Source: Microcaldota archaeon (lineage in GTDB: Archaea; Micrarchaeota; Micrarchaeia; Micrarchaeales; Micrarchaeaceae). Taken from it: 64,000 nucleotides of DNA. The first letter of the stretch is position 1. Each line of letters begins with the position of its first letter. Location of the stretch: assembly GCA_021799475.1 (NCBI GenBank), contig JAJZAJ010000002.1, positions 18,855 to 82,854 of the forward strand. The letters are read 5' to 3'. Below the pieces are notes generated by a model, which saw only the letters and a list, made by a program, of their open reading frames with translations, had not been told where the DNA came from and searched no databases. A program made the translations under genes and the position numbers. Shown one piece after another: positions 1 to 64,000 of the stretch.

Positions 1-1092
1 GCTTGCATGCCCTTTTTCTATGCCAGCGAACTTCTCAAGCAGCTCCCTCTGCTCCGCGCTCAGCTTCGTCGGCGTATCCACTATTACGTGCACGACCTCG
101 TTTCCGTACTTTGCTGAATCGAATACAGGCATGCCCTTCCCCTTGAGCGATATTATCGAACCTGTCTGTGTGCCCTCGGGTATTGTTATCTTCTCTTCGC
201 CGTCGAGCGTCGGGACAGTTACATCTCCACCAAGTGCTGCGGTGTAGAACGGAACATGTACGTCTACGTGCAGGTCGTCTCCGTCTCTGTTGAAGGTTTT
301 GTCGTTTTGCACATGTATATCTAAATAAAGGTCGCCTGCGCCGTCCATGCCCATATCGCCCATTCCCCTTACTCTGAGCCTGGAACCTGTCGAAACACCC
401 TTTGGTATCTTGACGTCTATCTTGTCCTGGCCTCGTATGACCCCCCTGCCGCCGCACTTCCTGCACGGTTTCTCAAAATCCTTTCCACTGCCTCCGCATT
501 TCGAGCACGTCGATATGGACTGCATTATCCCGAAAGGCGTCTTTCTTGTCGTTTTCTGCTGTCCTGTGCCGTTGCATCTTTCGCACCTTATTATCCTGCT
601 GCCCTTCTCAGCCCCGCTGCCGGAACAGGAGTCGCATGCTTTTATGTGGTTTACCGCTATCTTCTTTTCTGTGCCCTTTGCGGCTTCCTTAAGGGTTACG
701 CTGATATGCTCCAATATGCTGCTTCCTATGTCTGCAGCCCTGCCTTTCTGCGTCCCAAACCCGAACATATCGAATACTGTTCCTTCGTTCCCGAAACCGA
801 AGTTGAATCCCATATTCCTCAGCACTTCGTCTATGTCGAAGTTCCTGAATATGTCTTCCTGGGTAAAGTGCTGGCTGAAGCTATCTGGCCCGTACATGTC
901 GTACTGCTTCCTTTTCTCAGGATCGCTGAGCACCGCGTAGCTTTCGTTGATTTTTTTGAATTTCTCGGTAGCTTCCTTAGATGGGTTCCTGTCGGGGTGC
1001 AGCTCCATAGCAAGCTTCCTGTACGCTCGCTTTATCTCGTCCTGAGATGCGTTCTTGCTGACGCCTAATATGTCGTAATAGTCCTCAGCCAT
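1..1092 (-). CDS. dnaJ: Chaperone DnaJ (Hsp40), 3' end cut by window edge
   Basis: Co-chaperone that stimulates DnaK ATPase and delivers unfolded clients. The frame is open for 364 codons from ATG 1092 to base 1, with no stop inside the window. Residues 1-70 form the J domain with the HPD motif near residue 32. A Gly/Phe-rich stretch (FGFG) follows, then four zinc-binding CxxCxGxG repeats ([32 protein letters not shown]) and the C-terminal client-binding beta domains. Only the last residues are missing. It is the last gene of the run HTH-grpE-dnaK-dnaJ and starts 4 bp after the dnaK stop, so it is surely co-transcribed. Identification is secure. Confidence 0.97.
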
Positions 1093-1096
1093 TCAA

Positions 1097-2947
1097 TTAC
1101 TTTTCTACCTTGAATTCAGCGTCGGTAGTTCCGTCATCGCCTTTTGCATCGCTTCCGGCTCCACCATCCTGTCCTGGCATACCCTGTCCCGCCTGGCCCT
1201 GCCCTTTATATACGCTAGCACCTATTTCTTCCAGCACTTTCTTAAGGGCTTCGGTCTTTTCCTTTATAGCGTCGAAGTCGTCCTTCGATATGGCATCCTT
1301 AAGTTCATCCTTGGCCTTGGTTATCTTATCGGATATATCCTTCGGTATCTTGTCTTTGTATTCATCCAAAGAGTTTTCTGCCGTATATACAAGGGATTCC
1401 GCAGCATTCCGCGTCTCTATGTTCTCCTTTATCTTCCTGTCCTGCTCCGCGTACTGCTCAGACTCCTTCATCTTCTTTTCTATATCCTGCTTGCTCATCT
1501 TGTGTGGCGCGACAATGTCCATGCTCTGCGATTTTCCTGTCCCGAGGTCCTTTGCGGTTACATGCAATATCCCGTTCGCATCTATGTCGAATGAAACCTC
1601 TATCTGCGGCACGCCCCTTCTTGCAGGCGGTATGCCTGTCAAGGAAAACCTCCCGAGCTGAACATTGTCTTTCGAGAGGGCTCGCTCTCCCTGTGTCACT
1701 ACTATGTCAACACTGGGCTGGTTGTCCGCCGCGGTTGTAAACACCTGCGACTTCTTTATAGGGATCGTAGTGTTCTTTTCTATGATCTTTGTTGCCACGC
1801 CTCCGAGCGTCTCTATGCTGAGGGACAACGGGGTAACATCGAGCAGCAATATATCCTTCACGTCTCCTGACAGCACACCTGCCTGTATGGCAGCGCCAAG
1901 CGCCACCGCCTCCATAGGATCCACTCCTCTCTCTATTTTTTTGCCGAGCAACTGTTCAACGTACCTCTGCACTATCGGCATCCTAGTAGGGCCGCCTATA
2001 AGGACTACTTTATCGAGCTGTTCAGGCTCGATTTTCGCATCTTTGAGCGCCTGCCTTACTGGCATGGCAGATCTTTCTATTATCGGCAGCACCAAGCTCT
2101 CAAGTTTCGCCCTTGTGAAGCTGTATTCGAAGTTGATTGGGTTACCGGACGAGTCCTTCGCAAGGAACGGAAGGCTTATGTTGGTGGTAAGCGTAGTCGA
2201 AAGCTCTATCTTAGCCTTTTCCCCGGCTTCCCTTAGCCTCTGCATCGCCTGAGGATCCTTGGTGACATCCACTTTCAGCTTCGCCTTTATCTCATCAGCA
2301 AGGAACTTCACTATCGTATTGTCCATATCCGTGCCTCCGAGCTGCGTATCTCCGTTGGTGGATTTTACCTCAAAAACGCCGTTGCCGAATTCCATTATAG
2401 TAACATCGAGCGTTCCGCCTCCAAGGTCATATATTATTATCTTCATTTCCTTCGTTCCCTTATCAAGACCGTAAGCCAGCGCCGCAGCCGTCGGCTCGTT
2501 TACAAGCCTCGACACATTGAAACCGGCTATTTGCGCCGCGTCCTTTGTGGCCTGGCGTTGGTTGTCGTTGAAGTAAGCAGGTACGGTGATGACTGCCTCT
2601 TTCACCTCTTCTCCAAGGAAAGCTTCCGCATCACGCTTTATCTTCTGCAGCAGCATTGCTGAGAGTTCCTGCGGCGTGTAGCTGTTACCGAATATCTCAT
2701 ATTTGTAATCAGTACCCATCTTTCTCTTGAATGCGGTTACTGTTCCGGTCGGGTTTGCGACTGCCTGCCTCTTCGCAGGTTCTCCCACCAGCCTCTGTTT
2801 GTCTTTCGTGAAAGCAACATAGCTTGGGAATGCCTTGCCGTATAGCGAGGCTCCTTCGCTGCTTGGTATTATTGTCGGTCTTCCTCCTTCCAGCACTGCG
2901 GCTGCCGAATTGCTTGTCCCCAGGTCTATTCCGATTATCTTTGCCAT
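1097..2947 (-). CDS. dnaK: Chaperone DnaK (Hsp70)
   Basis: ATP-dependent Hsp70 of 616 aa, a normal length. It begins with the actin-like ATPase phosphate-1 motif (GIDLGTSNS), and the [12 protein letters not shown] phosphate-2 motif and the [11 protein letters not shown] adenosine motif follow. The substrate-binding domain contains [13 protein letters not shown], and the helical lid ends in a Gly-rich tail. In Archaea DnaK is a patchily distributed, bacterially derived gene that occurs with grpE and dnaJ, as here. It lies between grpE (25 bp upstream) and dnaJ (4 bp downstream). Expression probably follows the operator/promoter upstream of the first operon gene. Confidence 0.98.
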
Positions 2948-2972
2948 TCAATCACTTTTCATTTTTTATTTT

Positions 2973-3524
2973 TTATTTTTCCTTTTCTTTATCATCATGT
3001 TCCTGCATTTCCCTGCTTTTACTATCAGACTCTTTTGCCACTATCACAGAAGAATGCCTTAGTATTATGCCATTAAGCGTGTATCCTTTTTTCAGCACTT
3101 CTATTATCGTTCCGGGTTTTTTCGTCGCGTCATCTACAGCAAGCACGACTTCATGCCTGTATGGATCTACCATCCCCTTTGTCTCAATCTCCTGCAGTCC
3201 CTGCTTCTTCAGTGTCTCAGCAAAGTTCGAGAAAAGGAGCTCAATGCCTTTGAGCGTGTTTCTATCGGTCGATTTCCCAACCGCGAGCATCGCAAGCTCG
3301 AACTCGTCAAGGATTGGGAGAATCTCTTTCATCATCTCTGCTTTTCCCATCTGTTTTGCGCTCTCAATCTCTGCTTTCGTCCTCTTCTTGTAATTGTCAA
3401 ATTCCGCTGCAAGCCTTAACAGCCGGTCTTTCATCTCAGCGGCGTCATCCTTCTGCTCAGTCTTTTCCTTCTTTTCTCCCTGCTCTGCATCTGCTTTACT
3501 ATTCTCTCCCTTTCCTTCAGCCAT
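2973..3524 (-). CDS. grpE: Nucleotide exchange factor GrpE
   Basis: ADP/ATP exchange factor for DnaK, 183 aa. An acidic, Lys/Glu-rich low-complexity N-terminus leads into the long coiled-coil helix (about residues 30-90, including RLAAEFDNYKKRTKAEIE) and the C-terminal beta-wing (GMVDPYRHEVVL). I chose ATG 3524 because a GGTG Shine-Dalgarno-like stretch precedes it. The in-frame extension upstream would overlap the regulator gene and shows no conserved sequence. It starts 4 bp after the stop of the winged-helix gene, so translation of the two is likely coupled. Confidence 0.95.
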   Translation of the reverse strand: MAEGKGENSKADAEQGEKKEKTEQKDDAAEMKDRLLRLAAEFDNYKKRTKAEIESAKQMGKAEMMKEILPILDEFELAMLAVGKSTDRNTLKGIELLFSNFAETLKKQGLQEIETKGMVDPYRHEVVLAVDDATKKPGTIIEVLKKGYTLNGIILRHSSVIVAKESDSKSREMQEHDDKEKEK

Positions 3525-3528
3525 AAAA

Positions 3529-3972
3529 TCACACCGTATCTTGCATCGTCGGCTGGTGTCCATGCAGCCTTCCCCTTGCTCTTGCGTTCATCGCCCTGTC
3601 AAACTCCATCGCCGCAAGCATCATCTTTCTCATCTCACGCTCTATATCAAGCTGCATCTCCTCTATTGCTTTTGAGAGCTCGTTGGCCCGTAGATAGTAC
3701 CTCCTACCCCTTTTGACTAGGAGGCCTGTTTCTATGAGTCTATTTAGGTGATAGATCACAGTACTGCGCGCAAGTTCGTGCTCAGAGCTAAGCTCCGTGC
3801 TCGAAAGACCGTGGTTGTTATAAGCCGCGTTCACGAATTCCTTCAATATCTGCTCCTCCATGCTAATATTGTTCTCATCTGATAGGTTAAACTCGGCACA
3901 GAACCAGTGTATAAGAGCCTCGGGGCTGTTATAGTTGGGTCTCTGTACCGAACGTATGATTATCTTTACCAT
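3529..3972 (-). CDS. Winged-helix transcriptional regulator heading the chaperone operon
   Basis: Protein of 147 aa. Residues ~40-95 form an ArsR/MarR-like winged helix (STELSSEHELARSTVIYHLNRLIETGLLVKRGRRYYLR), followed by a Glu/Arg-rich helical tail (residues ~97-135) that could mediate dimerisation. It is the first gene of the grpE-dnaK-dnaJ operon. A TATA box at 3991-4003 is centred about 25 bp upstream of its ATG, so the message is probably leaderless. A perfect inverted repeat lies just upstream of that box. Position and fold suggest a heat-shock regulator that controls its own operon, analogous to bacterial HrcA but not homologous to it. That role is inference; the HTH assignment is firm. 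Confidence 0.85.
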   Translation of the reverse strand: MVKIIIRSVQRPNYNSPEALIHWFCAEFNLSDENNISMEEQILKEFVNAAYNNHGLSSTELSSEHELARSTVIYHLNRLIETGLLVKRGRRYYLRANELSKAIEEMQLDIEREMRKMMLAAMEFDRAMNARARGRLHGHQPTMQDTV

Positions 3973-3990
3973 GATATTATTTAGTAGCTA

Positions 3991-4003
3991 TATATTTAAA
4001 TAT
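3991..4003 (-). promoter_or_regulatory. TATA box of the chaperone operon
   Basis: TATATTTAAATAT centred about 25 bp upstream of ATG 3972, the spacing expected of an archaeal promoter driving a leaderless mRNA. A purine-rich BRE-like CGAAAC precedes it on the minus strand. Confidence 0.7.
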
Positions 4004-4019
4004 GTTTCGTTTCATTTTG

Positions 4020-4044
4020 ATATGTCAAATATTATTTGACATAT
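4020..4044. promoter_or_regulatory. Perfect 11-bp inverted repeat, putative operator
   Basis: ATATGTCAAAT, a 3-bp ATT spacer, then ATTTGACATAT. The two arms are perfectly complementary. The repeat sits about 20 bp upstream of the BRE/TATA of the chaperone operon. The most likely reader is the winged-helix protein encoded first in that operon. Its position upstream of the TATA box rather than over it could mean activation as easily as repression. Confidence 0.7.
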
Positions 4045-4115
4045 TGAAAAATATTTTCCTATCATAATTCTTAGCTTTCAAGGAAACAGCAATTTCTTTC
4101 CTGCGACAGCGCAGC

Positions 4116-4400
4116 TCAGCGCAGCAGATGGTTCTCAGCCGCATCTGTGGCCCTCCTTAGAAGAGAACTACCTATCTTTTCGTTTCCGTTACCGAAACTC
4201 CTGAGAATTCCAGAAATCCTCGGAGAATTTTTAATCCTGTCAAGGCAGTTTCTGATAGTTATATAATCAAGGATCCTTGTGACATGCGTCTGCATTTCCT
4301 GACTTGCATGCAAATGCTGCTTGTCCGGAGTTTTCGAGAGCATTCCAATCAGGGTATAGAGGCTGTTTCTGATATAAAAGCATCGAAAGGATATTGACAA
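4116..4400 (-). CDS. Possible small hypothetical protein
   Basis: An open frame of 94 codons with a TTG start; an internal ATG gives 75 aa. I recognise no domain, and the composition is basic and Ser/Ile-rich. It is listed because a TATA-like box on the minus strand at about 4421-4436 is placed to start transcription near 4400, and because the 505-bp interval between the regulator and thrS is otherwise empty. It may equally be a non-coding transcript or chance. Confidence 0.3.
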   Translation of the reverse strand: MSISFRCFYIRNSLYTLIGMLSKTPDKQHLHASQEMQTHVTRILDYITIRNCLDRIKNSPRISGILRSFGNGNEKIGSSLLRRATDAAENHLLR

Positions 4401-4477
4401 TCGTCAAACTGCGCCAGCTGTATTTATAATATAATCTGGTGCTTTTCCGCTATCTTTCTATCTCACGTCTTATGCGG

Positions 4478-6427
4478 TCAGCCAAAGAATATCGGTCTTT
4501 TCGAGAGCTGCATTGGCACAGTGAGGGGCGCCCTCGGCATATTTCCCAGCTTCTTGTTTATCTCGTCAACAAGCACGCTCTGCGGCATATTCTGCTGCCT
4601 TTTTCCTTCTCTTATTCTGACAGCCAGCTCTCCCGATGCGATTTCTTTTTCTCCAATAACCGCAACATATGGGATCCATTCCTTCTCAGCGCTGCTTATC
4701 TTCTTTCCCAGCGTATCGTCGCTGTCATCCACATCGGCTCTTATTCCGAGAGCTTTTAGCTCTTCCGCTACAGAGAGGCACTTGCTGAGGTATTTTTCTG
4801 ACAAGGGCAATACTCTTACCTGTGTTGGTGAAAGCCAGAGCGGCAGCGACTGTATCTCTCCCTTTTTCTGTTTTATCGCATCAAGCTCCAGGAACGCATG
4901 CACCACGCGTTCTATCGCACCGCTTGGGGAGCAGTGCAGCAGCACCGGCGTCTTCTTCAAACCTTCCTTATCCGTATACTTGATGTCGTATCTGCTGCCG
5001 TTCTCGTGGTCTATCTGCACCGTCGAAAGGGCAGCAGCCTTTCCTGATGCATCTATCACATTGAACTCGAATTTGGGATCAAAATATGCATAGCGGAAGC
5101 TCCACATCTCTATAAGCGCAGGCCTTCTCAGGTAGTCCTTTACCAGTCTCATAACGAAGTCGGTATTCTCTTTCCAGAACTGCTCCGTGCACCTGAATGC
5201 CGCTTCATAATCCTTCTCTCCTATGCCTATTTCCGCGAGTACGGACTGGCAGAACCTGAACTGTTTGTCAAATTCCTCTTCAGCCTGCTTCAGGTCGGCG
5301 CACATCGTGTGCATATCTGGCATAGTAAAGGCACGCATCCTCTTTATCCCCGCAAGTTCCCCGCTCTTCTCCCTCCTGAAGGCATATCTCGCGAGTTCAT
5401 AGACTTTGAGCGGCAGGTTCCTGTAAGAAATCGTCGCATCGTGCATCATCAGGAACTGGCCGAAGCATGCCGCGAAGCGGAGGAAATACTCCTTATCCTC
5501 TGATTTTACTATATAGTGCCTTGCGGGAAATCTTTCAAGATAGTCCTTCAGCGCAGGGTGCTCGTAATCGTACATTATCGGCGTTTCGACTTCGACGGCG
5601 CCGTAATCTATTACCCTGCTTGTGACATAGCGTTCCAGCAGGCTCTTTATCAGCCTTCCATTCGGGTAGTGCCTCATATTTCCCGCATCTGATCCAGGTT
5701 CGTAGTCTATCAGCTGCAGCTTTTTCATCAGAGCGATATGCGGCGGGGCTTCGGCATAGCTCCGCACTTTCTTTATTTCATAGTCTGCCAGTTTCTTCAG
5801 GTTATCGTATCCTTTGAAGTTGAACTTATCTGCATCGACAAGCCCATGCACAGGATCGAGTATGTACCACTTCGACACTACCTTCTCTTCTTCTTTTAGC
5901 GATCCCGATTCCTGCATCTCTTCTTTCTTCCCTTTCTCTTCTCCTTTTTCTCCCTTCCTTTCTTTTCCTGACTCCTTCTCCTTACTTTTTTCCAATATCT
6001 CTTTTCCGTGCTCTGACGATACGCCATAGCTCCTGTACATCTCTGCCAATGGGTGTCCTTTTATTTCGAAACCGAACTTCTTGTTCCAGCCGAACGGCGC
6101 CTTATTGACCAAAAGCTTGCTTTTGCCAGCCTCCTTTGCCATTATATCGAACAGCTCCATCGCTCTCTTCGGGCTTTCGAGTCTATCGCTAAGGTGTGCG
6201 AAAGGATACAGTATAAGATTCTTTATTTTCTGTTTCGATGCGAACTCTACCGCTTCCTTCACAGCGTTGACGGCAGTATCTTCGTTGTCGCCCTTTTCGA
6301 TAGCGACAAGAAGAACCAAGGCATTTCTGACATCAACCCTCTTTTTCTCTGCTTTTTCGTAAACAGGCGACTCTGGCTCCATCGGCTCGTAATTGAAGCT
6401 CTCAGTATCAAGCTGTATTATTCTCAT
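4478..6427 (-). CDS. thrS: Threonine-tRNA ligase, archaeal type with N-terminal editing domain
   Basis: Charges tRNA-Thr. The 649-aa protein starts at ATG 6427 (MRIIQLD), where archaeal ThrRS homology begins; the 55 in-frame codons upstream look non-coding. Residues 1-140 are the archaeal editing domain (D-aminoacyl-tRNA deacylase-like), which removes mischarged Ser. An unusual ~45-residue Lys/Glu/Gly-rich linker follows (about residues 145-190). The class II catalytic core shows motif 2 (YAFRREKSGEL) and motif 3 (SPSGAIERVV), and the anticodon-binding domain begins at LWLSPTQVRVLP. The charged linker is the only oddity. Two tRNA-Thr genes occur in this window. Confidence 0.97.
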   Translation of the reverse strand: MRIIQLDTESFNYEPMEPESPVYEKAEKKRVDVRNALVLLVAIEKGDNEDTAVNAVKEAVEFASKQKIKNLILYPFAHLSDRLESPKRAMELFDIMAKEAGKSKLLVNKAPFGWNKKFGFEIKGHPLAEMYRSYGVSSEHGKEILEKSKEKESGKERKGEKGEEKGKKEEMQESGSLKEEEKVVSKWYILDPVHGLVDADKFNFKGYDNLKKLADYEIKKVRSYAEAPPHIALMKKLQLIDYEPGSDAGNMRHYPNGRLIKSLLERYVTSRVIDYGAVEVETPIMYDYEHPALKDYLERFPARHYIVKSEDKEYFLRFAACFGQFLMMHDATISYRNLPLKVYELARYAFRREKSGELAGIKRMRAFTMPDMHTMCADLKQAEEEFDKQFRFCQSVLAEIGIGEKDYEAAFRCTEQFWKENTDFVMRLVKDYLRRPALIEMWSFRYAYFDPKFEFNVIDASGKAAALSTVQIDHENGSRYDIKYTDKEGLKKTPVLLHCSPSGAIERVVHAFLELDAIKQKKGEIQSLPLWLSPTQVRVLPLSEKYLSKCLSVAEELKALGIRADVDDSDDTLGKKISSAEKEWIPYVAVIGEKEIASGELAVRIREGKRQQNMPQSVLVDEINKKLGNMPRAPLTVPMQLSKRPIFFG

Positions 6428-6639
6428 AAATACACCGAAAAAATCGGAGGCGCATTTGGCTTCCAAGAATATTAATTGCGGAAACATTAATAACTTGATG
6501 TATGATGGGCAGGCGCCGTGAGCTCCTGAATGTTGCGCCAAAAAATCCATATGAGGAGAGCCTGCCGGTCGCGGAGGGAAAGACGTAGGCAACCATCGTG
6601 TTTTATATATTATTTGCTACTGACAATTTTAGGGATGAA

Positions 6640-7338
6640 ATGGTATCTAAATCGAAGAAGAAGAAAGGTATACCGCTCGCAGAACCATCAGATATTTCTG
6701 CGGGAGGAATGCCGCAGGGCAGAACGATCTATGATATTGGACGTGGCATCACCATGCCTGACGATACGATATACGAGCATGATATCCCGGTATATGAACC
6801 GGATGAGAGGCAACTGAAAGAAATACAGAATGTGCTTGAGGCATTGGTGCCACTGAATCCTGATGCGGCATTGCAGCTCGCCAATACTGTAGCTGCATTT
6901 TTAGGCACCGCGACAGGAGTAGCAAAGTTTATAGAGTACCTGAAGAAACACCTCGGAAATGGGGCGCAGGCGGCAACCGCGAGCATTACTTTTGAGGATT
7001 TTAGGAGGGAGGCAACGTCGCTGGCCAAGAAAACAAAGGAAAATGAGACAGGCAAGCATATTAAAGACATCGCAAAGGTTGTGCAGGAGCACTCCGACTT
7101 CCTGCTTAGGAACGTCCTCGCTATGCACGAAGCAGTTGGTAGCTTCAAAGTAGTGGTCCAGATGCAGCTCTTCATATACCGCGCAAGCATCCTCGCCGGT
7201 AACGTGCTGAAAGGTATATACATCGAAAGCGAGGCGCAGGATGTCCTTGACATGGAAAACCATCTAAGCAAGCTGCTCAACCAGAAGGAAGACAAAAGCA
7301 ACCGTGATAATATAATTGACAACACAGGTTACAACTGA
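6640..7338 (+). CDS. Hypothetical helical protein
   Basis: A 232-aa protein that I do not recognise. I chose ATG 6640 (MVSKSKKKKG); a TATA-like TTTTATATATT at 6601-6611 lies about 35 bp upstream. The basic N-terminus is followed by a predicted-unstructured stretch. From residue ~65 onward the protein is alpha-helical, with a hydrophobic stretch at about residues 80-105 (LQLANTVAAFLGTATGVAKF) that could be a membrane or amphipathic segment and a long heptad-like region from residue 150. It is divergent from thrS and convergent with tRNA-Thr(CGT). Confidence 0.75.
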   Translation: MVSKSKKKKGIPLAEPSDISAGGMPQGRTIYDIGRGITMPDDTIYEHDIPVYEPDERQLKEIQNVLEALVPLNPDAALQLANTVAAFLGTATGVAKFIEYLKKHLGNGAQAATASITFEDFRREATSLAKKTKENETGKHIKDIAKVVQEHSDFLLRNVLAMHEAVGSFKVVVQMQLFIYRASILAGNVLKGIYIESEAQDVLDMENHLSKLLNQKEDKSNRDNIIDNTGYN

Positions 7339-7374
7339 TAAAGCCTCGGCGCAGCTGCATCCGGCACTGGAAAA

Positions 7375-7447
7375 AGCCTCGGATGGGAGTCGAACCCATG
7401 ACCTATAGTTTACGAAACTATCGCTCTGCCAACTGAGCTACCGAGGC
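7375..7447 (-). tRNA. tRNA-Thr (anticodon CGU)
   Basis: Cloverleaf on the minus strand. The 7-bp acceptor GCCTCGG/CCGAGGC is perfect, with discriminator U. The anticodon loop TTCGTAA carries CGT within stem ATAGT/ACTAT, and the T-loop is TTCGACT. There is no encoded CCA and no intron. It reads ACG codons. Confidence 0.95.
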
Positions 7448-7587
7448 ACGCATGCAAGCGCTGCCGTCTGGCAAGCGCGGCGTTATTACATGCAAGAAAG
7501 CGGCACGGGGTTTTGCGTTAACGCGACTGCCGCATCCTGCAGGGTGCCTTGCTTTCATCTGCCTGCGTATCTCTTGATTAGTGCATC

Positions 7588-7597
7588 TTATATATAT
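7588..7597 (+). promoter_or_regulatory. TATA box upstream of the beta-helix protein gene
   Basis: TTATATATAT at 7588-7597 predicts initiation near 7615. The chosen start at 7725 would then have a leader of about 110 nt, so an earlier start in the same open frame cannot be excluded. Confidence 0.45.
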
Positions 7598-7724
7598 CTA
7601 TCGGCACTATACTTCCTATGACAGTGATTTGCGTTCATTGCCTGCGGGAGAACGCGGGAGTTCCGCTTACGCTGTAAGTATTAATCAGCAACAATTCAAC
7701 AGTCATATGCTTTCGAGTGTTGGC

Positions 7725-10712
7725 ATGGCAGACAATATTCCAAACGATCAATCACAGGAAACGTCAGGCATGAAGGTTGATGTGACTCCTTCAACAAGCC
7801 CTATCGGCACACCGCAGCCGGCTTCATCTGTTCCTGGCCAGAGATCAAACATCCTCAGTGACCACAAGGTGAACCTGAAATACATAGGAATAGCCGCAAT
7901 AGCGCTTATAATCATAATAGGGATTGTTGCAATAGGTCTTCCCGGCATGCACTCTACAACTACCACACAGCAAACAACTACTACAATAAGCCAGTCTGGT
8001 AGCTATCTTTCAAGCTGCCAGAATGTCGCATCGCCAGGAAAATACACGATGCAGTCTACTATAAGGACAAGCACTACTGACGGAGCATGCATAAACGTGA
8101 CAGCTGACAACGTGGCAATAAACTGCTCGGGTCAGTCAATACTGGGCTCAGGCCCATACACGGGAGTGCCTCCGTTCAGCTACGGGATATATGCGTATAA
8201 CAGAAGCAATGTAACAGTAACCGATTGCGGAATAGGCAATTTCTCATTCGGCGTTTATATGGACAGGGTCAAGGGCTTTAGCATAACACAGACAAACATG
8301 TCCCACAATTATATGTCAAGCCTGTATCTGGGAAACAGCTCATCCGGAAGGGTATCCGATAACTACATATCAAACTCTACAAGCCCGAATGGAGCAGTAT
8401 ATATAAACAACGGCACAACGAATGTTGTAATAGACAACAACACCCTCAAGCTCAATTCGGTATACGGATTCAGGATAGGAGGCAGCACTGGTCTCAGCTT
8501 CTTCAGCAACCACGTATCGCTTTCGCAATCATCTTTCTATTGTTCTGGCCAGGCAGGATTCCCGAGCAGCAGCAGGGCATCGGGCAATATCTGCACAAAT
8601 GACACAGGATGCGGATTCCTGGAATGCAACGGAACCAACAAAGCGACAAATCTTACGCAGGTTGTCCTGCGATACGGCGTTTCATCCTGCGGCTCTATAG
8701 AAAACCCCGGAACATATAACCTGGGAGGTAACATAAATGTCTTCGATTATATAGATCCGAAACTGAAGAGCAACGATGGCGCGTGTATAAGAGTCAACAC
8801 CAGCAATGTCAAGCTGGACTGCAACGGCTATTCGATAAACAATGCGGGCATCGCCATCTCGGCTTCCGGTGTCGGAAACCTTACGGTATCAAACTGCACG
8901 ATAACAAACTCATCGACAGGAGTCAGACTGCAGTCGGTAAAAACGGCAAAGATAATGAAAAGCAATATGCTATCTGACGGAACCGGATTAGCCGTCTACA
9001 ACGTCAGCGGTATGGTTGTTACAAACCTGACTGCATCGAACGGAACGGTAGGCATACAACTAACGAATTCATCCTCAAACATCTTCCAGAGAGTGAGCGC
9101 ATTGCGGAATAGCAACTACGGTATATACATAAGCAACTCACTGGGCAACGATTTCAATTTCGGCACCGCATCAGGCAACAGGGAGTTTGACGTGTATACT
9201 GATAACAGCTCGTCGGCAGCCGGGGATGGCCTGATGTCAAATTACAATTGCGGGGTATCAGATGCGCTTTGGGCAACATGCACATCATACGTGCTCGCAA
9301 ACCATACATCAACGCCGGTAAACGGGTGCACAGACCTCCTCTATCCCGGTTCATACATTATGCAGAGCAACGTGATATCCGCGCCTTCAGACTGCATACA
9401 GGTAAGCAGCAATAATGTAACTCTAAACTGCAACAACCAGATAGTAAGCTCCTCAAGCAGCGTAAGCGGCCCCGCCATACTGGTCGATGGACGCAGGAAT
9501 GTCACACTCGAGAACTGCAGGGTGGAGGGCTACGGCACCGGCATACTGGTGCAAAATTCAAAAGGGATCACTCTCAACTATTCCCATGACAACGCAACAG
9601 GGAATTACGGTATAGTGCTGTCGAATGTAAGCAATGCAGTGGTGGCGCACAACTTCGCTTCTGCGCAGAACGGCGCAAGCATATATCTGTATAATGTCAC
9701 AAAGAGCACAATAATCCATAACAACATGACGCTCAGCGAGGGCAGCGGCGCGACGGCAATGCTGGTTGATAACTCCATGAGCAACCTTATTGCTGACAAC
9801 TATGGTGCAGTAAATAACAACGGCTTTACTCTTGCCGGGCTATCCCACAACAACACCATAATAAACAACTGGTTCACTTCAGATAAGGGCACGGACTATG
9901 TCTGCAATGGTTACAACAGCGCACTCTCAGCGGAGAACGGGGGAAAGAACAGCGGAAGCAGCAAGAGCGGCTGCAAATGGCTTGCTGTAATACCACAGAA
10001 CGCGAATCCGCTCGCATGCCAGTCTGCTTACAATCCAACAATACAGAGCCTATCGCAGGATTTCATATATGCATACAACAGCACCTGCTTCCTCATCAGC
10101 GGCAGCGGCTCATCTTCGACGATAAACTGCAATGGACATACTATACTGGCGCCAAACGGGGGCAGCCTAGTCTGGATCGATGGAACCCACAGCGTAACGC
10201 TTGAGAACTGCTACCTGAAAGGGTTCACCAAGCCGGTAGTGGTTACGAACAGCTACGGCGACTTGATAACAAACACGACCATGCTGGACAACAATACCGC
10301 ACTGACGACAAATACGAGCACTGCTGCTGTCGGAATATACTCAACATCCTCAGCAACAGTGTCAAAGCTGAACATAACAACCAAGTTCGATGGAATATAC
10401 GCGAGCAATTCAGTAAGCCTGAGGATATCGAACAACACTGTAAATGCAACCGGCACAGCTTATGGTCTATACTCTGTCAACTCAAGCGTGATAAACGGAG
10501 ATGCATCAGTATCAGGATCGGGAACGGGCATAACAGTGTCAAACTCGGTCAACAACCAGTTCTCGGAGGACAATTTCTCAGCAATCGCCAACGGCATGCT
10601 CTGCCTGTTCAGCAGCCAGAAGAATAGCAGCAACAGCGACATCGGCGGCAACTCCTGCAGCAGCAACAACGGATGCAGCTGGATCGAAGGTTCTTCGGCT
10701 TCATGCCCCTAA
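7725..10712 (+). CDS. Large membrane-anchored surface protein with parallel beta-helix repeats
   Basis: About 995 aa from ATG 7725; the frame is open from 7581, so the start is uncertain. A cytoplasmic Pro/Ser-rich N-terminus precedes one transmembrane helix (residues ~53-72). A Thr-rich stalk follows, and then some 900 residues rich in Asn, Ser, Thr and Gly with NosD/PbH1-like right-handed beta-helix rungs (SNVTVTDCGIGNF, RNVTLENCRVEGY). Four modules each open with a Cys-containing segment ending in PGxY or a relic of it (near residues 97, 321, 533 and 763), implying internal duplication of a ~220-residue unit. Many NxS/T sites suggest N-glycosylation. Likely a cell-surface or adhesion/polysaccharide-binding protein; the substrate is unknown. 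Confidence 0.85.
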   Translation: MADNIPNDQSQETSGMKVDVTPSTSPIGTPQPASSVPGQRSNILSDHKVNLKYIGIAAIALIIIIGIVAIGLPGMHSTTTTQQTTTTISQSGSYLSSCQNVASPGKYTMQSTIRTSTTDGACINVTADNVAINCSGQSILGSGPYTGVPPFSYGIYAYNRSNVTVTDCGIGNFSFGVYMDRVKGFSITQTNMSHNYMSSLYLGNSSSGRVSDNYISNSTSPNGAVYINNGTTNVVIDNNTLKLNSVYGFRIGGSTGLSFFSNHVSLSQSSFYCSGQAGFPSSSRASGNICTNDTGCGFLECNGTNKATNLTQVVLRYGVSSCGSIENPGTYNLGGNINVFDYIDPKLKSNDGACIRVNTSNVKLDCNGYSINNAGIAISASGVGNLTVSNCTITNSSTGVRLQSVKTAKIMKSNMLSDGTGLAVYNVSGMVVTNLTASNGTVGIQLTNSSSNIFQRVSALRNSNYGIYISNSLGNDFNFGTASGNREFDVYTDNSSSAAGDGLMSNYNCGVSDALWATCTSYVLANHTSTPVNGCTDLLYPGSYIMQSNVISAPSDCIQVSSNNVTLNCNNQIVSSSSSVSGPAILVDGRRNVTLENCRVEGYGTGILVQNSKGITLNYSHDNATGNYGIVLSNVSNAVVAHNFASAQNGASIYLYNVTKSTIIHNNMTLSEGSGATAMLVDNSMSNLIADNYGAVNNNGFTLAGLSHNNTIINNWFTSDKGTDYVCNGYNSALSAENGGKNSGSSKSGCKWLAVIPQNANPLACQSAYNPTIQSLSQDFIYAYNSTCFLISGSGSSSTINCNGHTILAPNGGSLVWIDGTHSVTLENCYLKGFTKPVVVTNSYGDLITNTTMLDNNTALTTNTSTAAVGIYSTSSATVSKLNITTKFDGIYASNSVSLRISNNTVNATGTAYGLYSVNSSVINGDASVSGSGTGITVSNSVNNQFSEDNFSAIANGMLCLFSSQKNSSNSDIGGNSCSSNNGCSWIEGSSASCP

Positions 10713-10751
10713 CCTTTTATTCCTTTGTAGCTCTATAACCTAAGGCTCATC

Positions 10752-13100
10752 ATGAATGTATTGATAATAGCGGAGAAGCCAAGTGTCGCAAGGAAGATAG
10801 CAGCGGCTCTTGGCGAGCCTAAGCAGGAGAGCATCGACGGGGAAGTAAGCTATTTCGAAGTAAAGAAGGGAAACGATACGATATATGTGGCCGCAGCCGT
10901 GGGCCATCTCTTTACGATAAAGCAGAGCTCAAAAGGGCGGGAGATTCCTGTGCTTGATGTGGAATGGGCGCCCTCATACGAAGTGAACAAGATATCGGCG
11001 CATACAAAGCCCTACCTTAATACCATCGCATCCCTGTCGAAGAAATGCGACAAGTTTATCAATGCATGCGACTTTGATCTGGAAGGAACAGTGATCGGGA
11101 CAAACATAATAAAATTCGTCAATAGCGGCAAGATTGCGCAGAATAGCGCAAGGATGAAGTTTTCCACTACTACGGAAGAAGACCTGAGATACGCATACGA
11201 GCACCAGATGCCGCTCGACATAAACAACTATTATGCTGGAGAAGCAAGACATATGCTTGACTGGCTCTGGGGAATAAATCTGAGCAGGGCATTGACATCA
11301 GCGGTTTATGGCAAAAAATTTGTAAAAATGCTCAGCATAGGCAGGGTGCAGGGGCCGACACTGGCTGTGCTAGCGAAGCGCGAGATAGAAATAAGCAAGT
11401 TCATTCCAAAGCCTTTCTGGAGGCTTATTGCGCTTGTCGGAGATACGGAATTCGGGAGCAAGAGGGGCGATATATTCGAGAAAGAGCTGGCGCGCAAAGC
11501 ATTCGAAGAGGCGAGCGCGCACAAATCATCCGGGAGGATAGATGATGTGGAAACAAAGGAGCAGGAGGTCCAGCCTTACCCTCCGTTCGACCTTACTTCA
11601 TTGCAGCTGGAGGCGAGCAGGGCGCTGCATATAGACCCGTCGATGACGCTCTCGTTGGCGCAGTCGCTTTATGAAAAATCCTACATATCATACCCGAGGA
11701 CATCATCGCAAAAGCTGCCTTCCGCTCTTGGGCTGCCTAAAATAATCGACGCATTATCGAAGAACCCGCAGTACAGGGACCTTGCGGAGTCTCTTGTCAA
11801 AAACAAGAGGTTTATCCCTCTGGAAGGCGCGAAGGAAGACGAGGCCCACCCGGCAATATATCCAACCGGTGTGGTTCCGGAAAGGCTTGGGGCGCACGAG
11901 TCGAAACTTTACGACATGATAGCGAGAAGGTTCATGGCATGCTTTGCGGAACGGGCAAAAGTAGAGCGCGGAAAGATCACAGTATCGTTCGGCAGCGAGT
12001 TATTCATCGCAAGAGGATCGAGAATAATGAGCAAGGGGTGGCTAAGCTACTATACTTACGCGAAGATAGATGAGGTAATGCTGCCGCGCCTTAACAAGGG
12101 TGCCAACGCAGCTGCAACAAGCATCAAGCTGGATGAAATGGAAACGCAACCTCCGAAGAGATACGGAAAGGCGGGGTTGATTGCGGAGCTGGAGAAAAAG
12201 AATCTAGGAACCAAGGCGACCAGGGCCTCGATAATAGACACACTATTCAAAAGAAACTATATAGAAGGGACGAGCATAAAGGTCACAAAATTCGGGATGA
12301 GCGTATACGAGACTCTCAGGAAAAACGCCGAGATGATTACCGATGAAGAGACGACGGAGCGCCTGGAAGAGGACACCGACAAGATATCAAAAGGCAAGCT
12401 TTCCGAGAGCGATGTGATCGACGAAGGAAAAAAGATGCTGCTGGATGCTCTTGCTTTGTTCGAAAAAAACAAGACCCAGATAAGCGAGTCGATGCGCGCG
12501 GCCCTGAAGGAAAGCGAGCCCGTATTGGGAAAATGCCCGAAGGATGGAGGCGACCTGGTAATAAAACGGTCAAGGTTCGGCAAGAATTTTGTCGCATGCA
12601 AGAACTACCCTAACTGCACGCAGACGTACTCGCTGCCTCAGCAGGCGCTGATAGAAGCGACAGGGAAAACATGTGAGATCTGCCATACTCCTATAATAAA
12701 GGTAATACGCAGGGGGAGGAGGCCGTTCACGATGGACCTGGATCCGAACTGCGTGACAAAGAAGGATTGGAAGAAAAAGGAGCCGGAAACGGAAACAATT
12801 CCCCAAAAAGGCTTGCAGGAAATCAAGAGAGCAAAGGTGGTGCAGCATGGAGGCAGTATCGCGAAGAAAAGCAAAGAGGAAGATAAAGAAATAAGGGAAG
12901 AGGGCAAAGCGGCGGGCAAAACAGAAAGCAAAGAAGAAGGCAAAACAGAAGGCAGGACAGAAGGAAAGAAGGAAGGCAAAAAAAGAAAGACTGCAGGAAA
13001 AGAAAGGAAGCAGATGAAACAGAAGCCTTTAAAACCGGCGAAGAAGAAGAAAACAGAAACAGGCGGCGGAAAGGAAGCTATAGAAGGAGAAGCGGTTTAG
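10752..13100 (+). CDS. topA: DNA topoisomerase I (type IA)
   Basis: Relaxes negative supercoils through a 5'-phosphotyrosyl intermediate. In this 782-aa protein the Toprim domain opens with IIAEKPSVARKIA and has acidic metal site DFDLEG near residue 107. Catalytic Tyr is about residue 314 in YISYPRTSSQK. Two C-terminal zinc-ribbon units follow (CPKDGG...CKNYPNC and CEICHTP...DPNC). The last ~110 residues are a strikingly repetitive Lys/Glu/Gly tail, presumably a disordered DNA-binding extension. The trmI-like gene starts 7 bp downstream, so the two are co-transcribed. Confidence 0.96.
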   Translation: MNVLIIAEKPSVARKIAAALGEPKQESIDGEVSYFEVKKGNDTIYVAAAVGHLFTIKQSSKGREIPVLDVEWAPSYEVNKISAHTKPYLNTIASLSKKCDKFINACDFDLEGTVIGTNIIKFVNSGKIAQNSARMKFSTTTEEDLRYAYEHQMPLDINNYYAGEARHMLDWLWGINLSRALTSAVYGKKFVKMLSIGRVQGPTLAVLAKREIEISKFIPKPFWRLIALVGDTEFGSKRGDIFEKELARKAFEEASAHKSSGRIDDVETKEQEVQPYPPFDLTSLQLEASRALHIDPSMTLSLAQSLYEKSYISYPRTSSQKLPSALGLPKIIDALSKNPQYRDLAESLVKNKRFIPLEGAKEDEAHPAIYPTGVVPERLGAHESKLYDMIARRFMACFAERAKVERGKITVSFGSELFIARGSRIMSKGWLSYYTYAKIDEVMLPRLNKGANAAATSIKLDEMETQPPKRYGKAGLIAELEKKNLGTKATRASIIDTLFKRNYIEGTSIKVTKFGMSVYETLRKNAEMITDEETTERLEEDTDKISKGKLSESDVIDEGKKMLLDALALFEKNKTQISESMRAALKESEPVLGKCPKDGGDLVIKRSRFGKNFVACKNYPNCTQTYSLPQQALIEATGKTCEICHTPIIKVIRRGRRPFTMDLDPNCVTKKDWKKKEPETETIPQKGLQEIKRAKVVQHGGSIAKKSKEEDKEIREEGKAAGKTESKEEGKTEGRTEGKKEGKKRKTAGKERKQMKQKPLKPAKKKKTETGGGKEAIEGEAV

Positions 13101-13107
13101 TGACATA

Positions 13108-13671
13108 ATGTACATACCACAGCATTATAGGAGGCTGAAACGGGTGCCGCAGGTAATAGTGCCAAAGGACATAGGCATGATCCTCGCGTATTCCGGAGTC
13201 AACAGGGATAGCGTATGCGTAGACGCAGGAGCAGGCAGCGGATGGCTTGCCATCGCCTTGGCAAGGGTGGCAAAACAGGTCTACAGCTATGACATAAGAG
13301 AAGATTTTCTAGAGGTATCGGAAAAGAACAGGAAGAACGAAGGTCTTGATAATCTTACATTCAAGAAGGGAGACGTTACGAAGAAGATAAAGGAAAATAA
13401 TGTCGATGTAGTGACTCTAGACATGCCAGATTCGGACAAGGCGATTAAGAACGCGCAGAAGGCTCTGAGAGAGGGAGGCTGCATAGTAGGATACATGCCG
13501 CATATGGAGCAGGTAAAGAAGTTTGTCGAGACGCTGGAAAAGCGGAAATTTGTCGACGTGGTCGTCATGGAGAGTATAGTGAGGGATATGCTGGTGAGGG
13601 AGCAGGGAATGCGCCCGTCTACAAAAGGAGTATGGCACACCGGATATCTTGTTTTTGCGAGAAAGCAGTAG
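13108..13671 (+). CDS. tRNA (adenine-N1)-methyltransferase, TrmI-like, short form
   Basis: SAM-dependent Rossmann methyltransferase, 187 aa. It has motif I VDAGAGSGWLAIAL, the acidic end of beta-2 (YDIRED), motif IV-like VVTLDMPDSD, and a C-terminal substrate-binding part (RPSTKGVWHTGYLVFARK) typical of TrmI enzymes making m1A57/58 in the T-loop. Archaeal TrmI is usually ~250 aa. Here the N-terminal beta-barrel is missing, and only the PQVIVPKDIGMILAYSGV lead-in remains. It follows topA by 7 bp. Family assignment is fairly firm; activity without the N-domain is uncertain. Confidence 0.85.
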   Translation: MYIPQHYRRLKRVPQVIVPKDIGMILAYSGVNRDSVCVDAGAGSGWLAIALARVAKQVYSYDIREDFLEVSEKNRKNEGLDNLTFKKGDVTKKIKENNVDVVTLDMPDSDKAIKNAQKALREGGCIVGYMPHMEQVKKFVETLEKRKFVDVVVMESIVRDMLVREQGMRPSTKGVWHTGYLVFARKQ

Positions 13672-13729
13672 CCTTATTTTAAAATCATGGAGCTAAAGCC
13701 CCCGCAACACAAAAAGAAAGAAATTGTGA

Positions 13730-13750
13730 GGCGTATGCGATGCATACGCC
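13730..13750. other. Perfect hairpin in the trmI-TBP interval
   Basis: GGCGTATGC, a GAT loop, then GCATACGCC: a 9-bp perfect stem, GC-rich, immediately followed by CCGGG. It lies in the 207-bp gap between two convergent genes. It could be a transcription stop or RNA-stability element. A 38-codon frame from ATG 13687 also spans it; I cannot tell whether that is translated. Confidence 0.5.
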
Positions 13751-13878
13751 CCGGGTGGATGAGAATAGGGTTGTTCCGTAAAACAAGCGTCATCTCCGCA
13801 TAAAATGCGTGCTACATTATTTGATAACAGCTTATAAAAAGCTTTCTGTCTTCTGAAAATTCGACGAACACGACTTCG

Positions 13879-14208
13879 TTACTTTGCCGCTTTGGAGCCC
13901 TTCAGCGTTGATTTGTATTTCTTTATAAGCAGTACTGCCTGATCTACTGCCCTCCTGACGTCAGCCGGAGTCCGTGTGCCCGTGCATATTATCTTTCCAT
14001 TCTTGAAGAGCAGCAGCGCCGCCTTTGGATCGTGCACTTTGAATATCGCTCCCGGAAACTGCTCCGGCTCATAGTCTACGTCGTGGCTCATCTTTGCAAG
14101 ACCGTATAAGTCAAGATCAAGCTGCAGGTCTGCACTGGCCACTATGTTTACCACTATATAAGTTGGTTTTAGTATTACTCTTTTGTGAGGAGGGGAAGAA
14201 GCCGCCAT
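13879..14208 (-). CDS. tbp: TATA-binding protein with a single TBP repeat
   Basis: General transcription factor that binds and bends TATA DNA. The product is only 109 aa from ATG 14208 (preceded by GGTG). It holds one TBP repeat: NIVASADLQLDLDLYGL, then YEPEQFPGAIFKV, DPKAALLLF and GKIICTGTRT. Canonical archaeal TBP has two such repeats in ~180-200 aa. The DNA-intercalating Phe positions are kept (F51 in QFPG, F68 in LLLF). Neither flank has room for a second repeat: 59 bp of promoter upstream and a 207-bp gap before trmI downstream. A homodimer would be needed to rebuild the saddle (inference). It is divergent from L21e. Confidence 0.9.
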   Translation of the reverse strand: MAASSPPHKRVILKPTYIVVNIVASADLQLDLDLYGLAKMSHDVDYEPEQFPGAIFKVHDPKAALLLFKNGKIICTGTRTPADVRRAVDQAVLLIKKYKSTLKGSKAAK

Positions 14209-14332
14209 ATTCAAACACCAATCGATTATGGTTAGAGAATGAACGTTTAAATAGCTTACGGCGATAATATTATTGGCTACGACTGCTTACATCTCGTTTA
14301 CAGCTTGTTTGCAGTCTGTCCCAAGTGTTCAT

Positions 14333-14638
14333 ATGACAAAGAAATCAGCAGGCTTATTTTCAGGAAGGACAAGGCACCTGGCGAGGCATCACAAGCCATC
14401 GCAGCTAAGCGTCGGCACCTATATAAAGGAATTCAATGTGGGGGAAAAGGCGGCAATAGTGCAGAAAGGGAACAGGAGCAATATTCCACACCCAAGATAT
14501 AGGGGCAAAATAGGCACAGTTGTCGAAAGACGGGGCTCCGCATATGTCGTTGAAGTAAGGACATTCAATGCGATAAGGAAGCTTACCGTGCCCGTGGAGC
14601 ATATGGAGAAAGTCACTACGGGAACGAAAGCGCAGTGA
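14333..14638 (+). CDS. rpl21e: 50S ribosomal protein L21e (eL21)
   Basis: Archaeal/eukaryotic large-subunit protein, 101 aa, standard length. The start region MTKKSAGLFSGRTRHLARHH and the PHPRYRGKIGTVVERRG core are characteristic. ATG 14333 was chosen because family homology begins there; the frame is open 20 codons further upstream to a TTG. In many archaea the order is L21e-rpoF-DUF655. Here rpoF and DUF655 are about 800 bp away on the opposite strand, so the conserved cluster has been rearranged by inversion or insertion. Confidence 0.95.
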   Translation: MTKKSAGLFSGRTRHLARHHKPSQLSVGTYIKEFNVGEKAAIVQKGNRSNIPHPRYRGKIGTVVERRGSAYVVEVRTFNAIRKLTVPVEHMEKVTTGTKAQ

Positions 14639-14697
14639 AGCACAAGGCTCTGTATCCTATCCCAGGCAATGAAATACGGTGAAACGAGCAGCGTAGT

Positions 14698-15291
14698 ATG
14701 ATTGGCATGCCAAACTACTATTTCAAAAGGATAACATCAAGAACAGCACTGCCTACGGATAATGATGATGGTTCAAGCTTACTGTTCAATAGGAACGGCC
14801 AAGCCAATGATACTGCTTTGAGCTTCCTGTTCATGGATGAAGAGGAAAATAAGAAAAGAAAGGAACTTATAGAATCGCAGGTATTGCGCACCGGGTTCTC
14901 CCGTTTTAATTGGTATACTCCAGAGAGGGTGGAGTTCATGCTAAGGGTATTTACGGCTTTGGACAGCGAAGAGGGAAAGGGCTTCAAATGCGTCTTCCAG
15001 TCAGAAAACGGCAGGGCGTACAGAAGCAAGCATCTGTATCTGATTCCCGTGGGTTTTGGTCTCATAGCGGGCAGCTTCGCATTGGCAGACGCTTTAGAAC
15101 CTTATGTCGGGAGCCTTCTTTCTCAGGCAGTATCGGCGGCATCTTTACTAACCGCTGGAGTTGCGATAGCGCTCACTCTCAGGAAGAAGCATACCAGATT
15201 CTGCAATAATGCCGTAGAAAGCCTCAAGGGATTCATTGAACAGTATTTCACTGAGCATCCGGAAAGGCAGCCGCGCGCAGAAAAGGCCTGA
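14698..15291 (+). CDS. Hypothetical protein with two membrane helices
   Basis: 197 aa with no recognisable domain. The soluble N-terminal two thirds contain charged helices (MDEEENKKRKELIESQVL). Two adjacent hydrophobic helices follow at about residues 118-136 and 142-160, separated by a short loop, and then a basic, Arg/Lys-rich C-terminus (LRKKHTRFCNNAVESL). ATG 14698 and ATG 14707 are both plausible starts. It stands alone between L21e and the convergent DUF655 gene and may be inserted between the dispersed members of the L21e-rpoF neighbourhood. Confidence 0.7.
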   Translation: MIGMPNYYFKRITSRTALPTDNDDGSSLLFNRNGQANDTALSFLFMDEEENKKRKELIESQVLRTGFSRFNWYTPERVEFMLRVFTALDSEEGKGFKCVFQSENGRAYRSKHLYLIPVGFGLIAGSFALADALEPYVGSLLSQAVSAASLLTAGVAIALTLRKKHTRFCNNAVESLKGFIEQYFTEHPERQPRAEKA

Positions 15292-15428
15292 TGCTTTAGC
15301 AATATGAGCATGGAACCATCACATTTCAGTGATAGGATATTATCATGCAGGTTAAAAATAGTTAAAATATATGCAAAATACGGATCTTAGCATATGCAAC
15401 TCGCAACTCAACAGAAACGCATAACAGA

Positions 15429-16010
15429 TCAATACCTGCCATATCCCTCTCTCTTGACGTATGGCTTGGTGAACATGTAGAATCTGCCGGTTCCCTGCAG
15501 CTCTTCTATTATCCTGTCTCTTATGAGCTTTGCCGGTTCCTGCATCAGCGCCACCCTGTCCGTTATATCCTTGAAACTTTCGAATTTCTTCTCCTGTCTT
15601 GCCTTGAGTATTGCATCTAGGTGTTTTTTCCCGATACCTGGCAGCAGCTCCAGGCTATGTTCCCTTATGTTGACCGGCCCGGCAGTATTGAAAAGAGCAA
15701 CAAACTTGTCCTCGTGCTCGACTATTATCTTCATTATTATGTTAGGGAGCTCATTTTTTGCTGTCTGTGTCAGCTCATTGTATGTTATCCTGGTCTTTAT
15801 GAGCGATATCTTGTCCCTCTCTCCCCTTCCTATATAGACCTTGTCGCCCGCTTTGAGAGTAATGCCTTCTTTAGGGACCGCTTCTAAAAGCGTAAAGTAC
15901 ACCTCACCCATCAGCTGTGCCAGTGGTTCGCTCCTTCCAGAATGAGACTTTCCGCTAACCATGAAGTCAAGAACGACTGCGTTTTCCTCACGTTTTTCTT
16001 CCATCGGCAT
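15429..16010 (-). CDS. DUF655 family protein (OB/HhH nucleic-acid-binding)
   Basis: 193 aa. The N-terminal half has an OB-like barrel (VVLDFMVSGKS...GDKVYIGRGERDKISLIKTRI). The C-terminal half has a helix-hairpin-helix (LELLPGIGKKHLDAILKARQEKKF) of the kind that contacts nucleic acids. DUF655 proteins are archaeal and almost always encoded next to RNA polymerase subunit F, as here (23 bp downstream of rpoF). Their biochemical role is unknown; a link to transcription or translation is inferred from genomic context only. Confidence 0.9.
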   Translation of the reverse strand: MPMEEKREENAVVLDFMVSGKSHSGRSEPLAQLMGEVYFTLLEAVPKEGITLKAGDKVYIGRGERDKISLIKTRITYNELTQTAKNELPNIIMKIIVEHEDKFVALFNTAGPVNIREHSLELLPGIGKKHLDAILKARQEKKFESFKDITDRVALMQEPAKLIRDRIIEELQGTGRFYMFTKPYVKREGYGRY

Positions 16011-16033
16011 AGCAGATCAGTTTTCTTAATCAT

Positions 16034-16366
16034 TCAACCATGTTCTTTTATTGTCGCAACAATCTTACTTATCTCTTCATCTGTGAAAGCCCTGTTCTCC
16101 TTCATCAGTATCTGTCTTAGCGTGAATGGAGTTTTAGGCATTATGTCAATTATCTTGAGCAGCGCCTTGTCGCTGAGGTTAAAACCCTCAAGAGCTTTCC
16201 TGAGCTTCTCCTCCTTGGCAACATCTTTAATGGCAAATTTGCTGGCGTGCTCGTATGCCAGCTGCTGCTCGTATGTAAGCTCCTTGACCTTTTTTCTCTC
16301 CTCCAGTATCTCCTTTACACGCGCAAGCGACACTGCTTCTTCTCCTTTCGATGTCTTTCCTATCAT
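16034..16366 (-). CDS. rpoF: DNA-directed RNA polymerase subunit F (Rpb4)
   Basis: 110 aa. With subunit E this forms the polymerase stalk that binds nascent RNA and helps promoter melting. The HRDC-like core (ALLKIIDIMPKTPFTLRQILMKENRAFTDEEISKIVATIKE) is typical, and the N-terminal part includes SLARVKEILEERKK. It is transcribed with the DUF655 gene. A TATA-like CAATATAAC on the minus strand near 16412-16420 is appropriately placed. Length and motifs are normal. Confidence 0.94.
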   Translation of the reverse strand: MIGKTSKGEEAVSLARVKEILEERKKVKELTYEQQLAYEHASKFAIKDVAKEEKLRKALEGFNLSDKALLKIIDIMPKTPFTLRQILMKENRAFTDEEISKIVATIKEHG

Positions 16367-16593
16367 TTACATCACTATACGTAAGCTCAATTCCTGCCTA
16401 CACCCAACCGAGTTATATTGCGCAGTACAGGTATATTAAGGTTTTCTTTGCCCGTATTTTGCATCCTAATGGCAAAATCCTCATTTGCCGGTGTTTGCTG
16501 CCGGCGTCCACAGAAATGCCTGTTACTCTTTTCTCTCTTTTGTTATGGCAAATGTATTTAAAACCGTGATAACTTATAGTATCAGGTGATCAG

Positions 16594-16890
16594 ATGAAAA
16601 TATCAGACGTCTACAACATGGACATATATAGCGATGCCGGGCAATACTTAGGAGAAGTCCGCGATGCTATAGTTGATTTGGAGAAGGGAGAGGTAAGCAG
16701 GCTTCTCATGGATGAATGGAGGAGCTCTGACAGGGAAGACGTAAAAAGGATGCTGCAGCAAAAAAGCATACTCTTCAAGAACATCAAGAACATAGGCGAT
16801 GTAGTCCTTGTCTCAGCAACAGGCCAGAACCAGAGGACGCCGGAGAGTGCGGCAAGCACCGAAGTCTCGGATCTCGCTTCCAGGAGATAA
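16594..16890 (+). CDS. PRC-barrel domain protein
   Basis: 98 aa. The PRC-barrel signature is clear (MKISDVYNMDIYSDAGQYLGEVRDAIVDLEKGEVSRLL), followed by IGDVVLVSA, which closes the barrel. Archaea encode many small stand-alone PRC-barrel proteins. The fold is shared with RimM and some of these proteins act in cell division (CdpB family), but this one has no diagnostic feature. A TATA element (GTATTTAAAAC) lies about 35 bp upstream at 16553-16563. Confidence 0.88.
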   Translation: MKISDVYNMDIYSDAGQYLGEVRDAIVDLEKGEVSRLLMDEWRSSDREDVKRMLQQKSILFKNIKNIGDVVLVSATGQNQRTPESAASTEVSDLASRR

Positions 16891-16983
16891 TTAAATTTTC
16901 TTTTCTCTTTTTCTTTTGTCGCGTCAGCAGCCCCGGCAGCATGCGTTATAAATATTTATGCGCTCCATCGTTGCATTATAAGC

Positions 16984-17058
16984 GCTCCCTTCGTCTAGCT
17001 CGGCCAAGGACACGGGGCTTTCAACCCCGCAACTCGGGTTCAAATCCCGAAGGGAGCA
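16984..17058 (+). tRNA. tRNA-Glu (anticodon UUC); candidate integration target
   Basis: Acceptor GCTCCCT/AGGGAGC is perfect and the discriminator is A. Anticodon loop CTTTCAA gives TTC inside stem CGGGG/CCCCG, and the T-loop is TTCAAAT. A strong TATA (TTATAAATATTTAT) lies just upstream at about 16956-16969. A tyrosine recombinase gene begins 73 bp beyond its 3' end, and the last 11 bases recur at 34447-34457. Confidence 0.96.
17048..17058 (+). other. Candidate attL (3' end of tRNA-Glu)
   Basis: CGAAGGGAGCA closes tRNA-Glu and is repeated in the same orientation at 34447-34457. The two copies bracket 17.4 kb that begins with an integrase gene. An 11-bp core is short for an archaeal att site, so this is moderate support. 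Confidence 0.5.
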
Positions 17059-17131
17059 TTTTCATTTACGAGGAGGGCAGGTTCATAGCTCATACCAAAA
17101 GCTATATAAAGAGGGGCTTTCATAAGCTATT

Positions 17132-18334
17132 ATGCCATACGTGGAAGACCAGGCGACGCTCGATGGCGTGTTCGCCCGCGTGACGAAAGACCCGCTCATA
17201 TCCAGGCAGAACGCCAAATACATAGAGGCGCATATCGAATTTCTTAAGGCCAAGCAGTCGAACATAAGAACACTGATCAAGCACCTCTATCACTTAAGGA
17301 GATTCTTCAGGGTGCTGAAGAACCCCAAAAAGGATTTCAAGCGGATTACAAGGGCGGACATGCAGGCCGCAATGGCCGAGATGGAAGGCACCGAATACAG
17401 CAGCGAGACGAAAAGGAACATAAAGGTCGTTGTCAAGTACTTCTGGAAGCACCTGAAAGGCGACGACGAATTCTATCCGGTCGAGGTCAGGTGGATTGAC
17501 ACGTCAGGAGACAGGAAGAACAGGAAGATGCCGGAAGACCTGCTCACCGAAGAGGAGATCAGAAGGATGATAGACTCAGCGACCACCCTCAGGAACAAGG
17601 CGATCATTGCAATCCTGTACGACACCGGGTGCAGGATAGGCGAATTGCTCAATATGAGAAAGAAGGACGTAAACCTGATTACCATGCCGGCGCACGTCCT
17701 TTTGGACGGTAAAACTGGGCAGAGGCAGGTTCCGGTCATATTCAGCGCGCCCTATGTGGCGCAGTACCTGAACTTCATAAAGGAAAAAAGGCCGAACGAG
17801 CCCATGTGGACATCGTACAACAACGGCAGGGATACGGACAGAAAGACGGATTACAGGGGCATATCAAAGATGCTCAAGGTTGCCGCAAAGAAGGCGAAGA
17901 TAGAGAAGAGGGTGCATCCGCATCTCTTCAGGCACAGCAGGGCAACGGCATACGCCAACAAGCTCACGGAGCAGCAGCTGAAGAACATGTTCGGATGGAC
18001 CAACAGCTCCACCATGGCGGCTACCTACGTTCACCTGAGCGGCAGGGACATAGACAGCGCGGTAATGCAGGCAAACGGGCTAAAGCCGCGCGAGGAGGCT
18101 ACAGAGCCAAAATTAAAGGCGAAAGTGTGCGAAAGATGCCAGTTTCCCAATACCGTGGATTCGAGGTACTGCAACAGATGCGCCCTGCCGCTGGACGCCG
18201 AGCTTGCGGCGGAAACGCAGAATAAGGAAGGCAGCATGAAGCAGGCGATAGCCGACGCCCTGAAGGACCCGAAGATCATGGAGGACATAATCCATAACTA
18301 CCTATTGCTGAAGGCGAAGAAAGGAAAGGTATAA
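17132..18334 (+). CDS. Tyrosine recombinase/integrase with C-terminal zinc ribbon
   Basis: Site-specific recombinase, 400 aa. An N-terminal SAM-like core-binding domain (residues ~20-110) precedes the catalytic domain with Arg168 (TGCRIGELL), a beta-hairpin Lys ~194, His264-Arg267 (HLFRHSR) and nucleophile Tyr299 (TYVHLSG). A CxxC...CxxC ribbon (CERCQ...CNRC, ~residues 330-347) follows. It lies 73 bp downstream of tRNA-Glu in the same orientation, the classical position for an integrase next to its target. The gene is intact, so the element may still be mobile. Confidence 0.95.
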   Translation: MPYVEDQATLDGVFARVTKDPLISRQNAKYIEAHIEFLKAKQSNIRTLIKHLYHLRRFFRVLKNPKKDFKRITRADMQAAMAEMEGTEYSSETKRNIKVVVKYFWKHLKGDDEFYPVEVRWIDTSGDRKNRKMPEDLLTEEEIRRMIDSATTLRNKAIIAILYDTGCRIGELLNMRKKDVNLITMPAHVLLDGKTGQRQVPVIFSAPYVAQYLNFIKEKRPNEPMWTSYNNGRDTDRKTDYRGISKMLKVAAKKAKIEKRVHPHLFRHSRATAYANKLTEQQLKNMFGWTNSSTMAATYVHLSGRDIDSAVMQANGLKPREEATEPKLKAKVCERCQFPNTVDSRYCNRCALPLDAELAAETQNKEGSMKQAIADALKDPKIMEDIIHNYLLLKAKKGKV

Positions 18335-18352
18335 AGGCTATCTCTATATACC
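18328..18352. promoter_or_regulatory. Inverted repeat in front of the RHH gene
   Basis: GGTATA, 13 bp, TATACC. It overlaps the integrase stop and lies just upstream of a TATA box (CTTAAATATTTAG at 18360-18372). Plausible operator for the ribbon-helix-helix protein encoded at 18411. Confidence 0.4.
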
Positions 18353-18410
18353 AAAAGGCTTAAATATTTAGTAGACTATAATAGTGTATACTAAAGTAAA
18401 AGGTCTTAGG

Positions 18411-18578
18411 ATGAAGAAATTCGCAAATACGATAATGGTCGCCCTTGACGATCAGCTTTCGGACTGGCTCAACGAGAAGGTCAGCCAGGGATACAAGAAG
18501 GCTACGTTTATCCGAAAGGTGCTTGAGGATTACCGCAAGGCAGAGGTGATACGCAATGGTAACGCGAGTTCAAACTGA
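18411..18578 (+). CDS. Ribbon-helix-helix (CopG/Arc-like) DNA-binding protein
   Basis: 55 aa from ATG 18411. The first beta-strand KKFANTIMVALDDQL is followed by helix A (SDWLNEKVSQGY) and helix B (KKATFIRKVLEDYRKA), a typical MetJ/Arc fold that binds as a dimer through the strand. It overlaps the next gene by 23 bp, as regulator/partner pairs often do. Probable roles are control of the integrase or of its partner gene; no toxin signature is visible in the partner. Confidence 0.8.
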   Translation: MKKFANTIMVALDDQLSDWLNEKVSQGYKKATFIRKVLEDYRKAEVIRNGNASSN

Positions 18579-18777
18579 GGAAGAGAAGTACGCCGCCAGA
18601 ATCCAGGCGTATGCCGAGGCCTTTGATTTCTTCATAGAAGAGCCCGAGGCTGTTTCAGACCACACGCTCAAGATTTTCCTTGACTACTTCAAGCAGAGGG
18701 CGGAACAGGAGCGAGAAAGGCAGGCCAAAGATCCGGGAACGCAGAAATCGCTATATAACGCCCATAAGAGGAGCTGA
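18556..18777 (+). CDS. Hypothetical small acidic helical protein
   Basis: 73 aa, almost entirely charged alpha-helix (EEEKYAARIQAYAEAF, DYFKQRAEQERERQAK). Its start lies inside the preceding RHH gene (23-bp overlap), so the two are translationally coupled. I recognise no family. The context in a mobile element next to an RHH regulator allows a toxin-antitoxin or copy-control function, but nothing in the sequence proves it. Confidence 0.65.
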   Translation: MVTRVQTEEEKYAARIQAYAEAFDFFIEEPEAVSDHTLKIFLDYFKQRAEQERERQAKDPGTQKSLYNAHKRS

Positions 18778-18800
18778 AGCGCAAGATATTCTGACTTTCG

Positions 18801-18817
18801 TGTATACTCCCTATACA
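18801..18817. terminator. Inverted repeat between convergent genes
   Basis: TGTATA, CTCCC, TATACA: perfect 6-bp arms in the 94-bp interval between the convergent small gene and the AbiEii-like gene. It shares the core TATAC with the operator candidate at 18328-18352, so it may be a second binding site rather than a terminator. Confidence 0.35.
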
Positions 18818-18871
18818 GACCAAAACCAAGTTAGAACTCAAATATAGGCAAATGATGGCATTTCTAGCTAT

Positions 18872-19801
18872 CTAGGCCCAGCCCGTAAATTTCTGCAATA
18901 ATCTGTTAGAGTAAGCCTCTAGCTTCTTCTTGAACGCATAAAAATCCTCATTATTGATGTTTTCCAACAGCATCTCGTCTTCACTTTTTGTATCATTAAG
19001 GGTTATGCCTGATTTTGCCTTTTCAGTCATATTGGCTCTGTATTTATCGTACATGTTCGCTGCGAATTTTATCTTTCTAACTGCCTCTTTTTCAACATCT
19101 TTTGGTTCCATCTTGAATTTCTTATGGAGCATGTAGAGGTCAAAGAAGTCCCTGGCCTTTATGCCTCTTCTTGTCAGTATCGCCCTTACCTTTTCTGCGG
19201 CTATCTCACGTTTGTCATAAACAACGAAGTGTAATGGTTTGATATACTCCTTGTACTCCGGATACAACAGTCCAATATCTTTCTTCGAGTCGATTACGAG
19301 TGTTTTCAATCTTTTTCTTGTTGTTTTGAAACACATCTCCTCTACAAAGTTTATCTGCACTTTTATGAAAGTCCTTCTCTTAAGCACGGCTGAATCATAC
19401 CATATCTTGTAAGTAACAAACCTATTGCTGCCTCCGAATTCCATATACTCCCTGTTGCCTTTCTGATTTTTGAAGTCAAATCCTCTTTTTGCCGCTATGC
19501 CAACGAAAACATCGGCTATTTCTGTTTCAAGCTTGGAAAGTGTGGCGCTGACCTTCTTTTTGCTTATTCCGGTTAATTTCTTCTGATGCAAATATGTAAA
19601 ATCAATGTCTTCTGAGAACCTAAAATAACCAGTATAAGCCTTTATCAGGCATGTTCCTCCCTTAAATGCGAAGTTTTTTGAGAAAAGCTGGTTTGAGGAT
19701 AGATCGCTGAGCAGCTGCTGCAAGATTAAGTCTTTTTCAATAAGATCGGTTCTTTTGTAATCTAATGCTTTGCCGATGTCATTTATCAGGTTTATATTCA
19801 C
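18872..19801 (-). CDS. AbiEii/AbiGii-type nucleotidyltransferase toxin
   Basis: 309 aa. The minimal nucleotidyltransferase signature is clear: FKGGTCLIKAYTGYFRFSEDIDFTYL (GG...T plus DxD) near residues 45-75. A later conserved REIAAEKVRAILTRRGIKARDFFDLYML block is characteristic of AbiEii. Such proteins inhibit growth by transferring nucleotides to tRNA acceptor ends or similar targets and protect against phage by abortive infection (known for the family). The start overlaps the stop of the upstream AbiEi-like gene by 4 bp (ATGA), fixing the pair as an operon. Confidence 0.9.
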   Translation of the reverse strand: MNINLINDIGKALDYKRTDLIEKDLILQQLLSDLSSNQLFSKNFAFKGGTCLIKAYTGYFRFSEDIDFTYLHQKKLTGISKKKVSATLSKLETEIADVFVGIAAKRGFDFKNQKGNREYMEFGGSNRFVTYKIWYDSAVLKRRTFIKVQINFVEEMCFKTTRKRLKTLVIDSKKDIGLLYPEYKEYIKPLHFVVYDKREIAAEKVRAILTRRGIKARDFFDLYMLHKKFKMEPKDVEKEAVRKIKFAANMYDKYRANMTEKAKSGITLNDTKSEDEMLLENINNEDFYAFKKKLEAYSNRLLQKFTGWA

Positions 19802-20433
19802 TTTAGCACCTTTTCTACCATGTTACTGACTGCCTTTGGATAATTCTTAGAGTATTTTCTTAAAGTCTCTTTTTTTACACCGCTGGCCCATTCGGCCACA
19901 TCTATTAATATCCTTTCCTCTGGGACTCCATTATATCTCCAGAAGTATATGAAATCCAGTATGGTCTTTTCACGATCAGAGTATCTTAAAGCTCCATTTT
20001 CTACAATTCCGAAACCAAGAAGTTTCTTAGATACCTTATTAAATTTAAATTTATGCCCATCTATCTCGATCGGCTTAGCCCTGAATATCTCAGAGCTGAT
20101 CACCTCATCTATCCCAAACTCCTCGTGGGTCATATTGTTGATTTTTAGCGCGCTATGAAGGCCAAAATACCAGTCTTTAACCCCTTTAAGCGCGATTCCC
20201 CTTGCAACTAACTCCATATAGCTGTAATGCTCATTGCCCAATTTGGTCTCATCAATACTCTTAAGGTAAAAAATACCCCTGAATATCCGTATAAGATAGT
20301 CGTTCCTTAGCAGATAATTAACAATGCTGTCATAATTAAATTTAAATATTTTAGCGTAAGTATGCAATTCCTTTTCAGTAACAAACTCTTTCTTCTCCAG
20401 ATAGAGTTTTTTTAACATTAGATTCATTGTCAT
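19798..20433 (-). CDS. AbiEi-type antitoxin/transcriptional repressor
   Basis: 211 aa. The N-terminal winged helix (residues ~15-65: KEFVTEKELHTYAKIF...YLIRIFRGIFYLKS) matches AbiEi architecture. The C-terminal part (ALRYSDREKTILDFIYFWRYNGVPEE) is the usual AbiEi antitoxin domain. It precedes and overlaps the toxin gene, and type IV toxin-antitoxin repressors typically bind their own promoter. The upstream 20434-20490 region has several TATATAAA-like and ATATGATAT palindromic elements that could serve as both promoter and operator. Confidence 0.85.
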   Translation of the reverse strand: MTMNLMLKKLYLEKKEFVTEKELHTYAKIFKFNYDSIVNYLLRNDYLIRIFRGIFYLKSIDETKLGNEHYSYMELVARGIALKGVKDWYFGLHSALKINNMTHEEFGIDEVISSEIFRAKPIEIDGHKFKFNKVSKKLLGFGIVENGALRYSDREKTILDFIYFWRYNGVPEERILIDVAEWASGVKKETLRKYSKNYPKAVSNMVEKVLK

Positions 20434-20539
20434 TCATATCACAATATGATATAAATAGACATATTAAGATATATAAAGCTATCTGCTTTATTTGTGTTTT
20501 ACAACAAATTTAAGGTTATATTAGAATGTCTGCCTCAAT

Positions 20540-23470
20540 TTAGTATTCTTTATCCCCTACATACTCTCTGAGTGTTCCTTTTACTTTAGATTTGTTAAGT
20601 TTTGCATATTCCAGTATTTCTTCTGTAGTGGCTCCCTGTTTACTCATACTATAGAATGTATCTTGTCCTAGTAAGACATAACTCCATTCACTGCTCATTC
20701 TGTCATCCACTTTCAATTCATTTACCTTATCCACCCAATCAATAGCCGCAAGTCTCTTGCTTCTAACATTCCGATTATCTAAATCTCTATCAGATTTTGT
20801 TTCTACAAGGTAAATTTTATTACCAATTTTTACAATAAAATCAGGATAATAATGAGCAAGTAGGCCATCTTCACGTATATAAACTATATTGGCAAATTCG
20901 TGGTAATACTCGTTTATTTTTATGAATGCCTTCACTTTTGAGTCCGCGTCAATAAATTGCATGAAAGCTTTTTCAAGGCCACCACCATTTGAGGGGTAAG
21001 ATATTTTTTCATAGATGGTCTTAGATAAAGTTAGTGCATACGTCTCTCTTACTTTAGTTTCACTAATTTCTGAGAAGTATCTCTTGATAATGGTTGCTTC
21101 GGTTATCTTCAAATCATTCTGCAGATCGTATACTGATTTTGCTATGTTTTTTACAATGTGTTGGGTTATTCCTTTTTGTGCTATTAACAAAATGCGCCAG
21201 TTGTTATCTTCTAATGGGTCAAAGCTCTTGCCGAAAAGTTTATGCCGTATATAGTCATCAGTTAATTTTGCAACTACTGCTTTATTTATTTGCATGACGG
21301 GGAACTTCTTTTGGGATTTCTTACCAACCCTCACGTGAATTACTGAAACCGCATCAACTATTTTTTCGATGAACGAATTATAGCTCTTTGCAGTAAATAA
21401 TGTAGGCGGAACAGTATATTCACCAAATTTCGTTTTTACTGTAAGCTCCTCACCGTAAAATACATCGCCCTTCATTTTGCTAATCAATGGCATTAGTTCT
21501 TCGATTGTTACTGGAGAGGGTTCTAGCTTTTCAACTGAAAGTTTGGCTTCTGCAAACTCTTCCTCCTTATCATGTATTATTATTATCCAGAAAAGGTCAT
21601 AATCTTTGTAATTCGATTTAAGCCCAACATTTATTATATCTCCAACTACTCTATCCTTCTTTGTTAGCTCGTCTACCTTACCTACCATTCCTTTCAGAAC
21701 TCTGTCGTAATACTCGATAAAGTTCGGATGCTCTATTATACTCAATATGTCCATGTAATTGTTAGGTTCTTCCTTTTTAACAAGAAGCCTTTCTCTGTTT
21801 TCTGCTTTAATTTCATCATATTGGTGCTCTCTCCACATGAGTCTTAAGCCCCTACCTATAAGCTGCTCCAAAAGAACATAAGAGGAACTGGACCGCAGCG
21901 GAACAATTACACATATATTATTTACATCGAATCCTTCTCTCAACATAAGAACTGAAACTATTATCTTTGGCTTGTCGTGTCTATCAATATTGAAAAGCTT
22001 CTGTTTTATCTCCTCCCATTCACCTTCGTTAACATCACCTTTCTTGTTAGAATGAATTTCCATTAACTCCTCATCCGAATAGCCTTCTTTCTTAAGAAAG
22101 TCTATCACATATGGTACGACAAATGTGTTCTCACAAACAATTAGCATTTTAGGGTACTTTGTCTTGTCTAGCCTTGTAAATCCGTCCTCCAGTATTTTTA
22201 ATTTCGTTATCCCCGCTCTTATCATTACTTTCTGTCCGTCAGAAAGACTGGTTACGCTTCTCCCTTCCCTTTCTGCCTTAAAATCTAAATCTTCCAATGG
22301 CACAGATGCAAATTCCTTTCGTTTATCAATAGCTACGGTCTTTACCAGCCCCTGCTTTATTGCCTCGACTAGCTCAAAGTTTATTATAATATGTGGGAAG
22401 TGATTTTGAACTCTGTTCTGGCCGCTACCGGTTACGATATATGGAGTTGCTGAGAAATCGATCTGCACAAATCTACTTTTTTTATTAGCGGATATCGTAT
22501 CTATAGCTTGTTGCCATTTTTTTTCAAGAACTTCATCAGAAACTTTCATTTCTCCTAAATGATGTGCTTCGTCATTGAAAATAAGAAGGTTTCCCAAATT
22601 TTTAAGATAATCCAGCTCCATTCCCCTCAGATATTGATTATCAAGTTCTTCAAGTGAATGTCCTGCAGAAGTACCTGGAGTTATAGGTAATAGCCGTTTG
22701 ACAGCTGCTTGTGGATTATCTAAAGGGGTATCTAACTCGCTATTATACTCTTCATCTTCAGCCAGTAAATGCCAGTTAGTTATGGCTATTAATCCATCGC
22801 CAGTCACCTTTTTGCCGATTTCCTCTTTCTGTGCAACACAGCTTTGAAGAAATCCGAATATTTCCGCCTTGTAAGATGATGGTAAAAACAATTTTTCGAA
22901 TCTCTTAAAGTCTGATTGCTCAAAATCTCTAGCACCATCTTCTTTCCTTTTACCAAGATAAGCATCAAGAAGTCTTTCATAAACTATAATACCTGGTGCT
23001 ACCAACAGAAAGTTTTTTGTGAATTTATCATTTGCAATCTCTTCATATTTCGAATTAAGGTACTGCCAAATAAGTAAAGCATCAAGCACCCATGTTTTCC
23101 CAGTGCCTGTGGCCATCTTTATGCAGTATTTTGGGTAATCATATTTCCCTTTCTTTAAATCGAGCACGTCCATCTCTTGTAACAGTTCAGGATAAATAGA
23201 CATATACATGTCCTTAACGCCACTGACTTTAAGGATTTCATGGACATATATTGTGTTTAGCACTGCCTGCCATTGGCCTTCGTGAAAATTAATGTCTCTT
23301 ACATCAGAGAAGTTACCTTTAGGATCCCACCACTTCAAGAGTTCTTTTGTTACTGGCGTTACCTTTTCAATAAAACTTCCATCGTTCCATGCTTTATTTA
23401 CTAATTCTGTAATTCGTGCAGCGAGCTTTAGAGGTATATCCCTTGTTCCAGATGATTTTACATTTACCAT
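20540..23470 (-). CDS. res: Type III restriction endonuclease subunit (Res)
   Basis: 976 aa. The N-terminal half is an SF2 helicase: Walker A MATGTGKTW (about residue 117), DEAH box FNDEAHHLGE, SATPYIV motif III, and LIGRGLR motif VI. The C-terminal PD-(D/E)xK nuclease is visible as PDFIVKIGNKIYLVETKSD (near residue 890). Res works with Mod to cleave unmodified DNA 25-27 bp from an asymmetric site. Its ATG overlaps the mod stop (TAATG), so the two are coupled. The gene appears intact, so the system is probably active. Confidence 0.95.
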   Translation of the reverse strand: MVNVKSSGTRDIPLKLAARITELVNKAWNDGSFIEKVTPVTKELLKWWDPKGNFSDVRDINFHEGQWQAVLNTIYVHEILKVSGVKDMYMSIYPELLQEMDVLDLKKGKYDYPKYCIKMATGTGKTWVLDALLIWQYLNSKYEEIANDKFTKNFLLVAPGIIVYERLLDAYLGKRKEDGARDFEQSDFKRFEKLFLPSSYKAEIFGFLQSCVAQKEEIGKKVTGDGLIAITNWHLLAEDEEYNSELDTPLDNPQAAVKRLLPITPGTSAGHSLEELDNQYLRGMELDYLKNLGNLLIFNDEAHHLGEMKVSDEVLEKKWQQAIDTISANKKSRFVQIDFSATPYIVTGSGQNRVQNHFPHIIINFELVEAIKQGLVKTVAIDKRKEFASVPLEDLDFKAEREGRSVTSLSDGQKVMIRAGITKLKILEDGFTRLDKTKYPKMLIVCENTFVVPYVIDFLKKEGYSDEELMEIHSNKKGDVNEGEWEEIKQKLFNIDRHDKPKIIVSVLMLREGFDVNNICVIVPLRSSSSYVLLEQLIGRGLRLMWREHQYDEIKAENRERLLVKKEEPNNYMDILSIIEHPNFIEYYDRVLKGMVGKVDELTKKDRVVGDIINVGLKSNYKDYDLFWIIIIHDKEEEFAEAKLSVEKLEPSPVTIEELMPLISKMKGDVFYGEELTVKTKFGEYTVPPTLFTAKSYNSFIEKIVDAVSVIHVRVGKKSQKKFPVMQINKAVVAKLTDDYIRHKLFGKSFDPLEDNNWRILLIAQKGITQHIVKNIAKSVYDLQNDLKITEATIIKRYFSEISETKVRETYALTLSKTIYEKISYPSNGGGLEKAFMQFIDADSKVKAFIKINEYYHEFANIVYIREDGLLAHYYPDFIVKIGNKIYLVETKSDRDLDNRNVRSKRLAAIDWVDKVNELKVDDRMSSEWSYVLLGQDTFYSMSKQGATTEEILEYAKLNKSKVKGTLREYVGDKEY

Positions 23471-25587
23471 TAGCTCACTTCTCTAATAGAATCGCTCTCA
23501 AAACCAAAAACATCAACAGCTCTTACGCATACTTTTCTCTTTCCTTTAATTTTTGGAACCAGAAGTTTGGTCTTTCTATCTACTCTTAATTTATCCTCAT
23601 GGTTCTCTCTGTAATCTTGCCATTTACTCTTGAAAATCTCTCCGTCATATTCAGGATCTATGCTCCAGTATTCTATAAGACTCAATGGATCCTTTTCTAT
23701 TACCTTTTCAAGCTTCTCCTTATCTTCTTTGTCTAACGGAAGTGCATCCGGAGACAAAAGTACATAGTTATCCAACTCTACCTCTAATATATCGTTTTCT
23801 TTATCCGATTCAATCTTCTTAATTGGTTTTATGGTCAAATATTGTAGGGATGAGAATCTGACTTTGCCGTCTTTTATGAGCTTTTCATAATCTGCCTTGT
23901 GTCTCAGTTTTTCTAAAATATCAGCAGGTATTACTAACACCTGCATCTTTTCAGATTCCATGTCCTTCTTAAAGTTTTCTATTATCCTGCTTATGTTAAG
24001 ATCGAAGTTCCAACCTAAAACAACTACCTTTTCCCACCCTCCCATGTAAGACGCTCTTAGTTCCTGGGCTTTTTTAAGTGTTGCGTTTCCCGTCATTCTT
24101 GTAGGTGAGTCTACATAAACAAGAGTTTTGCTCTGTTTAATATAACCAAGATTATTCGGAGTGCCTTCCTGCATTGGAAAAGGTAATGCGCCATATAGAT
24201 TTATTATGACATGCGCAAGGTCTCCTATGCTTTTGAATTGAGATCGTTCAAACTGTTCTTTCTGATAATCACCAATCGATTGGTACAAAAATGGATCTGC
24301 TTCTTGGTCGATGAGACTTTTCCTAGTAATCATACATGCGGGTTTACCTAAGTCGGATATAACCCACTGTCTTCCTAATCTTTCTGCTACTTCTGCAGTT
24401 GTTCCTGACCCAACAAAAAAGTCACCCACTATCGAATTTTTATTTGAAGACGTTTCAATAATCCGCTCGAGCAATGCTTCTGGTTTTTGAGTTGGATATT
24501 TTACCTTTTCTTTGGCTTGTGAATTTACAGGGTAAATATCATCCCACAGGGTACCTATCTTTACACCTTCCATATTCTCAAAATATTGTTTTTTTAACGG
24601 CATGGCGCCTGGCGAAGTCTGAACGATTAAACCTTGCGCCTCATAGTCCAGCATTTTTTCTTTGGTGGTTGCCCAAGTTTCCAAGAAACCTTTATACTCA
24701 TATTTTAAGTTCGGTCTGTTCTTATTCAAATTCAACAATGGAATCAATGCAAACCGCTTCCCAGCTGGAATTTTCTTCGATTCTCTAAACGATTTCATTT
24801 CTGACTTCGTAAATTTCAAATAACTTCCATCTTCCTGTTCAAAAAAACAATAGTATCTATCAACTTTATCCTCGTCATACTCTTTATATTGCATATTCCA
24901 TATAAAGTCATTCGATTTCGTGTAAAAAAATATATTGTTATGTTCCAAACCGTAATTCTTGAAACCTGTGCTTTTTGCTCTAGTCTGCTTCCAAATAATC
25001 TCGTTCTGAAATTTATCCTTTCCAAATATTTCGTCCATAATGACCTTTACGTAGTGTCCTACCCGCGAGTCTATGTGTACATAAATAGAGCCTCGCTCGC
25101 TTAGAAGCTCCCTCATCATTATTAGTCTTGGGACTATCATTTCGAGGTATGATTTTGTTCCGTCTTTCCATGTGTCAGAATATGCAAATTGTTCTATAAC
25201 CGTAGGTTTTTGCTCTATGTCAATAGTGGGCAGGTGTATTTTCATCCTATAATCTGTTTTGCTATCATACGGCGGGTCTATATATATTAGATCGACCATA
25301 CCGCGCATTGATGGTAATTCGGTTGTTGGGTCCCCTGCCAAGAGCGCCTGTATTGTTAGTAAGTTATCCCCGTAAATTAGCCTATTCAAAAGACCATTAA
25401 CCATCGATTTCTTTACAACTTGACCAGTAAACGCAGCTAGGCCGCCTTTAGCTTTTGTCGGAAGCACTAGCTCATTAGTTTGCAGTGTTACTCTTTGTGA
25501 TTTCGACAATCCATCAAGCAAGCGCTGCGCTTCCTTTTTCCCACTTTCGACTATTTTAGGAAGTTCTTCTATCAACGAATCCCTCAT
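23470..25587 (-). CDS. mod: Type III DNA methyltransferase subunit (Mod)
   Basis: 705 aa N6-adenine methyltransferase. Motif IV DLIYIDPPYDSKTDY (about residue 95) comes before the SAM-binding motif I (VGDFFVGSGTTAEVAERLG, about residue 385), i.e. the beta-class order. The region between is the target recognition domain. A TATA-like TAATTATAAG near 25600 is close enough for a leaderless mRNA. It provides sequence specificity and protects the host. Codon use is AT-rich compared with flanking housekeeping genes, consistent with transfer. Confidence 0.95.
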   Translation of the reverse strand: MRDSLIEELPKIVESGKKEAQRLLDGLSKSQRVTLQTNELVLPTKAKGGLAAFTGQVVKKSMVNGLLNRLIYGDNLLTIQALLAGDPTTELPSMRGMVDLIYIDPPYDSKTDYRMKIHLPTIDIEQKPTVIEQFAYSDTWKDGTKSYLEMIVPRLIMMRELLSERGSIYVHIDSRVGHYVKVIMDEIFGKDKFQNEIIWKQTRAKSTGFKNYGLEHNNIFFYTKSNDFIWNMQYKEYDEDKVDRYYCFFEQEDGSYLKFTKSEMKSFRESKKIPAGKRFALIPLLNLNKNRPNLKYEYKGFLETWATTKEKMLDYEAQGLIVQTSPGAMPLKKQYFENMEGVKIGTLWDDIYPVNSQAKEKVKYPTQKPEALLERIIETSSNKNSIVGDFFVGSGTTAEVAERLGRQWVISDLGKPACMITRKSLIDQEADPFLYQSIGDYQKEQFERSQFKSIGDLAHVIINLYGALPFPMQEGTPNNLGYIKQSKTLVYVDSPTRMTGNATLKKAQELRASYMGGWEKVVVLGWNFDLNISRIIENFKKDMESEKMQVLVIPADILEKLRHKADYEKLIKDGKVRFSSLQYLTIKPIKKIESDKENDILEVELDNYVLLSPDALPLDKEDKEKLEKVIEKDPLSLIEYWSIDPEYDGEIFKSKWQDYRENHEDKLRVDRKTKLLVPKIKGKRKVCVRAVDVFGFESDSIREVS

Positions 25588-25668
25588 CTAGCTACCCTCT
25601 TATAATTATGACACTCTAAGTAAGCCTTCTTTAGCAACCTAACCTTAAAAAGCTTGCACATTTGACTG

Positions 25669-27195
25669 TTACATATAGAATCTATAATGTGGCTGCAATG
25701 GTATGTCCTTGCTTGCCTCTGATAATATTTCACCCACTTTTTCTGAAAATTCCAAAGTTATCGGCAGATATGTTGAAAAGGCAGTAGTATTCCAATTAAG
25801 TTTTGTCAGGCCTATTATTTCATCACATATTTCTGATACTTCAGAATCGCCTATATGTGTGATAAGTAGAGGCTGTGGTATGCTATGACCTGGATACGTT
25901 CTTATTCTTGGAGTATAACCAGATGTGAAAAGTATGTGTTCTTTATCAGTAAGATGTACCAAAGTTCCTCTCAAAACAGGATACGATCCCATTCTCATGA
26001 ATCGAATACCTTTTCTTTTGCTAATTGTAACAAAATCATGCTTAACCATGCCTATTGCAGTATTCAGCCCCTTAATTTCATCATTACTAAATAGTGTTGA
26101 TTTATGTATCACAACACGAGCAGGCGTACGATGTGCTTTCTCAGTATATTTCTCTATTGCTTCCTTTAGTAATGTCTCTGCTTGTTTTTCAGACAGATGT
26201 GGTTCTTTCGTAATCGTATCTACATATACCTCGCTACCGCGTAATACTAAACCCTGTCCATCGTGTGTGAATACTTGTGCCATCGAGGTTTGAATATCTA
26301 TGTTGAAAGCTAGCTTATCTCTGTAGAAAGATATTCCGACATAACACGTATCGTCCCTTAATTTAGCAAGTCGCCAAGGCTTACCATTTGCCTTGTAGAA
26401 CAAAGCGGTTGAGAAGTTCCAAGCAAATGACGCTGGTTCTTGTTTCATTCCTCCCTTTTCCTTATTGTAGTTCAATACTGCATCCATAGTAGATTCTCTG
26501 AGGATTTGGATAGGTATGGCCGGCTTTATGCCCATGTTTTTGCCTTTTAGAGCATTTCTAAAATCGTAACCTTTGGGTTTTTCCGCTAATTTTTCACTTA
26601 CGGCTGCTCCCCAGTCAGATAAAAACCTTTGCTTGTTCTTCCATCCTGCTATCTCGCGCTCCAATTCTGTAGGTTTTGGAGTTTTTGCACCTCTGGTAAA
26701 ACGAGATATTCCGCAATGTTCCTCAATCTCTTTTGGCAAACAGCAGAGGATGGCACTTGGCGGGTTGTCTTCACTTGCAATATTACGGATTTTTGTAAGA
26801 TAAAGTTCTACTGCTGCACCTATTCTTTCGTTAGTATTAGTAATTTTTAGTATGCTGTCTATTTCAGACTGGAGAATAGTATCTTGCCATGTGCCAGATA
26901 TGTCTATATCACATCCAAATTTCGTGTCCTTAGATATACCCGGGAAGTCCGGATATAGCCACTTATTAGCACCAGCACTTACTATTGGCTCTTTTATCAT
27001 AGATAATATTGCTTTGGTCTTTTCTAGTGTAGATTTATCACCTATAATCCCTAATCCTATTTTGTCTAAAGGCTTTGTCTCAGATTCATGCGTATATGGC
27101 CCAAAATACTTAAGTCCTATTCGTGGATCTTTCTCTTCGCGAAGTCCTCCGAAGATTAGGTTCCGTTCCATAATATAGTCGGTCTTAAACTCCAT
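25669..27195 (-). CDS. Short prokaryotic Argonaute (MID-PIWI), catalytically inactive
   Basis: About 508 aa. The N-terminal NLIFGG...DPRIGLKYFGPY is the usual opening of short pAgo MID domains, and the C-terminus ends in HYRFYM as PIWI proteins do. The first PIWI strand reads CYVGISFYRD, so the first catalytic Asp of the DEDX tetrad is absent. The VVIHKSTLF strand also lacks its acidic residue, so slicing is not expected. PAZ and N domains are missing. The start lies inside the upstream partner gene (11-bp overlap; ATG 27204 is an alternative). Known short pAgos use guides to trigger a partner effector and abort infection. Confidence 0.85.
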   Translation of the reverse strand: MEFKTDYIMERNLIFGGLREEKDPRIGLKYFGPYTHESETKPLDKIGLGIIGDKSTLEKTKAILSMIKEPIVSAGANKWLYPDFPGISKDTKFGCDIDISGTWQDTILQSEIDSILKITNTNERIGAAVELYLTKIRNIASEDNPPSAILCCLPKEIEEHCGISRFTRGAKTPKPTELEREIAGWKNKQRFLSDWGAAVSEKLAEKPKGYDFRNALKGKNMGIKPAIPIQILRESTMDAVLNYNKEKGGMKQEPASFAWNFSTALFYKANGKPWRLAKLRDDTCYVGISFYRDKLAFNIDIQTSMAQVFTHDGQGLVLRGSEVYVDTITKEPHLSEKQAETLLKEAIEKYTEKAHRTPARVVIHKSTLFSNDEIKGLNTAIGMVKHDFVTISKRKGIRFMRMGSYPVLRGTLVHLTDKEHILFTSGYTPRIRTYPGHSIPQPLLITHIGDSEVSEICDEIIGLTKLNWNTTAFSTYLPITLEFSEKVGEILSEASKDIPLQPHYRFYM

Positions 27196-28624
27196 TATTA
27201 TCATCAATGCTTATCGCTAATTCCTCTGGTTCCTCTTCAATTTCAAGTTTGAACTCTGATGAAGGAATGTCAAATAGAATGCCATAAGCCATTTTAGCCG
27301 CTACAGGAGTGGGGTCTACCTCAATGTAGTCGTTTACATTGATACTCGCTCCTCCGCCTAATTTGTATATCCAGAACAAAATTGTATTTAGGTAGTTGCC
27401 GTTGTATTTGTCATAAGAAAGTCTCGTTATAACAGTGCCTTCTTCTGCTCCTGCAATTACACGTTTCCCATCTTCAGTGAGAATAAATGTCGGTTTGATT
27501 CTTAGGAATATTCTTTCGCCCAATCTGATAAAATCTGCAAAGAAAGCAGGGTGGCAGTAAATATCCCTATTAAGCTGAGCAGTCCACATTTTCGCCGCTA
27601 CCTGCCTTGTCGCTTTTCCATACCTAGCTTGCCACGATTCTTCTCTTCTTTCAGTATCAGTTGAATAGAAAAATTTGTGCCTGTCTAAACTATAATAGAG
27701 GTGAATATTTGAAATTGCATGATGTCTTAATTCTCTATTCAGCAAATCGATTATTATTCTTGCCTTATCAGCATCCTTTAGCCACGAATCTAGAGATTCT
27801 TTCTTAATTGTTCTACTATCGACAAGGCCAGAGTATAGGTTTCCTGAATCTTGTAGGTTTTCAAATGTTACTATATTGCCGTTCCACTCTCTAAATTTGA
27901 AAACCCACTCGGGAAAAACATTGTTCTGTTTAAGGAAGGCTTTCTTTGAGTCTTTATCTCCCAACTTATCCGTTCCAAAATACACGCATTGCGGTAGTTT
28001 TTTAAGTTCAAACAAGTTGCTATATATCTCCTCATTTATTTCGTCAGGATCACCGCTCAGTAAAGAGATTCTATAGTTTTCGATTTCCAGCCTCTTTTTC
28101 ATTATTTGCTCTTCTTGCTTAGACGGATGAATGCTTTGTGTTCCTCTCCTATAGAAAACCTCATCGACTTTAAAGACGATCCTTTCTTTATTGCCTTTGT
28201 TGTATTTGCCTTCTTTCTTAGGTGTCAGGATCTTGTGTGAAGGAGGAATATAAATATAAGCAAACCTTAAGCCTTGGGCATCTTTCACTTCTCTATAAAG
28301 CAATTCTATAGGCTCATCTACATAGGAATTAAATTTCTCTTGTAGGCTAGCTTGGTCTACATTATATTCGTCTGGTAAACCCACAGGTGAATATTGACTA
28401 TTCGTTATTTCTTTCCAACCTAGGAGTAACCATCCAACGCCATAGTTACTAAATGCAAAAATATCCTTTGCTATTTCTGGAAAAGCAGAGTCTGAGATAT
28501 CCATTGTCCATTTGAAATCAAGAAACGGAGCCTCACTTTTCCTCTGTTTAAGGAAATCTATTACATAATCACTAAGCGGCTCAGACTCAACTTCGTTTAT
28601 TACTACCTGGGCTTCATGTCGCAT
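27185..28624 (-). CDS. AlbA_2/Schlafen-like putative effector partner of the short Argonaute
   Basis: 479 aa. Residues ~20-150 resemble the AlbA_2 (Schlafen/COG2865) domain: FLKQRKSEAPFLDFKWTMD, IAKDIFAFSNYGVGWLLLGW, RFAYIYIPPS, then VFYRRGTQS. The remaining 330 residues are unassigned; size and position match the APAZ part of known pAgo partners, which I cannot confirm by eye. The C-terminal block contains YCHPAFFADF and FILTEDGKRVI. It is the first gene of the operon and overlaps pAgo. Literature on short pAgos mentions RecG/DHS-like partners, possibly this domain (inference). Confidence 0.75.
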   Translation of the reverse strand: MRHEAQVVINEVESEPLSDYVIDFLKQRKSEAPFLDFKWTMDISDSAFPEIAKDIFAFSNYGVGWLLLGWKEITNSQYSPVGLPDEYNVDQASLQEKFNSYVDEPIELLYREVKDAQGLRFAYIYIPPSHKILTPKKEGKYNKGNKERIVFKVDEVFYRRGTQSIHPSKQEEQIMKKRLEIENYRISLLSGDPDEINEEIYSNLFELKKLPQCVYFGTDKLGDKDSKKAFLKQNNVFPEWVFKFREWNGNIVTFENLQDSGNLYSGLVDSRTIKKESLDSWLKDADKARIIIDLLNRELRHHAISNIHLYYSLDRHKFFYSTDTERREESWQARYGKATRQVAAKMWTAQLNRDIYCHPAFFADFIRLGERIFLRIKPTFILTEDGKRVIAGAEEGTVITRLSYDKYNGNYLNTILFWIYKLGGGASINVNDYIEVDPTPVAAKMAYGILFDIPSSEFKLEIEEEPEELAISIDDNNGV

Positions 28625-28668
28625 AAAGATATTATTACTCTCTAATAATACTTAACTTTATCGTATTT

Positions 28669-29301
28669 TCATGCATTTACACATTTCAGCATCCCATTCG
28701 ACAGTAGAAACAGCAAATAACCCCCTTTAACGTCATAAGAATACGCCTTCTTTCGCATCGAATTCGCCTGCTCAAGACCAAGCGTTACTATCGAGATGTC
28801 AGAGTCCTTAGTTGTGTGAGCCTCCTGTTCCCAGTGCTCCATGCTCCTGAAGGCAATTATGTTATTTGCCTTGAGCATTTTCTTATAATCGTCCTCTATT
28901 ACATGGGAGTTTTCCTTCATGGCCAGCTCGTAGATGTAGTATGCGCCTATGCTCTCCTCTCCGCCCTTTGCAGACGCTATAAGGTTCTTATACACAGTGA
29001 TTTTACCTGCTTCAGATAACTGATTCAGCCCATAATCAACCTCGTCTGTTGTCAGCGTTACTTTGTTATTCTCCTGATTGAAGTTCAGCCCGTCGACTAA
29101 GACAGGCAGGCCTTTGGTAACGCGCTTTCCGTTGCTGGCCTCGTACGCCTTCTCTATCACCCCCAGCAGCTCATCGTTGCTGAACTTCTTTGCAGTGCCT
29201 GATTCAGGCCTCTTCTCGAAGTCAATCGTGTAGTGCCTGCTGCTGGAGATGTAATCTGCTGCTATCCTGATGCCCACAAAGGCCACAGCTGCCACAATCA
29301 C
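28669..29301 (-). CDS. Hypothetical membrane-anchored protein
   Basis: 210 aa with a GTG start. One N-terminal transmembrane helix (VIVAAVAFVGIRIAADYI) is followed by a soluble alpha/beta domain that I do not recognise (DYGLNQLSEAGKITVYKNLI, HVIEDDYKKMLKANNI). It is the last gene of a block of unknown genes running 30767 to 28669 in the same direction, which may be an uncharacterised module of the integrated element (for example conjugation or membrane defence). No catalytic motif is evident. Confidence 0.65.
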   Translation of the reverse strand: MIVAAVAFVGIRIAADYISSSRHYTIDFEKRPESGTAKKFSNDELLGVIEKAYEASNGKRVTKGLPVLVDGLNFNQENNKVTLTTDEVDYGLNQLSEAGKITVYKNLIASAKGGEESIGAYYIYELAMKENSHVIEDDYKKMLKANNIIAFRSMEHWEQEAHTTKDSDISIVTLGLEQANSMRKKAYSYDVKGGYLLFLLSNGMLKCVNA

Positions 29302-29342
29302 GTAAATGAATCCAGAATAGTCAAAAGTTTGCGTTCAAGCAC

Positions 29343-30005
29343 CTATTTTGCCGCCTTTTTTGACAGCAATTCCAATATTTTGTCTCTTAGTTCGGAATCC
29401 ACACCCAGCATATCCGCTGAGGATCTCGCCTCATCTCCCTTCATGCTGAACCTGTCTATTACCTCCTTTGCGAATTTCTCATAAACCGCAACCTTCTCAT
29501 TCAGGATGCCTAGAGAACCTTCCATCTCCGTTATCTTGTTCGAAAGCGCAAGATTTGACTTTCCAAGCGAGTCCAGCAGGTCGTTGCTCCTGCTCTGTTC
29601 CATCTCGACGTACGGCTTATATCCTATCACGGCAGCGTAGCTTATCGACTCCACTATCTGCTCGTATAGCTCATCCAGCACTACTTCATAGCTACCCTTA
29701 AGATAGGCCAGCAGCGACATGAATCTCAGAAGGTTAAGCGTTTTCCCCGGCTTGCTCTTCTCGTCATAATAAAAGCCCAGGCTTAATCCCTCCTTTGTGC
29801 ATTCCAGCAGCATCATATCCGACTTTTCCTTGCCTGGCTTGCAGATTCTGTACTTTATCTCTGTTCCTTTTACCGTGCCTTCGGTCGCCTTTGCGAAAGG
29901 AAAGGCTGCAAGCCTCTTCTTCAGCTCTTCTGCCGTAACCTTCAGCGTAGCCTTGACGCTCATCGTATCCATCGGCTTTATGCTTTCCTTAGCGAGAATC
30001 CCCAT
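29343..30005 (-). CDS. Hypothetical protein with C-terminal coiled coil
   Basis: 220 aa, unrecognised. Residues 15-125 look like a compact alpha/beta domain (VTAEELKKRLAAFPFAKA, GLSLGFYYDEKSKPGKTLNLLRF). Residues 140-190 are heptad-like (LSNKITEMEGSLGILNEKVAVYEKF), suggesting oligomerisation. Its start overlaps the upstream frameshifted gene by 17 bp, indicating coupled translation. The gene belongs to the same transcription unit as its neighbours in the integrated element. Confidence 0.65.
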   Translation of the reverse strand: MGILAKESIKPMDTMSVKATLKVTAEELKKRLAAFPFAKATEGTVKGTEIKYRICKPGKEKSDMMLLECTKEGLSLGFYYDEKSKPGKTLNLLRFMSLLAYLKGSYEVVLDELYEQIVESISYAAVIGYKPYVEMEQSRSNDLLDSLGKSNLALSNKITEMEGSLGILNEKVAVYEKFAKEVIDRFSMKGDEARSSADMLGVDSELRDKILELLSKKAAK

Positions 30006-30767
30006 GTTTTACCGCCCCTTCGTTGCACGCATGAAGTATGTCCATGTCGGTGACGCCCAGCATCCTGAGGTATCCCACCACCTCGCCCCTAGATAGCCCT
30101 TCATTCCTCAGGAAAGAGACAAAGGAAACAAGTTCGAGCTTCTTGCTGTTTGCGCCTGCAAAGGCCATCAGCTTGGCTCTCAGCGATCCGTCTCTTACAC
30201 ACTTTTCTGTTGTTTTAATGAATTCCTTGTCTGATATTTTCAGTTTCATTTTACCACCTTCAATAACATAAAGTCCGAGGTCTATCCCGTCTACAATTCT
30301 GATAAATGTCCTACTCGGATTTGATGCGAATTTAAGCGACGTCTGGATTATGCAGCTTCCGATGCTCAGGTTTGCGATTCTTTTCGCCTCTTCCTCTCCC
30401 ATGACTCCATTATCTATGAGCGCGGCTATGTCCTCGTTGTTCTGAAGCTTGAAAGTCTTCCCGATTTTATTTCTCCGATCTGCAGCGGCCGTGCCGCTAT
30501 GTCATCCATCTTTTTCCTTATAATTTCAAGCTTATGATCGCTTAAGTCGGACAGGTCGTCCGCAAGCAGATTGGAGCCCAGCTGCCTGAAAGAAGTTGTT
30601 TTAGGCGGCAGCTCGTATGACCTTACGTCCCTTCTCTGCTCAAGGTAATTCCATTTACCCCGGCGATCCAGTTCCGTTCTCAGAAGCAGCCGTTCCACTC
30701 CACCATCTATGGCCTTCTTTTCCTCCCTCACGGGAAGTTTTGTAACATGCCCCACTTGCCCACCCAA
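29989..30767 (-). pseudogene. Hypothetical gene split by a -1 frameshift
   Basis: Two overlapping frames read as one protein. The first part (113 codons, 30767 to 30426) ends in a meaningless tail after DIAARPLQIGEI. The second frame has convincing sequence upstream of its first ATG (KIGKTFKLQNNEDIAALIDNGV, no start codon) and continues to 29989. They join at the minus-strand ATAAAAT near 30466-30474: one additional A, or a -1 ribosomal slip on AAAA, gives a continuous ~250-aa product. Real mutation, sequencing error and programmed slippage are all possible. The only starts are TTG 30767 or GTG 30755. Function unknown. Confidence 0.6.
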
Positions 30768-30955
30768 TAGATATTACGTCGCAGGAAATATTTCTATGTT
30801 TCGTTTACCCCCTTTCGCAGCCATATCACGTTATATAATACTTTTCCAATCACCTTTTTATCTTTTCCCTTCAAAGTAATAACACATTTCTATCAACAGT
30901 CGATGCTGTATTTTGACTTCAGTTTAGCCGTGGAGATGTCGGTAAATTTAAGCAA

Positions 30956-30972
30956 ACAATGGATTCCATTGT
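30956..30972 (-). ncRNA. Stem-loop in the putative guide (bridge/seek) RNA region of the IS
   Basis: ACAATGGA, one base, TCCATTGT: an 8-bp perfect palindrome immediately downstream of the transposase stop, inside the 196-bp 3' non-coding end. IS1111-type elements encode their target-guiding RNA downstream of the transposase (established for the family). That this stem belongs to one is inference. Confidence 0.35.
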
Positions 30973-30989
30973 AATATTTCCTGACCATA

Positions 30990-31970
30990 TCACCTCCCGG
31001 CCCCATACGGATTGAAAGGTTTATCCCGTATGAGCATGAAATAAATAATTCTTGCAAGTCTCCTCGAACATGCAACAACAGCCTTCTTCGGTCCTATTCG
31101 TTTTGAAAGTTCGTAATACTTTTCTGTTATTATCGAATCTTTGCAGTGCATAACGTGCATCCATGTACATTCGATCAGAATTGTGCGCAGCGTTACATTT
31201 CCTGATTTAAGGTGTCCCTTCCATTCAACCGATCCTGATTGATGTGTCGATGGACACAGGCCGGCGTAAGAGAAGAGATGAAATTCTGTCGGAAATCTAT
31301 GAACATTCCCTATCTGACTTGCGATAGTGAGTGCAGATGTGTAACCTACACCTGGAATAGTGTCTATTAATTTCGCGTAATGACTCTGCATTGCCTTTTC
31401 TTTTACTGCGCCATTGAAGTCCGAAATTCTTTCGGTATGTTCTTTGTATAGTTTTGCAAGTTCCCTCAATGACAGATGTTCCGACATCTCTAGTTCATTG
31501 ACCGATTTCTTTGTCAACGAACCCAATTCTACTCCGTATTTGTGCACCTCGTACCTTATCCTGTTCTTTGTCGCTGTCCTTTGCCTCACAAAGAAGTCTC
31601 TTGCGCTACAGAGGTTCCTGTCCTCCCTTATCTCCTTCGGCGGTAGATAAGAGGTCGGAAGGTAATCCGCATTGTACGCGTCCAACAATTTGTGTGCATC
31701 ATTCTTATCGGTCTTGTTCGGCGACTTTGCAATTAACCTCATCGCAGCTGGATGCGCAACAACTATTTTACCGCTGCGGCGTTCCAGTAGGTCCACAACG
31801 GGGTAAAGATTATTTCCCGCCTCTATTATGAAGGTGTTTCCTTCACATGCAGGTATTATCGAATCAAAACCTTCCTGTGTTGTATCCACATACCCCTCGT
31901 CTTCTACCATGTCGCCTTTCTGTACGACGACATAACTCCTTCTCTTTCCGATATCTATTGCTATCTCCAT
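30990..31970 (-). CDS. IS110-family DEDD transposase
   Basis: 326 aa from ATG 31970. The N-terminal RuvC-like DEDD domain contains IAIDIGK (first Asp), FIIEAGNN (Glu) and KTDKNDAHKL (two Asp). A coiled linker follows, then the Transposase_20 domain with helix-hairpin-helix DTIPGVGYTSALTIASQIG and the Ser-bearing SGSVEWKGHLKSGNVTLRTILIE. These enzymes recombine DNA under direction of a structured non-coding RNA from the element. No frameshift or internal stop is seen, so the transposase could be functional. Confidence 0.95.
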   Translation of the reverse strand: MEIAIDIGKRRSYVVVQKGDMVEDEGYVDTTQEGFDSIIPACEGNTFIIEAGNNLYPVVDLLERRSGKIVVAHPAAMRLIAKSPNKTDKNDAHKLLDAYNADYLPTSYLPPKEIREDRNLCSARDFFVRQRTATKNRIRYEVHKYGVELGSLTKKSVNELEMSEHLSLRELAKLYKEHTERISDFNGAVKEKAMQSHYAKLIDTIPGVGYTSALTIASQIGNVHRFPTEFHLFSYAGLCPSTHQSGSVEWKGHLKSGNVTLRTILIECTWMHVMHCKDSIITEKYYELSKRIGPKKAVVACSRRLARIIYFMLIRDKPFNPYGAGR

Positions 31971-31994
31971 ATACACACCTTATCGTTATTCGGA

Positions 31995-32020
31995 GCCGCA
32001 ACATATTGACTTGTTGCGGC
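31995..32020. other. Hairpin upstream of the transposase
   Basis: GCCGCAACA, TATTGACT, TGTTGCGGC: a perfect 9-bp stem in the short 5' non-coding end of the IS. Possible transposase-expression control or part of the element's RNA. Confidence 0.45.
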
Positions 32021-32198
32021 GACGTGCGATATGGTGCTTAGGAAAAGGTAAACGAAAACATAGATGTCAAATTTAAACGTAGTTCCGGCCGAAAACTGCG
32101 AAGCAAGGTATAAGTATTATAGGAGCTCGGAATCCGCCGCCCGTTTGCCGTGCGTTACAAAATCACAAACTTTCTTCACGGAATTTTCATTTTCCACT

Positions 32199-32212
32199 AC
32201 ATTTATATATTT
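32199..32212 (+). promoter_or_regulatory. TATA box of the DGR target gene
   Basis: CATTTATATATTTG, about 35 bp upstream of ATG 32242. A GTGAT ribosome-binding stretch lies just before the start, so the message probably has a ~12-nt leader. Confidence 0.65.
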
Positions 32213-32241
32213 GAAATTACGCTACTTATTACAGTGATTAA

Positions 32242-32895
32242 ATGGTAGCACCAGCGGCTAAGATGGCAATGGCTCCACAGGCATCAGAGACGAGATTCGG
32301 CGACTTTAAGCCGATCGTAGGTTCAACGGGAGCGACGATATACGCCTTACAGGCGGGGGCAAATCATACTAAGTCTATGGCGCTTCTGTCAGAAGCGGGA
32401 TTGAGACCTTTCAAGGAGAAAGAGATAATTTTGCTACTGATGAAGGACGAGGTTCTAAAAACTGAGTTAAAAAACAAGTGGTTCTACATCGATGGTGTAG
32501 GCAGCGAAAAAAGCGGCCTGTTTACACTGAACGAGGAAGGCAAGCTTGTAAAAGTGGACTCACTTCCAAGAGCAGCAAGGAAGAAGGTTTCACCTGAAAA
32601 TATCGTTCGTGCATATCCGGGACAGCAGCCGCTGTCGTTCCTCGTCGATTCGGACGACTACGCCGCCTACTATGGCAGGCGTTTCGACCTGCTTGCCTAC
32701 TTCGGGCCTCATGTTGTCGCTCCGGTGGTGGTTGGCGTGCCTGCCGACCGCGAAGCGGTCGCGCCGAAAACAAGCGCACAGCCTAATGTTCCAGCTCACC
32801 TACTTAGAAGAGCAAAGGATCAGTTCGTAGAGCTGAGAAAGCACCAGAAGCCTGAAACGATTGATGCAATCGAAGAGGTTCTGGGCAGCCTTTAA
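32242..32895 (+). CDS. DGR target (variable) protein
   Basis: 217 aa. It contains the 102-bp variable repeat (codons ~130-163). Compared with the template repeat at 33134, 17 bases differ, all at template A positions, changing residues 134, 136, 139, 140, 143, 149, 151, 153, 154, 155, 158 and 162 (mostly Asn codons in the template). The segment before VR (WFYIDGVGSEKSGLFTLNEEG) and after (HVVAPVVVGVPADR) suggests a C-type-lectin-like ligand-binding fold, the usual DGR target, though I cannot prove it. Unusually, VR is 54 residues from the C-terminus; a helical tail (RAKDQFVELRKH) follows. No signal peptide or membrane segment is visible, so the protein may act inside the cell. Confidence 0.9.
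   Translation: MVAPAAKMAMAPQASETRFGDFKPIVGSTGATIYALQAGANHTKSMALLSEAGLRPFKEKEIILLLMKDEVLKTELKNKWFYIDGVGSEKSGLFTLNEEGKLVKVDSLPRAARKKVSPENIVRAYPGQQPLSFLVDSDDYAAYYGRRFDLLAYFGPHVVAPVVVGVPADREAVAPKTSAQPNVPAHLLRRAKDQFVELRKHQKPETIDAIEEVLGSL
32628..32729 (+). repeat. DGR variable repeat (VR)
   Basis: 102 bp aligned without gaps to TR 33134-33235 (offset 506). Of 27 adenines in TR, 17 are substituted in VR; all 75 non-adenine positions are identical. Adenine-only divergence is the hallmark of mutagenic retrohoming. Confidence 0.96.
32745..32761 (+). other. Hairpin just downstream of VR
   Basis: CGACCGC, GAA loop, GCGGTCG: a 7-bp perfect stem 15 bp after VR. Cruciform-forming hairpins with short G/A-rich loops next to VR are known to enhance DGR target recognition. 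The match in position, stem length and loop is good. Confidence 0.75.
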
Positions 32896-33133
32896 ATATT
32901 ATATTGAAGGCAACTCCTTTTACCTGGGTTTGCTTGAGGGGTAAAACCCTCCAAATTTGCGGGCATAAGCCCGCGGGATGCAAACCGAGGACCACACATC
33001 CGTCTATAGCGCCGGTAGTTCACGAACATACCGGACATGAAATTCAGCAGCGACACTGAGTAGGCATTAGCTGAAACCGTGAAGCTGCGGTGTTGCCATG
33101 AAAATGGCGTTTTAGTAGATGGGTTACATTATC
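32896..33133 (+). ncRNA. Structured non-coding RNA between target gene and template repeat
   Basis: No credible reading frame in 238 nt, but dense secondary structure. An outer stem GGTTTGC (32927-32933) with GCAAACC (32980-32986) encloses two hairpins: GAGGG/CCCTC at 32936-32951 and GCGGGC-ATAA-GCCCGC at 32959-32974. A 9-bp hairpin follows at 33012-33034, and GCCAT-GAAA-ATGGC at 33095-33108. This is probably the 5' part of the template RNA and occupies the place where many DGRs encode the Avd accessory protein. Confidence 0.6.
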
Positions 33134-33235
33134 GCCGCTGTCGTTCAACGTCAATTCGGACAACAACGCCGCCAACTATGGCAGGCGTTTCAACCTGAAT
33201 GCCAACAACGAGCCTCATAATGTCGCTCCAATGGT
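33134..33235 (+). repeat. DGR template repeat (TR)
   Basis: 102 bp carrying AAC/AAT codons wherever VR differs (27 adenines). It is upstream of and in the same orientation as the reverse transcriptase gene (33 bp before its ATG), the standard DGR order. Homology with VR ends sharply on both sides. Confidence 0.96.
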
Positions 33236-33268
33236 TCTCATTTGCATCCTGGGTTTCATGGTAATGAC

Positions 33269-34376
33269 ATGGAAACCTACAGAAACCTGTATCCTGAACT
33301 GTGTTCTTACGATAATCTCGTACTTGCTTGGAAAAGGGCAAGGAAGGGCAAGACGAAGAAGGACTACGTCATAAAATTCGAGTCCGATCTTGAGAATAAC
33401 CTACAGCAGCTTAAGCACGAGCTTGAGACTTTAGTGTATCTTCCGGCCCCCTTGACGACTTTTATAGTGAGGGATCCCAAAACAAGAAGGATAAGCGCAT
33501 CGCATTTCAGGGACAGGGTTGTCCATCATGCTCTTTGCAACATCATAGCCCCTATTTTTGAGAAGGATTTCATACATGATTCGTTTGCCAACCAGAAAGG
33601 CAAGGGCACTCACATGGCCATAAAAAGGATTGAGAAGTTCATGAGGGTTGTACGCGTTGCCACACCAGTCGGGGGGGGGGGCGCAAAAATTGCTGTTTGA
33701 AAAACAGGAAACCCTTGGATATGCGCTTAAGGCGGACATTAAGCATTATTTCGACACGGTGGATCATGCAGTATTGCTCGGCATAATCGAAAGGAAAATA
33801 AAAGACGAAAATACCATCTGGCTGATAAAAACCATTCTCAATAACCACAAAGTCGACGTTTCAGGTAAGGGGATGCCAATCGGCAATCTAACATCGCAGT
33901 TCTTTGCAAATGTCTACCTTAATGAGCTCGACCAATTTGTAAAGCACATTTTGAAGGCCAAATATTATCTAAGATATGTCGACGATTTCACCATTTTTCA
34001 CAGGGACAAGGCAATTCTTGGGAAGTGGAAAAGAGAGATAGAAGGCTTTCTGAACGGGGAGCTCAAAGTGGAGCTACATCCCCAAAAGTCAAGAATAATC
34101 GAGCTTAAAAGGGGCATAACGATGCTTGGTTTCAGGGTATTCTACCATCACAGGCTTCTCAAGAAGAGCAATGCAAGACGGATATGGAAACGGCTAGAGC
34201 GCTTTAAGCAAAAGTACGACAGCGGTGAGCTCACCGCAGAAGAAGCGGCCCGTAGCATGGAGGGATGGATTGCCTATGCCAAGTTTGCAAACACATATAA
34301 CTTTAGGCAGAGCGTTAACTCCAGATTCAGTGATCTGTTTAGCCCAGCCCGGACAGGGCGAAGAACCAGTGCCTGA
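33269..34376 (+). CDS. DGR reverse transcriptase, interrupted by +1 base in a G11 tract
   Basis: Copies the TR transcript with A-specific errors. Domain content: fingers (LVLAWKRARKGKTKKD, RRISASHFRDRVVHHALC, FIHDSFANQKGKGTH), palm LKADIKHYFDTVDH, the DGR signature IGNLTSQFFANVYLN and catalytic YVDD in LRYVDDFTIFH, then thumb (GITMLGFRVFYHH). The 5' part runs in one frame to a stop at about 33700; the palm onward lies in another. The frames join at 11 consecutive G at 33671-33681. With 10 G the protein is continuous (~368 aa). As written, YVDD is not translated from the ATG at 33269. Slippage-controlled phase variation or a sequencing error are the options. Confidence 0.9.
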
Positions 34377-34446
34377 TTCAATAGCCTAATATGTTAAAGC
34401 ATATACATCAATAGTGTTTGGGCAGGGGTAATCCCTTACACGAGAA

Positions 34447-34457
34447 CGAAGGGAGCA
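34447..34457 (+). other. Candidate attR of the tRNA-Glu element
   Basis: CGAAGGGAGCA, identical to the last 11 bases of tRNA-Glu and in the same orientation, about 70 bp after the DGR reverse transcriptase stop. Confidence 0.5.
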
Positions 34458-34498
34458 AATGATATTTGGGGTTATATATAAGTCACTCAAATGCTCCC
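34451..34498. other. Imperfect inverted repeat at the element's right end
   Basis: GGGAGCAAATGA pairs with TCAAATGCTCCC 24 bp later (two mismatches). The 255-bp gap 34377-34631 also holds a GTCGTCGA-rich duplication (34506-34536). No gene is seen here. Confidence 0.4.
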
Positions 34499-34631
34499 CT
34501 ATTTTTGTCGTCGAAGCCAAAATCTGTCGTCGATAAATTTCGTATTTCTTAGAGATTGGATTCTAACATAGTTTTAGTATGAACAGAAAAGAGGGGGGTA
34601 AAGAGTACTTTGACTTTAAATATACTCAAAT

Positions 34632-34886
34632 CTAAATGACGTGAGGCAATATAGTGATTAATTGAAGGAGTATTACTAGTATCAACCAACCATATGCAAT
34701 AATTATAGGCAATCTTCCCCAATAATCTGATAAAAATCTAAAAAGAATTGCTAGTGGTAAGATTATTACCATAGAAAAGATAAACCACTGTGTGCCAGTT
34801 GGATGTAAATACATAATTATTACCATATAAAATATTGCAAGACCTATCAAACTATCAAATAACCAATGTTCTGTTTTTTTATTCAT
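34632..34886 (-). CDS. Small hypothetical membrane protein (three helices)
   Basis: 84 aa. Three hydrophobic segments: residues ~9-25 (LFDSLIGLAIFYMVIIMY), ~33-51 (WFIFSMVIILPLAILFRF) and ~61-80 (IIIAYGWLILVILLQLITI). AT-rich. Its start overlaps the stop of the upstream gene by 4 bp, so the two form an operon. It lies just outside the proposed attR and could belong to a second accessory insertion. No family is recognised. Confidence 0.65.
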   Translation of the reverse strand: MNKKTEHWLFDSLIGLAIFYMVIIMYLHPTGTQWFIFSMVIILPLAILFRFLSDYWGRLPIIIAYGWLILVILLQLITILPHVI

Positions 34887-35353
34887 TTAATCACCATTAA
34901 TTTATTTACCGTTTTCCTATTTAACACTATCTTCTTTCCTTCTTTTATCTTTTTCTTCAGCCTGAACAAGTGTCTTTTCGACAATCCAACGTGTCTAGCG
35001 TCTTTTGTAGTCATATTCTTGATAACATCTGTTATCTTTTGCTCAGTTTTGTTATCATAGATAACGTAATCGTTATCTGAAACACCGATAACTTCTGTTT
35101 CTTCGAGGTTATTTGACTCTTTGCCGATGTGTTCAATGTCATTGATAACAATTTGTTTCCTTCTTAGCTCTCCTATACCACCATCGTACTTGTTATCGTT
35201 ATGATCCATGTAGCCAAAAAGGAATTCTGAAAACGGTTTCCAGTAGAATTTTGTGTTATCGTTGTACTCTTTGCCAGTTTTGTAATCAGTAAATGGACTA
35301 AACAGGACGATATCTTTGTTTTTGTTGAAGCCATGCCATTCGTTCTTGTTCAT
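34883..35353 (-). CDS. Hypothetical protein with C-terminal HTH-like motif
   Basis: 156 aa, AT-rich. The middle contains FGYMDHNDNKYDGGIGELRRKQIVINDIEHIGKESNN. The C-terminus KDARHVGLSKRHLFRLKKKIKEGKKIVLNRKTVNKL resembles helix-turn-helix tails that I associate with archaeal mobile-element proteins ([D/E]A+xxGISKxTLxxxKKKIxEGK). The assignment is by pattern memory only. It overlaps the following small membrane protein gene. Base composition differs from neighbouring housekeeping genes, suggesting horizontal acquisition. Confidence 0.6.
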   Translation of the reverse strand: MNKNEWHGFNKNKDIVLFSPFTDYKTGKEYNDNTKFYWKPFSEFLFGYMDHNDNKYDGGIGELRRKQIVINDIEHIGKESNNLEETEVIGVSDNDYVIYDNKTEQKITDVIKNMTTKDARHVGLSKRHLFRLKKKIKEGKKIVLNRKTVNKLMVIK

Positions 35354-35542
35354 CGATGTGCCGTGGCACAGTATTAACCTCCCTTTGGCTTCCCTTTCGG
35401 CTTTGCAAGTATGTCACACGGCATTGCCCTATCCTCGCTTCTAAAAAGAACCTATATCATCGCGCTCCTCCTAAAACAAACGCCGGAGCAAGATATTTAT
35501 TACTGTCATGTGCATACTTTCTCAATGAATTTTGGGGGTTGC

Positions 35543-36181
35543 ATGGCGAAAACGGCTATACTGATTGGAAATGGGATTTTCGACTCAAGCATAAAGGACT
35601 ATAGGAATTATGTCGATGAATTTATAGATTTCGCAAATAGGAACAGGATGGATCGCGTGATAGTTTCTGGCGGCCATACGGATACGAATTCAATGCATTC
35701 TGAAGCCTCATCACTGAATAATTACATGAAGCCGCGCCTGGACAAGCGCATAAAACTCGTTACTGAAGAAAAATCGATTACTGCGTCTCAGTCTATAAAG
35801 TATATCAAACCAATCCTGAGGCTAAAACCACACGATGATGTAACGGTGTTCTGCGATTCCGCGATAGCTGTGAAAGTCATGTGGTTTGTCATGCACTACT
35901 GGTTCAGCATGAGCAAAAAAGAGATAGAAGGAGATGCTTTAAACTTTATATCAGCGCATTATTCAAGACGCAACGGGATCGATGATATGGGTAAATGGAT
36001 AAGCGTAACTGGCGTGCTGTACAAGAATGTCGAGGTGCATCCATACATCATCAAGCCTTCGCTTCCGTCTGCTATAGCACAACAGCTCATCTCTATTATA
36101 GATATCGCTTCAATTTACAACCCAGCATTGTACAAAGATTTCATATCTGCTACAAAACAAAGGTACGGGCTGAAAAAGTAG
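35543..36181 (+). CDS. DUF218/YdcF-like protein
   Basis: 212 aa from ATG 35543 (GGGGGTT precedes it; the upstream frame looks non-coding). The Rossmann-like start AILIGNGIFDSSIKDYRNYVDEF and the DRVIVSGGHTDTNSMHSEASSL motif are typical of DUF218, as is the later TEEKSITASQSIKYI. Members are linked to cell-envelope or SAM binding, but the reaction is generally unknown. A TATA-like GATATTTATTACTG at about 35491-35504 is in place. It is followed 19 bp later by the exonuclease III gene, probably one transcript. Confidence 0.75.
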   Translation: MAKTAILIGNGIFDSSIKDYRNYVDEFIDFANRNRMDRVIVSGGHTDTNSMHSEASSLNNYMKPRLDKRIKLVTEEKSITASQSIKYIKPILRLKPHDDVTVFCDSAIAVKVMWFVMHYWFSMSKKEIEGDALNFISAHYSRRNGIDDMGKWISVTGVLYKNVEVHPYIIKPSLPSAIAQQLISIIDIASIYNPALYKDFISATKQRYGLKK

Positions 36182-36200
36182 CTACAGTACAATGATCCAC

Positions 36201-36950
36201 ATGAAAATAGTATCGTGGAATGTCAACGGTATAAACGCATGCATAAGGAAGGGGGCGAACAGCTTCTTCAGCTCGGAAAAAGCTGATATCTATTGTTTCC
36301 AGGAGATGAAAGCAACTAAGGAAAAACTGCCCGGGATCCTCGATGGCTACAACCAGTTTCATTCACACGCGAAAAAGAAGGGATACAGCGGCGTGTCAAC
36401 TTTTTCTAGGATTGAGCCTCTGTCAGTTATTGACGGCATAGGATACGAGGACATTGATAATGAAGGCAGGGTGCTAACATTAGAGTTTCCGGAATTTTTT
36501 CTTATCAACGCGTACTTTCCTCACACGCAAAGAGAACTAAAACGCCTTGACTACAAGATGAGATTCAACAGCAATTTCCTCAATTTCTGCCAGGAGCTTG
36601 ATAAAACAAAACCGATAATCATCGCATCGGATTTCAATGTTGCACATACTGAGCTAGACCTTGCGAATCCAAAGGAAAACCAGCAGAACGCAGGCTTTAC
36701 CCAACAGGAAAGAGAATGGTTCGATTATTTTCTAAAAGAGGGCTTTATCGATACCTTCAGGGAATTCGTCAAAGACGGAGGCCACTATACATGGTGGACT
36801 TATAGGAACAATGCCCGCGCCAGGAATATAGGTTGGAGGATAGACTACTTCATTATAAGCAACAGGTTGAGGAGAAGGCTGCTCTCAAGCAAGATTCTCA
36901 GTGACGTGGCAGGCTCCGATCACTGCCCTATCGTTCTAGAGCTATTATGA
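36201..36950 (+). CDS. xthA: Exodeoxyribonuclease III / AP endonuclease
   Basis: 249 aa of the EEP fold. MKIVSWNVNGINA is followed by catalytic Glu in YCFQEMKATKEK, then GYSGVSTFSR, NAYFPHTQRELKRLDYK, metal-site DFNVAHTELDL, and C-terminal GWRIDYFIIS and GSDHCPIVLEL with the catalytic Asp-His. It cleaves 5' of abasic sites in base-excision repair and has 3'-5' exonuclease activity. ATG 36201 fits the family start; ATG 36192 is an alternative. It pairs functionally with the HhH-GPD glycosylase at 57.6 kb. Confidence 0.95.
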   Translation: MKIVSWNVNGINACIRKGANSFFSSEKADIYCFQEMKATKEKLPGILDGYNQFHSHAKKKGYSGVSTFSRIEPLSVIDGIGYEDIDNEGRVLTLEFPEFFLINAYFPHTQRELKRLDYKMRFNSNFLNFCQELDKTKPIIIASDFNVAHTELDLANPKENQQNAGFTQQEREWFDYFLKEGFIDTFREFVKDGGHYTWWTYRNNARARNIGWRIDYFIISNRLRRRLLSSKILSDVAGSDHCPIVLELL

Positions 36951-36973
36951 TGCCCGAATGCCTTTCTGCTTTT

Positions 36974-37789
36974 CTACTTCCTGTGATTTTTCTCCCATAT
37001 TCTTTTGTCGCCCCAGAGGCCGTATCTCCACACATTGAACTCCACTACCTGCGTATGGTCGATAAATAGGTTGGCATCCCTCGCGACATTCCTGAGGTAC
37101 CATTTGAAGACAACAGGGTCTGCAGCTTCGAACATCCATCTCTTGTAGCCGTACCTGCCGAGCACCTTTTTCAGCAGGTCTATGCGCCATTCCTTTTCCG
37201 GCAGGTCTTCCGTAACACCCTCAGATTCGAACATGAGCATGTGCGCCCCTGCCTTTATCATCGCATCCGCTTCCTGGAAGAAATCCTTTACCGGTCTCAT
37301 GACCCTCTTATATCCTGATACGTGTGTTCCCGCGCCAGTGCCTTCCATCATCGTCACTTCTGGCTTAGGATCCATTCCAAGGTCAAGAACGCGCTCCACC
37401 AGATTTATCTTCTCATCAAGCGTCATCTTAGCAAGTCCTCTCGAGATCTCCACGACATCGTAGCCGAGCCTATGTGCCTCCTCGAAATACTTCTGCACCG
37501 CCCTATCGCCCTCAACCCATACACGTTCCACGAAACCACCAGTTGAAACGTAGATGCCATGGTCATGGCATACTTTGATTATGTGCTTAACCTTATCCTT
37601 TGACAGCAGCATCGCGGAATATCCTGGCAGCTTTATCCCATCGAAATATTCTCCCCAGTCCTCAACCATCTGCTCAAGATGTTTGACAGTAATCATATTG
37701 TAATACGGGCCCCTTACCTCTATTACCCCACTCTTCCTCGGCTTCTCCGGCACATCTGCCATCTTCAGAAAGTTAAAAATATGTTCCAT
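36974..37789 (-). CDS. comA: Phosphosulfolactate synthase family protein (ComA-like)
   Basis: 271 aa TIM barrel. KPRKSGVIEVRGPYYN, GEYFDGIKLPGYSAML, YVSTGGFVERVWVEG, GYDVVEISRGLAKM, KPEVTMMEGTGAG and AGAHMLMFESEGVTE are strongly ComA-like. ComA adds sulfite to phosphoenolpyruvate in the first step of coenzyme M synthesis. No other CoM gene is in this window, and the family also occurs in non-methanogens, so the true substrate is open. It is the last gene of the mdh-citrate synthase-idh-prpD operon, 4 bp after prpD. Confidence 0.88.
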   Translation of the reverse strand: MEHIFNFLKMADVPEKPRKSGVIEVRGPYYNMITVKHLEQMVEDWGEYFDGIKLPGYSAMLLSKDKVKHIIKVCHDHGIYVSTGGFVERVWVEGDRAVQKYFEEAHRLGYDVVEISRGLAKMTLDEKINLVERVLDLGMDPKPEVTMMEGTGAGTHVSGYKRVMRPVKDFFQEADAMIKAGAHMLMFESEGVTEDLPEKEWRIDLLKKVLGRYGYKRWMFEAADPVVFKWYLRNVARDANLFIDHTQVVEFNVWRYGLWGDKRIWEKNHRK

Positions 37790-37793
37790 GCAA

Positions 37794-39158
37794 TTACCAA
37801 AACCTCAATACTGAGAATAGTCTATCAATCCTTTTAATGTTTTGGAAGCTCCAGAGCATCTCCAATACAGTTTCCGCAGCATCTCTCTTTAAGTGTTTCT
37901 TAACAAGAGAAAAGAACTTCGTTTCGATTTCAAGATCGCTCATGGGATTCATCGGATGCCCTTTCGGATGCCTGCACATCGAACTCAGGATTGTTCCGTC
38001 CTTCATTCTCACTATTACCTCATTTGCCTCAATGTGTACGTCTTTTGCGGTAAATTCCTTTGCAATAACGACCTTTGTCTTCCGCATCAGGGCAAGCCTA
38101 TTCTTATCATTCAGCTTCCCGCTGCTGTATGATTCTGCCGTCACGGTTCCATCAACCAGCGCGGAAGCCACGACATACGGCAGGCTGTGGTCTGCCGTCT
38201 CCTTATTCTTCGGGGCCCATTTCATCCTGTCGCTGCCCAATATCTTGTACCCTCCCTCTGTGGTCTTTATCAAAATGCTTTCTATGCTGCTTATGCTGCT
38301 GGCGTCATGCAGTTTTTTCCTGATATCGAGGGCGCACGATACCGCGCTCTGTGCCCTCATCTCGACAGGATAGAACTTGAACGTAGTGTCATTTATCTTG
38401 AATTTATGGTCAGGCATGGAAAGTGAGAACTTCCCGCTTACTTCCTTGAAGAATCCCATCTCTCCTTCGAAAACCGGGCTAGGCCCTTCTACTCCGTTCT
38501 TTGCCAACCCTGCTGCAAACACGGCATTCCTCGCCGCGTTAGAAAAGGCGAAGGCTTTCCACATTGATATCCTGCCTGCCCTTACCTGGCGCAGGGAGAG
38601 GCTGGAACTCAGCGCTATGTTTATGGCTTCGGCAGTCTGTTTCTCTCCAAGTCCCATAAGCTTTGACGCGGCAGCGGCCACTGACACGAGCCCGTAGTTT
38701 ACATGGTCCCACCCATTCCTCCATAGCGCTGCACTATCGGCGAGGCTGCACTGTATCTGATACGCAAGCACAACTGCAAGGATTATTTCCTTGCCGCTTT
38801 TCTTCTCTGCTTCGGCAACAGCCAAGATCGGCATGATATTGTCGCTGGGATGAGAGAATTCCTTTGCGTCGTAATCGTCGTTGTAATCGAGGTAGCGTGC
38901 CATTCCCCCATTGATGAACGCGGCCAATTGCGGCGACGTCGTTCTTTCCGTTCCAAGTATTGTCGATACAGAAGCCTTTTTTCCATCTCTATAATCAATA
39001 GATTTCATCGCCATTGCTATCGGAGGCTCCTTTGCTGCATTTACCGCACACCCAAAAGTATCAATCATTACGCGCTTTGCCGCATGCACGTCATGCTCGC
39101 CAAGATCTTCGTACTTTAACTTCACTGCGTATTTTGCAATCCTCTCAGCAAGTTCCAT
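37794..39158 (-). CDS. MmgE/PrpD family dehydratase
   Basis: 454 aa. MmgE/PrpD features: DTFGCAVNAAKEPP, GTERTTSPQLAAFINGGMARYLDYNDDY (substrate site), HPSDNIMPILAVAE, and a C-terminal KWAPKNKETADHSLPYVVASALVDG block. Family members dehydrate 2-methylcitrate; some also act on citrate/isocitrate. Its position between isocitrate dehydrogenase and ComA in an operon with citrate synthase, with no aconitase in view, suggests it converts citrate to aconitate or isocitrate here. That role is inference. One base separates it from idh. Confidence 0.9.
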   Translation of the reverse strand: MELAERIAKYAVKLKYEDLGEHDVHAAKRVMIDTFGCAVNAAKEPPIAMAMKSIDYRDGKKASVSTILGTERTTSPQLAAFINGGMARYLDYNDDYDAKEFSHPSDNIMPILAVAEAEKKSGKEIILAVVLAYQIQCSLADSAALWRNGWDHVNYGLVSVAAAASKLMGLGEKQTAEAINIALSSSLSLRQVRAGRISMWKAFAFSNAARNAVFAAGLAKNGVEGPSPVFEGEMGFFKEVSGKFSLSMPDHKFKINDTTFKFYPVEMRAQSAVSCALDIRKKLHDASSISSIESILIKTTEGGYKILGSDRMKWAPKNKETADHSLPYVVASALVDGTVTAESYSSGKLNDKNRLALMRKTKVVIAKEFTAKDVHIEANEVIVRMKDGTILSSMCRHPKGHPMNPMSDLEIETKFFSLVKKHLKRDAAETVLEMLWSFQNIKRIDRLFSVLRFW

Positions 39159-39159
39159 C

Positions 39160-40242
39160 TCATCCCTTTATCTTCCTTATTATCGCAATCGCCATTTCCT
39201 TCGTGCCTGCGGGGTTCTTCTCCTTGAGGTCGTAAGTAAGGTGCTTCCCTTCTTTTATTACAGAAGCAACTGCCTTTTCAATGTTCCGCGCTGCTTTTAT
39301 CTTGCCCAGATGCTCTAGCATCATCGCAGCGCTCAGCACTGCCGCGGTAGGATTCACCTTGTCCATCCTGCTGTACTTAGGTGCGCTTCCATGAACGGGT
39401 TCAAAAATTGCATAGTGACTGCCTATATTCCCGCTTGGGGCTATGCCAAGTCCTCCTACAAGCCCCGAGCATAGGTCAGACAGTATATCTCCGTAAAGGT
39501 TTGGGCAGAGCAGCACATCATACAATTCCGGTTTGACCACCAACTGCATGCACATGTTGTCTATTATCCTGTCATCGAATTTTATGCTCTTGTGCTTGTC
39601 CGATATCTTCCTCGCCTCTCTCAGGAAGAGGCCATCTGTGAATTTCATTATGTTGGCCTTGTGCACTGCCGTGACCAGCCTTCTCTTGTGGATCTTTGCA
39701 TACTCGAAAGCGAATTCCGCTATCCTTCTGCTTCCGTATGGCGATATAGGCTTGAAACCTATCGCACTGTCTTTCCGTATCGTCTTTCCAGTAGTCCTCT
39801 TTGCGAAGCGTATAAGCTTTCTTGCACTGCTTGTATTTGTATCATATTCAATTCCTGCATATACGTCTTCCGTATTCTCCCTTATAACTACTATATCTAC
39901 ATTGCTGTATTTCGAGGCTATTCCGGATATCAGCTTTGCAGGTCTGACATTGGCGAACAGGTCGAGCTGCTGGCGCAGTTCTACATTTATGCTTCTGAAA
40001 CCGGTGCCTATCGGGGTAGTTACCGGCCCTTTTAATGCGACTCCGTTTCTTTTTATGGAGGCGATAGTCTTCTGGGGGAGCAGTGTGCCATGCTTGTTCA
40101 TGGCCTCCTCTCCGGCAAGCTGTTCATCCCATTCCACGGAGAAGCCATCGACATCCGCAGCAGCGTCAACGCATTTCCTTGCCGCATCAGCAACTTCCGG
40201 ACCTATGCCATCGCCTGGTATGAAAGTAATAGCGTATTGCAT
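39160..40242 (-). CDS. icd: Isocitrate dehydrogenase (isocitrate/isopropylmalate family)
   Basis: 360 aa beta-decarboxylating dehydrogenase. Substrate loop GFRSINVELRQQLDLFANVRP has the Ser, Asn and Arg residues of isocitrate enzymes, followed by RENTEDVYAGIEYD, HKANIMKFTDGLF with the catalytic Lys, and DILSDLCSGLVGGLG with metal Asp. The HGSAPKYSRMDKVNPTA segment has the Lys-Tyr pair that in E. coli binds the NADP 2'-phosphate, suggesting NADP preference (inference). It converts isocitrate to 2-oxoglutarate and lies 9 bp after citrate synthase. Confidence 0.92.
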   Translation of the reverse strand: MQYAITFIPGDGIGPEVADAARKCVDAAADVDGFSVEWDEQLAGEEAMNKHGTLLPQKTIASIKRNGVALKGPVTTPIGTGFRSINVELRQQLDLFANVRPAKLISGIASKYSNVDIVVIRENTEDVYAGIEYDTNTSSARKLIRFAKRTTGKTIRKDSAIGFKPISPYGSRRIAEFAFEYAKIHKRRLVTAVHKANIMKFTDGLFLREARKISDKHKSIKFDDRIIDNMCMQLVVKPELYDVLLCPNLYGDILSDLCSGLVGGLGIAPSGNIGSHYAIFEPVHGSAPKYSRMDKVNPTAAVLSAAMMLEHLGKIKAARNIEKAVASVIKEGKHLTYDLKEKNPAGTKEMAIAIIRKIKG

Positions 40243-40251
40243 CTAACCAGC

Positions 40252-41385
40252 TTATTGTCGCTTTTCTATAGGTATGAACTTTAAACCGGTCTTACCTATA
40301 AAGTTCTCCGCAGGCCTTATAAGCCTGTTGTCGCTGTACTGCTCAAGCATATGTGCGAGCCATCCGAATGACCTTGCTATGGCGAATATCGGCGAATAGA
40401 GCTCTACAGGCAGACCAAGGTGCTTGTAAACTATCGCGGAATAGAAATCAACATTAGGGTAAAGATTCTTCTGCTCTCTCATCGTCCTTTCAAGCACATC
40501 TGCAATCTCTATATACTTCATGTTTCCTCTCATCTTGCTCAGCAGTACCGCATTCTTCCTAAGCACCTTCGCGCGAGGGTCATAAGTCTTGTATATCCTG
40601 TGACCGTAGCCCATTACTCTTCCGTGGGTCTCGAGGATTTTCATCACATACCTTTCCGCATCTTCCGGTTGCCTTATCTTATTATCGAGCATCTCGATGA
40701 CTTCCTGCGCGGCGCCTCCATGCAACGGACCTTTCAGCGTTCCTACCGCGCTGGTAAAGCCCGAGAACAGGTCGCTAAGCGTCGACACAGTGACTCTCGC
40801 GGAAAACGTAGAGGCGTTGAATCCGTGGTCAATATGCAGGAGGAAATCGGTATCCATCGCTTTGGATGATATCTCATCAGGTATCTTTCCGGAAAGCATG
40901 TAGAGAAAATTTGCTGCATGATCGAGTTTGAGGTTTGGCGGCACTGGCTTCATTCCATGCCTGATTCTGTAGGAGTATGCTGCTATTGTGGCGAACTTTG
41001 CCGCTATAGAAAGCCCTGTCTTGAGCTTCATATGCGCATCGACATCCCTGGGATCCGGCTCATCCGAGCCCAACGCGCTGACAATGGTTCTGAGCGCTTC
41101 CATCGGCGTGGTTTTTTTATTAAGCTTTTTCATCAGCGCAACAGTGCCATCGGGCAGAGCCCGTTCTCTTTTCAGCTCCGCACTGAACGCGACAAGCTTC
41201 TTTCTGGTCGGCAGGCTGCCATTGACAATCAGATAAGCGGCTTCTTCAAAACTGCAATTCCCTGCTATGTCTTTGATATCATAACCCCTGTAGTAGAGAT
41301 GGCCTTTCATCCCGGCAACGAAACTTATCTTTGTGTCTGCGACCGTCACTCCCTCAAGCCCCTTTCCAAAATTTTTTCCTGCCAT
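40252..41385 (-). CDS. gltA: Citrate synthase (short, 2-methylcitrate/citrate type)
   Basis: 377 aa. Active-site landmarks: LLHIDHGFNASTFSARV (first catalytic His), LKGPLHGGAAQEVIEM, VMGYGHRIYKTYDPRAKVL (second His, Arg), and near the C-terminus FYSAIVYKHLGLP with the catalytic Asp replaced or shifted relative to the usual DFYSG; the aligned residue is in NVDFYSA. It condenses oxaloacetate with acetyl-CoA (or propionyl-CoA). The PrpD-type neighbour keeps the methylcitrate option open, while the mdh and idh neighbours favour citrate. It lies 2 bp after mdh. Confidence 0.93.
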   Translation of the reverse strand: MAGKNFGKGLEGVTVADTKISFVAGMKGHLYYRGYDIKDIAGNCSFEEAAYLIVNGSLPTRKKLVAFSAELKRERALPDGTVALMKKLNKKTTPMEALRTIVSALGSDEPDPRDVDAHMKLKTGLSIAAKFATIAAYSYRIRHGMKPVPPNLKLDHAANFLYMLSGKIPDEISSKAMDTDFLLHIDHGFNASTFSARVTVSTLSDLFSGFTSAVGTLKGPLHGGAAQEVIEMLDNKIRQPEDAERYVMKILETHGRVMGYGHRIYKTYDPRAKVLRKNAVLLSKMRGNMKYIEIADVLERTMREQKNLYPNVDFYSAIVYKHLGLPVELYSPIFAIARSFGWLAHMLEQYSDNRLIRPAENFIGKTGLKFIPIEKRQ

Positions 41386-41387
41386 GC

Positions 41388-42320
41388 CTACACCTTATAC
41401 AATAGCGGTTTTATCGACCTTTTTATCATTCCCGCCGACTTATTTACCATATCTCTTTCCTTCCTATTCAGCTTAAGCTCTATAATCTTCTCTATACCTC
41501 TCTTTCCTAGTATGACAGGGACGCCCATGAAAATTCCATGCACGCCGTATTCTCCATCAAGATATGCGGAACAGGGGAAAATCCTTCTCCTGTCTTCCAA
41601 TATCGATATTACCATAAGGCTTAGCGACGCCGCCGGGGCATAAAACGCGCTCGAAGACTCGAGTTCTATGATTTCCGCACCAGCATTCCTCGTCCTCTTG
41701 ATTATCTTATCTATCTTCTGTTTCGGCAGCAGTTCCACAAGCGGAATTCCGGCCACACTGCTGTATCTTGGCAGCGGCACCATAAAGTCACCATGGCTTC
41801 CGAGAACTACGGCAAAAACGTCATCGGCTCCAATACCGAGCTCCATAGCAATGAACTCCTCGAACCTTGCCGCATCAAGTATCCCTGCCATTCCAATCAC
41901 TCTGTTCTTTTGGAATTTCGTCACTTTTTTTGCCATGTAGACCATTCCATCCAGCGGGTTGGTAAGTACTATAAGCTTGCAATCCGGCGCGTAACGCGCT
42001 ATCCCCTCGCAAAGAGGCTTTATTATCTCCGCGTTGCTTATCAGAAGGTCGTCTCTCGACTGCCCCGCTTTCCTCTGTACTCCTGCGGTAAGCACAACAA
42101 CATCACTGTTTTTGAGATCCCTTAAATTGCCGGTTCCCGTAATGGATATATCGAACTTTTCAACAGGAGCGCTCTCTTTTATGTCAAGCGCAATGCCCTT
42201 GGCATGCTCCTCTTTCCTGTCCCATAGCACTACATCGCATACTCCTTTAAGCGCGAGTATCTGCGCCAGCGTGCTTCCAACCCTGCCTGCTCCTATTATC
42301 GATACTTTTTTTGATGACAT
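41388..42320 (-). CDS. mdh: Malate dehydrogenase
   Basis: 310 aa, LDH/MDH superfamily. NAD-binding IIGAGRVGSTLAQ; the acidic residue at the end of beta-2 (VVLWDRK) favours NAD. The loop AGVQRKAGQSRDDLL has the Arg residues that select oxaloacetate/malate rather than lactate/pyruvate. Catalytic Asp-His are in GILDAARF and GSHGDFMVPL. It is the first gene of the five-gene operon and supplies oxaloacetate to the citrate synthase encoded directly after it. Confidence 0.94.
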   Translation of the reverse strand: MSSKKVSIIGAGRVGSTLAQILALKGVCDVVLWDRKEEHAKGIALDIKESAPVEKFDISITGTGNLRDLKNSDVVVLTAGVQRKAGQSRDDLLISNAEIIKPLCEGIARYAPDCKLIVLTNPLDGMVYMAKKVTKFQKNRVIGMAGILDAARFEEFIAMELGIGADDVFAVVLGSHGDFMVPLPRYSSVAGIPLVELLPKQKIDKIIKRTRNAGAEIIELESSSAFYAPAASLSLMVISILEDRRRIFPCSAYLDGEYGVHGIFMGVPVILGKRGIEKIIELKLNRKERDMVNKSAGMIKRSIKPLLYKV

Positions 42321-42474
42321 TCAACCCGCTAAAGACAAATACATGATAAGTTTTTAACATTACCGATGAATGATGAGGATTGCAGTGGATGGGGATGATT
42401 GCTTCCAGAATAGGAATCAGCTCTAATATTCGGCACCTGCTATGGATTACGAACTTTTACAGAGGGTTTACTAT

Positions 42475-43869
42475 CTACCGTGCTCCGCATCCTTCACAGA
42501 TAGAAGCAGTTGCATTAATCGCTGTCGTAGAAACGCCATGCTCTATGTTATGCCCGGTACTGTTTCCCGTTGCATTCATAACGATGCCAGCTACAATATT
42601 CATGACGGCATTGCTTATCTCTGTTGCATTGGCGGATACTGCTGCCCCTCCGCCTTCTCTTCCGGTTATTATGCTGTTAATTATTGTGCTTACGGCATTG
42701 CCGATGCTCTCCCGCTCGCTTTCACTCTCGTTTGTCACTATTACAAGACTATTGTTGTAAGATATTATAGAGCTGAACGGCGTGTTGCTGGACTCCTCAT
42801 GTATCATTGCATGCAGATGGCCTTCACGCCCAATGCCTGTCCCGAAACCCCCACCAGCGCTTGCAGTTACGTTTAGCGCAGTATCTTCAGAAACCGGCAC
42901 TTCTCCAGAGTGCATGCTCCCATTAAGATCCATGCCTGAAAGGATATGGCTGTCAAGTTTTCCCTGTTTGTCTACTGTGATTATATCGTTGCTTTCTATG
43001 CTGATCATAGAGTGCTCAAAACCATTCATGTTTATCACAGGAAGCAATATCACTTTTCCGTCTCCGGTAACATGTATTGAGCGGGCAAGGTCAAAATCTA
43101 TGTTTATCCAGCTGTTTCCCGTGCTGTTTGCGCTAGCTCCCGCGCTCGACAATGTATTTTCCGATCCTGATATGTTCAGGTTGCCAAATATCTTGAGAGT
43201 GCCGCTAGGCACAAATACCGCAACCTCATTTCCATTGATTGCTGCTGTTGCATTGGATATTGTCAAAACCAGTTCGTCATAACTGCCAGCAGACAAGTTG
43301 GCTCCAGAGAGCAGCTGCGAGGTATTTCTGAGCTTTACCAGATCGAATGTCTTGCTGCCGTTGAATATGACATACCACTTTCCTGTGGTTGTGCTATGTG
43401 CCTCAAGCTGCGATACCGTTATGTTTACCGATGTTATAGAGGATGCAGTAGGGGCATCGGACAGGCTGAATACAGTAATACCTGATGGCACAGCTCCCGG
43501 TGCCAGCTGTGCCTGTGCCTGTATCACTGAAGGGGAAAAGATTCCTGTGTTAAGAATAAGCGCAATAATCGCAGCTATTACTATGATTATCGGAACGAAT
43601 CGCCATGTGGGCTGCATGGTAATGCTCGGAACCCTGATGGGCTTTTCAGTCTCTCTGCCACCGAATTCATGGGTTGTCTCATAATATTTCCATTTTACTA
43701 CAAAAGGATTCGGAATCAGCCTTATAGCTTTGGCATCAAGCAACTCCTTTATATGCTGGTTGATAGTTGATGGAGCCAGATCAAGCTCTTTCGATATTTC
43801 TGTAAGTGTCATTTTCCTCTTTTTAAGCAGTTCCAGAATCTTTGTCTTAGTATCTCCTGTTTTGCTCAT
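42475..43869 (-). CDS. Membrane-tethered HTH protein with extracellular DUF4382-like domain
   Basis: 464 aa from ATG 43869. Residues ~5-60 are an ArsR-like winged helix (TKILELLKKRKMTLTEISKELDLAPSTINQHIKELLDAK). One transmembrane helix follows at ~92-111 (FVPIIIVIAAIIALILNTGIF). The outer part has a beta-rich DUF4382-like segment (VPSGITVFSLSDAP, VNITVSQLEAHST, SYDELVLTISNA) and a long Ser/Asn-rich low-complexity tail ending in CEGCGAR. An intracellular DNA-binding head and extracellular sensor make a one-component membrane regulator plausible. Probable target: its own promoter, which holds two 11-bp tandem repeats. Confidence 0.8.
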   Translation of the reverse strand: MSKTGDTKTKILELLKKRKMTLTEISKELDLAPSTINQHIKELLDAKAIRLIPNPFVVKWKYYETTHEFGGRETEKPIRVPSITMQPTWRFVPIIIVIAAIIALILNTGIFSPSVIQAQAQLAPGAVPSGITVFSLSDAPTASSITSVNITVSQLEAHSTTTGKWYVIFNGSKTFDLVKLRNTSQLLSGANLSAGSYDELVLTISNATAAINGNEVAVFVPSGTLKIFGNLNISGSENTLSSAGASANSTGNSWINIDFDLARSIHVTGDGKVILLPVINMNGFEHSMISIESNDIITVDKQGKLDSHILSGMDLNGSMHSGEVPVSEDTALNVTASAGGGFGTGIGREGHLHAMIHEESSNTPFSSIISYNNSLVIVTNESESERESIGNAVSTIINSIITGREGGGAAVSANATEISNAVMNIVAGIVMNATGNSTGHNIEHGVSTTAINATASICEGCGAR

Positions 43870-43897
43870 GTTCACACAGAAATATCTGTAAATTTAA

Positions 43898-43940
43898 TGA
43901 TTTAAATACTTCCCAGATATTTCGGTTTCATTTCGGTTTC
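43898..43940 (-). promoter_or_regulatory. TATA box and tandem 11-bp repeats upstream of the membrane HTH gene
   Basis: The minus strand has AGTATTTAAATC at about 43899-43910, then upstream two perfect head-to-tail copies of GAAACCGAAAT (43919-43929 and 43930-43940). Spacing of one helical turn places both copies on the same DNA face, as expected for a dimeric regulator. Confidence 0.6.
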
Positions 43941-43951
43941 CTTCAAGAAAA

Positions 43952-44269
43952 TTATTTTCCTGTATATATAAGCGAGACATGCGGAGACGTTATAGTTGTT
44001 GCAACTAAAGAACCTCCATAGAATGAGATATTGATGCCATCTGCAGCAGCAAGCGCACCAATCGGCATTGCATTGAATTGATACGGACCATTTTCAGAAC
44101 CGTAATAGAAAGAGAAAGCAGAGGCAAGTGCGTCAATCTTCATAGTGTTTAGGTATTGCGTAGAATAAGAACTTGCAATTGCGGAATAATCCGAGTACTG
44201 CAGCGAGAAAGATAGTCCAATAAGGGCCAGTATGGCAGTTATTCCGGCAAGCAATCCGTAGAATGACAT
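43952..44269 (-). CDS. Small membrane-anchored secreted protein (pilin-like operon)
   Basis: 105 aa. An N-terminal hydrophobic helix (LLAGITAILALIGLSFSL) is followed by a small exported Ser/Tyr-rich domain (YSTQYLNTMKIDALASAF...ISFYGGSLVATTIT). No family recognised. It is the last of four genes in the same orientation that all code for an N-terminal hydrophobic helix plus an extracellular domain, which is how archaeal type IV pilin-like operons look. It starts 6 bp after the upstream stop. Confidence 0.65.
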   Translation of the reverse strand: MSFYGLLAGITAILALIGLSFSLQYSDYSAIASSYSTQYLNTMKIDALASAFSFYYGSENGPYQFNAMPIGALAAADGINISFYGGSLVATTITSPHVSLIYTGK

Positions 44270-44275
44270 GTAAGC

Positions 44276-44653
44276 TCAGCTGCAGAGATTTATACATATC
44301 AGCTCCTTTTCTTTCGGAAAGCACTCATAGGTGTATCTGGAGCAGGAGCTGGCATTTCCGTTGTATTCCGTAAGATTCCCGTTTGATATGCTTGAATATA
44401 ATAGGCCATAATATGCGTTGATTGCATGAAGCAGCTGTTGCGTGCACGAAGCGTTGTTGGCGCATGCCTGCATGCTTGTGTTTGCATGCAGCAGTTCATA
44501 AGTATCAAACACAGCACTTCCTTGAATGAATGGTTCCTGCGAGAAGCGCTGGGAGTTGGAATATGTTGATTGGTATATGGGAAGCAAAGCACCAGCCAGC
44601 AAAGAAGCGCAAAATGCCACCTCTAATATTGCAGCTCCTGCCATGAACGTCAT
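44276..44653 (-). CDS. Secreted Cys-containing protein (pilin-like operon)
   Basis: 125 aa. The N-terminal hydrophobic segment (AAILEVAFCASLLAGALLPIY) preceded by few residues resembles a pilin/pseudopilin anchor. The exported part has seven Cys (CANNASCTQQ, CSRYTYECFPKEK, CINLC) likely forming disulfides. Its ATG overlaps the upstream stop by 4 bp. Function unknown; probably a minor subunit of a surface structure. Confidence 0.65.
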   Translation of the reverse strand: MTFMAGAAILEVAFCASLLAGALLPIYQSTYSNSQRFSQEPFIQGSAVFDTYELLHANTSMQACANNASCTQQLLHAINAYYGLLYSSISNGNLTEYNGNASSCSRYTYECFPKEKELICINLCS

Positions 44654-45975
44654 CTTATCTGTATGCTGGAACTTCCTATGTCAATCGTCTGGTTCTTTAC
44701 CATAAACGTATTTGACGGCGCTATATCTATCCCATAACTAAACTGCGAGAAAGGGTTGCATACATAAGCAAGGCCATTAGTGATGCTTATCGCACACCCT
44801 GCGCTTTCAACAGGAGTAGCATTCACAAGCAGGCTCCATTCGTTGTTAGTGCTGTTAATAAGGCTCTTTATCATCTGCAGCGTGCTGTCCGATATCCTGC
44901 TCCTGTTGTATGCTGACATGTCCTGTATCAGCGTGGCAGCTATTCCAGTATAGTTTGAATAATACGTTTTGTTTATCTGATAGAAAGATCCGCTTTTGTT
45001 TAACACGGCTATCATGCTGCCAGGATCAGGAAGATAGCCGTATCCAGATACGTACTGCACAACCGAATTTCCAAAATAACCGCCATTTGCATCCGCCAGC
45101 GCACTGGAATTATCGTTTGATGAAAGATTCGAAGAGAGTTTCAACGTTGAGTTGTATATGGAAACGTGTATGCTGTAATTTCTGCTGAATCTCTGTGATA
45201 CTGTGCTTGCAGATACTGCAGAAGGGACTTCTTTTACGCACATGTACATGTCCCATCCGTTAGCATCCTGCTGATCGCAACCTCCATTTATCACAAATCC
45301 CCATGTGTTGGCTCCGCATTGCTGTGGCTCTGACAGTATCCACCCCCAGAACCAGCTTCTGTATGGACAGTGCAGCCAGACTCCGTATGCACCTATTGGC
45401 TTGAATGCAGAGAAAGGATATATAGCTGATTCACTGTATCTGATTATGCTGCCCTGCAGCTCCTGGCCTGTCTGGTTTGCCGTCCGGTTGCTGTTGGGAG
45501 AAACTGCATCTGTATAGGAAATGGAAGATATTGCGGAAATAATGCTGCCATTTCCGCTTATAATGAGCGCATTGGCAGCCACATCCACACTCCCGGCCGT
45601 CTTAGGAATAAACGATATGTTAAGCAGCCCTAGCCCAAAGACGGTCACGTTGTTGAAAGATCCCGGGCTTATCTCTGCATCAATGGAATTTATGGAAATA
45701 GAGGCGGCCATCGCTCCTTTTGGTAACATAAGTATCAGATAACCCACGTTCGTCCTATTGATAAAAGAAAATTTGGGCAGCTCTAGCGAAATATGTGGCA
45801 CGACTTCCGCAGCCCCCGCGCTGAACGTTATATTCTCCCTACTAAGCGCCGATATGCTGTTTATTGCCTGGTTCTGCGATGCTGCAACATGCATATACAT
45901 CGTTATAGCAACAGAGGCAAGCCCCGCCACCGCGCTCAGTATGATTATGAACTCAATGCTGGATTGAAGTCTCAT
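44650..45975 (-). CDS. Large pilin-like surface protein
   Basis: 441 aa from ATG 45975. The N-terminus MRLQSSIEFIIILSAVAGLA has a short basic head, then SSIEF with a Glu five residues into the hydrophobic helix, closely matching archaeal type III signal peptides cut by a FlaK/PibD-like peptidase. The ~400-residue extracellular part is Ser/Asn-rich with Cys-containing loops (WLHCPYRSWFWGW, PQQCGANTW, GGCDQQDANGW). Probably the main adhesive or structural subunit encoded by this operon. Its start lies within the upstream gene (23-bp overlap). Confidence 0.7.
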   Translation of the reverse strand: MRLQSSIEFIIILSAVAGLASVAITMYMHVAASQNQAINSISALSRENITFSAGAAEVVPHISLELPKFSFINRTNVGYLILMLPKGAMAASISINSIDAEISPGSFNNVTVFGLGLLNISFIPKTAGSVDVAANALIISGNGSIISAISSISYTDAVSPNSNRTANQTGQELQGSIIRYSESAIYPFSAFKPIGAYGVWLHCPYRSWFWGWILSEPQQCGANTWGFVINGGCDQQDANGWDMYMCVKEVPSAVSASTVSQRFSRNYSIHVSIYNSTLKLSSNLSSNDNSSALADANGGYFGNSVVQYVSGYGYLPDPGSMIAVLNKSGSFYQINKTYYSNYTGIAATLIQDMSAYNRSRISDSTLQMIKSLINSTNNEWSLLVNATPVESAGCAISITNGLAYVCNPFSQFSYGIDIAPSNTFMVKNQTIDIGSSSIQIR

Positions 45976-46330
45976 TATAATACACCTGGAGATAGTAAGC
46001 GCTGCCATTTCCAATAACAATCCTTTTTATACAGCCTGCACATGAGGAAACATTCTGCGGGTTAACTGAAAATGGCGTAAGCGTATAAGGGGCTCCGATG
46101 CTGGCGTTGAGCGAAGCTTCTAGTTCTCCCTTCTGCAAACCTCTGCCGTCCAAGGCATACAACGCGCCCTGGACCCTGGACATTTCTATCAGCGAATTCG
46201 AATATGCCGCAAAAACCGAGGACTCGTTGGCCTGCGTGGTATATGTATTGGCGTAATATAGCGTCAGCAGAACGGAATAGAGCATGACAGCAAATATAAG
46301 CTCCAGATTTGCTACAAATCCTTTAGCCAT
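45953..46330 (-). CDS. Pilin-like membrane-anchored protein, first gene of the operon
   Basis: 125 aa from ATG 46330 (MAKGFVANLELIFAVMLYSV). The short N-terminal head, Glu inside the hydrophobic helix and a small exported domain with a CxxC pair (SCAGCIKRIV) suggest a type IV pilin-like subunit. The start is preceded by a GC-rich hairpin at 46348-46371 in the predicted leader, and by a TATA-like TATTAAATATTT near 46432-46443 on the minus strand. Confidence 0.65.
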   Translation of the reverse strand: MAKGFVANLELIFAVMLYSVLLTLYYANTYTTQANESSVFAAYSNSLIEMSRVQGALYALDGRGLQKGELEASLNASIGAPYTLTPFSVNPQNVSSCAGCIKRIVIGNGSAYYLQVYYNETSIQH

Positions 46331-46347
46331 AGAATTCCCGACAGTTA

Positions 46348-46371
46348 GGGCGTGCGTTTCCACGCACGCCC
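46348..46371 (-). promoter_or_regulatory. Leader hairpin of the pilin-like operon
   Basis: GGGCGTGCG, TTTCCA, CGCACGCCC: a perfect 9-bp GC stem 17 bp upstream of ATG 46330, within a predicted ~85-nt leader. Possible RNA thermometer or translational control element. Confidence 0.5.
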
Positions 46372-46557
46372 AGGTGATGCACCCAGAATCCTGAGCGGCG
46401 GTTGAGTCCCGCGAACATATAGTGGAGCAGGAAATATTTAATACTTATGTTTACTTAACTACTTATTCATGTAGTAAAGTATATATATTTAGACTGCAGA
46501 AACCTTATCGCGAAAGCCACGTCGTCCCAACGTGTCATAAAACGGGAAGGTGAGCAC

Positions 46558-46848
46558 ATGGAATCTAGAGTGGAGCGGAAGCTCTGCAGGGAGATAGACA
46601 GGCTGATAGAAGAACGGGACGAGGAATTCCTTTCTTACGTGGGGAAAGAAGAGGAAAAGGAGGTGCGGACCAGGGATATAGAGTTTGCAAAGCAGCTGAA
46701 AGCCCTCATCAACTATTTGGTGACCGCAAGAAAGCTGAGCGAGCTCCGTATGTACAAGTGGTTTGAAAACCATGAATACGGGTGCCGCATCCGCCTTACT
46801 GCGACAGGCATGAAGATAAGCATGTCGAGGAAGGCGCGTTCCGCATAA
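46558..46848 (+). CDS. Hypothetical small charged protein
   Basis: 96 aa. A good AAGGTGAGC ribosome-binding site sits just before ATG 46558, and a TATA box (AAGTATATATATTTAG) lies at 46477-46492. The first two thirds are charged helix (RKLCREIDRLIEERDEEFLSYVGKEEEKE) and the C-terminus is basic (KISMSRKARSA). No family recognised. Promoter and ribosome-binding site make the gene credible; it is divergent from the pilin-like operon. Confidence 0.75.
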   Translation: MESRVERKLCREIDRLIEERDEEFLSYVGKEEEKEVRTRDIEFAKQLKALINYLVTARKLSELRMYKWFENHEYGCRIRLTATGMKISMSRKARSA

Positions 46849-46920
46849 AGTCTCTAGAAGCGAGGGGGTTTCCCCTCTCCCTTTTAAAGCCCGCCGAAGC
46901 CAGGCTGTACAAGGATCAGC

Positions 46921-48678
46921 TCAGCTTTTTCCCTTTGCATGCCTTTTAAGCTCTATTATCTTTTTAAGGAGCAGCTGCTCGTCTTCTCCTAAAAGATGCA
47001 AGAATTCTTTAGTAAGCAGCTTCTCATCAGCGTCAGTGACCCTCGTATATAGAACCTGGTTCTCCCTTACCTGCCTGCCGAAAGTCGGGCCTTCCACCGA
47101 TACCGCAGAGGTTTCTCCTTTCTTCAGAACGCCTATAGGGTTTCCGTCGTTCTGCAGCTCCTTCACCTTGCCAACCACTTCGCCAATTTCGTTTATAAGG
47201 ACATAGCCGGGTTTTACCCTGCCGACCATTACCTCTATTCCGAATACTGCCGGATTGGATGCACGGAAGAGCGCATTCGGCAGCACTTTTATCTGTCCCG
47301 GAAAGACTGTTGTGTTCTCTATCTTTTTTGTTATGTCCTTAGCTCTGTTATCAAGAAGCGCCTTGTAATCATCGATAAGCTTGTAGATTATGTTTCCCTC
47401 TAGTATATTCACGCCGCTGGAGAGTGCGGCTTCCTTCGCATCCTCATCAACTATTACGCTGAAAGCCAGAATAGCGGCTCCTGCAGGATCTGATGCATTG
47501 ACGGTGAAGGCGTCTATAACATCCCTTTTCGTCACATTCCCCAGGCCTTTCTTGCTTATCCCAAGGCCGTCAGATTTTAGCAATCTAGTTATCGCTTCAA
47601 GGCTGCCTATCGAGTCCGTCTTCAGCACAGCACCCTTCTTCTCTGTCTGGAATATATCGCCTATTTCCGTGCTTATCTGGCTTTCATAATCTGGCACCGT
47701 TGTCTGCAATACCGGTGAGCCAGGCATGGCGCCATCAAGGCCCGTGCCGCTTATCTTGATGCCGGTTGCCGCGTGAGCCTCCTTTATAGAATAAAACTTA
47801 GTAGACGACTCGCGGATCTCCTGCAGCTCTTTTGGCTTGAGCAACGCCTTTATCTTTGCTGTCGCTATCCCCTCTTCCGTTGCGAATGCAATAGTGTCAT
47901 TTACCTTGAGGCTACCATCATAGAGTATTACGTCTATCGTCATCCCAAGCCCCTTGACTTCCTTCTTCTCAATGATACTGCCTTTTCCCGGTCCAACTAC
48001 CTCTATCTTCAGCTCAGATTCAAGGAACTTCTGGGAGAGGCCTGTGACGACCATAAGCAGCTCAGCAAGCCCTTCCCTTGTTTTTGCGCTTATAGGGACA
48101 ATTGCAAGCTCTTTCCTGAAATCCTTTACATTGTTGAAGAGCTCAGACGAGAACCCCAGTTCGCTGAGCTTTCCCATAAGCCCATACATCCTGTTCTGGA
48201 ATTCCTGCTGCACATATGAATTCTGATGCTGCATGGATTCCATAACGCTTGTCGTGTTTTGCGGAATCCACCCGGTTATCAGGTCGACCTTGTTGGCAGC
48301 AACGATAAAAGGAGTCTTGTATTCCTTGAGTATGTTGACGGCCTCTATTGTCTGCGGCTCAAACCCTTTGCTCACGTCAACGACCAATATCGCCATGTCC
48401 GCCACGCTCCCTCCTCTTTTCCTGAGGTTTGTAAATGCCTCGTGGCCTGGAGTGTCTATGAACAGCAGGCCGGGGAGCGTTATCTTGGCCCCGGAAGTGT
48501 TAATCATCTTCCCGCATATCTTGTTTATCACGTCTATCGGCACTTCGCTCGCGCCGATATGCTGGGTTATCCCACCAGCCTCTCTTGCGGCTATTGTGCT
48601 GCTCCTTATCGAGTCAAGAAGGGCAGTTTTTCCATGGTCAACGTGACCCATGACCACTATTATAGGCTGCCTTATCAT
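46921..48678 (-). CDS. infB: Translation initiation factor IF-2 / aIF5B
   Basis: 585 aa from ATG 48678. GTPase motifs are G1 GHVDHGKTALLDSIR, G3 DTPGHEAFTNLRKRG and G4 NKVDLITGW. The length without a long N-terminal extension, and the VFPGQIKVLPNALFRAS C-terminal domain, mark the archaeal/eukaryotic aIF5B type. It promotes ribosomal subunit joining. ATG 48678 is preferred because the 14 upstream codons precede the conserved IRQPIIVVMGH start. It is divergent from ndk; a TATA likely lies in the 90-bp interval. Confidence 0.96.
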   Translation of the reverse strand: MIRQPIIVVMGHVDHGKTALLDSIRSSTIAAREAGGITQHIGASEVPIDVINKICGKMINTSGAKITLPGLLFIDTPGHEAFTNLRKRGGSVADMAILVVDVSKGFEPQTIEAVNILKEYKTPFIVAANKVDLITGWIPQNTTSVMESMQHQNSYVQQEFQNRMYGLMGKLSELGFSSELFNNVKDFRKELAIVPISAKTREGLAELLMVVTGLSQKFLESELKIEVVGPGKGSIIEKKEVKGLGMTIDVILYDGSLKVNDTIAFATEEGIATAKIKALLKPKELQEIRESSTKFYSIKEAHAATGIKISGTGLDGAMPGSPVLQTTVPDYESQISTEIGDIFQTEKKGAVLKTDSIGSLEAITRLLKSDGLGISKKGLGNVTKRDVIDAFTVNASDPAGAAILAFSVIVDEDAKEAALSSGVNILEGNIIYKLIDDYKALLDNRAKDITKKIENTTVFPGQIKVLPNALFRASNPAVFGIEVMVGRVKPGYVLINEIGEVVGKVKELQNDGNPIGVLKKGETSAVSVEGPTFGRQVRENQVLYTRVTDADEKLLTKEFLHLLGEDEQLLLKKIIELKRHAKGKS

Positions 48679-48768
48679 AATTACCACTAGGAGCTGGAAT
48701 TGACAGTAGCAATTGCGCATAAATCTTAATAACCCTATCCCTAATATACTGTGCTATAGAGTGGTTGC

Positions 48769-49335
48769 ATGATAGAGAGGACCCTTGTGCTGATAAAACC
48801 AGAAGGCATGGCTCGCGCCCTTACTGGAAAAGTGCTTTCTACTTTTGAAGATGCGGGACTGAAAATTGTTGCCATAAAGACGGTGCGCCCTGATAGGAAG
48901 CTTGCGGAACGCCATTACCCATACACGAAAGAATGGGCTGAAAACGTATGGAGCAACACGAAAAAGGCCAGTGAAGAGCATGGCAACAGATTCGACGAGA
49001 CCGCGGAGCAGACCGGCAGAAGGGTACAGGGTTATCTGATGAATGCGATTACAGGCAAGCCGATAATTGCAATAGTCTTAGAGGGCAATGAAGCCGTTTT
49101 TGTGGCAAGGAAGCTCCTCGGAGCAACAGAGCCCAGGAAAGCGGATCCTTCGTCAATAAGGGGAAGGTATTCATTTGATTCCTATGACATGGCAGACTCG
49201 GCAAAGAGAATAATAAACAATGTCGCACACGCCTCTGGCGACAAGGACACGGCAGCCAAGGAGATAGCAATATGGTTCAGGAAGGACGAAATATTAGAAT
49301 ATGAACGCTGCGATGAACACGTGATGTTCAGTTAG
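48769..49335 (+). CDS. ndk: Nucleoside diphosphate kinase
   Basis: 188 aa. RTLVLIKPEGMARAL starts the ferredoxin-like fold, followed by HYPYTKEW, GATEPRKADPSSIRGRYSFD, and the phosphohistidine site RIINNVAHASGDKDTAAKEIAIWF. It balances NTP pools. The ~40 extra residues relative to the usual ~150 lie mainly in an insertion after the first helices (WSNTKKASEEHGNRFDETAEQ), a variant found in some archaea. The last 4 bp overlap the convergent MIP18-type gene. Confidence 0.96.
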   Translation: MIERTLVLIKPEGMARALTGKVLSTFEDAGLKIVAIKTVRPDRKLAERHYPYTKEWAENVWSNTKKASEEHGNRFDETAEQTGRRVQGYLMNAITGKPIIAIVLEGNEAVFVARKLLGATEPRKADPSSIRGRYSFDSYDMADSAKRIINNVAHASGDKDTAAKEIAIWFRKDEILEYERCDEHVMFS

Positions 49336-49628
49336 ACGCTCCTGTATTTCAGGTCATCGTTCATCATGTCCGGACTCCACATCGGCTCCCAGACAAGATC
49401 GAGGTCTATCTTTCCTATCCCGTTTATCGATTCAAGCCTGAGCTGCACATCTGCAAGTATCACGCTGATGACAGGGCACATGGGACTTGTCATGGTCAAA
49501 GTCACTTTGATGCTGCTGTCTTTCTCTATCGCTATATTGTATATCAGCCCAAGTGACACTATATCGGCATTCAATTCAGGATCGACGCACTTCCCCAGTG
49601 CAGAAAGGACCTCTGCTTTTGTAACCAT
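49332..49628 (-). CDS. MIP18/DUF59 family iron-sulfur cluster assembly protein
   Basis: 98 aa from ATG 49628. ALGKCVDPELNADIVSLGLIYNI and VTLTMTSPMCPVISVILADV are diagnostic; the Cys in SPMCP is the conserved residue implicated in cluster handling. Family members (SufT/PaaD-like) help mature Fe-S proteins, such as aconitase in other organisms. The gene stands alone and converges with ndk. Confidence 0.92.
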   Translation of the reverse strand: MVTKAEVLSALGKCVDPELNADIVSLGLIYNIAIEKDSSIKVTLTMTSPMCPVISVILADVQLRLESINGIGKIDLDLVWEPMWSPDMMNDDLKYRSV

Positions 49629-49680
49629 ATGAACCAATAATATTGCAGTTTCAAGGTATTAAAGCTGAACGGTCATAAGC

Positions 49681-50001
49681 TTAACTATCAGTCTCATCGC
49701 GTAGCATTTCTTCCGCTGCAGCAATCACGGCGATCTTTGCATCAGAATTTTCTGCGCCATAAAACCTGAACGTTCCAAGTATGTCAGGCGATATTTTCCT
49801 GAGCTTCTGCATAAATCCGTCTATGCAATAATCTATCTCGGTATTGTATAGGTTTTGATCTAGCAATCCATCTGAGAGATTACGTTTGAGCCTAGCGATC
49901 CTGTCAAGACGGTCCTTCAGCGTCGGTTGCTGCTCAACTTCGCGTATTATGACATCCTTTGCATACTTCTGCGCAGCCGTAAGGGTTTGTTCCAGTACCA
50001 T
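49681..50001 (-). CDS. Hypothetical helical protein, paralogue of its neighbour
   Basis: 106 aa, all-alpha. RIARLKRNLSDGLLDQNLYNTEIDYCIDGFMQKLRKISPDIL aligns loosely in pattern with the gene at 50024 (NSMFEDGLIQKEEFETRRSELLTWIRKQAPAM), and both end in a helix (AVIAAAEEML / AVLSVATELD). The two are adjacent, same strand and same length, so they look like an ancient tandem duplication. No function can be suggested. Confidence 0.65.
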   Translation of the reverse strand: MVLEQTLTAAQKYAKDVIIREVEQQPTLKDRLDRIARLKRNLSDGLLDQNLYNTEIDYCIDGFMQKLRKISPDILGTFRFYGAENSDAKIAVIAAAEEMLRDETDS

Positions 50002-50023
50002 AAAATCACGAGCTTATCGGTTA

Positions 50024-50350
50024 TCAGGATATATCATTGCAGAGCTTAAGATCAAGCTCAGTGGCGACAGACAATACTGCTCTATGCAGGTCAGATTCAT
50101 CCAGTCCGGAGTTTTCCATAAATACTGACATTGCAGGAGCCTGTTTCCTAATCCATGTCAGCAGCTCAGACCTCCTGGTTTCAAATTCCTCTTTCTGTAT
50201 TAAGCCATCTTCAAACATGGAATTTGCTTCCGCGATATTCTTCAAGCATATTCCGATGACAGGGTCTGCAGCGCCTATCACGATCATGTCCTCAACCGCT
50301 TCGCGCCTTATAAACTGCGTCAATTCATCAAACCTCTTTCTCCTTTCCAT
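50024..50350 (-). CDS. Hypothetical helical protein, paralogue of its neighbour
   Basis: 108 aa, all-alpha and acidic at the C-terminus. It shares the layout F/LxDGLIxxxxFxxxxxxLLxxIRKxxP with the protein encoded 22 bp downstream (49681-50001). It probably lies at the head of a two-gene operon; the AT-rich stretch 50360-50400 may hold the promoter. No recognised domain. Confidence 0.65.
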   Translation of the reverse strand: MERRKRFDELTQFIRREAVEDMIVIGAADPVIGICLKNIAEANSMFEDGLIQKEEFETRRSELLTWIRKQAPAMSVFMENSGLDESDLHRAVLSVATELDLKLCNDIS

Positions 50351-50390
50351 ATAATCACTTTTGTGTGCCAGTCTTACATAAACAAGATAT

Positions 50391-50412
50391 TTATAATTAA
50401 GCCCCGGATGGG
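50391..50412 (-). repeat. Duplicated tRNA-Thr 3' end (distal copy)
   Basis: 22 bp identical to 51434-51455: TTATAATTAA followed by GCCCCGGATGGG. The second half is the 3' end of tRNA-Thr(UGU). Here the rest of the tRNA is absent, marking an att-like scar. Confidence 0.8.
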
Positions 50413-50465
50413 CTTTGAAGGAATAATCCTAGTAAAACGGCAAGCTAGGGATTAAAACGACAAAT

Positions 50466-50714
50466 TTATGCGCCTAAAACATTTAATATTCCGCGCGCCT
50501 TATAAACAATGTTTCTCTTTCTTGCTGCATACACATCTAATATACCAGGTTCTTTGAGTTTTCTAATACATGCCGTTCCTGTTTGATGAGAAATCCGCAA
50601 ATAATTTGAAGCAGTATTTGCATCTATATACATCCCAATATGGAGATTTACACCTTGGACATACTCTCGGTTTTTCACCTTCTTCTCTTGGTATCTATTT
50701 ATGGTGGCATCCAT
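50466..50714 (-). CDS. Small winged-helix protein, possible remnant of a Fic C-terminus
   Basis: 82 aa. IDANTASNYLRISHQTGTACIRKLKEPGILDVYAARKRNIVYKARGIL closely follows the winged helix that ends many Fic-family AMP-transferases (helix, recognition helix, LxxLGIL wing, RNxxY). No HPFxxGNGR catalytic motif is encoded upstream, so this is either a stand-alone regulator or a truncated relic. It lies inside the 1-kb segment bounded by tRNA-Thr repeats. Confidence 0.55.
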   Translation of the reverse strand: MDATINRYQEKKVKNREYVQGVNLHIGMYIDANTASNYLRISHQTGTACIRKLKEPGILDVYAARKRNIVYKARGILNVLGA

Positions 50715-50832
50715 TTTATGAGAAAAACGAAATAATTAAGATGTGAAATGGCGAAACAAATTTACCGAGAGGACATTAATGACGGAGAGGATATTTGAGG
50801 TTCATGCTTATCCGCGGACCAACCGCAGATAT

Positions 50833-51318
50833 TCACTCAATGAACCTGATGTAGATCCTTCGATACTGCCAAAGTACTGCCACGATCAGGATCGCAACCA
50901 CCGCTATGTACAGGTACAGGAACGGAAACGCCGCCGAGCTCTTCTTGACGCCTGTGCTTATGCTTATCGTCAGAAGCAGGCTCATCAGCCCCAGGAATGC
51001 CACTACCAGTGCGTGTACCGTGAATATCATGCTGAATGCGCTGGCCTGTTTGCTCTTGTCAATTCTGTAAAACAGGGAAGGGAGAGTCATGAGATACGGG
51101 TACCTTTCAAACAGCGTGTATCGGTACTTGATCACCAGAAGCGTTACCACAAAGACGCAAGTGAAAATGACAGGAGCTATGAACAGCGCGTTCTGGTCCG
51201 TGAATCCGAAATAATAAAGCGCCACAACCCAGGAAGCGAGGACAAGGAGCCCGCCAATCATAATGAGCATCTTGGCTATGCTCTCCAGTCCGTACTGCTT
51301 AATCGCCCTATTCGCCAT
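50833..51318 (-). CDS. Hypothetical four-helix membrane protein
   Basis: 161 aa from ATG 51318. Four hydrophobic helices: LIMIGGLLVLASWVVALYYF, FIAPVIFTCVFVVTLLVI, SMIFTVHALVVAFLGLMSLLL and FLYLYIAVVAILIVAVLW, with a basic Tyr-rich loop between helices 2 and 3. No family recognised. Within the segment bounded by the duplicated tRNA-Thr end; it may be cargo of that small insertion. Confidence 0.7.
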   Translation of the reverse strand: MANRAIKQYGLESIAKMLIMIGGLLVLASWVVALYYFGFTDQNALFIAPVIFTCVFVVTLLVIKYRYTLFERYPYLMTLPSLFYRIDKSKQASAFSMIFTVHALVVAFLGLMSLLLTISISTGVKKSSAAFPFLYLYIAVVAILIVAVLWQYRRIYIRFIE

Positions 51319-51433
51319 GAGTATGCTACCCAGCAAAGATATTTATGCTTTTTAGGAAACCGGTCTAACGGAGACACTCTCCCTGACTTTTATCATAAGG
51401 AAGCCGGTGTACTGCCGGAAGAGCTAATCATAA

Positions 51434-51455
51434 TTATAATTAAGCCCCGGATGGG
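51434..51455 (-). repeat. tRNA-Thr 3' end (proximal copy of 22-bp direct repeat)
   Basis: Overlaps the last 12-13 bases of tRNA-Thr(UGU) plus 10 bp of downstream flank, and is repeated exactly at 50391-50412. The pair encloses about 1.04 kb. Confidence 0.8.
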
Positions 51456-51514
51456 AATTGAACCCATAACATCCAGTTTACAAAACTGGCGCTCTGCCAT
51501 TGAGCTACCGGGGC
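51443..51514 (-). tRNA. tRNA-Thr (anticodon UGU)
   Basis: Acceptor GCCCCGG/CCGGGGC is perfect and the discriminator is U. Anticodon loop TTTGTAA gives TGT within stem CCAGT/ACTGG. No CCA, no intron. A TATA (TTTATATATTC, minus strand) near 51545-51555 lies upstream. Confidence 0.95.
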
Positions 51515-51530
51515 GGGAGAATCAATAATC

Positions 51531-53105
51531 TTACTCTCTGATGAATATATAAAAGTAGCTTATCAGCCTCCTGGCAACGGAGCCGAGCAATCCGAGCCTT
51601 GATGCCGTCCTCTCCATAAACTTCAAATCCTCTTTGCCTATCGCATTGATCGCCGCTGCAATTGGCGGGAATGCAAGCAGAATGACAACGGCATCTACAA
51701 GTATAGCCCATCTGCTGTATGACATGGAGTAAGTAAGCGTAAACATAAGAGCGCCAACAATAACCGATGCAAGCGCGATACGTGACAGCTTTCCAAGCTC
51801 CTGCTTGAAGCCGAACTGTTTTTTGAGCAGCTTCATGTACATAATGTTAAGCATCATTGGTGTTATCGCATACACTGCAACCAGCGCTCCGTACGCACCG
51901 TAATATGGCACAAGAAGGTAGAGGATGAGAATTTGGACTGCTACCGCAAGAAGCTGGTAGCGCATGTACTTTTTGGTATCCCCATGGCCTATTATCAGGG
52001 TTCCAGCGTATATTCCTATTATGCCTATGCCCATCCCTATTGCCATAACCGAGAAGAAAAACGGCAGCTCGGAATACTGCGAGCTGAATAGCAGGCTGGA
52101 AAGGGGTTGGACCACAGATACCAGATAAGCTATTATCGGGAAGAGAAGCAAGGCGCTGTAGCGCACGCTGCTGTTGTATATCCTTCCTATCTCTTTTGCA
52201 GTTTCCTTTCTGGCAAGAGCAGCGGAATAAGTGCCCAGCAGAACAAAAGTTATTGAGGTTATCGTCAGTTCCACAAACCTGGCTGATTTGTACGCGGCAC
52301 CGAAGTTGCCGACTATGGAAGCGGCAGTGTAGACGCCAAGCATCATTACCACGAAATTCTGCGCCCCCTGCGTCGCAACGTAAGATGCAACAACAGGAGC
52401 TGTAAACGAGGTAAGCTTTCCAACAAGCTGCCTCTTTGGTGCAATCCACCTGAATTTCTCTTTGACGACCATGATGGAGATGCCAGCAACCGCTCCGAAA
52501 GAGAGCCCTATGAGCAGCCCTCCTATCGCTCCAGATACGCCGTATCCAAGCAATACAAGGGTTACCGATGAAATGAAATTAATTATAGCGTATGATGCAT
52601 TTGACACAGCAGCTTCCTTGACCCTGCCCAATCCAACAAGCGCTCCCTGCGTCAGCGCAAAAAGCACAGTGAGCAATTCAGATATGGAGGCAAGCTGCAG
52701 AGGCAGGGCAAGGTATGGATTATGATAATATGCAGTAGCGATATAGCTGCTGAAGAGCAGTGACACTACGGCTATAACTGTCCCTATCGATATCGCAACG
52801 AAATATCCGCTGCTAAGCAGTGCGTTCGCAGAGCCCTTTGCCGCTTTCCCCATCTCAGGCAGCATCTTCCTGAATGCCGTGCCCATTCCGAAGTTGCTGG
52901 CAATAGTTATTATCCCGTTGAACGCAATGGCAATCGAGTATATACCGAATTCCGCTGGCTGCAAGAGCCTTGCCAGTATTATGAGCATCATGAGCGTTAC
53001 CAGCGCTACAGTTATCTGACCGGCAACGAATACGATGCCGCGCTTTGCGGCATGGGTGCCGAAATCAATCTCTTCCTGCTCTTCTTCCTCTTCTTGATAA
53101 GGCAC
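51531..53105 (-). CDS. Polysaccharide/lipid-linked oligosaccharide flippase (MATE/Wzx-like)
   Basis: 524 aa, about 14 hydrophobic helices. An acidic cytoplasmic N-terminus (EEEEEQEE) precedes FVAGQITVALVTLMMLIILARLLQPAEFGIYSIA, the opening helix pair of the polysaccharide transporter family; the later LVGLGRVKEAAVSNASY and IGHGDTKKYMRYQ loops also fit. It probably flips lipid-linked sugars for S-layer or surface-protein glycosylation, in keeping with the many N-glycosylation sites in the large surface proteins of this window. It lies 4 bp after trpS, in an operon with it. Confidence 0.88.
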   Translation of the reverse strand: MPYQEEEEEQEEIDFGTHAAKRGIVFVAGQITVALVTLMMLIILARLLQPAEFGIYSIAIAFNGIITIASNFGMGTAFRKMLPEMGKAAKGSANALLSSGYFVAISIGTVIAVVSLLFSSYIATAYYHNPYLALPLQLASISELLTVLFALTQGALVGLGRVKEAAVSNASYAIINFISSVTLVLLGYGVSGAIGGLLIGLSFGAVAGISIMVVKEKFRWIAPKRQLVGKLTSFTAPVVASYVATQGAQNFVVMMLGVYTAASIVGNFGAAYKSARFVELTITSITFVLLGTYSAALARKETAKEIGRIYNSSVRYSALLLFPIIAYLVSVVQPLSSLLFSSQYSELPFFFSVMAIGMGIGIIGIYAGTLIIGHGDTKKYMRYQLLAVAVQILILYLLVPYYGAYGALVAVYAITPMMLNIMYMKLLKKQFGFKQELGKLSRIALASVIVGALMFTLTYSMSYSRWAILVDAVVILLAFPPIAAAINAIGKEDLKFMERTASRLGLLGSVARRLISYFYIFIRE

Positions 53106-53109
53106 AAAA

Positions 53110-54231
53110 TCAGCCCTTTACCAGAAACTGCTCAAGCTTGTCCCTGGCGCGCTCCTTCTTTATCCTATGCTCTTCCAAAAATTCATTTATCCTGTCGGAC
53201 AGTTCCTTTTTGTGCTCTCCGGCCAGCATTGTCCCATCCCTCTCCCTTTCGAATATCTTTTCAAGCTTCCCGTCGTCAGGCTCGAACAGGAACCTGTAAT
53301 ATTGGCAGACCATGCACTTGTCTGGATTGCCTCCGTGCTTTTTCTGCAGCTCCGCAGTCGCCTGCTGGCCCGTAAGCGCCCTGCCGACCTTCTTTTCCAC
53401 CACATCTGGCTTATCTGTCAGGTAAATCGTATCTTTTCCGCTTGAAGAGGACATCTTCGCCTCTCCACTAAGCGATGGGAGGAACTGAGCATGCAGTATA
53501 GCGGGCTTGTAATAACCGAGCTTCCCTATAACGTCTCTCGCAAGCCTGAAGTGCACGTCCTGGTCAACGGCCAAAGGGATCAGGCACGGAACATTGCGTC
53601 CTTCTTCAACCGATTTCAGAAAAGCAGGAACAGCCTGCATGCTGGTGTAGAATATCCAGCCTATGTTGGATTCGTTAGTAAGCCCAAGCGCATCTTTTGC
53701 TGTAGAAAAAGTAATTCTCTTCGCAACCCTGCACGCCTGCTTGTAGAGCACTCCAGCATATTCTGTATCAAGGAATATCTTTGTTTTTTTCGGGTCGAAG
53801 CCAAGGGCTATGATATCTAGAATATTTTCATATGCTATAGATTTCATCTTTTCTATGTCCGTTATATCCTTCTTGGCAAGGAATTTCTCTTCATCAGGTA
53901 TCTGTATATACAGATCAGCTCCGAATTTATCCTGGAGCCATTTCGTCATCAGGAATGGAATCAGGTGGCCGAGCGTCATATCCCCTGAAGGAGCTCTCCC
54001 GGTATACAGGTAAAACTTGTTGCCCTTCTCATACTGGTCGAGCAGCCACTCCATCTCCCTATGGGCCAGGAATATCTTTCTTCGCAGCATGAAGTGCAGC
54101 TCTCCAGCATGTTTCTCTATTCTTTTCAGCAACGCATCGCTGATAGGAGTGATGCCAAAATTCTTCTCCAGGACTTCATAATCTATCTTGCCTTCCACTT
54201 TCCACGGTGTTACGCTGAAGGAACCCGCCAT
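53110..54231 (-). CDS. trpS: Tryptophan-tRNA ligase, archaeal/eukaryotic type
   Basis: 373 aa from ATG 54231 (MAGSFSVTPWKVEGKIDYE). Class I signatures: YTGRAPSGDMTLGHLIPF (HIGH-like GHLI) and SGEAKMSSSSG (KMSKS-like). VDQDVHFRLARDVIGK and the C-terminal CMVCQYYRFLF are typical of the archaeal/eukaryotic subgroup. The 20 upstream codons are not conserved. Downstream it is coupled to a flippase gene. Confidence 0.96.
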   Translation of the reverse strand: MAGSFSVTPWKVEGKIDYEVLEKNFGITPISDALLKRIEKHAGELHFMLRRKIFLAHREMEWLLDQYEKGNKFYLYTGRAPSGDMTLGHLIPFLMTKWLQDKFGADLYIQIPDEEKFLAKKDITDIEKMKSIAYENILDIIALGFDPKKTKIFLDTEYAGVLYKQACRVAKRITFSTAKDALGLTNESNIGWIFYTSMQAVPAFLKSVEEGRNVPCLIPLAVDQDVHFRLARDVIGKLGYYKPAILHAQFLPSLSGEAKMSSSSGKDTIYLTDKPDVVEKKVGRALTGQQATAELQKKHGGNPDKCMVCQYYRFLFEPDDGKLEKIFERERDGTMLAGEHKKELSDRINEFLEEHRIKKERARDKLEQFLVKG

Positions 54232-54392
54232 GATTATCAACCACTCTTCAGAATCAAAGCTTTTATTGGTTATGTGTGCCTGAATAGCCACTACTTATCA
54301 ATGTACAACGTCAGTGCGAAAAGAGCGCAAACTGCAGTAAAACACAAAACTTATAATATCTGGCATATAATCAAAAAGTAAGACGTGACAAA

Positions 54393-54710
54393 ATGGACAA
54401 GACTTATCTGCAGCATGTCGAGAGGATGAAGAGGACATTCGAGCTTGTAGCATACGCATCGCTCGGTATAGATATGGCAATAACTATAGTCACGCTTTTA
54501 TCTGCTAATACTCAGAATCATGCCCTGCAGGGACTGCAGTCTCTTCTCAACTGGGCTCTTAGCGCAGTATTTATAGTATCTGCTATCCTGCTCATCGCAA
54601 TTGCTTTCATGTCGCATTACGAGAAGATAATAGACCAGTTCGCAAGAATAGGCTTTAACTCCAACTCAAAAAAGCGGCTAAGGCAGAGGAAGCTGCAGCA
54701 TTACCGATAG
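54393..54710 (+). CDS. Hypothetical protein with two membrane helices
   Basis: 105 aa. Charged N-terminal helix, then two transmembrane segments (ELVAYASLGIDMAITIVTLL and LNWALSAVFIVSAILLIAIAF) joined by a short polar loop, and a strongly basic C-terminus (SKKRLRQRKLQHYR) probably facing the cytoplasm. No family recognised. It is divergent from trpS. Confidence 0.7.
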   Translation: MDKTYLQHVERMKRTFELVAYASLGIDMAITIVTLLSANTQNHALQGLQSLLNWALSAVFIVSAILLIAIAFMSHYEKIIDQFARIGFNSNSKKRLRQRKLQHYR

Positions 54711-54713
54711 CAT

Positions 54714-54727
54714 AAGATTTATATAGC
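54714..54727 (+). promoter_or_regulatory. TATA box of the L40e gene
   Basis: TAAGATTTATATAG in the 74-bp interval before the L40e start; GTGGT before ATG 54785 may be its ribosome-binding site. Confidence 0.5.
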
Positions 54728-54784
54728 TTCATAGGGAGATAATAGCACTTATCCGTTCTAGTCCGGACATCCATAGTGGTTCAA

Positions 54785-54940
54785 ATGGGAAGATTTCCTA
54801 TAGCAGACGCAGAGCTCGCCAAGATATCAATATGCAAGAAATGCAAGTCCAGGAACTTTGCCGGCGCGGAAAAATGCAGGAAATGCGGCAGCCCGTATCT
54901 AAGGCCAAAGAGGAAAGATGTAAAGGCTAAGGGCAAATAA
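54785..54940 (+). CDS. rpl40e: 50S ribosomal protein L40e (eL40)
   Basis: 51 aa, so easily missed. MGRFPIADAELAKISICKKC, then KSRNFAGAEKCRKCGSPYLR and RPKRKDVKAKGK: the CxxC...CxxC zinc ribbon and Arg/Lys tail are those of eL40. It is a component of the large ribosomal subunit. The following genes (HTH protein and DUF2666-like) are in the same orientation. Confidence 0.95.
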   Translation: MGRFPIADAELAKISICKKCKSRNFAGAEKCRKCGSPYLRPKRKDVKAKGK

Positions 54941-55043
54941 CGCGCCATAACGTATGATGGTATAAAGCAAAGATAGAGAAAGATAGAAAAAGCACTGATA
55001 TATCGCAATAAACCGAATAAAGAAAAAAACAACTGGTGGAAGC

Positions 55044-55268
55044 ATGGTAGATTTGAATCCTGTGGAGCAGTTGGTGATAAGCGCAATGAAGGAGCTCGGC
55101 GCTACGAAGGACACCAACATAAAGACTGCGGATGCGATAGCGGCTAAATGCAGCAGGCCTAAAGGGATGGTCAACAACACGCTAATCTCATTGCTGAACA
55201 AAGGGGTAATAAAAAGAGTAGCCAGGGAAAAGGCATCCGGATATTACATCACGTCAACAGAAGTCTGA
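55044..55268 (+). CDS. Small winged-helix protein
   Basis: 74 aa, essentially one winged helix: NPVEQLVISAMKELGATKD, TADAIAAKCSRPKGMVNNTLISLLNKGVIKRVAREKASGYYIT. Likely a small archaeal transcription regulator or chromatin-associated DNA-binding protein. It starts 103 bp after L40e and 24 bp before the next gene. No target site is apparent. Confidence 0.8.
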   Translation: MVDLNPVEQLVISAMKELGATKDTNIKTADAIAAKCSRPKGMVNNTLISLLNKGVIKRVAREKASGYYITSTEV

Positions 55269-55292
55269 TAAATTTGACAGAAGGCTGATAAC

Positions 55293-55769
55293 TTGGATGA
55301 ACCAGACCAGTACATCGACTTTTTGATTAAATATAAGGACTGGATAGCGATAAAAAGGATAGGCATAAGGGAGAACACAACACCGCAGGAGGTAGCATTC
55401 CATCTTGCTGGCATAAGGGGCAGCATGGACAAGAAAGTATATGGCATTCTTGGCATAAAGACGGAGCCGATGGACGCATTTGCCGAATCAGCGGTAAAAG
55501 ATCAGAAGAGGAATTACGACAGCCTGTCTGCTGCCATTGCCACACTCGGAAAACAGGAAGCCAGGAAGGCAGTCGATGACGCATGCAGCGGCAACAAAGA
55601 CCTAAAGCCCTTAGCGGAAACCTATCTGCTCGATAAGATTATAACAAGCATGGGCTACGACACGTTCCTGAACCAAACAGCCATGTCCAAGATATGGAAG
55701 GAGCTGAAGCTTCCAAAGCAGAGGGGGCGAAAAGCCGGAGCAAAGAAAGAAAAAGAGATATCAGAATAG
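55293..55769 (+). CDS. Archaeal hypothetical protein (DUF2666-like)
   Basis: 158 aa with a TTG start (LDEPDQYIDFLIKYKDWIAIKRIG). The segment EVAFHLAGIRGSMDKKVYGILGIK and overall length remind me of DUF2666, an archaeal family of unknown function; this is a recollection, not a search result. The C-terminus is Lys/Arg-rich (KLPKQRGRKAGAKKEKE), suggesting nucleic-acid contact. It lies 24 bp after the winged-helix gene, likely in one transcript with it. Confidence 0.7.
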   Translation: MDEPDQYIDFLIKYKDWIAIKRIGIRENTTPQEVAFHLAGIRGSMDKKVYGILGIKTEPMDAFAESAVKDQKRNYDSLSAAIATLGKQEARKAVDDACSGNKDLKPLAETYLLDKIITSMGYDTFLNQTAMSKIWKELKLPKQRGRKAGAKKEKEISE

Positions 55770-55826
55770 CCTTTCTACAGCCAGCCTCATCTTTATCTTA
55801 TTCTTTTCTTTTTGGGTTTTGACTGG

Positions 55827-56540
55827 TCAGACTCTAATTTGCAGGTCTGGTGCAGGGCAGATGACTGGGTTGTAGAACAACGCAAGAGGGGCGCCATCAC
55901 GCACTCCGAGGCTTCGCGCGGTCTTTCCCATCATTACAAAGTCATTCATCCCTATTCCGTAGCGTTTTGCGGTTACTTCGTCGGAATTCTTATAGAGTCC
56001 ATCACTGTGCCTTAGAAGCGCCGCCGCCTCGTTGAATCTTTTTATCAAAAATAATCCGAGGTCTCTCCTATCCCTTCCGGCTACGTCGGAACTGTCGTTC
56101 TTTACGCTGACCGTTTTCCCAATCAGGTCTTTGTCTATGGAGAATGCTTCGTTTACCTGTGCCGGGATCCATCTTCCGCCGCACAACGGGGATACTGCAT
56201 CACCAATATGTCCTTGCACCTCTATGAGCTTGAATTTCAATCCGGGACTTCCTGCTCTGAACTGCTCCCTAAGAGCTGTTGCAACTATGTTTACAATGTC
56301 GTTTGTGCTGTTGCACCCATCAGGATCTTTCGATAATCCCTCCTCTCTCAAATACCCACTGCACTTAAGAGCCGGCACTTTTATGCTCGGCTGAGGCCGT
56401 GTGAACGGCTCCTTCGGTTCACAAGTGACGGGTGCCAGCGCTACGCTCTTGCTATCTCCCAGCTCCGCGTCCGGGATAACTGTTGCTGTTTTGGTATATA
56501 GATTCCTCATCCGATCGCCATTAACCACATGGCACTGCAT
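55827..56540 (-). CDS. Hypothetical protein
   Basis: 237 aa, not recognised. Four Cys are spread through the protein (PVTCEPKEP, LKCSGYL, DGCNSTND, PLCGGRW). A central hydrophobic alpha/beta portion (NDIVNIVATALREQF...LKFKLIEVQGHIGD) precedes a C-terminal part with ARSLGVRDGAPLALFYNPVICPAPDLQI. No signal peptide. It is convergent with the DUF2666-like gene. It may be an orphan gene of this lineage. Confidence 0.65.
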   Translation of the reverse strand: MQCHVVNGDRMRNLYTKTATVIPDAELGDSKSVALAPVTCEPKEPFTRPQPSIKVPALKCSGYLREEGLSKDPDGCNSTNDIVNIVATALREQFRAGSPGLKFKLIEVQGHIGDAVSPLCGGRWIPAQVNEAFSIDKDLIGKTVSVKNDSSDVAGRDRRDLGLFLIKRFNEAAALLRHSDGLYKNSDEVTAKRYGIGMNDFVMMGKTARSLGVRDGAPLALFYNPVICPAPDLQIRV

Positions 56541-56749
56541 GATATATACTCCTTTTGTGCGGTGTTGGACATCTGTCTAATCATCCAGAACAGTATTTGA
56601 ATGCAGCATGTACAATCTTTATCCTCAAAACGGGAGCAAGAAGAATAAAGAAGAAAAAAGAACGCAGAAAGGGGGACTTCGGCGATCCCATTCAGTAGCT
56701 TTCGGACAGGACCAGAAAGATTTATAAATCATTGCAGAGGAATAAAAGC

Positions 56750-57562
56750 ATGGCCAGCGTATTGAATGTCCTAACCGATAGTTGGGAAATAATAAGGAAA
56801 CAGCCGACGGTGCTGATACCGTACACGGTTATTGCTATACTACTTATAGCTGTGATTGGCGCTGCAGCAGTAGTGCTGCTGGTGCCAAGCCTTATAGGCA
56901 TAGGCGCCGGAGGGCATAGCCTGTCAGCAAATCAGGTTATTACAACGATAGTCGGTCCTGTAGCGACTACTGTTGGCGTGGCTGTAGTGATAGGGTTCTT
57001 CATAGGTGCACTGCTCAACGGGATATACATAAGTCTTGCGTCGCAGGCAAAGAAGGGAAAGAAAATATCATTCGGCACCGCTTTCATTGCCGCAAGGAAG
57101 GCGTATATCAGGCTGCTTGAAGTCCAGCTTGTGACCCTGATAATATATGCTGTAATAGCACTTGTTATCCTCTCGCCTCTTCTGCTGCGCTCTCTCGGAC
57201 CGATATTTTCCGGCGCGATAGGAGCATACACTATACTGGTGTTTGCAGCTGCAATAATCCTGTGGCTTGCTTCGATGTTCCTGTTCCTGCCGAGTGTGAT
57301 AGTCGTTCTCGAAAACAAAGGCGCATGGGATGCGATAAAAAAGAGCATCTCTGTTGTGGGAAAACGCTTCTGGAGCGTTCTGAAGCTGTATCTTGCCTTG
57401 ATAGGCATAGGGATAGTATATTCTATCGTCGTAGGGATAATAGGGTTAGTGCCATTCATCGGCGCGATAATAACGTTCATAGTAGCAATCGTATATGCGA
57501 CATGGAATCTCCTACTGCCCGCAATATACTATATGGACTTTGTTGGAATCGGAAAGAAGTAG
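56750..57562 (+). CDS. Polytopic membrane protein (DUF975-like)
   Basis: 270 aa. I start it at ATG 56750 because the TATA (GATTTATAAATC, 56718-56729) would then drive a leaderless mRNA. An amphipathic N-terminus (VLNVLTDSWEIIRKQP) is followed by six or so helices, with the conserved-looking RSLGPIF and ENKGAWDAIKKSISVVGKRFW loop before the last pair. Such integral membrane proteins with an N-terminal LxxSWxxxxKxP segment are common in Archaea. Function unknown. Confidence 0.8.
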   Translation: MASVLNVLTDSWEIIRKQPTVLIPYTVIAILLIAVIGAAAVVLLVPSLIGIGAGGHSLSANQVITTIVGPVATTVGVAVVIGFFIGALLNGIYISLASQAKKGKKISFGTAFIAARKAYIRLLEVQLVTLIIYAVIALVILSPLLLRSLGPIFSGAIGAYTILVFAAAIILWLASMFLFLPSVIVVLENKGAWDAIKKSISVVGKRFWSVLKLYLALIGIGIVYSIVVGIIGLVPFIGAIITFIVAIVYATWNLLLPAIYYMDFVGIGKK

Positions 57563-57602
57563 GCGCTTCTTTCTCTTTTTTCTTTTTTCATAGGGCTTTG
57601 CC

Positions 57603-58250
57603 CTATTGTTTTTTTACCTTTTTAGCAGGAACGCTGTCCATGCTCCTCCATAGATATAGGGATGCTATGGTCCCATACGGGTGCCATGGATCTGCAATTT
57701 TTTTGAACTTTTCTTTGTTCGGCAGTTTTCTCAGACAATATGCCTTTAAAACCGCTTTCCTTAAACCCAGATCATCAAACGGGACTATGTCGCACCTATG
57801 CAAGCTGAATATAAGGAACATCTCTGCTGTCCATCTGCCTATTCCTTTTACGGCATCAAGCTCTTCTATAGCTGCATTGTCAGGCAGGCTTTCGAACTTG
57901 TCTAGTTCCAGCCTGCCATCTATTATGCGTGTACAAAGATCTTTCAGATATGAGTATTTCTGCGGTGATATTCCTGCATTCCTAATCCGCACCTCTGGAG
58001 TGTTGAGGAATTGCTTCGGCGTCGGCACTTTTCCGTTGTACAGGGATTTAAGCCTCTTGAATATCGCTGCACCCGCAGCCCCAGATACTTGCTGATAAAT
58101 TATCGCCTGCACTATGGATGCATAATAATCGCTGTGCCATTCCATATCGAATTTATCTTTGTTACTATCTATTATTTTCGAAAGCACCCTGTCATTCTTT
58201 TTCAGATGCACGATTCCAGTCTTCCAGGTATTTTTATCCGTCAGCAACAT
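57603..58250 (-). CDS. alkA: DNA-3-methyladenine glycosylase (HhH-GPD, AlkA-like)
   Basis: 215 aa from ATG 58250. Base-excision repair glycosylase: YYASIVQAIIYQQVSGAAGAAIFKRL, helix-hairpin-helix LDAVKGIGRWTAEMFLIF, and the catalytic Asp in DIVPFDDLGLRKAV. It removes alkylated bases, leaving abasic sites for ExoIII. A truncated paralogue start lies at 59796-59918. The C-terminus is basic (AKKVKK). Confidence 0.95.
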   Translation of the reverse strand: MLLTDKNTWKTGIVHLKKNDRVLSKIIDSNKDKFDMEWHSDYYASIVQAIIYQQVSGAAGAAIFKRLKSLYNGKVPTPKQFLNTPEVRIRNAGISPQKYSYLKDLCTRIIDGRLELDKFESLPDNAAIEELDAVKGIGRWTAEMFLIFSLHRCDIVPFDDLGLRKAVLKAYCLRKLPNKEKFKKIADPWHPYGTIASLYLWRSMDSVPAKKVKKQ

Positions 58251-58300
58251 AAATGCCTTATTTTCTATACGGGCTTTCTTACTATTCACTCCCAAGTAAT

Positions 58301-58819
58301 TCACTTGAATTCTGCTAGCCTATCCCACCACTTAATGTGTTTTTCCAGCCAATAATCTATAGAGAGCTTGCTCGGCCCATAGCCCGCATTTATTATCATC
58401 AGGGCAAGAAATACCAATGCATATATTATTCCTGTCCCTATATCTGTTGAACTTGGACCATATGGACCACCTAACCCTTCTGGTATAGCCCATATAAAAA
58501 GACTGAGCAATGTTCCCATTATATATGAGATCTTTCTTATAAATCCAAAGATCAGCGCCAGCCCGAGAAGGACTTCGCATGTGCCGATAAAATTAACCCA
58601 GAATGCCGGATTCTGAGCCACATACGTTGCCCAAAAATTAAACCACGGAAGCAGCCACGATGGCTGTCCTGTTCCAGCACTCTGTATAAGCTGCACGAAG
58701 ACATCAGCTTCGCCAGCCTGAAACTTGAACATTCCATCAATAAGCCATACCATTCCAAAAATAACACGCATGAAGGTCTTGAGTTCCTCCCTGTATTTAT
58801 GAAACCAGTGCTCTGCCAT
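58301..58819 (-). CDS. DoxD/DoxX-family membrane protein
   Basis: 172 aa, four helices. RVIFGMVWLIDGMFKFQ, NFWATYVAQNPAFWVNFIGTCEVLLGLALIFGFIRK and GGPYGPSSTDIGTGIIYALVFLAL closely resemble DoxD, the small subunit of thiosulfate:quinone oxidoreductase in Acidianus and other acidophiles. The GTGIIY block near the end is the usual conserved part. A DoxA partner is not visible nearby, so sulfur oxidation is not established; a general redox-membrane role is possible. Confidence 0.88.
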   Translation of the reverse strand: MAEHWFHKYREELKTFMRVIFGMVWLIDGMFKFQAGEADVFVQLIQSAGTGQPSWLLPWFNFWATYVAQNPAFWVNFIGTCEVLLGLALIFGFIRKISYIMGTLLSLFIWAIPEGLGGPYGPSSTDIGTGIIYALVFLALMIINAGYGPSKLSIDYWLEKHIKWWDRLAEFK

Positions 58820-58945
58820 TTTATCAATGATTAATGGATACTATCTATTTAATTACTTTCTTATGTTCAGGCTTTGCTCCTATGAATTCATTCTTGATCA
58901 GGATAGAGGGTAGATGATTTGAACTTTATTTTCATAAACTTAAAA

Positions 58946-58957
58946 TGCGATTGCCGG
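58946..58957 (-). repeat. Short copy of the tRNA-Gly 3' end
   Basis: TGCGATTGCCGG matches 61467-61478, the last 12 bases of tRNA-Gly(GCC), in the same orientation. It lies in a 237-bp gene-free gap (58820-59056) just before the small-protein cassette. Possible att scar. Confidence 0.45.
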
Positions 58958-59020
58958 ACTTTGCGACAAAAACAACATTCCCCAACGCTATACATCGCAA
59001 TACATTTCTATTATGCTTAA

Positions 59021-59030
59021 ATAGATTCAA
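59021..59030 (+). promoter_or_regulatory. TATA box of the small-protein cassette
   Basis: TGCTTAAATA region about 27-36 bp upstream of ATG 59057, predicting a leaderless or near-leaderless transcript. Confidence 0.55.
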
Positions 59031-59056
59031 CTACTACGATAGTATCGGCGATAAAA

Positions 59057-59206
59057 ATGGCCGATGCTGTTGAAGTTGAATGCCCGCATTGCGATTATGC
59101 ATGGCACTCAAAGGTTAAAAAGCAGTGGGTCTGCTGCCCGAATTGCATGAAGAAGTTCCACAATCCTAATGTTTCGATTCTCGATAGACAACTGGTGACC
59201 ATATGA
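59057..59206 (+). CDS. Zinc-ribbon miniprotein
   Basis: 49 aa. ECPHCDYAWHSKVKKQWVCC continues into PNCMKKFHNPN: a CxxC...CxxC treble-clef or ribbon of the type found in small nucleic-acid-binding proteins. A TATA box lies just upstream, and its stop overlaps the next start (ATGA). It heads a run of four small genes. Confidence 0.75.
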   Translation: MADAVEVECPHCDYAWHSKVKKQWVCCPNCMKKFHNPNVSILDRQLVTI

Positions 59207-59310
59207 CACAAACAAAACCGATGTCAAGGAGACAGGCTCTGAGGGAGTTGAACGCAATGTCAGCCGCACGAATCTTCGCAGATTCGGAAAAGAAAAAAAG
59301 AGGTAGATAA
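59203..59310 (+). CDS. 35-residue basic miniprotein
   Basis: MTQTKPMSRRQALRELNAMS followed by AARIFADSEKKKRGR. Short and helical (SRRQALRELNAM). Called on its ATGA overlap with the zinc-ribbon gene and the 2-bp gap to the next gene. Function unknown. Confidence 0.5.
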   Translation: MTQTKPMSRRQALRELNAMSAARIFADSEKKKRGR

Positions 59311-59312
59311 CT

Positions 59313-59663
59313 ATGCCATTCACATCCCCATTCGGAATGATAACGACTCCAAGCTTCAACCCGTCTTATTCCAACGTGCCACAGAACAAGCCATTAAAGC
59401 CAGCACCACTACCGCAGAACAAGCCTCTAAGGACAGCCACAGCCCCAGACGAAGAGCCAGAAGATGATCCCGTCTCGCTCTTGAACGGCGGTCGTCGCCT
59501 TCATATATTCTCTAAGCGGGAGGAATCAAACCCGTCAGAAGCGCAGCTCAAAGAAACATCTGTTCCCTCAACAACCCAAATTTCTCCTATGCTGATGTCT
59601 ACGCTATCCGAGATGACACAGCTACCGCAGAGGCTCAACCCGAACAGGCCGATATTCGTATAA
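59313..59663 (+). CDS. Proline-rich hypothetical protein
   Basis: 116 aa, low in secondary structure. It has two near-copies of PQNKPLK/R (NVPQNKPLKPAPLPQNKPLR), an acidic stretch (DEEPEDDP), and ends in LNPNRPIFV. Probably disordered, like viral structural or scaffold proteins. It starts 2 bp after the 35-residue gene and ends 10 bp before the next; PxxF-type terminal motifs recur in the neighbour. Confidence 0.6.
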   Translation: MPFTSPFGMITTPSFNPSYSNVPQNKPLKPAPLPQNKPLRTATAPDEEPEDDPVSLLNGGRRLHIFSKREESNPSEAQLKETSVPSTTQISPMLMSTLSEMTQLPQRLNPNRPIFV

Positions 59664-59673
59664 GGTGATACCC

Positions 59674-59877
59674 ATGCCAAACAACTTCAACCCTGCGCTG
59701 CTACACGCTCCAAAGCCAGCATCATTCACTCCATCAGGAGCACAAGTAAGCTACGGCAAGAACTCGGAAGGCACAAATGTAGAGACTGTTTCAAGGGGCC
59801 CATCCTCTATCTTGAACTCAACGGAGCCTATCTTCCTTATGATTCTCGCCATTACCTTGTCGTTCTTCTTGAGATGA
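59674..59877 (+). CDS. Small hypothetical protein, probably truncated fusion with flanking DNA
   Basis: 67 aa. A very good AAGGTGAT ribosome-binding site precedes ATG 59674. Residues 1-40 (MPNNFNPALLHAPKPASF...) share the Pro/Asn/Phe style of the upstream protein. Residues from about 44 on are antisense to the truncated glycosylase copy at 59796-59918, so the original 3' end was probably lost when the cassette met that gene. Confidence 0.55.
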   Translation: MPNNFNPALLHAPKPASFTPSGAQVSYGKNSEGTNVETVSRGPSSILNSTEPIFLMILAITLSFFLR

Positions 59878-59918
59878 GCTACGCCCTTCGTCCACACTTT
59901 CTTGTCTATGAGAAGCAT
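59796..59918 (-). pseudogene. Truncated N-terminal fragment of a second AlkA-like glycosylase
   Basis: From ATG 59918 the minus strand reads MLLIDKKVWTKGVAHLKKND then KVMARIIRKIGSVEFKIEDG. The intact glycosylase at 58250 begins MLLTDKNTWKTGIVHLKKND. The shared start, spacing and about 50% identity show a paralogue of which only ~41 codons survive; the HhH and catalytic regions are gone. It begins 7 bp after the DUF981 stop, its probable former operon partner. Confidence 0.8.
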
Positions 59919-59925
59919 ACGCAAC

Positions 59926-60546
59926 TCACGGTGCAGTGATAAGGTGTCCCATTATCGCCTGCGAACCGATGTAGCATGCGACAAGGCTAGAGGCAAGCAT
60001 TGCAATCCAGAAGACTGCGAGGCAGAAATACCAGCCCACCCACGGATCCTTCTTCAGTCCGGGGAATCTGTCCGCTATCATTGCTACCGGGTAGGAGAAA
60101 ACCCCTGCAATGCCATAGCAGCAATAAAGTGCAAGCAATGCCAGCGGCGCCTGTGTCAGCCCGAGGTTGTAGCCCTGCACTCCGTATATTATCGTCATTA
60201 TTCCGACAAGCAGCCCGAAGAACCCTGCATACTCCAATCTAACTTTGTAGCGTATCGAGAACGCGAACGAGAGTATCACCAACCCAAACGACACCATCGC
60301 ATCGTAGAAAAGTATGTTGTAGCTACCCGGAAGCGGCCAGGTGAATTGTCCCCAGAGCGCCATTACCACTATGTAGAAACCGACGACCATAAGGGGCACT
60401 CCCGCAGCGGAAAGATGCTCGGAATAATCCCTTGCCTTCTTCCTGTAAACGAAATACATCGACGTTATGACGTAAAGGAGCAGGAATCCTGCAAAGCCGA
60501 TTGCGAAAAGGGAGTACGCTAGGTTGTCTATGAATACCATACTCAT
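59926..60546 (-). CDS. DUF981 family membrane protein
   Basis: 206 aa from ATG 60546, seven or so hydrophobic helices. PLPGSYNILFYDAMVSFGLVILSFAFSIRY and LEYAGFFGLLVGIMTIIYGV are the conserved parts of this archaeal family, frequent in thermoacidophiles. No biochemical role is known. Downstream it runs directly into the truncated glycosylase start. Confidence 0.85.
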   Translation of the reverse strand: MSMVFIDNLAYSLFAIGFAGFLLLYVITSMYFVYRKKARDYSEHLSAAGVPLMVVGFYIVVMALWGQFTWPLPGSYNILFYDAMVSFGLVILSFAFSIRYKVRLEYAGFFGLLVGIMTIIYGVQGYNLGLTQAPLALLALYCCYGIAGVFSYPVAMIADRFPGLKKDPWVGWYFCLAVFWIAMLASSLVACYIGSQAIMGHLITAP

Positions 60547-60658
60547 CACTCATCAATCGAACGAAATGAAAGTTTAATAACCTTTCTTGATGTTTGGCGG
60601 CTACTGCAAACAATTATATACGAGCGCTGCGAGCAGTGAATATATCCAAGGTGGAAAA

Positions 60659-61462
60659 ATGCAAAAAATCGGCAAGCTGTTGGATTTGTCTGGGAAGACT
60701 GCCATTGTGACGGGAGGCGCCAATGGGATAGGGTACAGGATAGCGTATAGGTTTGCTGAAGCCGGAGCCAATGTCGTTATCGCAAACAGATCGGAAGAGG
60801 AAGGGAAAAAGGCAGCTGAAACTCTAAGGAAAAAAGGCTGGAAAGCCACGGCAATAAAAACTGATGTCTCCATTGAAAATAGCGTAAAGGATTTGGTGAA
60901 AAAGACGGTCAAGCTTTATGGCGGAATAGACATACTCGTCAACAATGCTGGCATATATCCGGTGATTCCTTTGAAGGAGATGACTCTGGAAGAGTTTGAT
61001 TCAGTTCTTGCAATAAACCTGAAGGGTGCATTCCTGTGCACAAAGTATGTGGCTGAGCAGATGATAAAGCGGAATAGTGAAGGCAGGATAATAAATATAA
61101 CATCGATAGACGCGCTGCATCCGTCATCGATAGGTCTTGCCCACTACGACGCATCAAAGCACGGCCTATGGGGCTTCACGAAGAACATCGCTCTCGAACT
61201 CGCGGAGCATAAGATATGGGTGAATGCGATTGCTCCCGGTGGTATTTTCACTCCCGGGGTTGAGAAGTTCTTGACGGCAGTGCCGGTGCCAGGCCACGTC
61301 GACATGAAGAAGATGATAGAAACACTTATCGCTCATGTGCCGATGAACAGGCTTGGGGAACCGGATGAGATAGGCAAGGTCGCTCTGTTCCTTGCCTCAG
61401 ACATGTCATCGTACATGACGGGATCGCAGATAGTAGTCGATGGAGGAGTGCTGTTGAAATAA
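60659..61462 (+). CDS. Short-chain dehydrogenase/reductase
   Basis: 267 aa from ATG 60659, preceded by AAGGTGG. Classical SDR: cofactor site TGGANGIG, NNAG at about residue 91, ITSIDA with the catalytic Ser, and YDASK (Tyr-xxx-Lys). ANRSEEEGKK after beta-2 (Asn-Arg) suggests NADP preference. The closest functional types would be 3-oxoacyl-ACP-reductase-like or sugar (glucose/gluconate) dehydrogenases; the substrate cannot be told. It ends 4 bp before the 3' end of the convergent tRNA-Gly gene. Confidence 0.9.
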   Translation: MQKIGKLLDLSGKTAIVTGGANGIGYRIAYRFAEAGANVVIANRSEEEGKKAAETLRKKGWKATAIKTDVSIENSVKDLVKKTVKLYGGIDILVNNAGIYPVIPLKEMTLEEFDSVLAINLKGAFLCTKYVAEQMIKRNSEGRIINITSIDALHPSSIGLAHYDASKHGLWGFTKNIALELAEHKIWVNAIAPGGIFTPGVEKFLTAVPVPGHVDMKKMIETLIAHVPMNRLGEPDEIGKVALFLASDMSSYMTGSQIVVDGGVLLK

Positions 61463-61466
61463 AAAG

Positions 61467-61539
61467 TGCGATTGCCGGGATTTGAACCCGGGTTACTGCC
61501 TTGGCAAGGCAATGTCCTACCAGGCTAGACTACAATCGC
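61467..61539 (-). tRNA. tRNA-Gly (anticodon GCC)
   Basis: Acceptor GCGATTG/CAATCGC is perfect and the discriminator is A. Anticodon loop TTGCCAA carries GCC, and the T-stem CCGGG/CCCGG is perfect. A TATA (GTATAAATAC on the minus strand) lies at about 61567-61576. A short copy of its 3' end occurs at 58946 and a decayed full copy at 63849. Confidence 0.95.
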
Positions 61540-61698
61540 ATATAAGACAACGAATATTCTACTAAGAAAGTATTTATACATCTCTGTGGGCTGCTGTTCA
61601 TCCTATGTCCTTCTTCGCAGAAGATTGATGCCGCAACCTGCATTGGGCGGGGGGTTGCGTGCCAAAATGGTACTATGCGATGATATAGCACTGGTCCA

Positions 61699-62856
61699 TT
61701 ATCTCTGCTTTGATTTTACGGGACCGTTTGTGTTTTTCAGGACTTCCGACATTCCTCTCAGTTCAGCATATTCTGAAAGATCCGCTCCCCTGAGCATCTT
61801 CAGGAATTTGTCTTCTTTCGGGCAGATGAGTCTTATGACATCATCCAGTGTCTCTACTCTTTCGTTCATGAAACATGAAGCATATTTCACGCGCAGCAGT
61901 ATCCTGGTGTAAAATGAACAGCTCAGGAGAAATGCCTGCCCGTTAATCACCCTATTTATGATATCCATTCTGCTTTCCCCAAAATGCCGCTCATAATAGC
62001 TGAATTTCCTTTCTAGATTTTCTTCGCTGTAGCTGATTATTTGAGAGAACTTGAGTATCAGTTCTATGAACTTCTTCTTGTCAAGTTCTAGATACTTCCT
62101 TCTTCCTTCGAGATTTTCTTCGCTATGACCGACTACTGGAGGATACTTCAGTATCAGTTCTATGAACCTTTTCTTGTCAAGTTCTAGATACTTCCTTCTT
62201 CCTTCGAGATTTTCTTCGCTATGACCGACTACTGGAGGATACTTCAGTATCAGTTCTATGAACTTCTTCTTGTCAAGTTCTAGATACTTCCTTCTTCCTT
62301 CGAGATTCTCTTCGCTGAGGCCGACTATTGGGGGGAATTTGAGTATCAGTTCTATGAACTTCTTCTTGTCAAGTTCTAGATACTTCCTTCTTCCTTCGAG
62401 ATTCTCTTCGCTGTAGCCGACTATTTGAGGATACTTCAGTATCAGTTCTATGAACTTCTTCTTGTCAAGTTCTAGATACTTCCTTCTTCCTTCGAGATTC
62501 TCTTCGCTGAGATTGACTATTGGGGGGAATTTGAGTATCAGTTCTATGAACTTCTTCTTGTCGAGTTCGAGATACTTCCTTCTTCCTTCGAGATTCTCTT
62601 CGCTGAGGCTGACTATTTGAGGAAACTCATTTATCAATTTGACTATTTTACTTATGCCAAGATATTCAGATAGGTATAAAATGAACCTTGAAACGGTCTG
62701 TGCTGTGGGTCTCACTTCTTTGAGCCTGACTTTATCGACCCCTAGGCTAACGAGCAGTTCCCTTGCTGCCGCATATCTAGGTTCATCGTCATATGTTGAC
62801 TTTTCATCTATTTGCAAAGCTAAGTCCAATACGGCATCATGGTCGATTTGATCCAT
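61699..62856 (-). CDS. mTERF-like protein of near-identical 32-residue repeats
   Basis: 385 aa from ATG 62856. After an 80-residue helical N-domain come six tandem 32-residue units (SEENLEGRRKYLELDKKKFI then ELILK[FY]P[PQ][IV]V[NGS][LYH]) at 62625-62050, plus a degenerate seventh. The pattern FPxIVxxSEENLExRxxYLEL resembles eukaryotic mTERF helical repeats, which wrap nucleic acid. Units are almost identical even in DNA; variation is confined to a few positions (VSL, VNL, VGY, VGL, VGH, VGH). This suggests recent expansion and a modular binding surface. The C-terminal ~110 residues are unique and helical. Confidence 0.8.
   Translation of the reverse strand: MDQIDHDAVLDLALQIDEKSTYDDEPRYAAARELLVSLGVDKVRLKEVRPTAQTVSRFILYLSEYLGISKIVKLINEFPQIVSLSEENLEGRRKYLELDKKKFIELILKFPPIVNLSEENLEGRRKYLELDKKKFIELILKYPQIVGYSEENLEGRRKYLELDKKKFIELILKFPPIVGLSEENLEGRRKYLELDKKKFIELILKYPPVVGHSEENLEGRRKYLELDKKRFIELILKYPPVVGHSEENLEGRRKYLELDKKKFIELILKFSQIISYSEENLERKFSYYERHFGESRMDIINRVINGQAFLLSCSFYTRILLRVKYASCFMNERVETLDDVIRLICPKEDKFLKMLRGADLSEYAELRGMSEVLKNTNGPVKSKQR
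62050..62625 (-). repeat. Six tandem 96-bp coding repeats
   Basis: 96-bp units encode the 32-residue repeats. Long runs such as CTTCTTGTCAAGTTCTAGAT recur unchanged, so the array is prone to recombination-driven copy-number change. Mis-assembly of the copy number is possible. Confidence 0.9.
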
Positions 62857-62863
62857 GTTTAAT

Positions 62864-62878
62864 GCGGCTGTAAGCCGC
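62864..62878. promoter_or_regulatory. Start-proximal hairpin of the repeat-protein gene
   Basis: GCGGCT, GTA, AGCCGC: a perfect 6-bp stem 7 bp before ATG 62856 on the message side. It could hide the start codon region. A TATA-like CTTAAATATC (minus strand) lies at about 62934-62943. Confidence 0.45.
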
Positions 62879-62994
62879 TGCAATAAAGCCTCTGTTTCCG
62901 TGATTCAATCACTGTAATGACAGAGTTCTACCAGATATTTAAGACTGTCGAAAGGCAATATAACAAGGAGAGAGTCTGTTATTTCGTGTTCTTC

Positions 62995-63023
62995 CGTCGA
63001 CAAAATCAGGAATGCCGCAGCCC
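62995..63023 (+). repeat. 29-bp direct repeat, left copy
   Basis: CGTCGACAAAATCAGGAAT followed by GCCGCAGCCC. It matches 63626-63654 with one mismatch. The pair brackets the ASCH gene. Confidence 0.8.
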
Positions 63024-63149
63024 TGCACTGGACAGAAGGCTGTGGCGCGACGTAACTACCCGGGTTTCAGATTCCGAAGAAACTATTTAGAAACTATAGC
63101 GCCGAATACCTTATGCAGGTGTTGAGGAGTTGATCTTTCCGGTGTTTGA

Positions 63150-63494
63150 ATGATACACGAAATGTCGCTAAACCCAGATCCGTTTGAGAAAATCAGGAAC
63201 GGAGAGAAGACGATAGAGATACGTCTATACGATGACAAGAGGAGAACAATAGCGTTAGGAGACATTATTACTTTTAGCATGCTGCCAGAAAAAACGGAAA
63301 AGATAAGGGTCGAGGTAATAGGGTTGTCTATTTTCAAATCGTTCCGTGATCTTTTCTCAAACTTCGATAAATCAAAATTCGGGCACAATAATGTTCCGAA
63401 CATTGAGGAACAGATAAGTAGACTACGTGAACACTATACTGCAGAAGCCGAGCGAGAGAACGGTGTGATTGGGATACATATTAAACTCATATAA
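63150..63494 (+). CDS. ASCH-domain protein
   Basis: 114 aa PUA-like fold: MSLNPDPFEKIRNGEKTIEIRLYDDKRR, ALGDIITFSML, IGLSIFKSFRDLF and a final GVIGIHIKLI. ASCH proteins bind or cleave RNA, and some hydrolyse modified nucleosides such as N4-acetylcytidine (known for YqfB-type members). GGTGTTTGA precedes the ATG. The gene is flanked by 29-bp direct repeats, suggesting it moved as a unit. Exact activity is unknown. Confidence 0.88.
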   Translation: MIHEMSLNPDPFEKIRNGEKTIEIRLYDDKRRTIALGDIITFSMLPEKTEKIRVEVIGLSIFKSFRDLFSNFDKSKFGHNNVPNIEEQISRLREHYTAEAERENGVIGIHIKLI

Positions 63495-63625
63495 GTTTTA
63501 TGCGGAGCGTGGCAATCGCTGTGAACAGCTGTTATAAACCTCAAGAAAGGAACCTTATTCCAATAACGTAAAAATGACTGGATTTGAACCTCCGACGACA
63601 AAATAGAATTTCTAGCAGTTCCTTT

Positions 63626-63654
63626 CGTCGACAAAATCAGGAATTCCGCAGCCC
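63626..63654 (+). repeat. 29-bp direct repeat, right copy
   Basis: CGTCGACAAAATCAGGAAT followed by TCCGCAGCCC, one mismatch to the left copy at 62995. A partial third motif (CGACGACAAAATAG) lies at about 63587-63600. Confidence 0.8.
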
Positions 63655-63701
63655 GACGGTTAACAAAAAGTTTGCTGCCGGGATGATATTACTCAATATA
63701 A

Positions 63702-63810
63702 CTTAATATTATATGTGGTTGCTCTCCTCGTGGCTTTAAGGAGCCTCAGCCGGTAGTTGGCCCTAAGGGCTGATTCCTGAACGATATCAATAGACATGTT
63801 TTGATATCGT
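63702..63810 (+). other. Possible structured non-coding transcript
   Basis: No reading frame is seen in 63495-63848. An AT-rich TATA-like region (AATATTATATG, about 63707-63717) is followed by potential stems (CTCCTC...GAGGAG-like; GGCCCTAAGGGCT) and a perfect 10-bp inverted repeat ACGATATCAA / TTGATATCGT at 63781-63790 and 63801-63810. It may encode a small RNA ending at that repeat. Weak evidence. Confidence 0.3.
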
Positions 63811-63848
63811 TTACTCCGTTCTTTGTCTCATTACATGTAGCTTCCATT

Positions 63849-63921
63849 GCGATCTTAGTCTAGCCTGGTATGACATTGCCTTGCCAAGGCAGTAACCCGG
63901 ATTCAAATCCCCGAGGTCTCA
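63849..63921 (+). pseudogene. Decayed tRNA-Gly (GCC) copy
   Basis: Same length as tRNA-Gly(GCC), with an identical anticodon arm (TTGCCTTGCCAAGGCAG). The D-stem has one changed pair, the T-stem has two mismatches (CCGGA/CCCCG), and the acceptor GCGATCT/AGGTCTC has one mismatch and one wobble. No TATA is evident upstream. Likely a pseudogene or recombination relic, in inverted orientation to the intact gene at 61467. Confidence 0.7.
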
Positions 63922-63987
63922 AATTATTTTTGTCTTTCGTATTAGAGAAAACAATATAAACCTGAGGGAACATAGTTTACTAGTTTT

Positions 63988-64000
63988 ATGAATGCTAAGG
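63988..64000 (+). CDS. Possible gene start cut by window edge
   Basis: ATGAATGCTAAGG at the very end, with a TATA-like CAATATAAAC at about 63951-63960. Only four codons are visible, so nothing can be said about the product. Confidence 0.25.

What the first reader, a model, noticed from the sequence alone, without database searches (positions are those of the whole stretch)
32242..34376. Complete diversity-generating retroelement in an archaeal integrated element
VR 32628-32729 and TR 33134-33235 align over 102 bp without gaps. There are 17 differences, every one at a TR adenine (17 of 27 adenines changed, 0 of 75 other positions). TR sits directly upstream of a reverse transcriptase with the DGR signature IGNLTSQ and YVDD. 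This is direct evidence of adenine-specific mutagenic retrohoming. Twelve residues of the target protein are diversified. Archaeal DGRs are known, including in DPANN, but this one has an intracellular-looking target, VR 54 residues from the C-terminus, and no Avd gene.
Basis: partly seen in the sequence, partly recalled or inferred. Interest (0 to 1): 0.93.

Follow-up and report, generated by a model that had tools for sequence, protein, structure and literature searches.

The report
Archaeal protein diversifier with slip switch
A tiny archaeon carries a retroelement whose template matches two genes except, almost only, where the template has the letter A; the gene for its copying enzyme is out of frame at a run of eleven Gs, many relatives carry a repeat at the same spot in differing lengths, and this likely works as a random on/off switch for targeted mutation.

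Summary
The VR/TR pair is real: 17 differences over 102 bp, all at template adenines. It is a diversity-generating retroelement (DGR) of a Micrarchaeota-type archaeon. Of 34 Micrarchaeota RT loci, 25 carry a simple repeat in this loop (poly-G, poly-C or (AG)n): 22 out of frame, 3 in frame; the 9 without a repeat are in frame. Out-of-frame loci have VRs as adenine-pure as in-frame ones and RT halves under purifying selection, so the RTs look recently active. Near-identical full-length and split proteins exist. Other DPANN RTs have frame-breaking repeats at a second loop (15 loci) and a third (one). Best reading: a phase-variable DGR. Also found: a second VR gene about 254 kb away, Rfam RT-16 RNA just 5' of TR, a GAA-loop hairpin after VR, and a likely C-type-lectin-like target. 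Switching is inferred, not observed; slippage during expression is the main rival.

The parts
32242..32895 (+). Target gene, 217 aa, predicted C-type-lectin-like fold; variable stretch at residues 129-163
   Evidence: ORF; model mean pLDDT 80.9; top fold matches are C-type-lectin domains; no Pfam, PHROGs or PADLOC family
32628..32729 (+). VR1, variable repeat
   Evidence: 17 differences to TR, all at TR adenines
32745..32761 (+). 7-bp perfect hairpin with GAA loop, 15 nt after VR1, inside the target gene
   Evidence: resembles the GRA-loop hairpins of Nanoarchaeota DGR targets (PMC4372165, passages)
32923..33132 (+). RT-16 RNA (RF03019), likely the structured 5' part of the TR transcript
   Evidence: 78.9 bits, gathering score 50; also in 28 of 33 relative RT loci
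33134..33235 (+). TR, template repeat
   Evidence: matches VR1 and the unlinked VR2 over the same 102 bp
33269..33700 (+). RT gene, N-terminal half (an in-frame TTG lies at 33242)
   Evidence: phrog_1423 reverse transcriptase, E 3e-46
33671..33681 (+). G11 tract at which the RT reading frame breaks
   Evidence: the only run of 8 or more G on either strand of the 814-kb genome; a repeat at the same place in 24 of 33 relative loci
33648..34376 (+). RT gene, C-terminal half ORF with PIGNLTSQ and YVDD, in another frame than the N half
   Evidence: phrog_1423 E 2.5e-77, RVT_1 E 7.5e-16

Best explanation
This is a diversity-generating retroelement whose reverse-transcriptase gene is split into two reading frames at an 11-G tract, and the tract likely acts as a phase-variation switch in which repeat slippage during replication would toggle the RT between full-length (on) and truncated (off). 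When on, the RT would copy the TR RNA, misread adenines, and the cDNA would overwrite VR1 and the unlinked VR2, re-randomising the predicted binding face of two related C-type-lectin-like proteins; when off, current variants would be kept and selected. Shown from sequence: the frame split, the tract and its recurrence at one loop, the adenine-biased VR changes, in-frame and out-of-frame alleles among relatives, differing tract lengths in near-identical RT copies, and purifying selection on both halves of out-of-frame RTs. Inferred: that tract length changes reversibly within one lineage, that the split form is inactive, and that the switching controls retrohoming.
For: Same-loop repeat in 25 of 34 loci in three unit types (18 poly-G, 5 (AG)n, 2 poly-C); 22 out of frame (11 of each offset), 3 in frame; 9 of 9 without repeat in frame (Fisher p 4.2e-6). 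Only G run of 8 or more in the own genome; in G011, G039 and G089 the genome-wide counts equal what the RT tract alone would give. 12 out-of-frame loci: 157 of 268 A but 2 of 710 other TR positions changed; 10 pairs at in-frame loci: 120 of 238 and 5 of 507. Median pN/pS 0.22 and 0.27 (halves of 21 out-of-frame RTs) against 0.30 and 0.34 (11 in-frame). Tract length differs where little else does: G123/G125, G8 against G10; G226 scaffold shows G9 and G11; two RTs of G177, (AG)10 in frame and (AG)9 out. P0051 (361 aa) and P0072 (210 aa) 99.5% identical. The loop is the only stretch of three or more residues under pLDDT 50 in an in-frame relative's model. Frame-breaking repeats at a second loop (15 loci) and a third (L223) in other DPANN RTs.
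Against: No switching was observed; these are assemblies, and the length of an 11-G run may be wrong by a unit or more, so the state of this very genome is uncertain. Only 3 of 25 repeat-bearing loci are in frame, fewer than the third expected of a free switch (binomial p 0.015; 0.026 without L268 and L278), which fits a mostly-off population but also suits slippage during expression. Some genomes of the class have many G runs elsewhere, and G167 has 46 matches to G8 but no repeat in its RT. The G123/G125 pair is a truncated RT. P0020/P0021 (100% identical, short and full) may only reflect start choice or a contig edge.
Confidence: 0.68

Rival explanations
1. Slippage acts during expression, not on DNA: RNA polymerase (or the ribosome) slips on the repeat, so every cell makes a small share of full-length RT whatever the tract length, holding the mutator at a constant low level.
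For: Most repeat-bearing RTs are out of frame (22 of 25) yet their VRs are adenine-pure; both offsets would be served by slippage in either direction.
Against: In-frame alleles and tract-length differences between close copies exist. The repeat is replaced by (AG)n, (CT)n or poly-C in relatives; how well these slip in transcription is not known here.
Confidence: 0.2
2. Programmed ribosomal frameshifting at a conserved slip site joins the two halves.
For: The break recurs at one place.
Against: 11 loci have one offset and 11 the other, 3 are in frame, and repeat units differ; a fixed-direction shift cannot serve them all.
Confidence: 0.03
3. The RT is a decaying pseudogene.
For: It is out of frame here, and some relatives are truly damaged (G123, G125, G088).
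Against: Both halves stay under purifying selection in out-of-frame loci, breaks sit at the repeat, and VRs show almost no non-adenine change.
Confidence: 0.03
4. The two halves are made separately and work as a two-subunit RT.
For: 77 of the 120 best database relatives of the C half are C-half-only proteins.
Against: The starts given to the short proteins lie at varied places, and full-length forms exist in the same family (39 of 120).
Confidence: 0.03
5. Sequencing or assembly error in the homopolymer makes an intact RT look split.
For: Tract length in single assemblies may be off, and in G224 the contig ends inside the G run.
Against: The repeat itself recurs at one loop in 25 of 34 loci and in three unit types, and would by random error be in frame about a third of the time; databases of proteins show the same split.
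Confidence: 0.03

Closest known systems
Nanoarchaeota and DPANN diversity-generating retroelements (Paul et al. 2015, PMC4372165, passages seen; Paul et al. 2017 not held)
   Same: RT, TR, VR with adenine-specific differences, hairpin with a GRA trinucleotide loop inside the target gene after VR, several targets per genome suspected.
   Different: The passages seen tell of no frame-breaking repeat in the RT ('frameshift' and 'homopolymer' occur 0 times in that text). Here VR2 lies about 254 kb away.
Bordetella phage BPP-1 DGR (RT of PDB 8ub7)
   Different: No Avd-like ORF seen between target and RT; RT-16 RNA stands 5' of TR; RT frame broken at a repeat. That 8ub7 is the BPP-1 RT is recalled.
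Simple-sequence-repeat contingency loci of bacteria (for example poly-G genes of Neisseria and Campylobacter; listings)
   Same: Homopolymer or dinucleotide repeat inside a coding region, lengths differing between relatives, in-frame and out-of-frame alleles.
   Different: Host is an archaeon and the switched gene is a targeted mutator, not a surface or modification gene; switching not measured.
RT-16 RNA (Rfam RF03019)
   Same: Above gathering score in the window and in 28 of 33 relative loci.
   Different: Here it ends one base before TR, which makes it likely the 5' part of a DGR template transcript; no paper holding 'RT-16 RNA' is in the library.

Membership tests
Diversity-generating retroelement | RT of the DGR type | tested here: met
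   phrog_1423 for both halves; GNLTSQ and YVDD; intact relative closest to DGR RT 8ub7 by sequence and by model
Diversity-generating retroelement | TR/VR near-repeat differing at TR adenines | tested here: met
   17 of 27 A, 0 of 75 other; 22 pairs in the family, 277 of 506 against 7 of 1217
Diversity-generating retroelement | VR inside a protein gene with a fold that tolerates variation (C-type lectin in many) | tested here: met
Diversity-generating retroelement | Hairpin shortly after VR | tested here: met
   7-bp stem, GAA loop, 15 nt after VR1; in 9 of 20 relative targets a stem of 6 or more bp with a 3-nt loop G(A/G/T)A, and in one a 4-nt loop
Diversity-generating retroelement | IMH / IMH* motif at the 3' ends of VR and TR | tested here: inconclusive
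   VR and TR part company after ...CCxxTGGT, but no IMH model was tested
Diversity-generating retroelement | One-piece, translatable RT | tested here: not met
   Out of frame at G11 in this assembly; in frame in 12 of 34 relatives' loci
Diversity-generating retroelement | Retrohoming shown by experiment | not testable with these tools
   Sequence only
Phase-variable (contingency) locus | Simple repeat in the coding region that sets the frame | tested here: met
   G11 at 33671-33681; 25 of 34 loci with a repeat, 22 out of frame
Phase-variable (contingency) locus | Repeat length differs between close relatives, both states seen | tested here: met
   G123/G125, G226, G177, P0051/P0072
Phase-variable (contingency) locus | Repeat stands out from the genome's background | tested here: met
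   Only G8 or longer run in the own genome; background is higher in some genomes of the class
Phase-variable (contingency) locus | Reversible switching in one population with an effect on phenotype | not testable with these tools
   Needs reads or culture
Programmed ribosomal frameshift gene | Conserved slip site with one fixed direction | tested here: not met
   11 loci of each offset, 3 in frame, three repeat types

The most novel reading that the evidence does not exclude
DPANN archaea run a two-tier mutation system: slippage of a simple repeat randomly switches on a reverse transcriptase that then hypermutates only chosen codons in several genes. This gate arose repeatedly, in at least three different loops of the RT, so that lineages alternate between exploring and holding binding variants.
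Probability: 0.62. Interest if true: 0.93.

Novelty: new variant of a known kind. Interest (0 to 1): 0.86.

Why it matters
How cells keep a targeted mutator from scrambling good variants is open: Roux et al. 2021 (PMC8144416, section 11 read) leave undecided whether calmer cellular DGRs reflect stronger control of RT activity, and a 2026 study (PMC12875486, passages) calls the regulation of DGR activity in the wild an exciting frontier. A repeat that sets the RT frame is a concrete, sequence-readable candidate answer for a group of uncultivated archaea. It predicts that existing metagenome reads hold both states, so it can be tested now. It would put a simple-repeat switch on a mutator in archaea rather than on a surface gene, and it warns that gene callers split such RTs, so DGR surveys may miss or misjudge them.

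Tried and rejected
Rejected or not supported: (1) Integrated element with att sites: no repeat of the tRNA-Glu end was found, so boundaries are unknown. (2) Fixed-direction programmed frameshift: offsets are mixed. (3) Pseudogene: low pN/pS and clean VRs. (4) Presence in known viruses: the 21-nt flank of the tract has no exact hit in viral contigs; the 72 viral-contig relatives of the C half are at most 53% identical in their best segment, and none has a run of 7 or more G in the RT, though one (L055) has C8. (5) Target families: none in Pfam, PHROGs or PADLOC.

Limits of the counts: the 80 genome-contig loci are the best of 575 and favour one-piece RTs, so the 72 distinct non-Micrarchaeota controls speak only about that loop. 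The 20 regions were chosen mostly because the search showed split RTs: with L298, 21 loci could be read, 16 with shifted halves (15 with a repeat; L343 has an inserted stretch and no repeat) and 5 unsplit with none. The first TR/VR finder stops at non-A mismatches and flatters purity; the counts used come from one search, which scores all mismatches alike, on the diagonals that one search had found, so pairs with many non-A differences could not enter. 13 of 34 loci gave no TR/VR pair in the fetched stretch. L278's frame is ambiguous because of NN, and L268 is damaged further; the tests were repeated without both (Fisher p 7.8e-6, in-frame binomial 0.026). L268 and L288 were left out of pN/pS; synonymous differences there are near saturation (pS 0.84-0.88). 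In the RT tree 19 of 39 inner branches are open, so its fewest changes of repeat presence (9) and type (12) are rough. A third remote VR-like stretch in G089 (L294) differs from TR at 18 of 28 A but also at 15 non-A positions and was not counted as a clean VR.

Papers: ten searches, of which I saw listings with the starts of abstracts; none of the listed items told of a phase-variable DGR RT. Passages of six papers were seen and one section read. Paul 2017 is not held.

Full report
Observation. The window holds VR 32628-32729 and TR 33134-33235, 102 bp without gaps, 17 differences, every one at a template adenine (17 of 27 A, 0 of 75 others; Fisher p about 9e-13). The 217-aa target (32242-32895) carries the VR 54 residues before its end; 12 residues differ from the TR-encoded peptide. 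TR ends 33 nt before the RT ATG at 33269.

The RT does not read through. Its N-terminal part (33269-33700) and its C-terminal part (ORF 33648-34376, with PIGNLTSQ and YVDD) are in different frames, and the break falls at an 11-G run, 33671-33681. A scan of the 814-kb genome, both strands, finds no other run of eight or more G.

The genome and its relatives. The window lies in a 3-contig, 95% complete genome. Named records that hold the same sequences as some of its phylum relatives are titled Micrarchaeota (identical stretches listed). RT relatives were found in 16 of 100 nearest genomes, 20 of 164 of the order and 41 of 301 of the phylum; these sets overlap and include the own genome in the last two. 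I fetched 33 RT loci and, with the window, compared 34; two of them come from one genome (G177).

The repeat is the conserved thing. In 25 of the 34 loci a simple repeat lies in the same loop, between the region after the SFANQ motif and the strand with LKADIxHYFD: 18 poly-G (8 to 11), 5 (AG)n and 2 poly-C. In 22 of these the halves are out of frame, 11 with one offset and 11 with the other; in 3 they are in frame. The 9 loci without a repeat are all in frame (Fisher p 4.2e-6). Among full-length relatives the place encodes Gly, Arg-Glu or Pro runs, so the repeat rather than the peptide is kept. In the model of one in-frame relative (P0086, mean pLDDT 85.1) residues 133-142 at this loop are the only stretch of three or more residues under pLDDT 50, a place likely to tolerate changes of length. 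Against a free switch: 3 of 25 in frame is fewer than a third (binomial p 0.015).

Background. In 24 of 27 genomes scanned there is some run of eight G. In G011, G039 and G089 the counts equal what the RT tract alone would give, and G005, G007 and G148, whose RTs have no repeat, have none. Genomes of the wider class have more, and G167 has 46 matches but no repeat in its RT, so rarity of G runs does not hold everywhere.

Out of frame but recently active. At 12 out-of-frame loci with a readable TR/VR pair, 157 of 268 template adenines but 2 of 710 other positions differ; for 10 pairs at in-frame loci the numbers are 120 of 238 and 5 of 507. Median pN/pS is 0.22 (N half) and 0.27 (C half) among 21 out-of-frame RTs, against 0.30 and 0.34 among 11 in-frame ones. 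In G089, whose RT is out of frame in its assembly, two further VRs on a contig other than the RT's differ from TR at 18 and 21 of 28 adenines and at no other position; a third stretch has 15 non-adenine differences as well.

Tract length changes and both states exist. G123 and G125 share about 700 nt of a truncated RT with one substitution and one 1-nt indel, yet G8 against G10, while their flanks are about 80% identical. In G226 a scaffold shows the junction twice around an NN, once with G9 and once with G11, as expected if two lengths kept the contigs from merging (my reading). G177 holds two RTs, (AG)10 in frame and (AG)9 out of frame. In the protein database the best 120 of 1598 relatives of the C half fall into 77 short proteins (196-254 aa), 4 middle ones (272-300) and 39 long ones (313-414); P0051 (361 aa) and P0072 (210 aa) are 99.5% identical over 210 residues. 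In G224 a contig ends inside the G run.

Beyond Micrarchaeota. The 72 RT relatives in viral contigs each match in one frame, with no run of seven or more G in the RT (one has C8). 72 distinct loci from other genomes have neither shift nor repeat at this loop. One of them (L223, record titled Nanoarchaeota) breaks at a G12 after YVDD. A search of 279 genomes of that genome's phylum found RTs in 84. Among 21 loci read, chosen largely because they were split, 16 have shifted halves and 15 of these carry G9 to G13, G27, (GA)n or (CT)n at another loop, just before the MPLGNLTSQ motif; 5 unsplit ones carry none. So the device appears at three loops of the RT, most simply by convergence.

How it most likely works. 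Repeat slippage during replication would add or drop units and so put the RT in or out of frame far more often than point mutation would. In-frame cells would make RT, copy TR and rewrite VR1 and VR2 at adenine codons; out-of-frame cells would hold their variants for selection. That 22 of 25 repeat-bearing loci are out of frame fits a population mostly holding. The rival I rate next is slippage in transcription or translation, giving a steady low level of RT; DNA alone cannot exclude it. Decay, a two-subunit RT and sequencing error fit less well.

Novelty. It is a DGR by its defining parts, in a variant that I did not meet in the listings or passages I could see (Paul 2017 not held).

Noticed in passing
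window 18872-28624: Defence-gene cluster upstream of the DGR: AbiEi/AbiEii pair, type III restriction-modification pair, and a class I prokaryotic Argonaute with a partner matching Argonaute-associated proteins.
   Followed up: partly
window 30990-31976: IS110-family transposase gene just upstream of the target gene.
   Followed up: no
window 32923-33132: RT-16 RNA abuts TR here and occurs in 28 of 33 relative DGR loci, which likely tells what this Rfam family is: part of the template transcript.
   Followed up: partly
window 61699-62883: 394-aa ORF made of near-identical 36-residue repeats (KYLELDKKKFIELILK...), seen in the ORF list.
   Followed up: no
L003 1501-1602 (VR2): The two non-adenine differences from TR lie two positions apart (0-based 78 and 80); cause unknown.
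   Followed up: no
L268 and L269 (G123, G125): About 700 nt of truncated RT nearly identical between two genomes whose flanking DNA is about 80% identical: recent transfer or conversion of the DGR patch.
   Followed up: partly
L291 (G089:C80): A TR-like copy with the flank typical of TR on a contig other than the RT's, 10 of 28 A and 16 of 74 other positions different from the RT-linked TR: maybe a remnant of a second DGR.
   Followed up: no
G089 and G010: Matches to the target family are many in some genomes: 14 in G089 and 8 in the half-complete G010, so one RT may serve several genes.
   Followed up: partly
L277 (G167) target ORF: This relative's VR protein looks like a secreted, membrane-anchored protein (hydrophobic N-terminus and C-terminal hydrophobic stretch by eye), unlike the window's target.
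   Followed up: no
L342 (G351:C5): A 27-G run breaks the RT frame before motif B, the longest tract seen.
   Followed up: no
L345 (G301:C67): In one of several RTs of G301 the second-loop tract is interrupted (GGGGGAGGGG) and the halves are in one frame: possibly a switch that has been locked.
   Followed up: no
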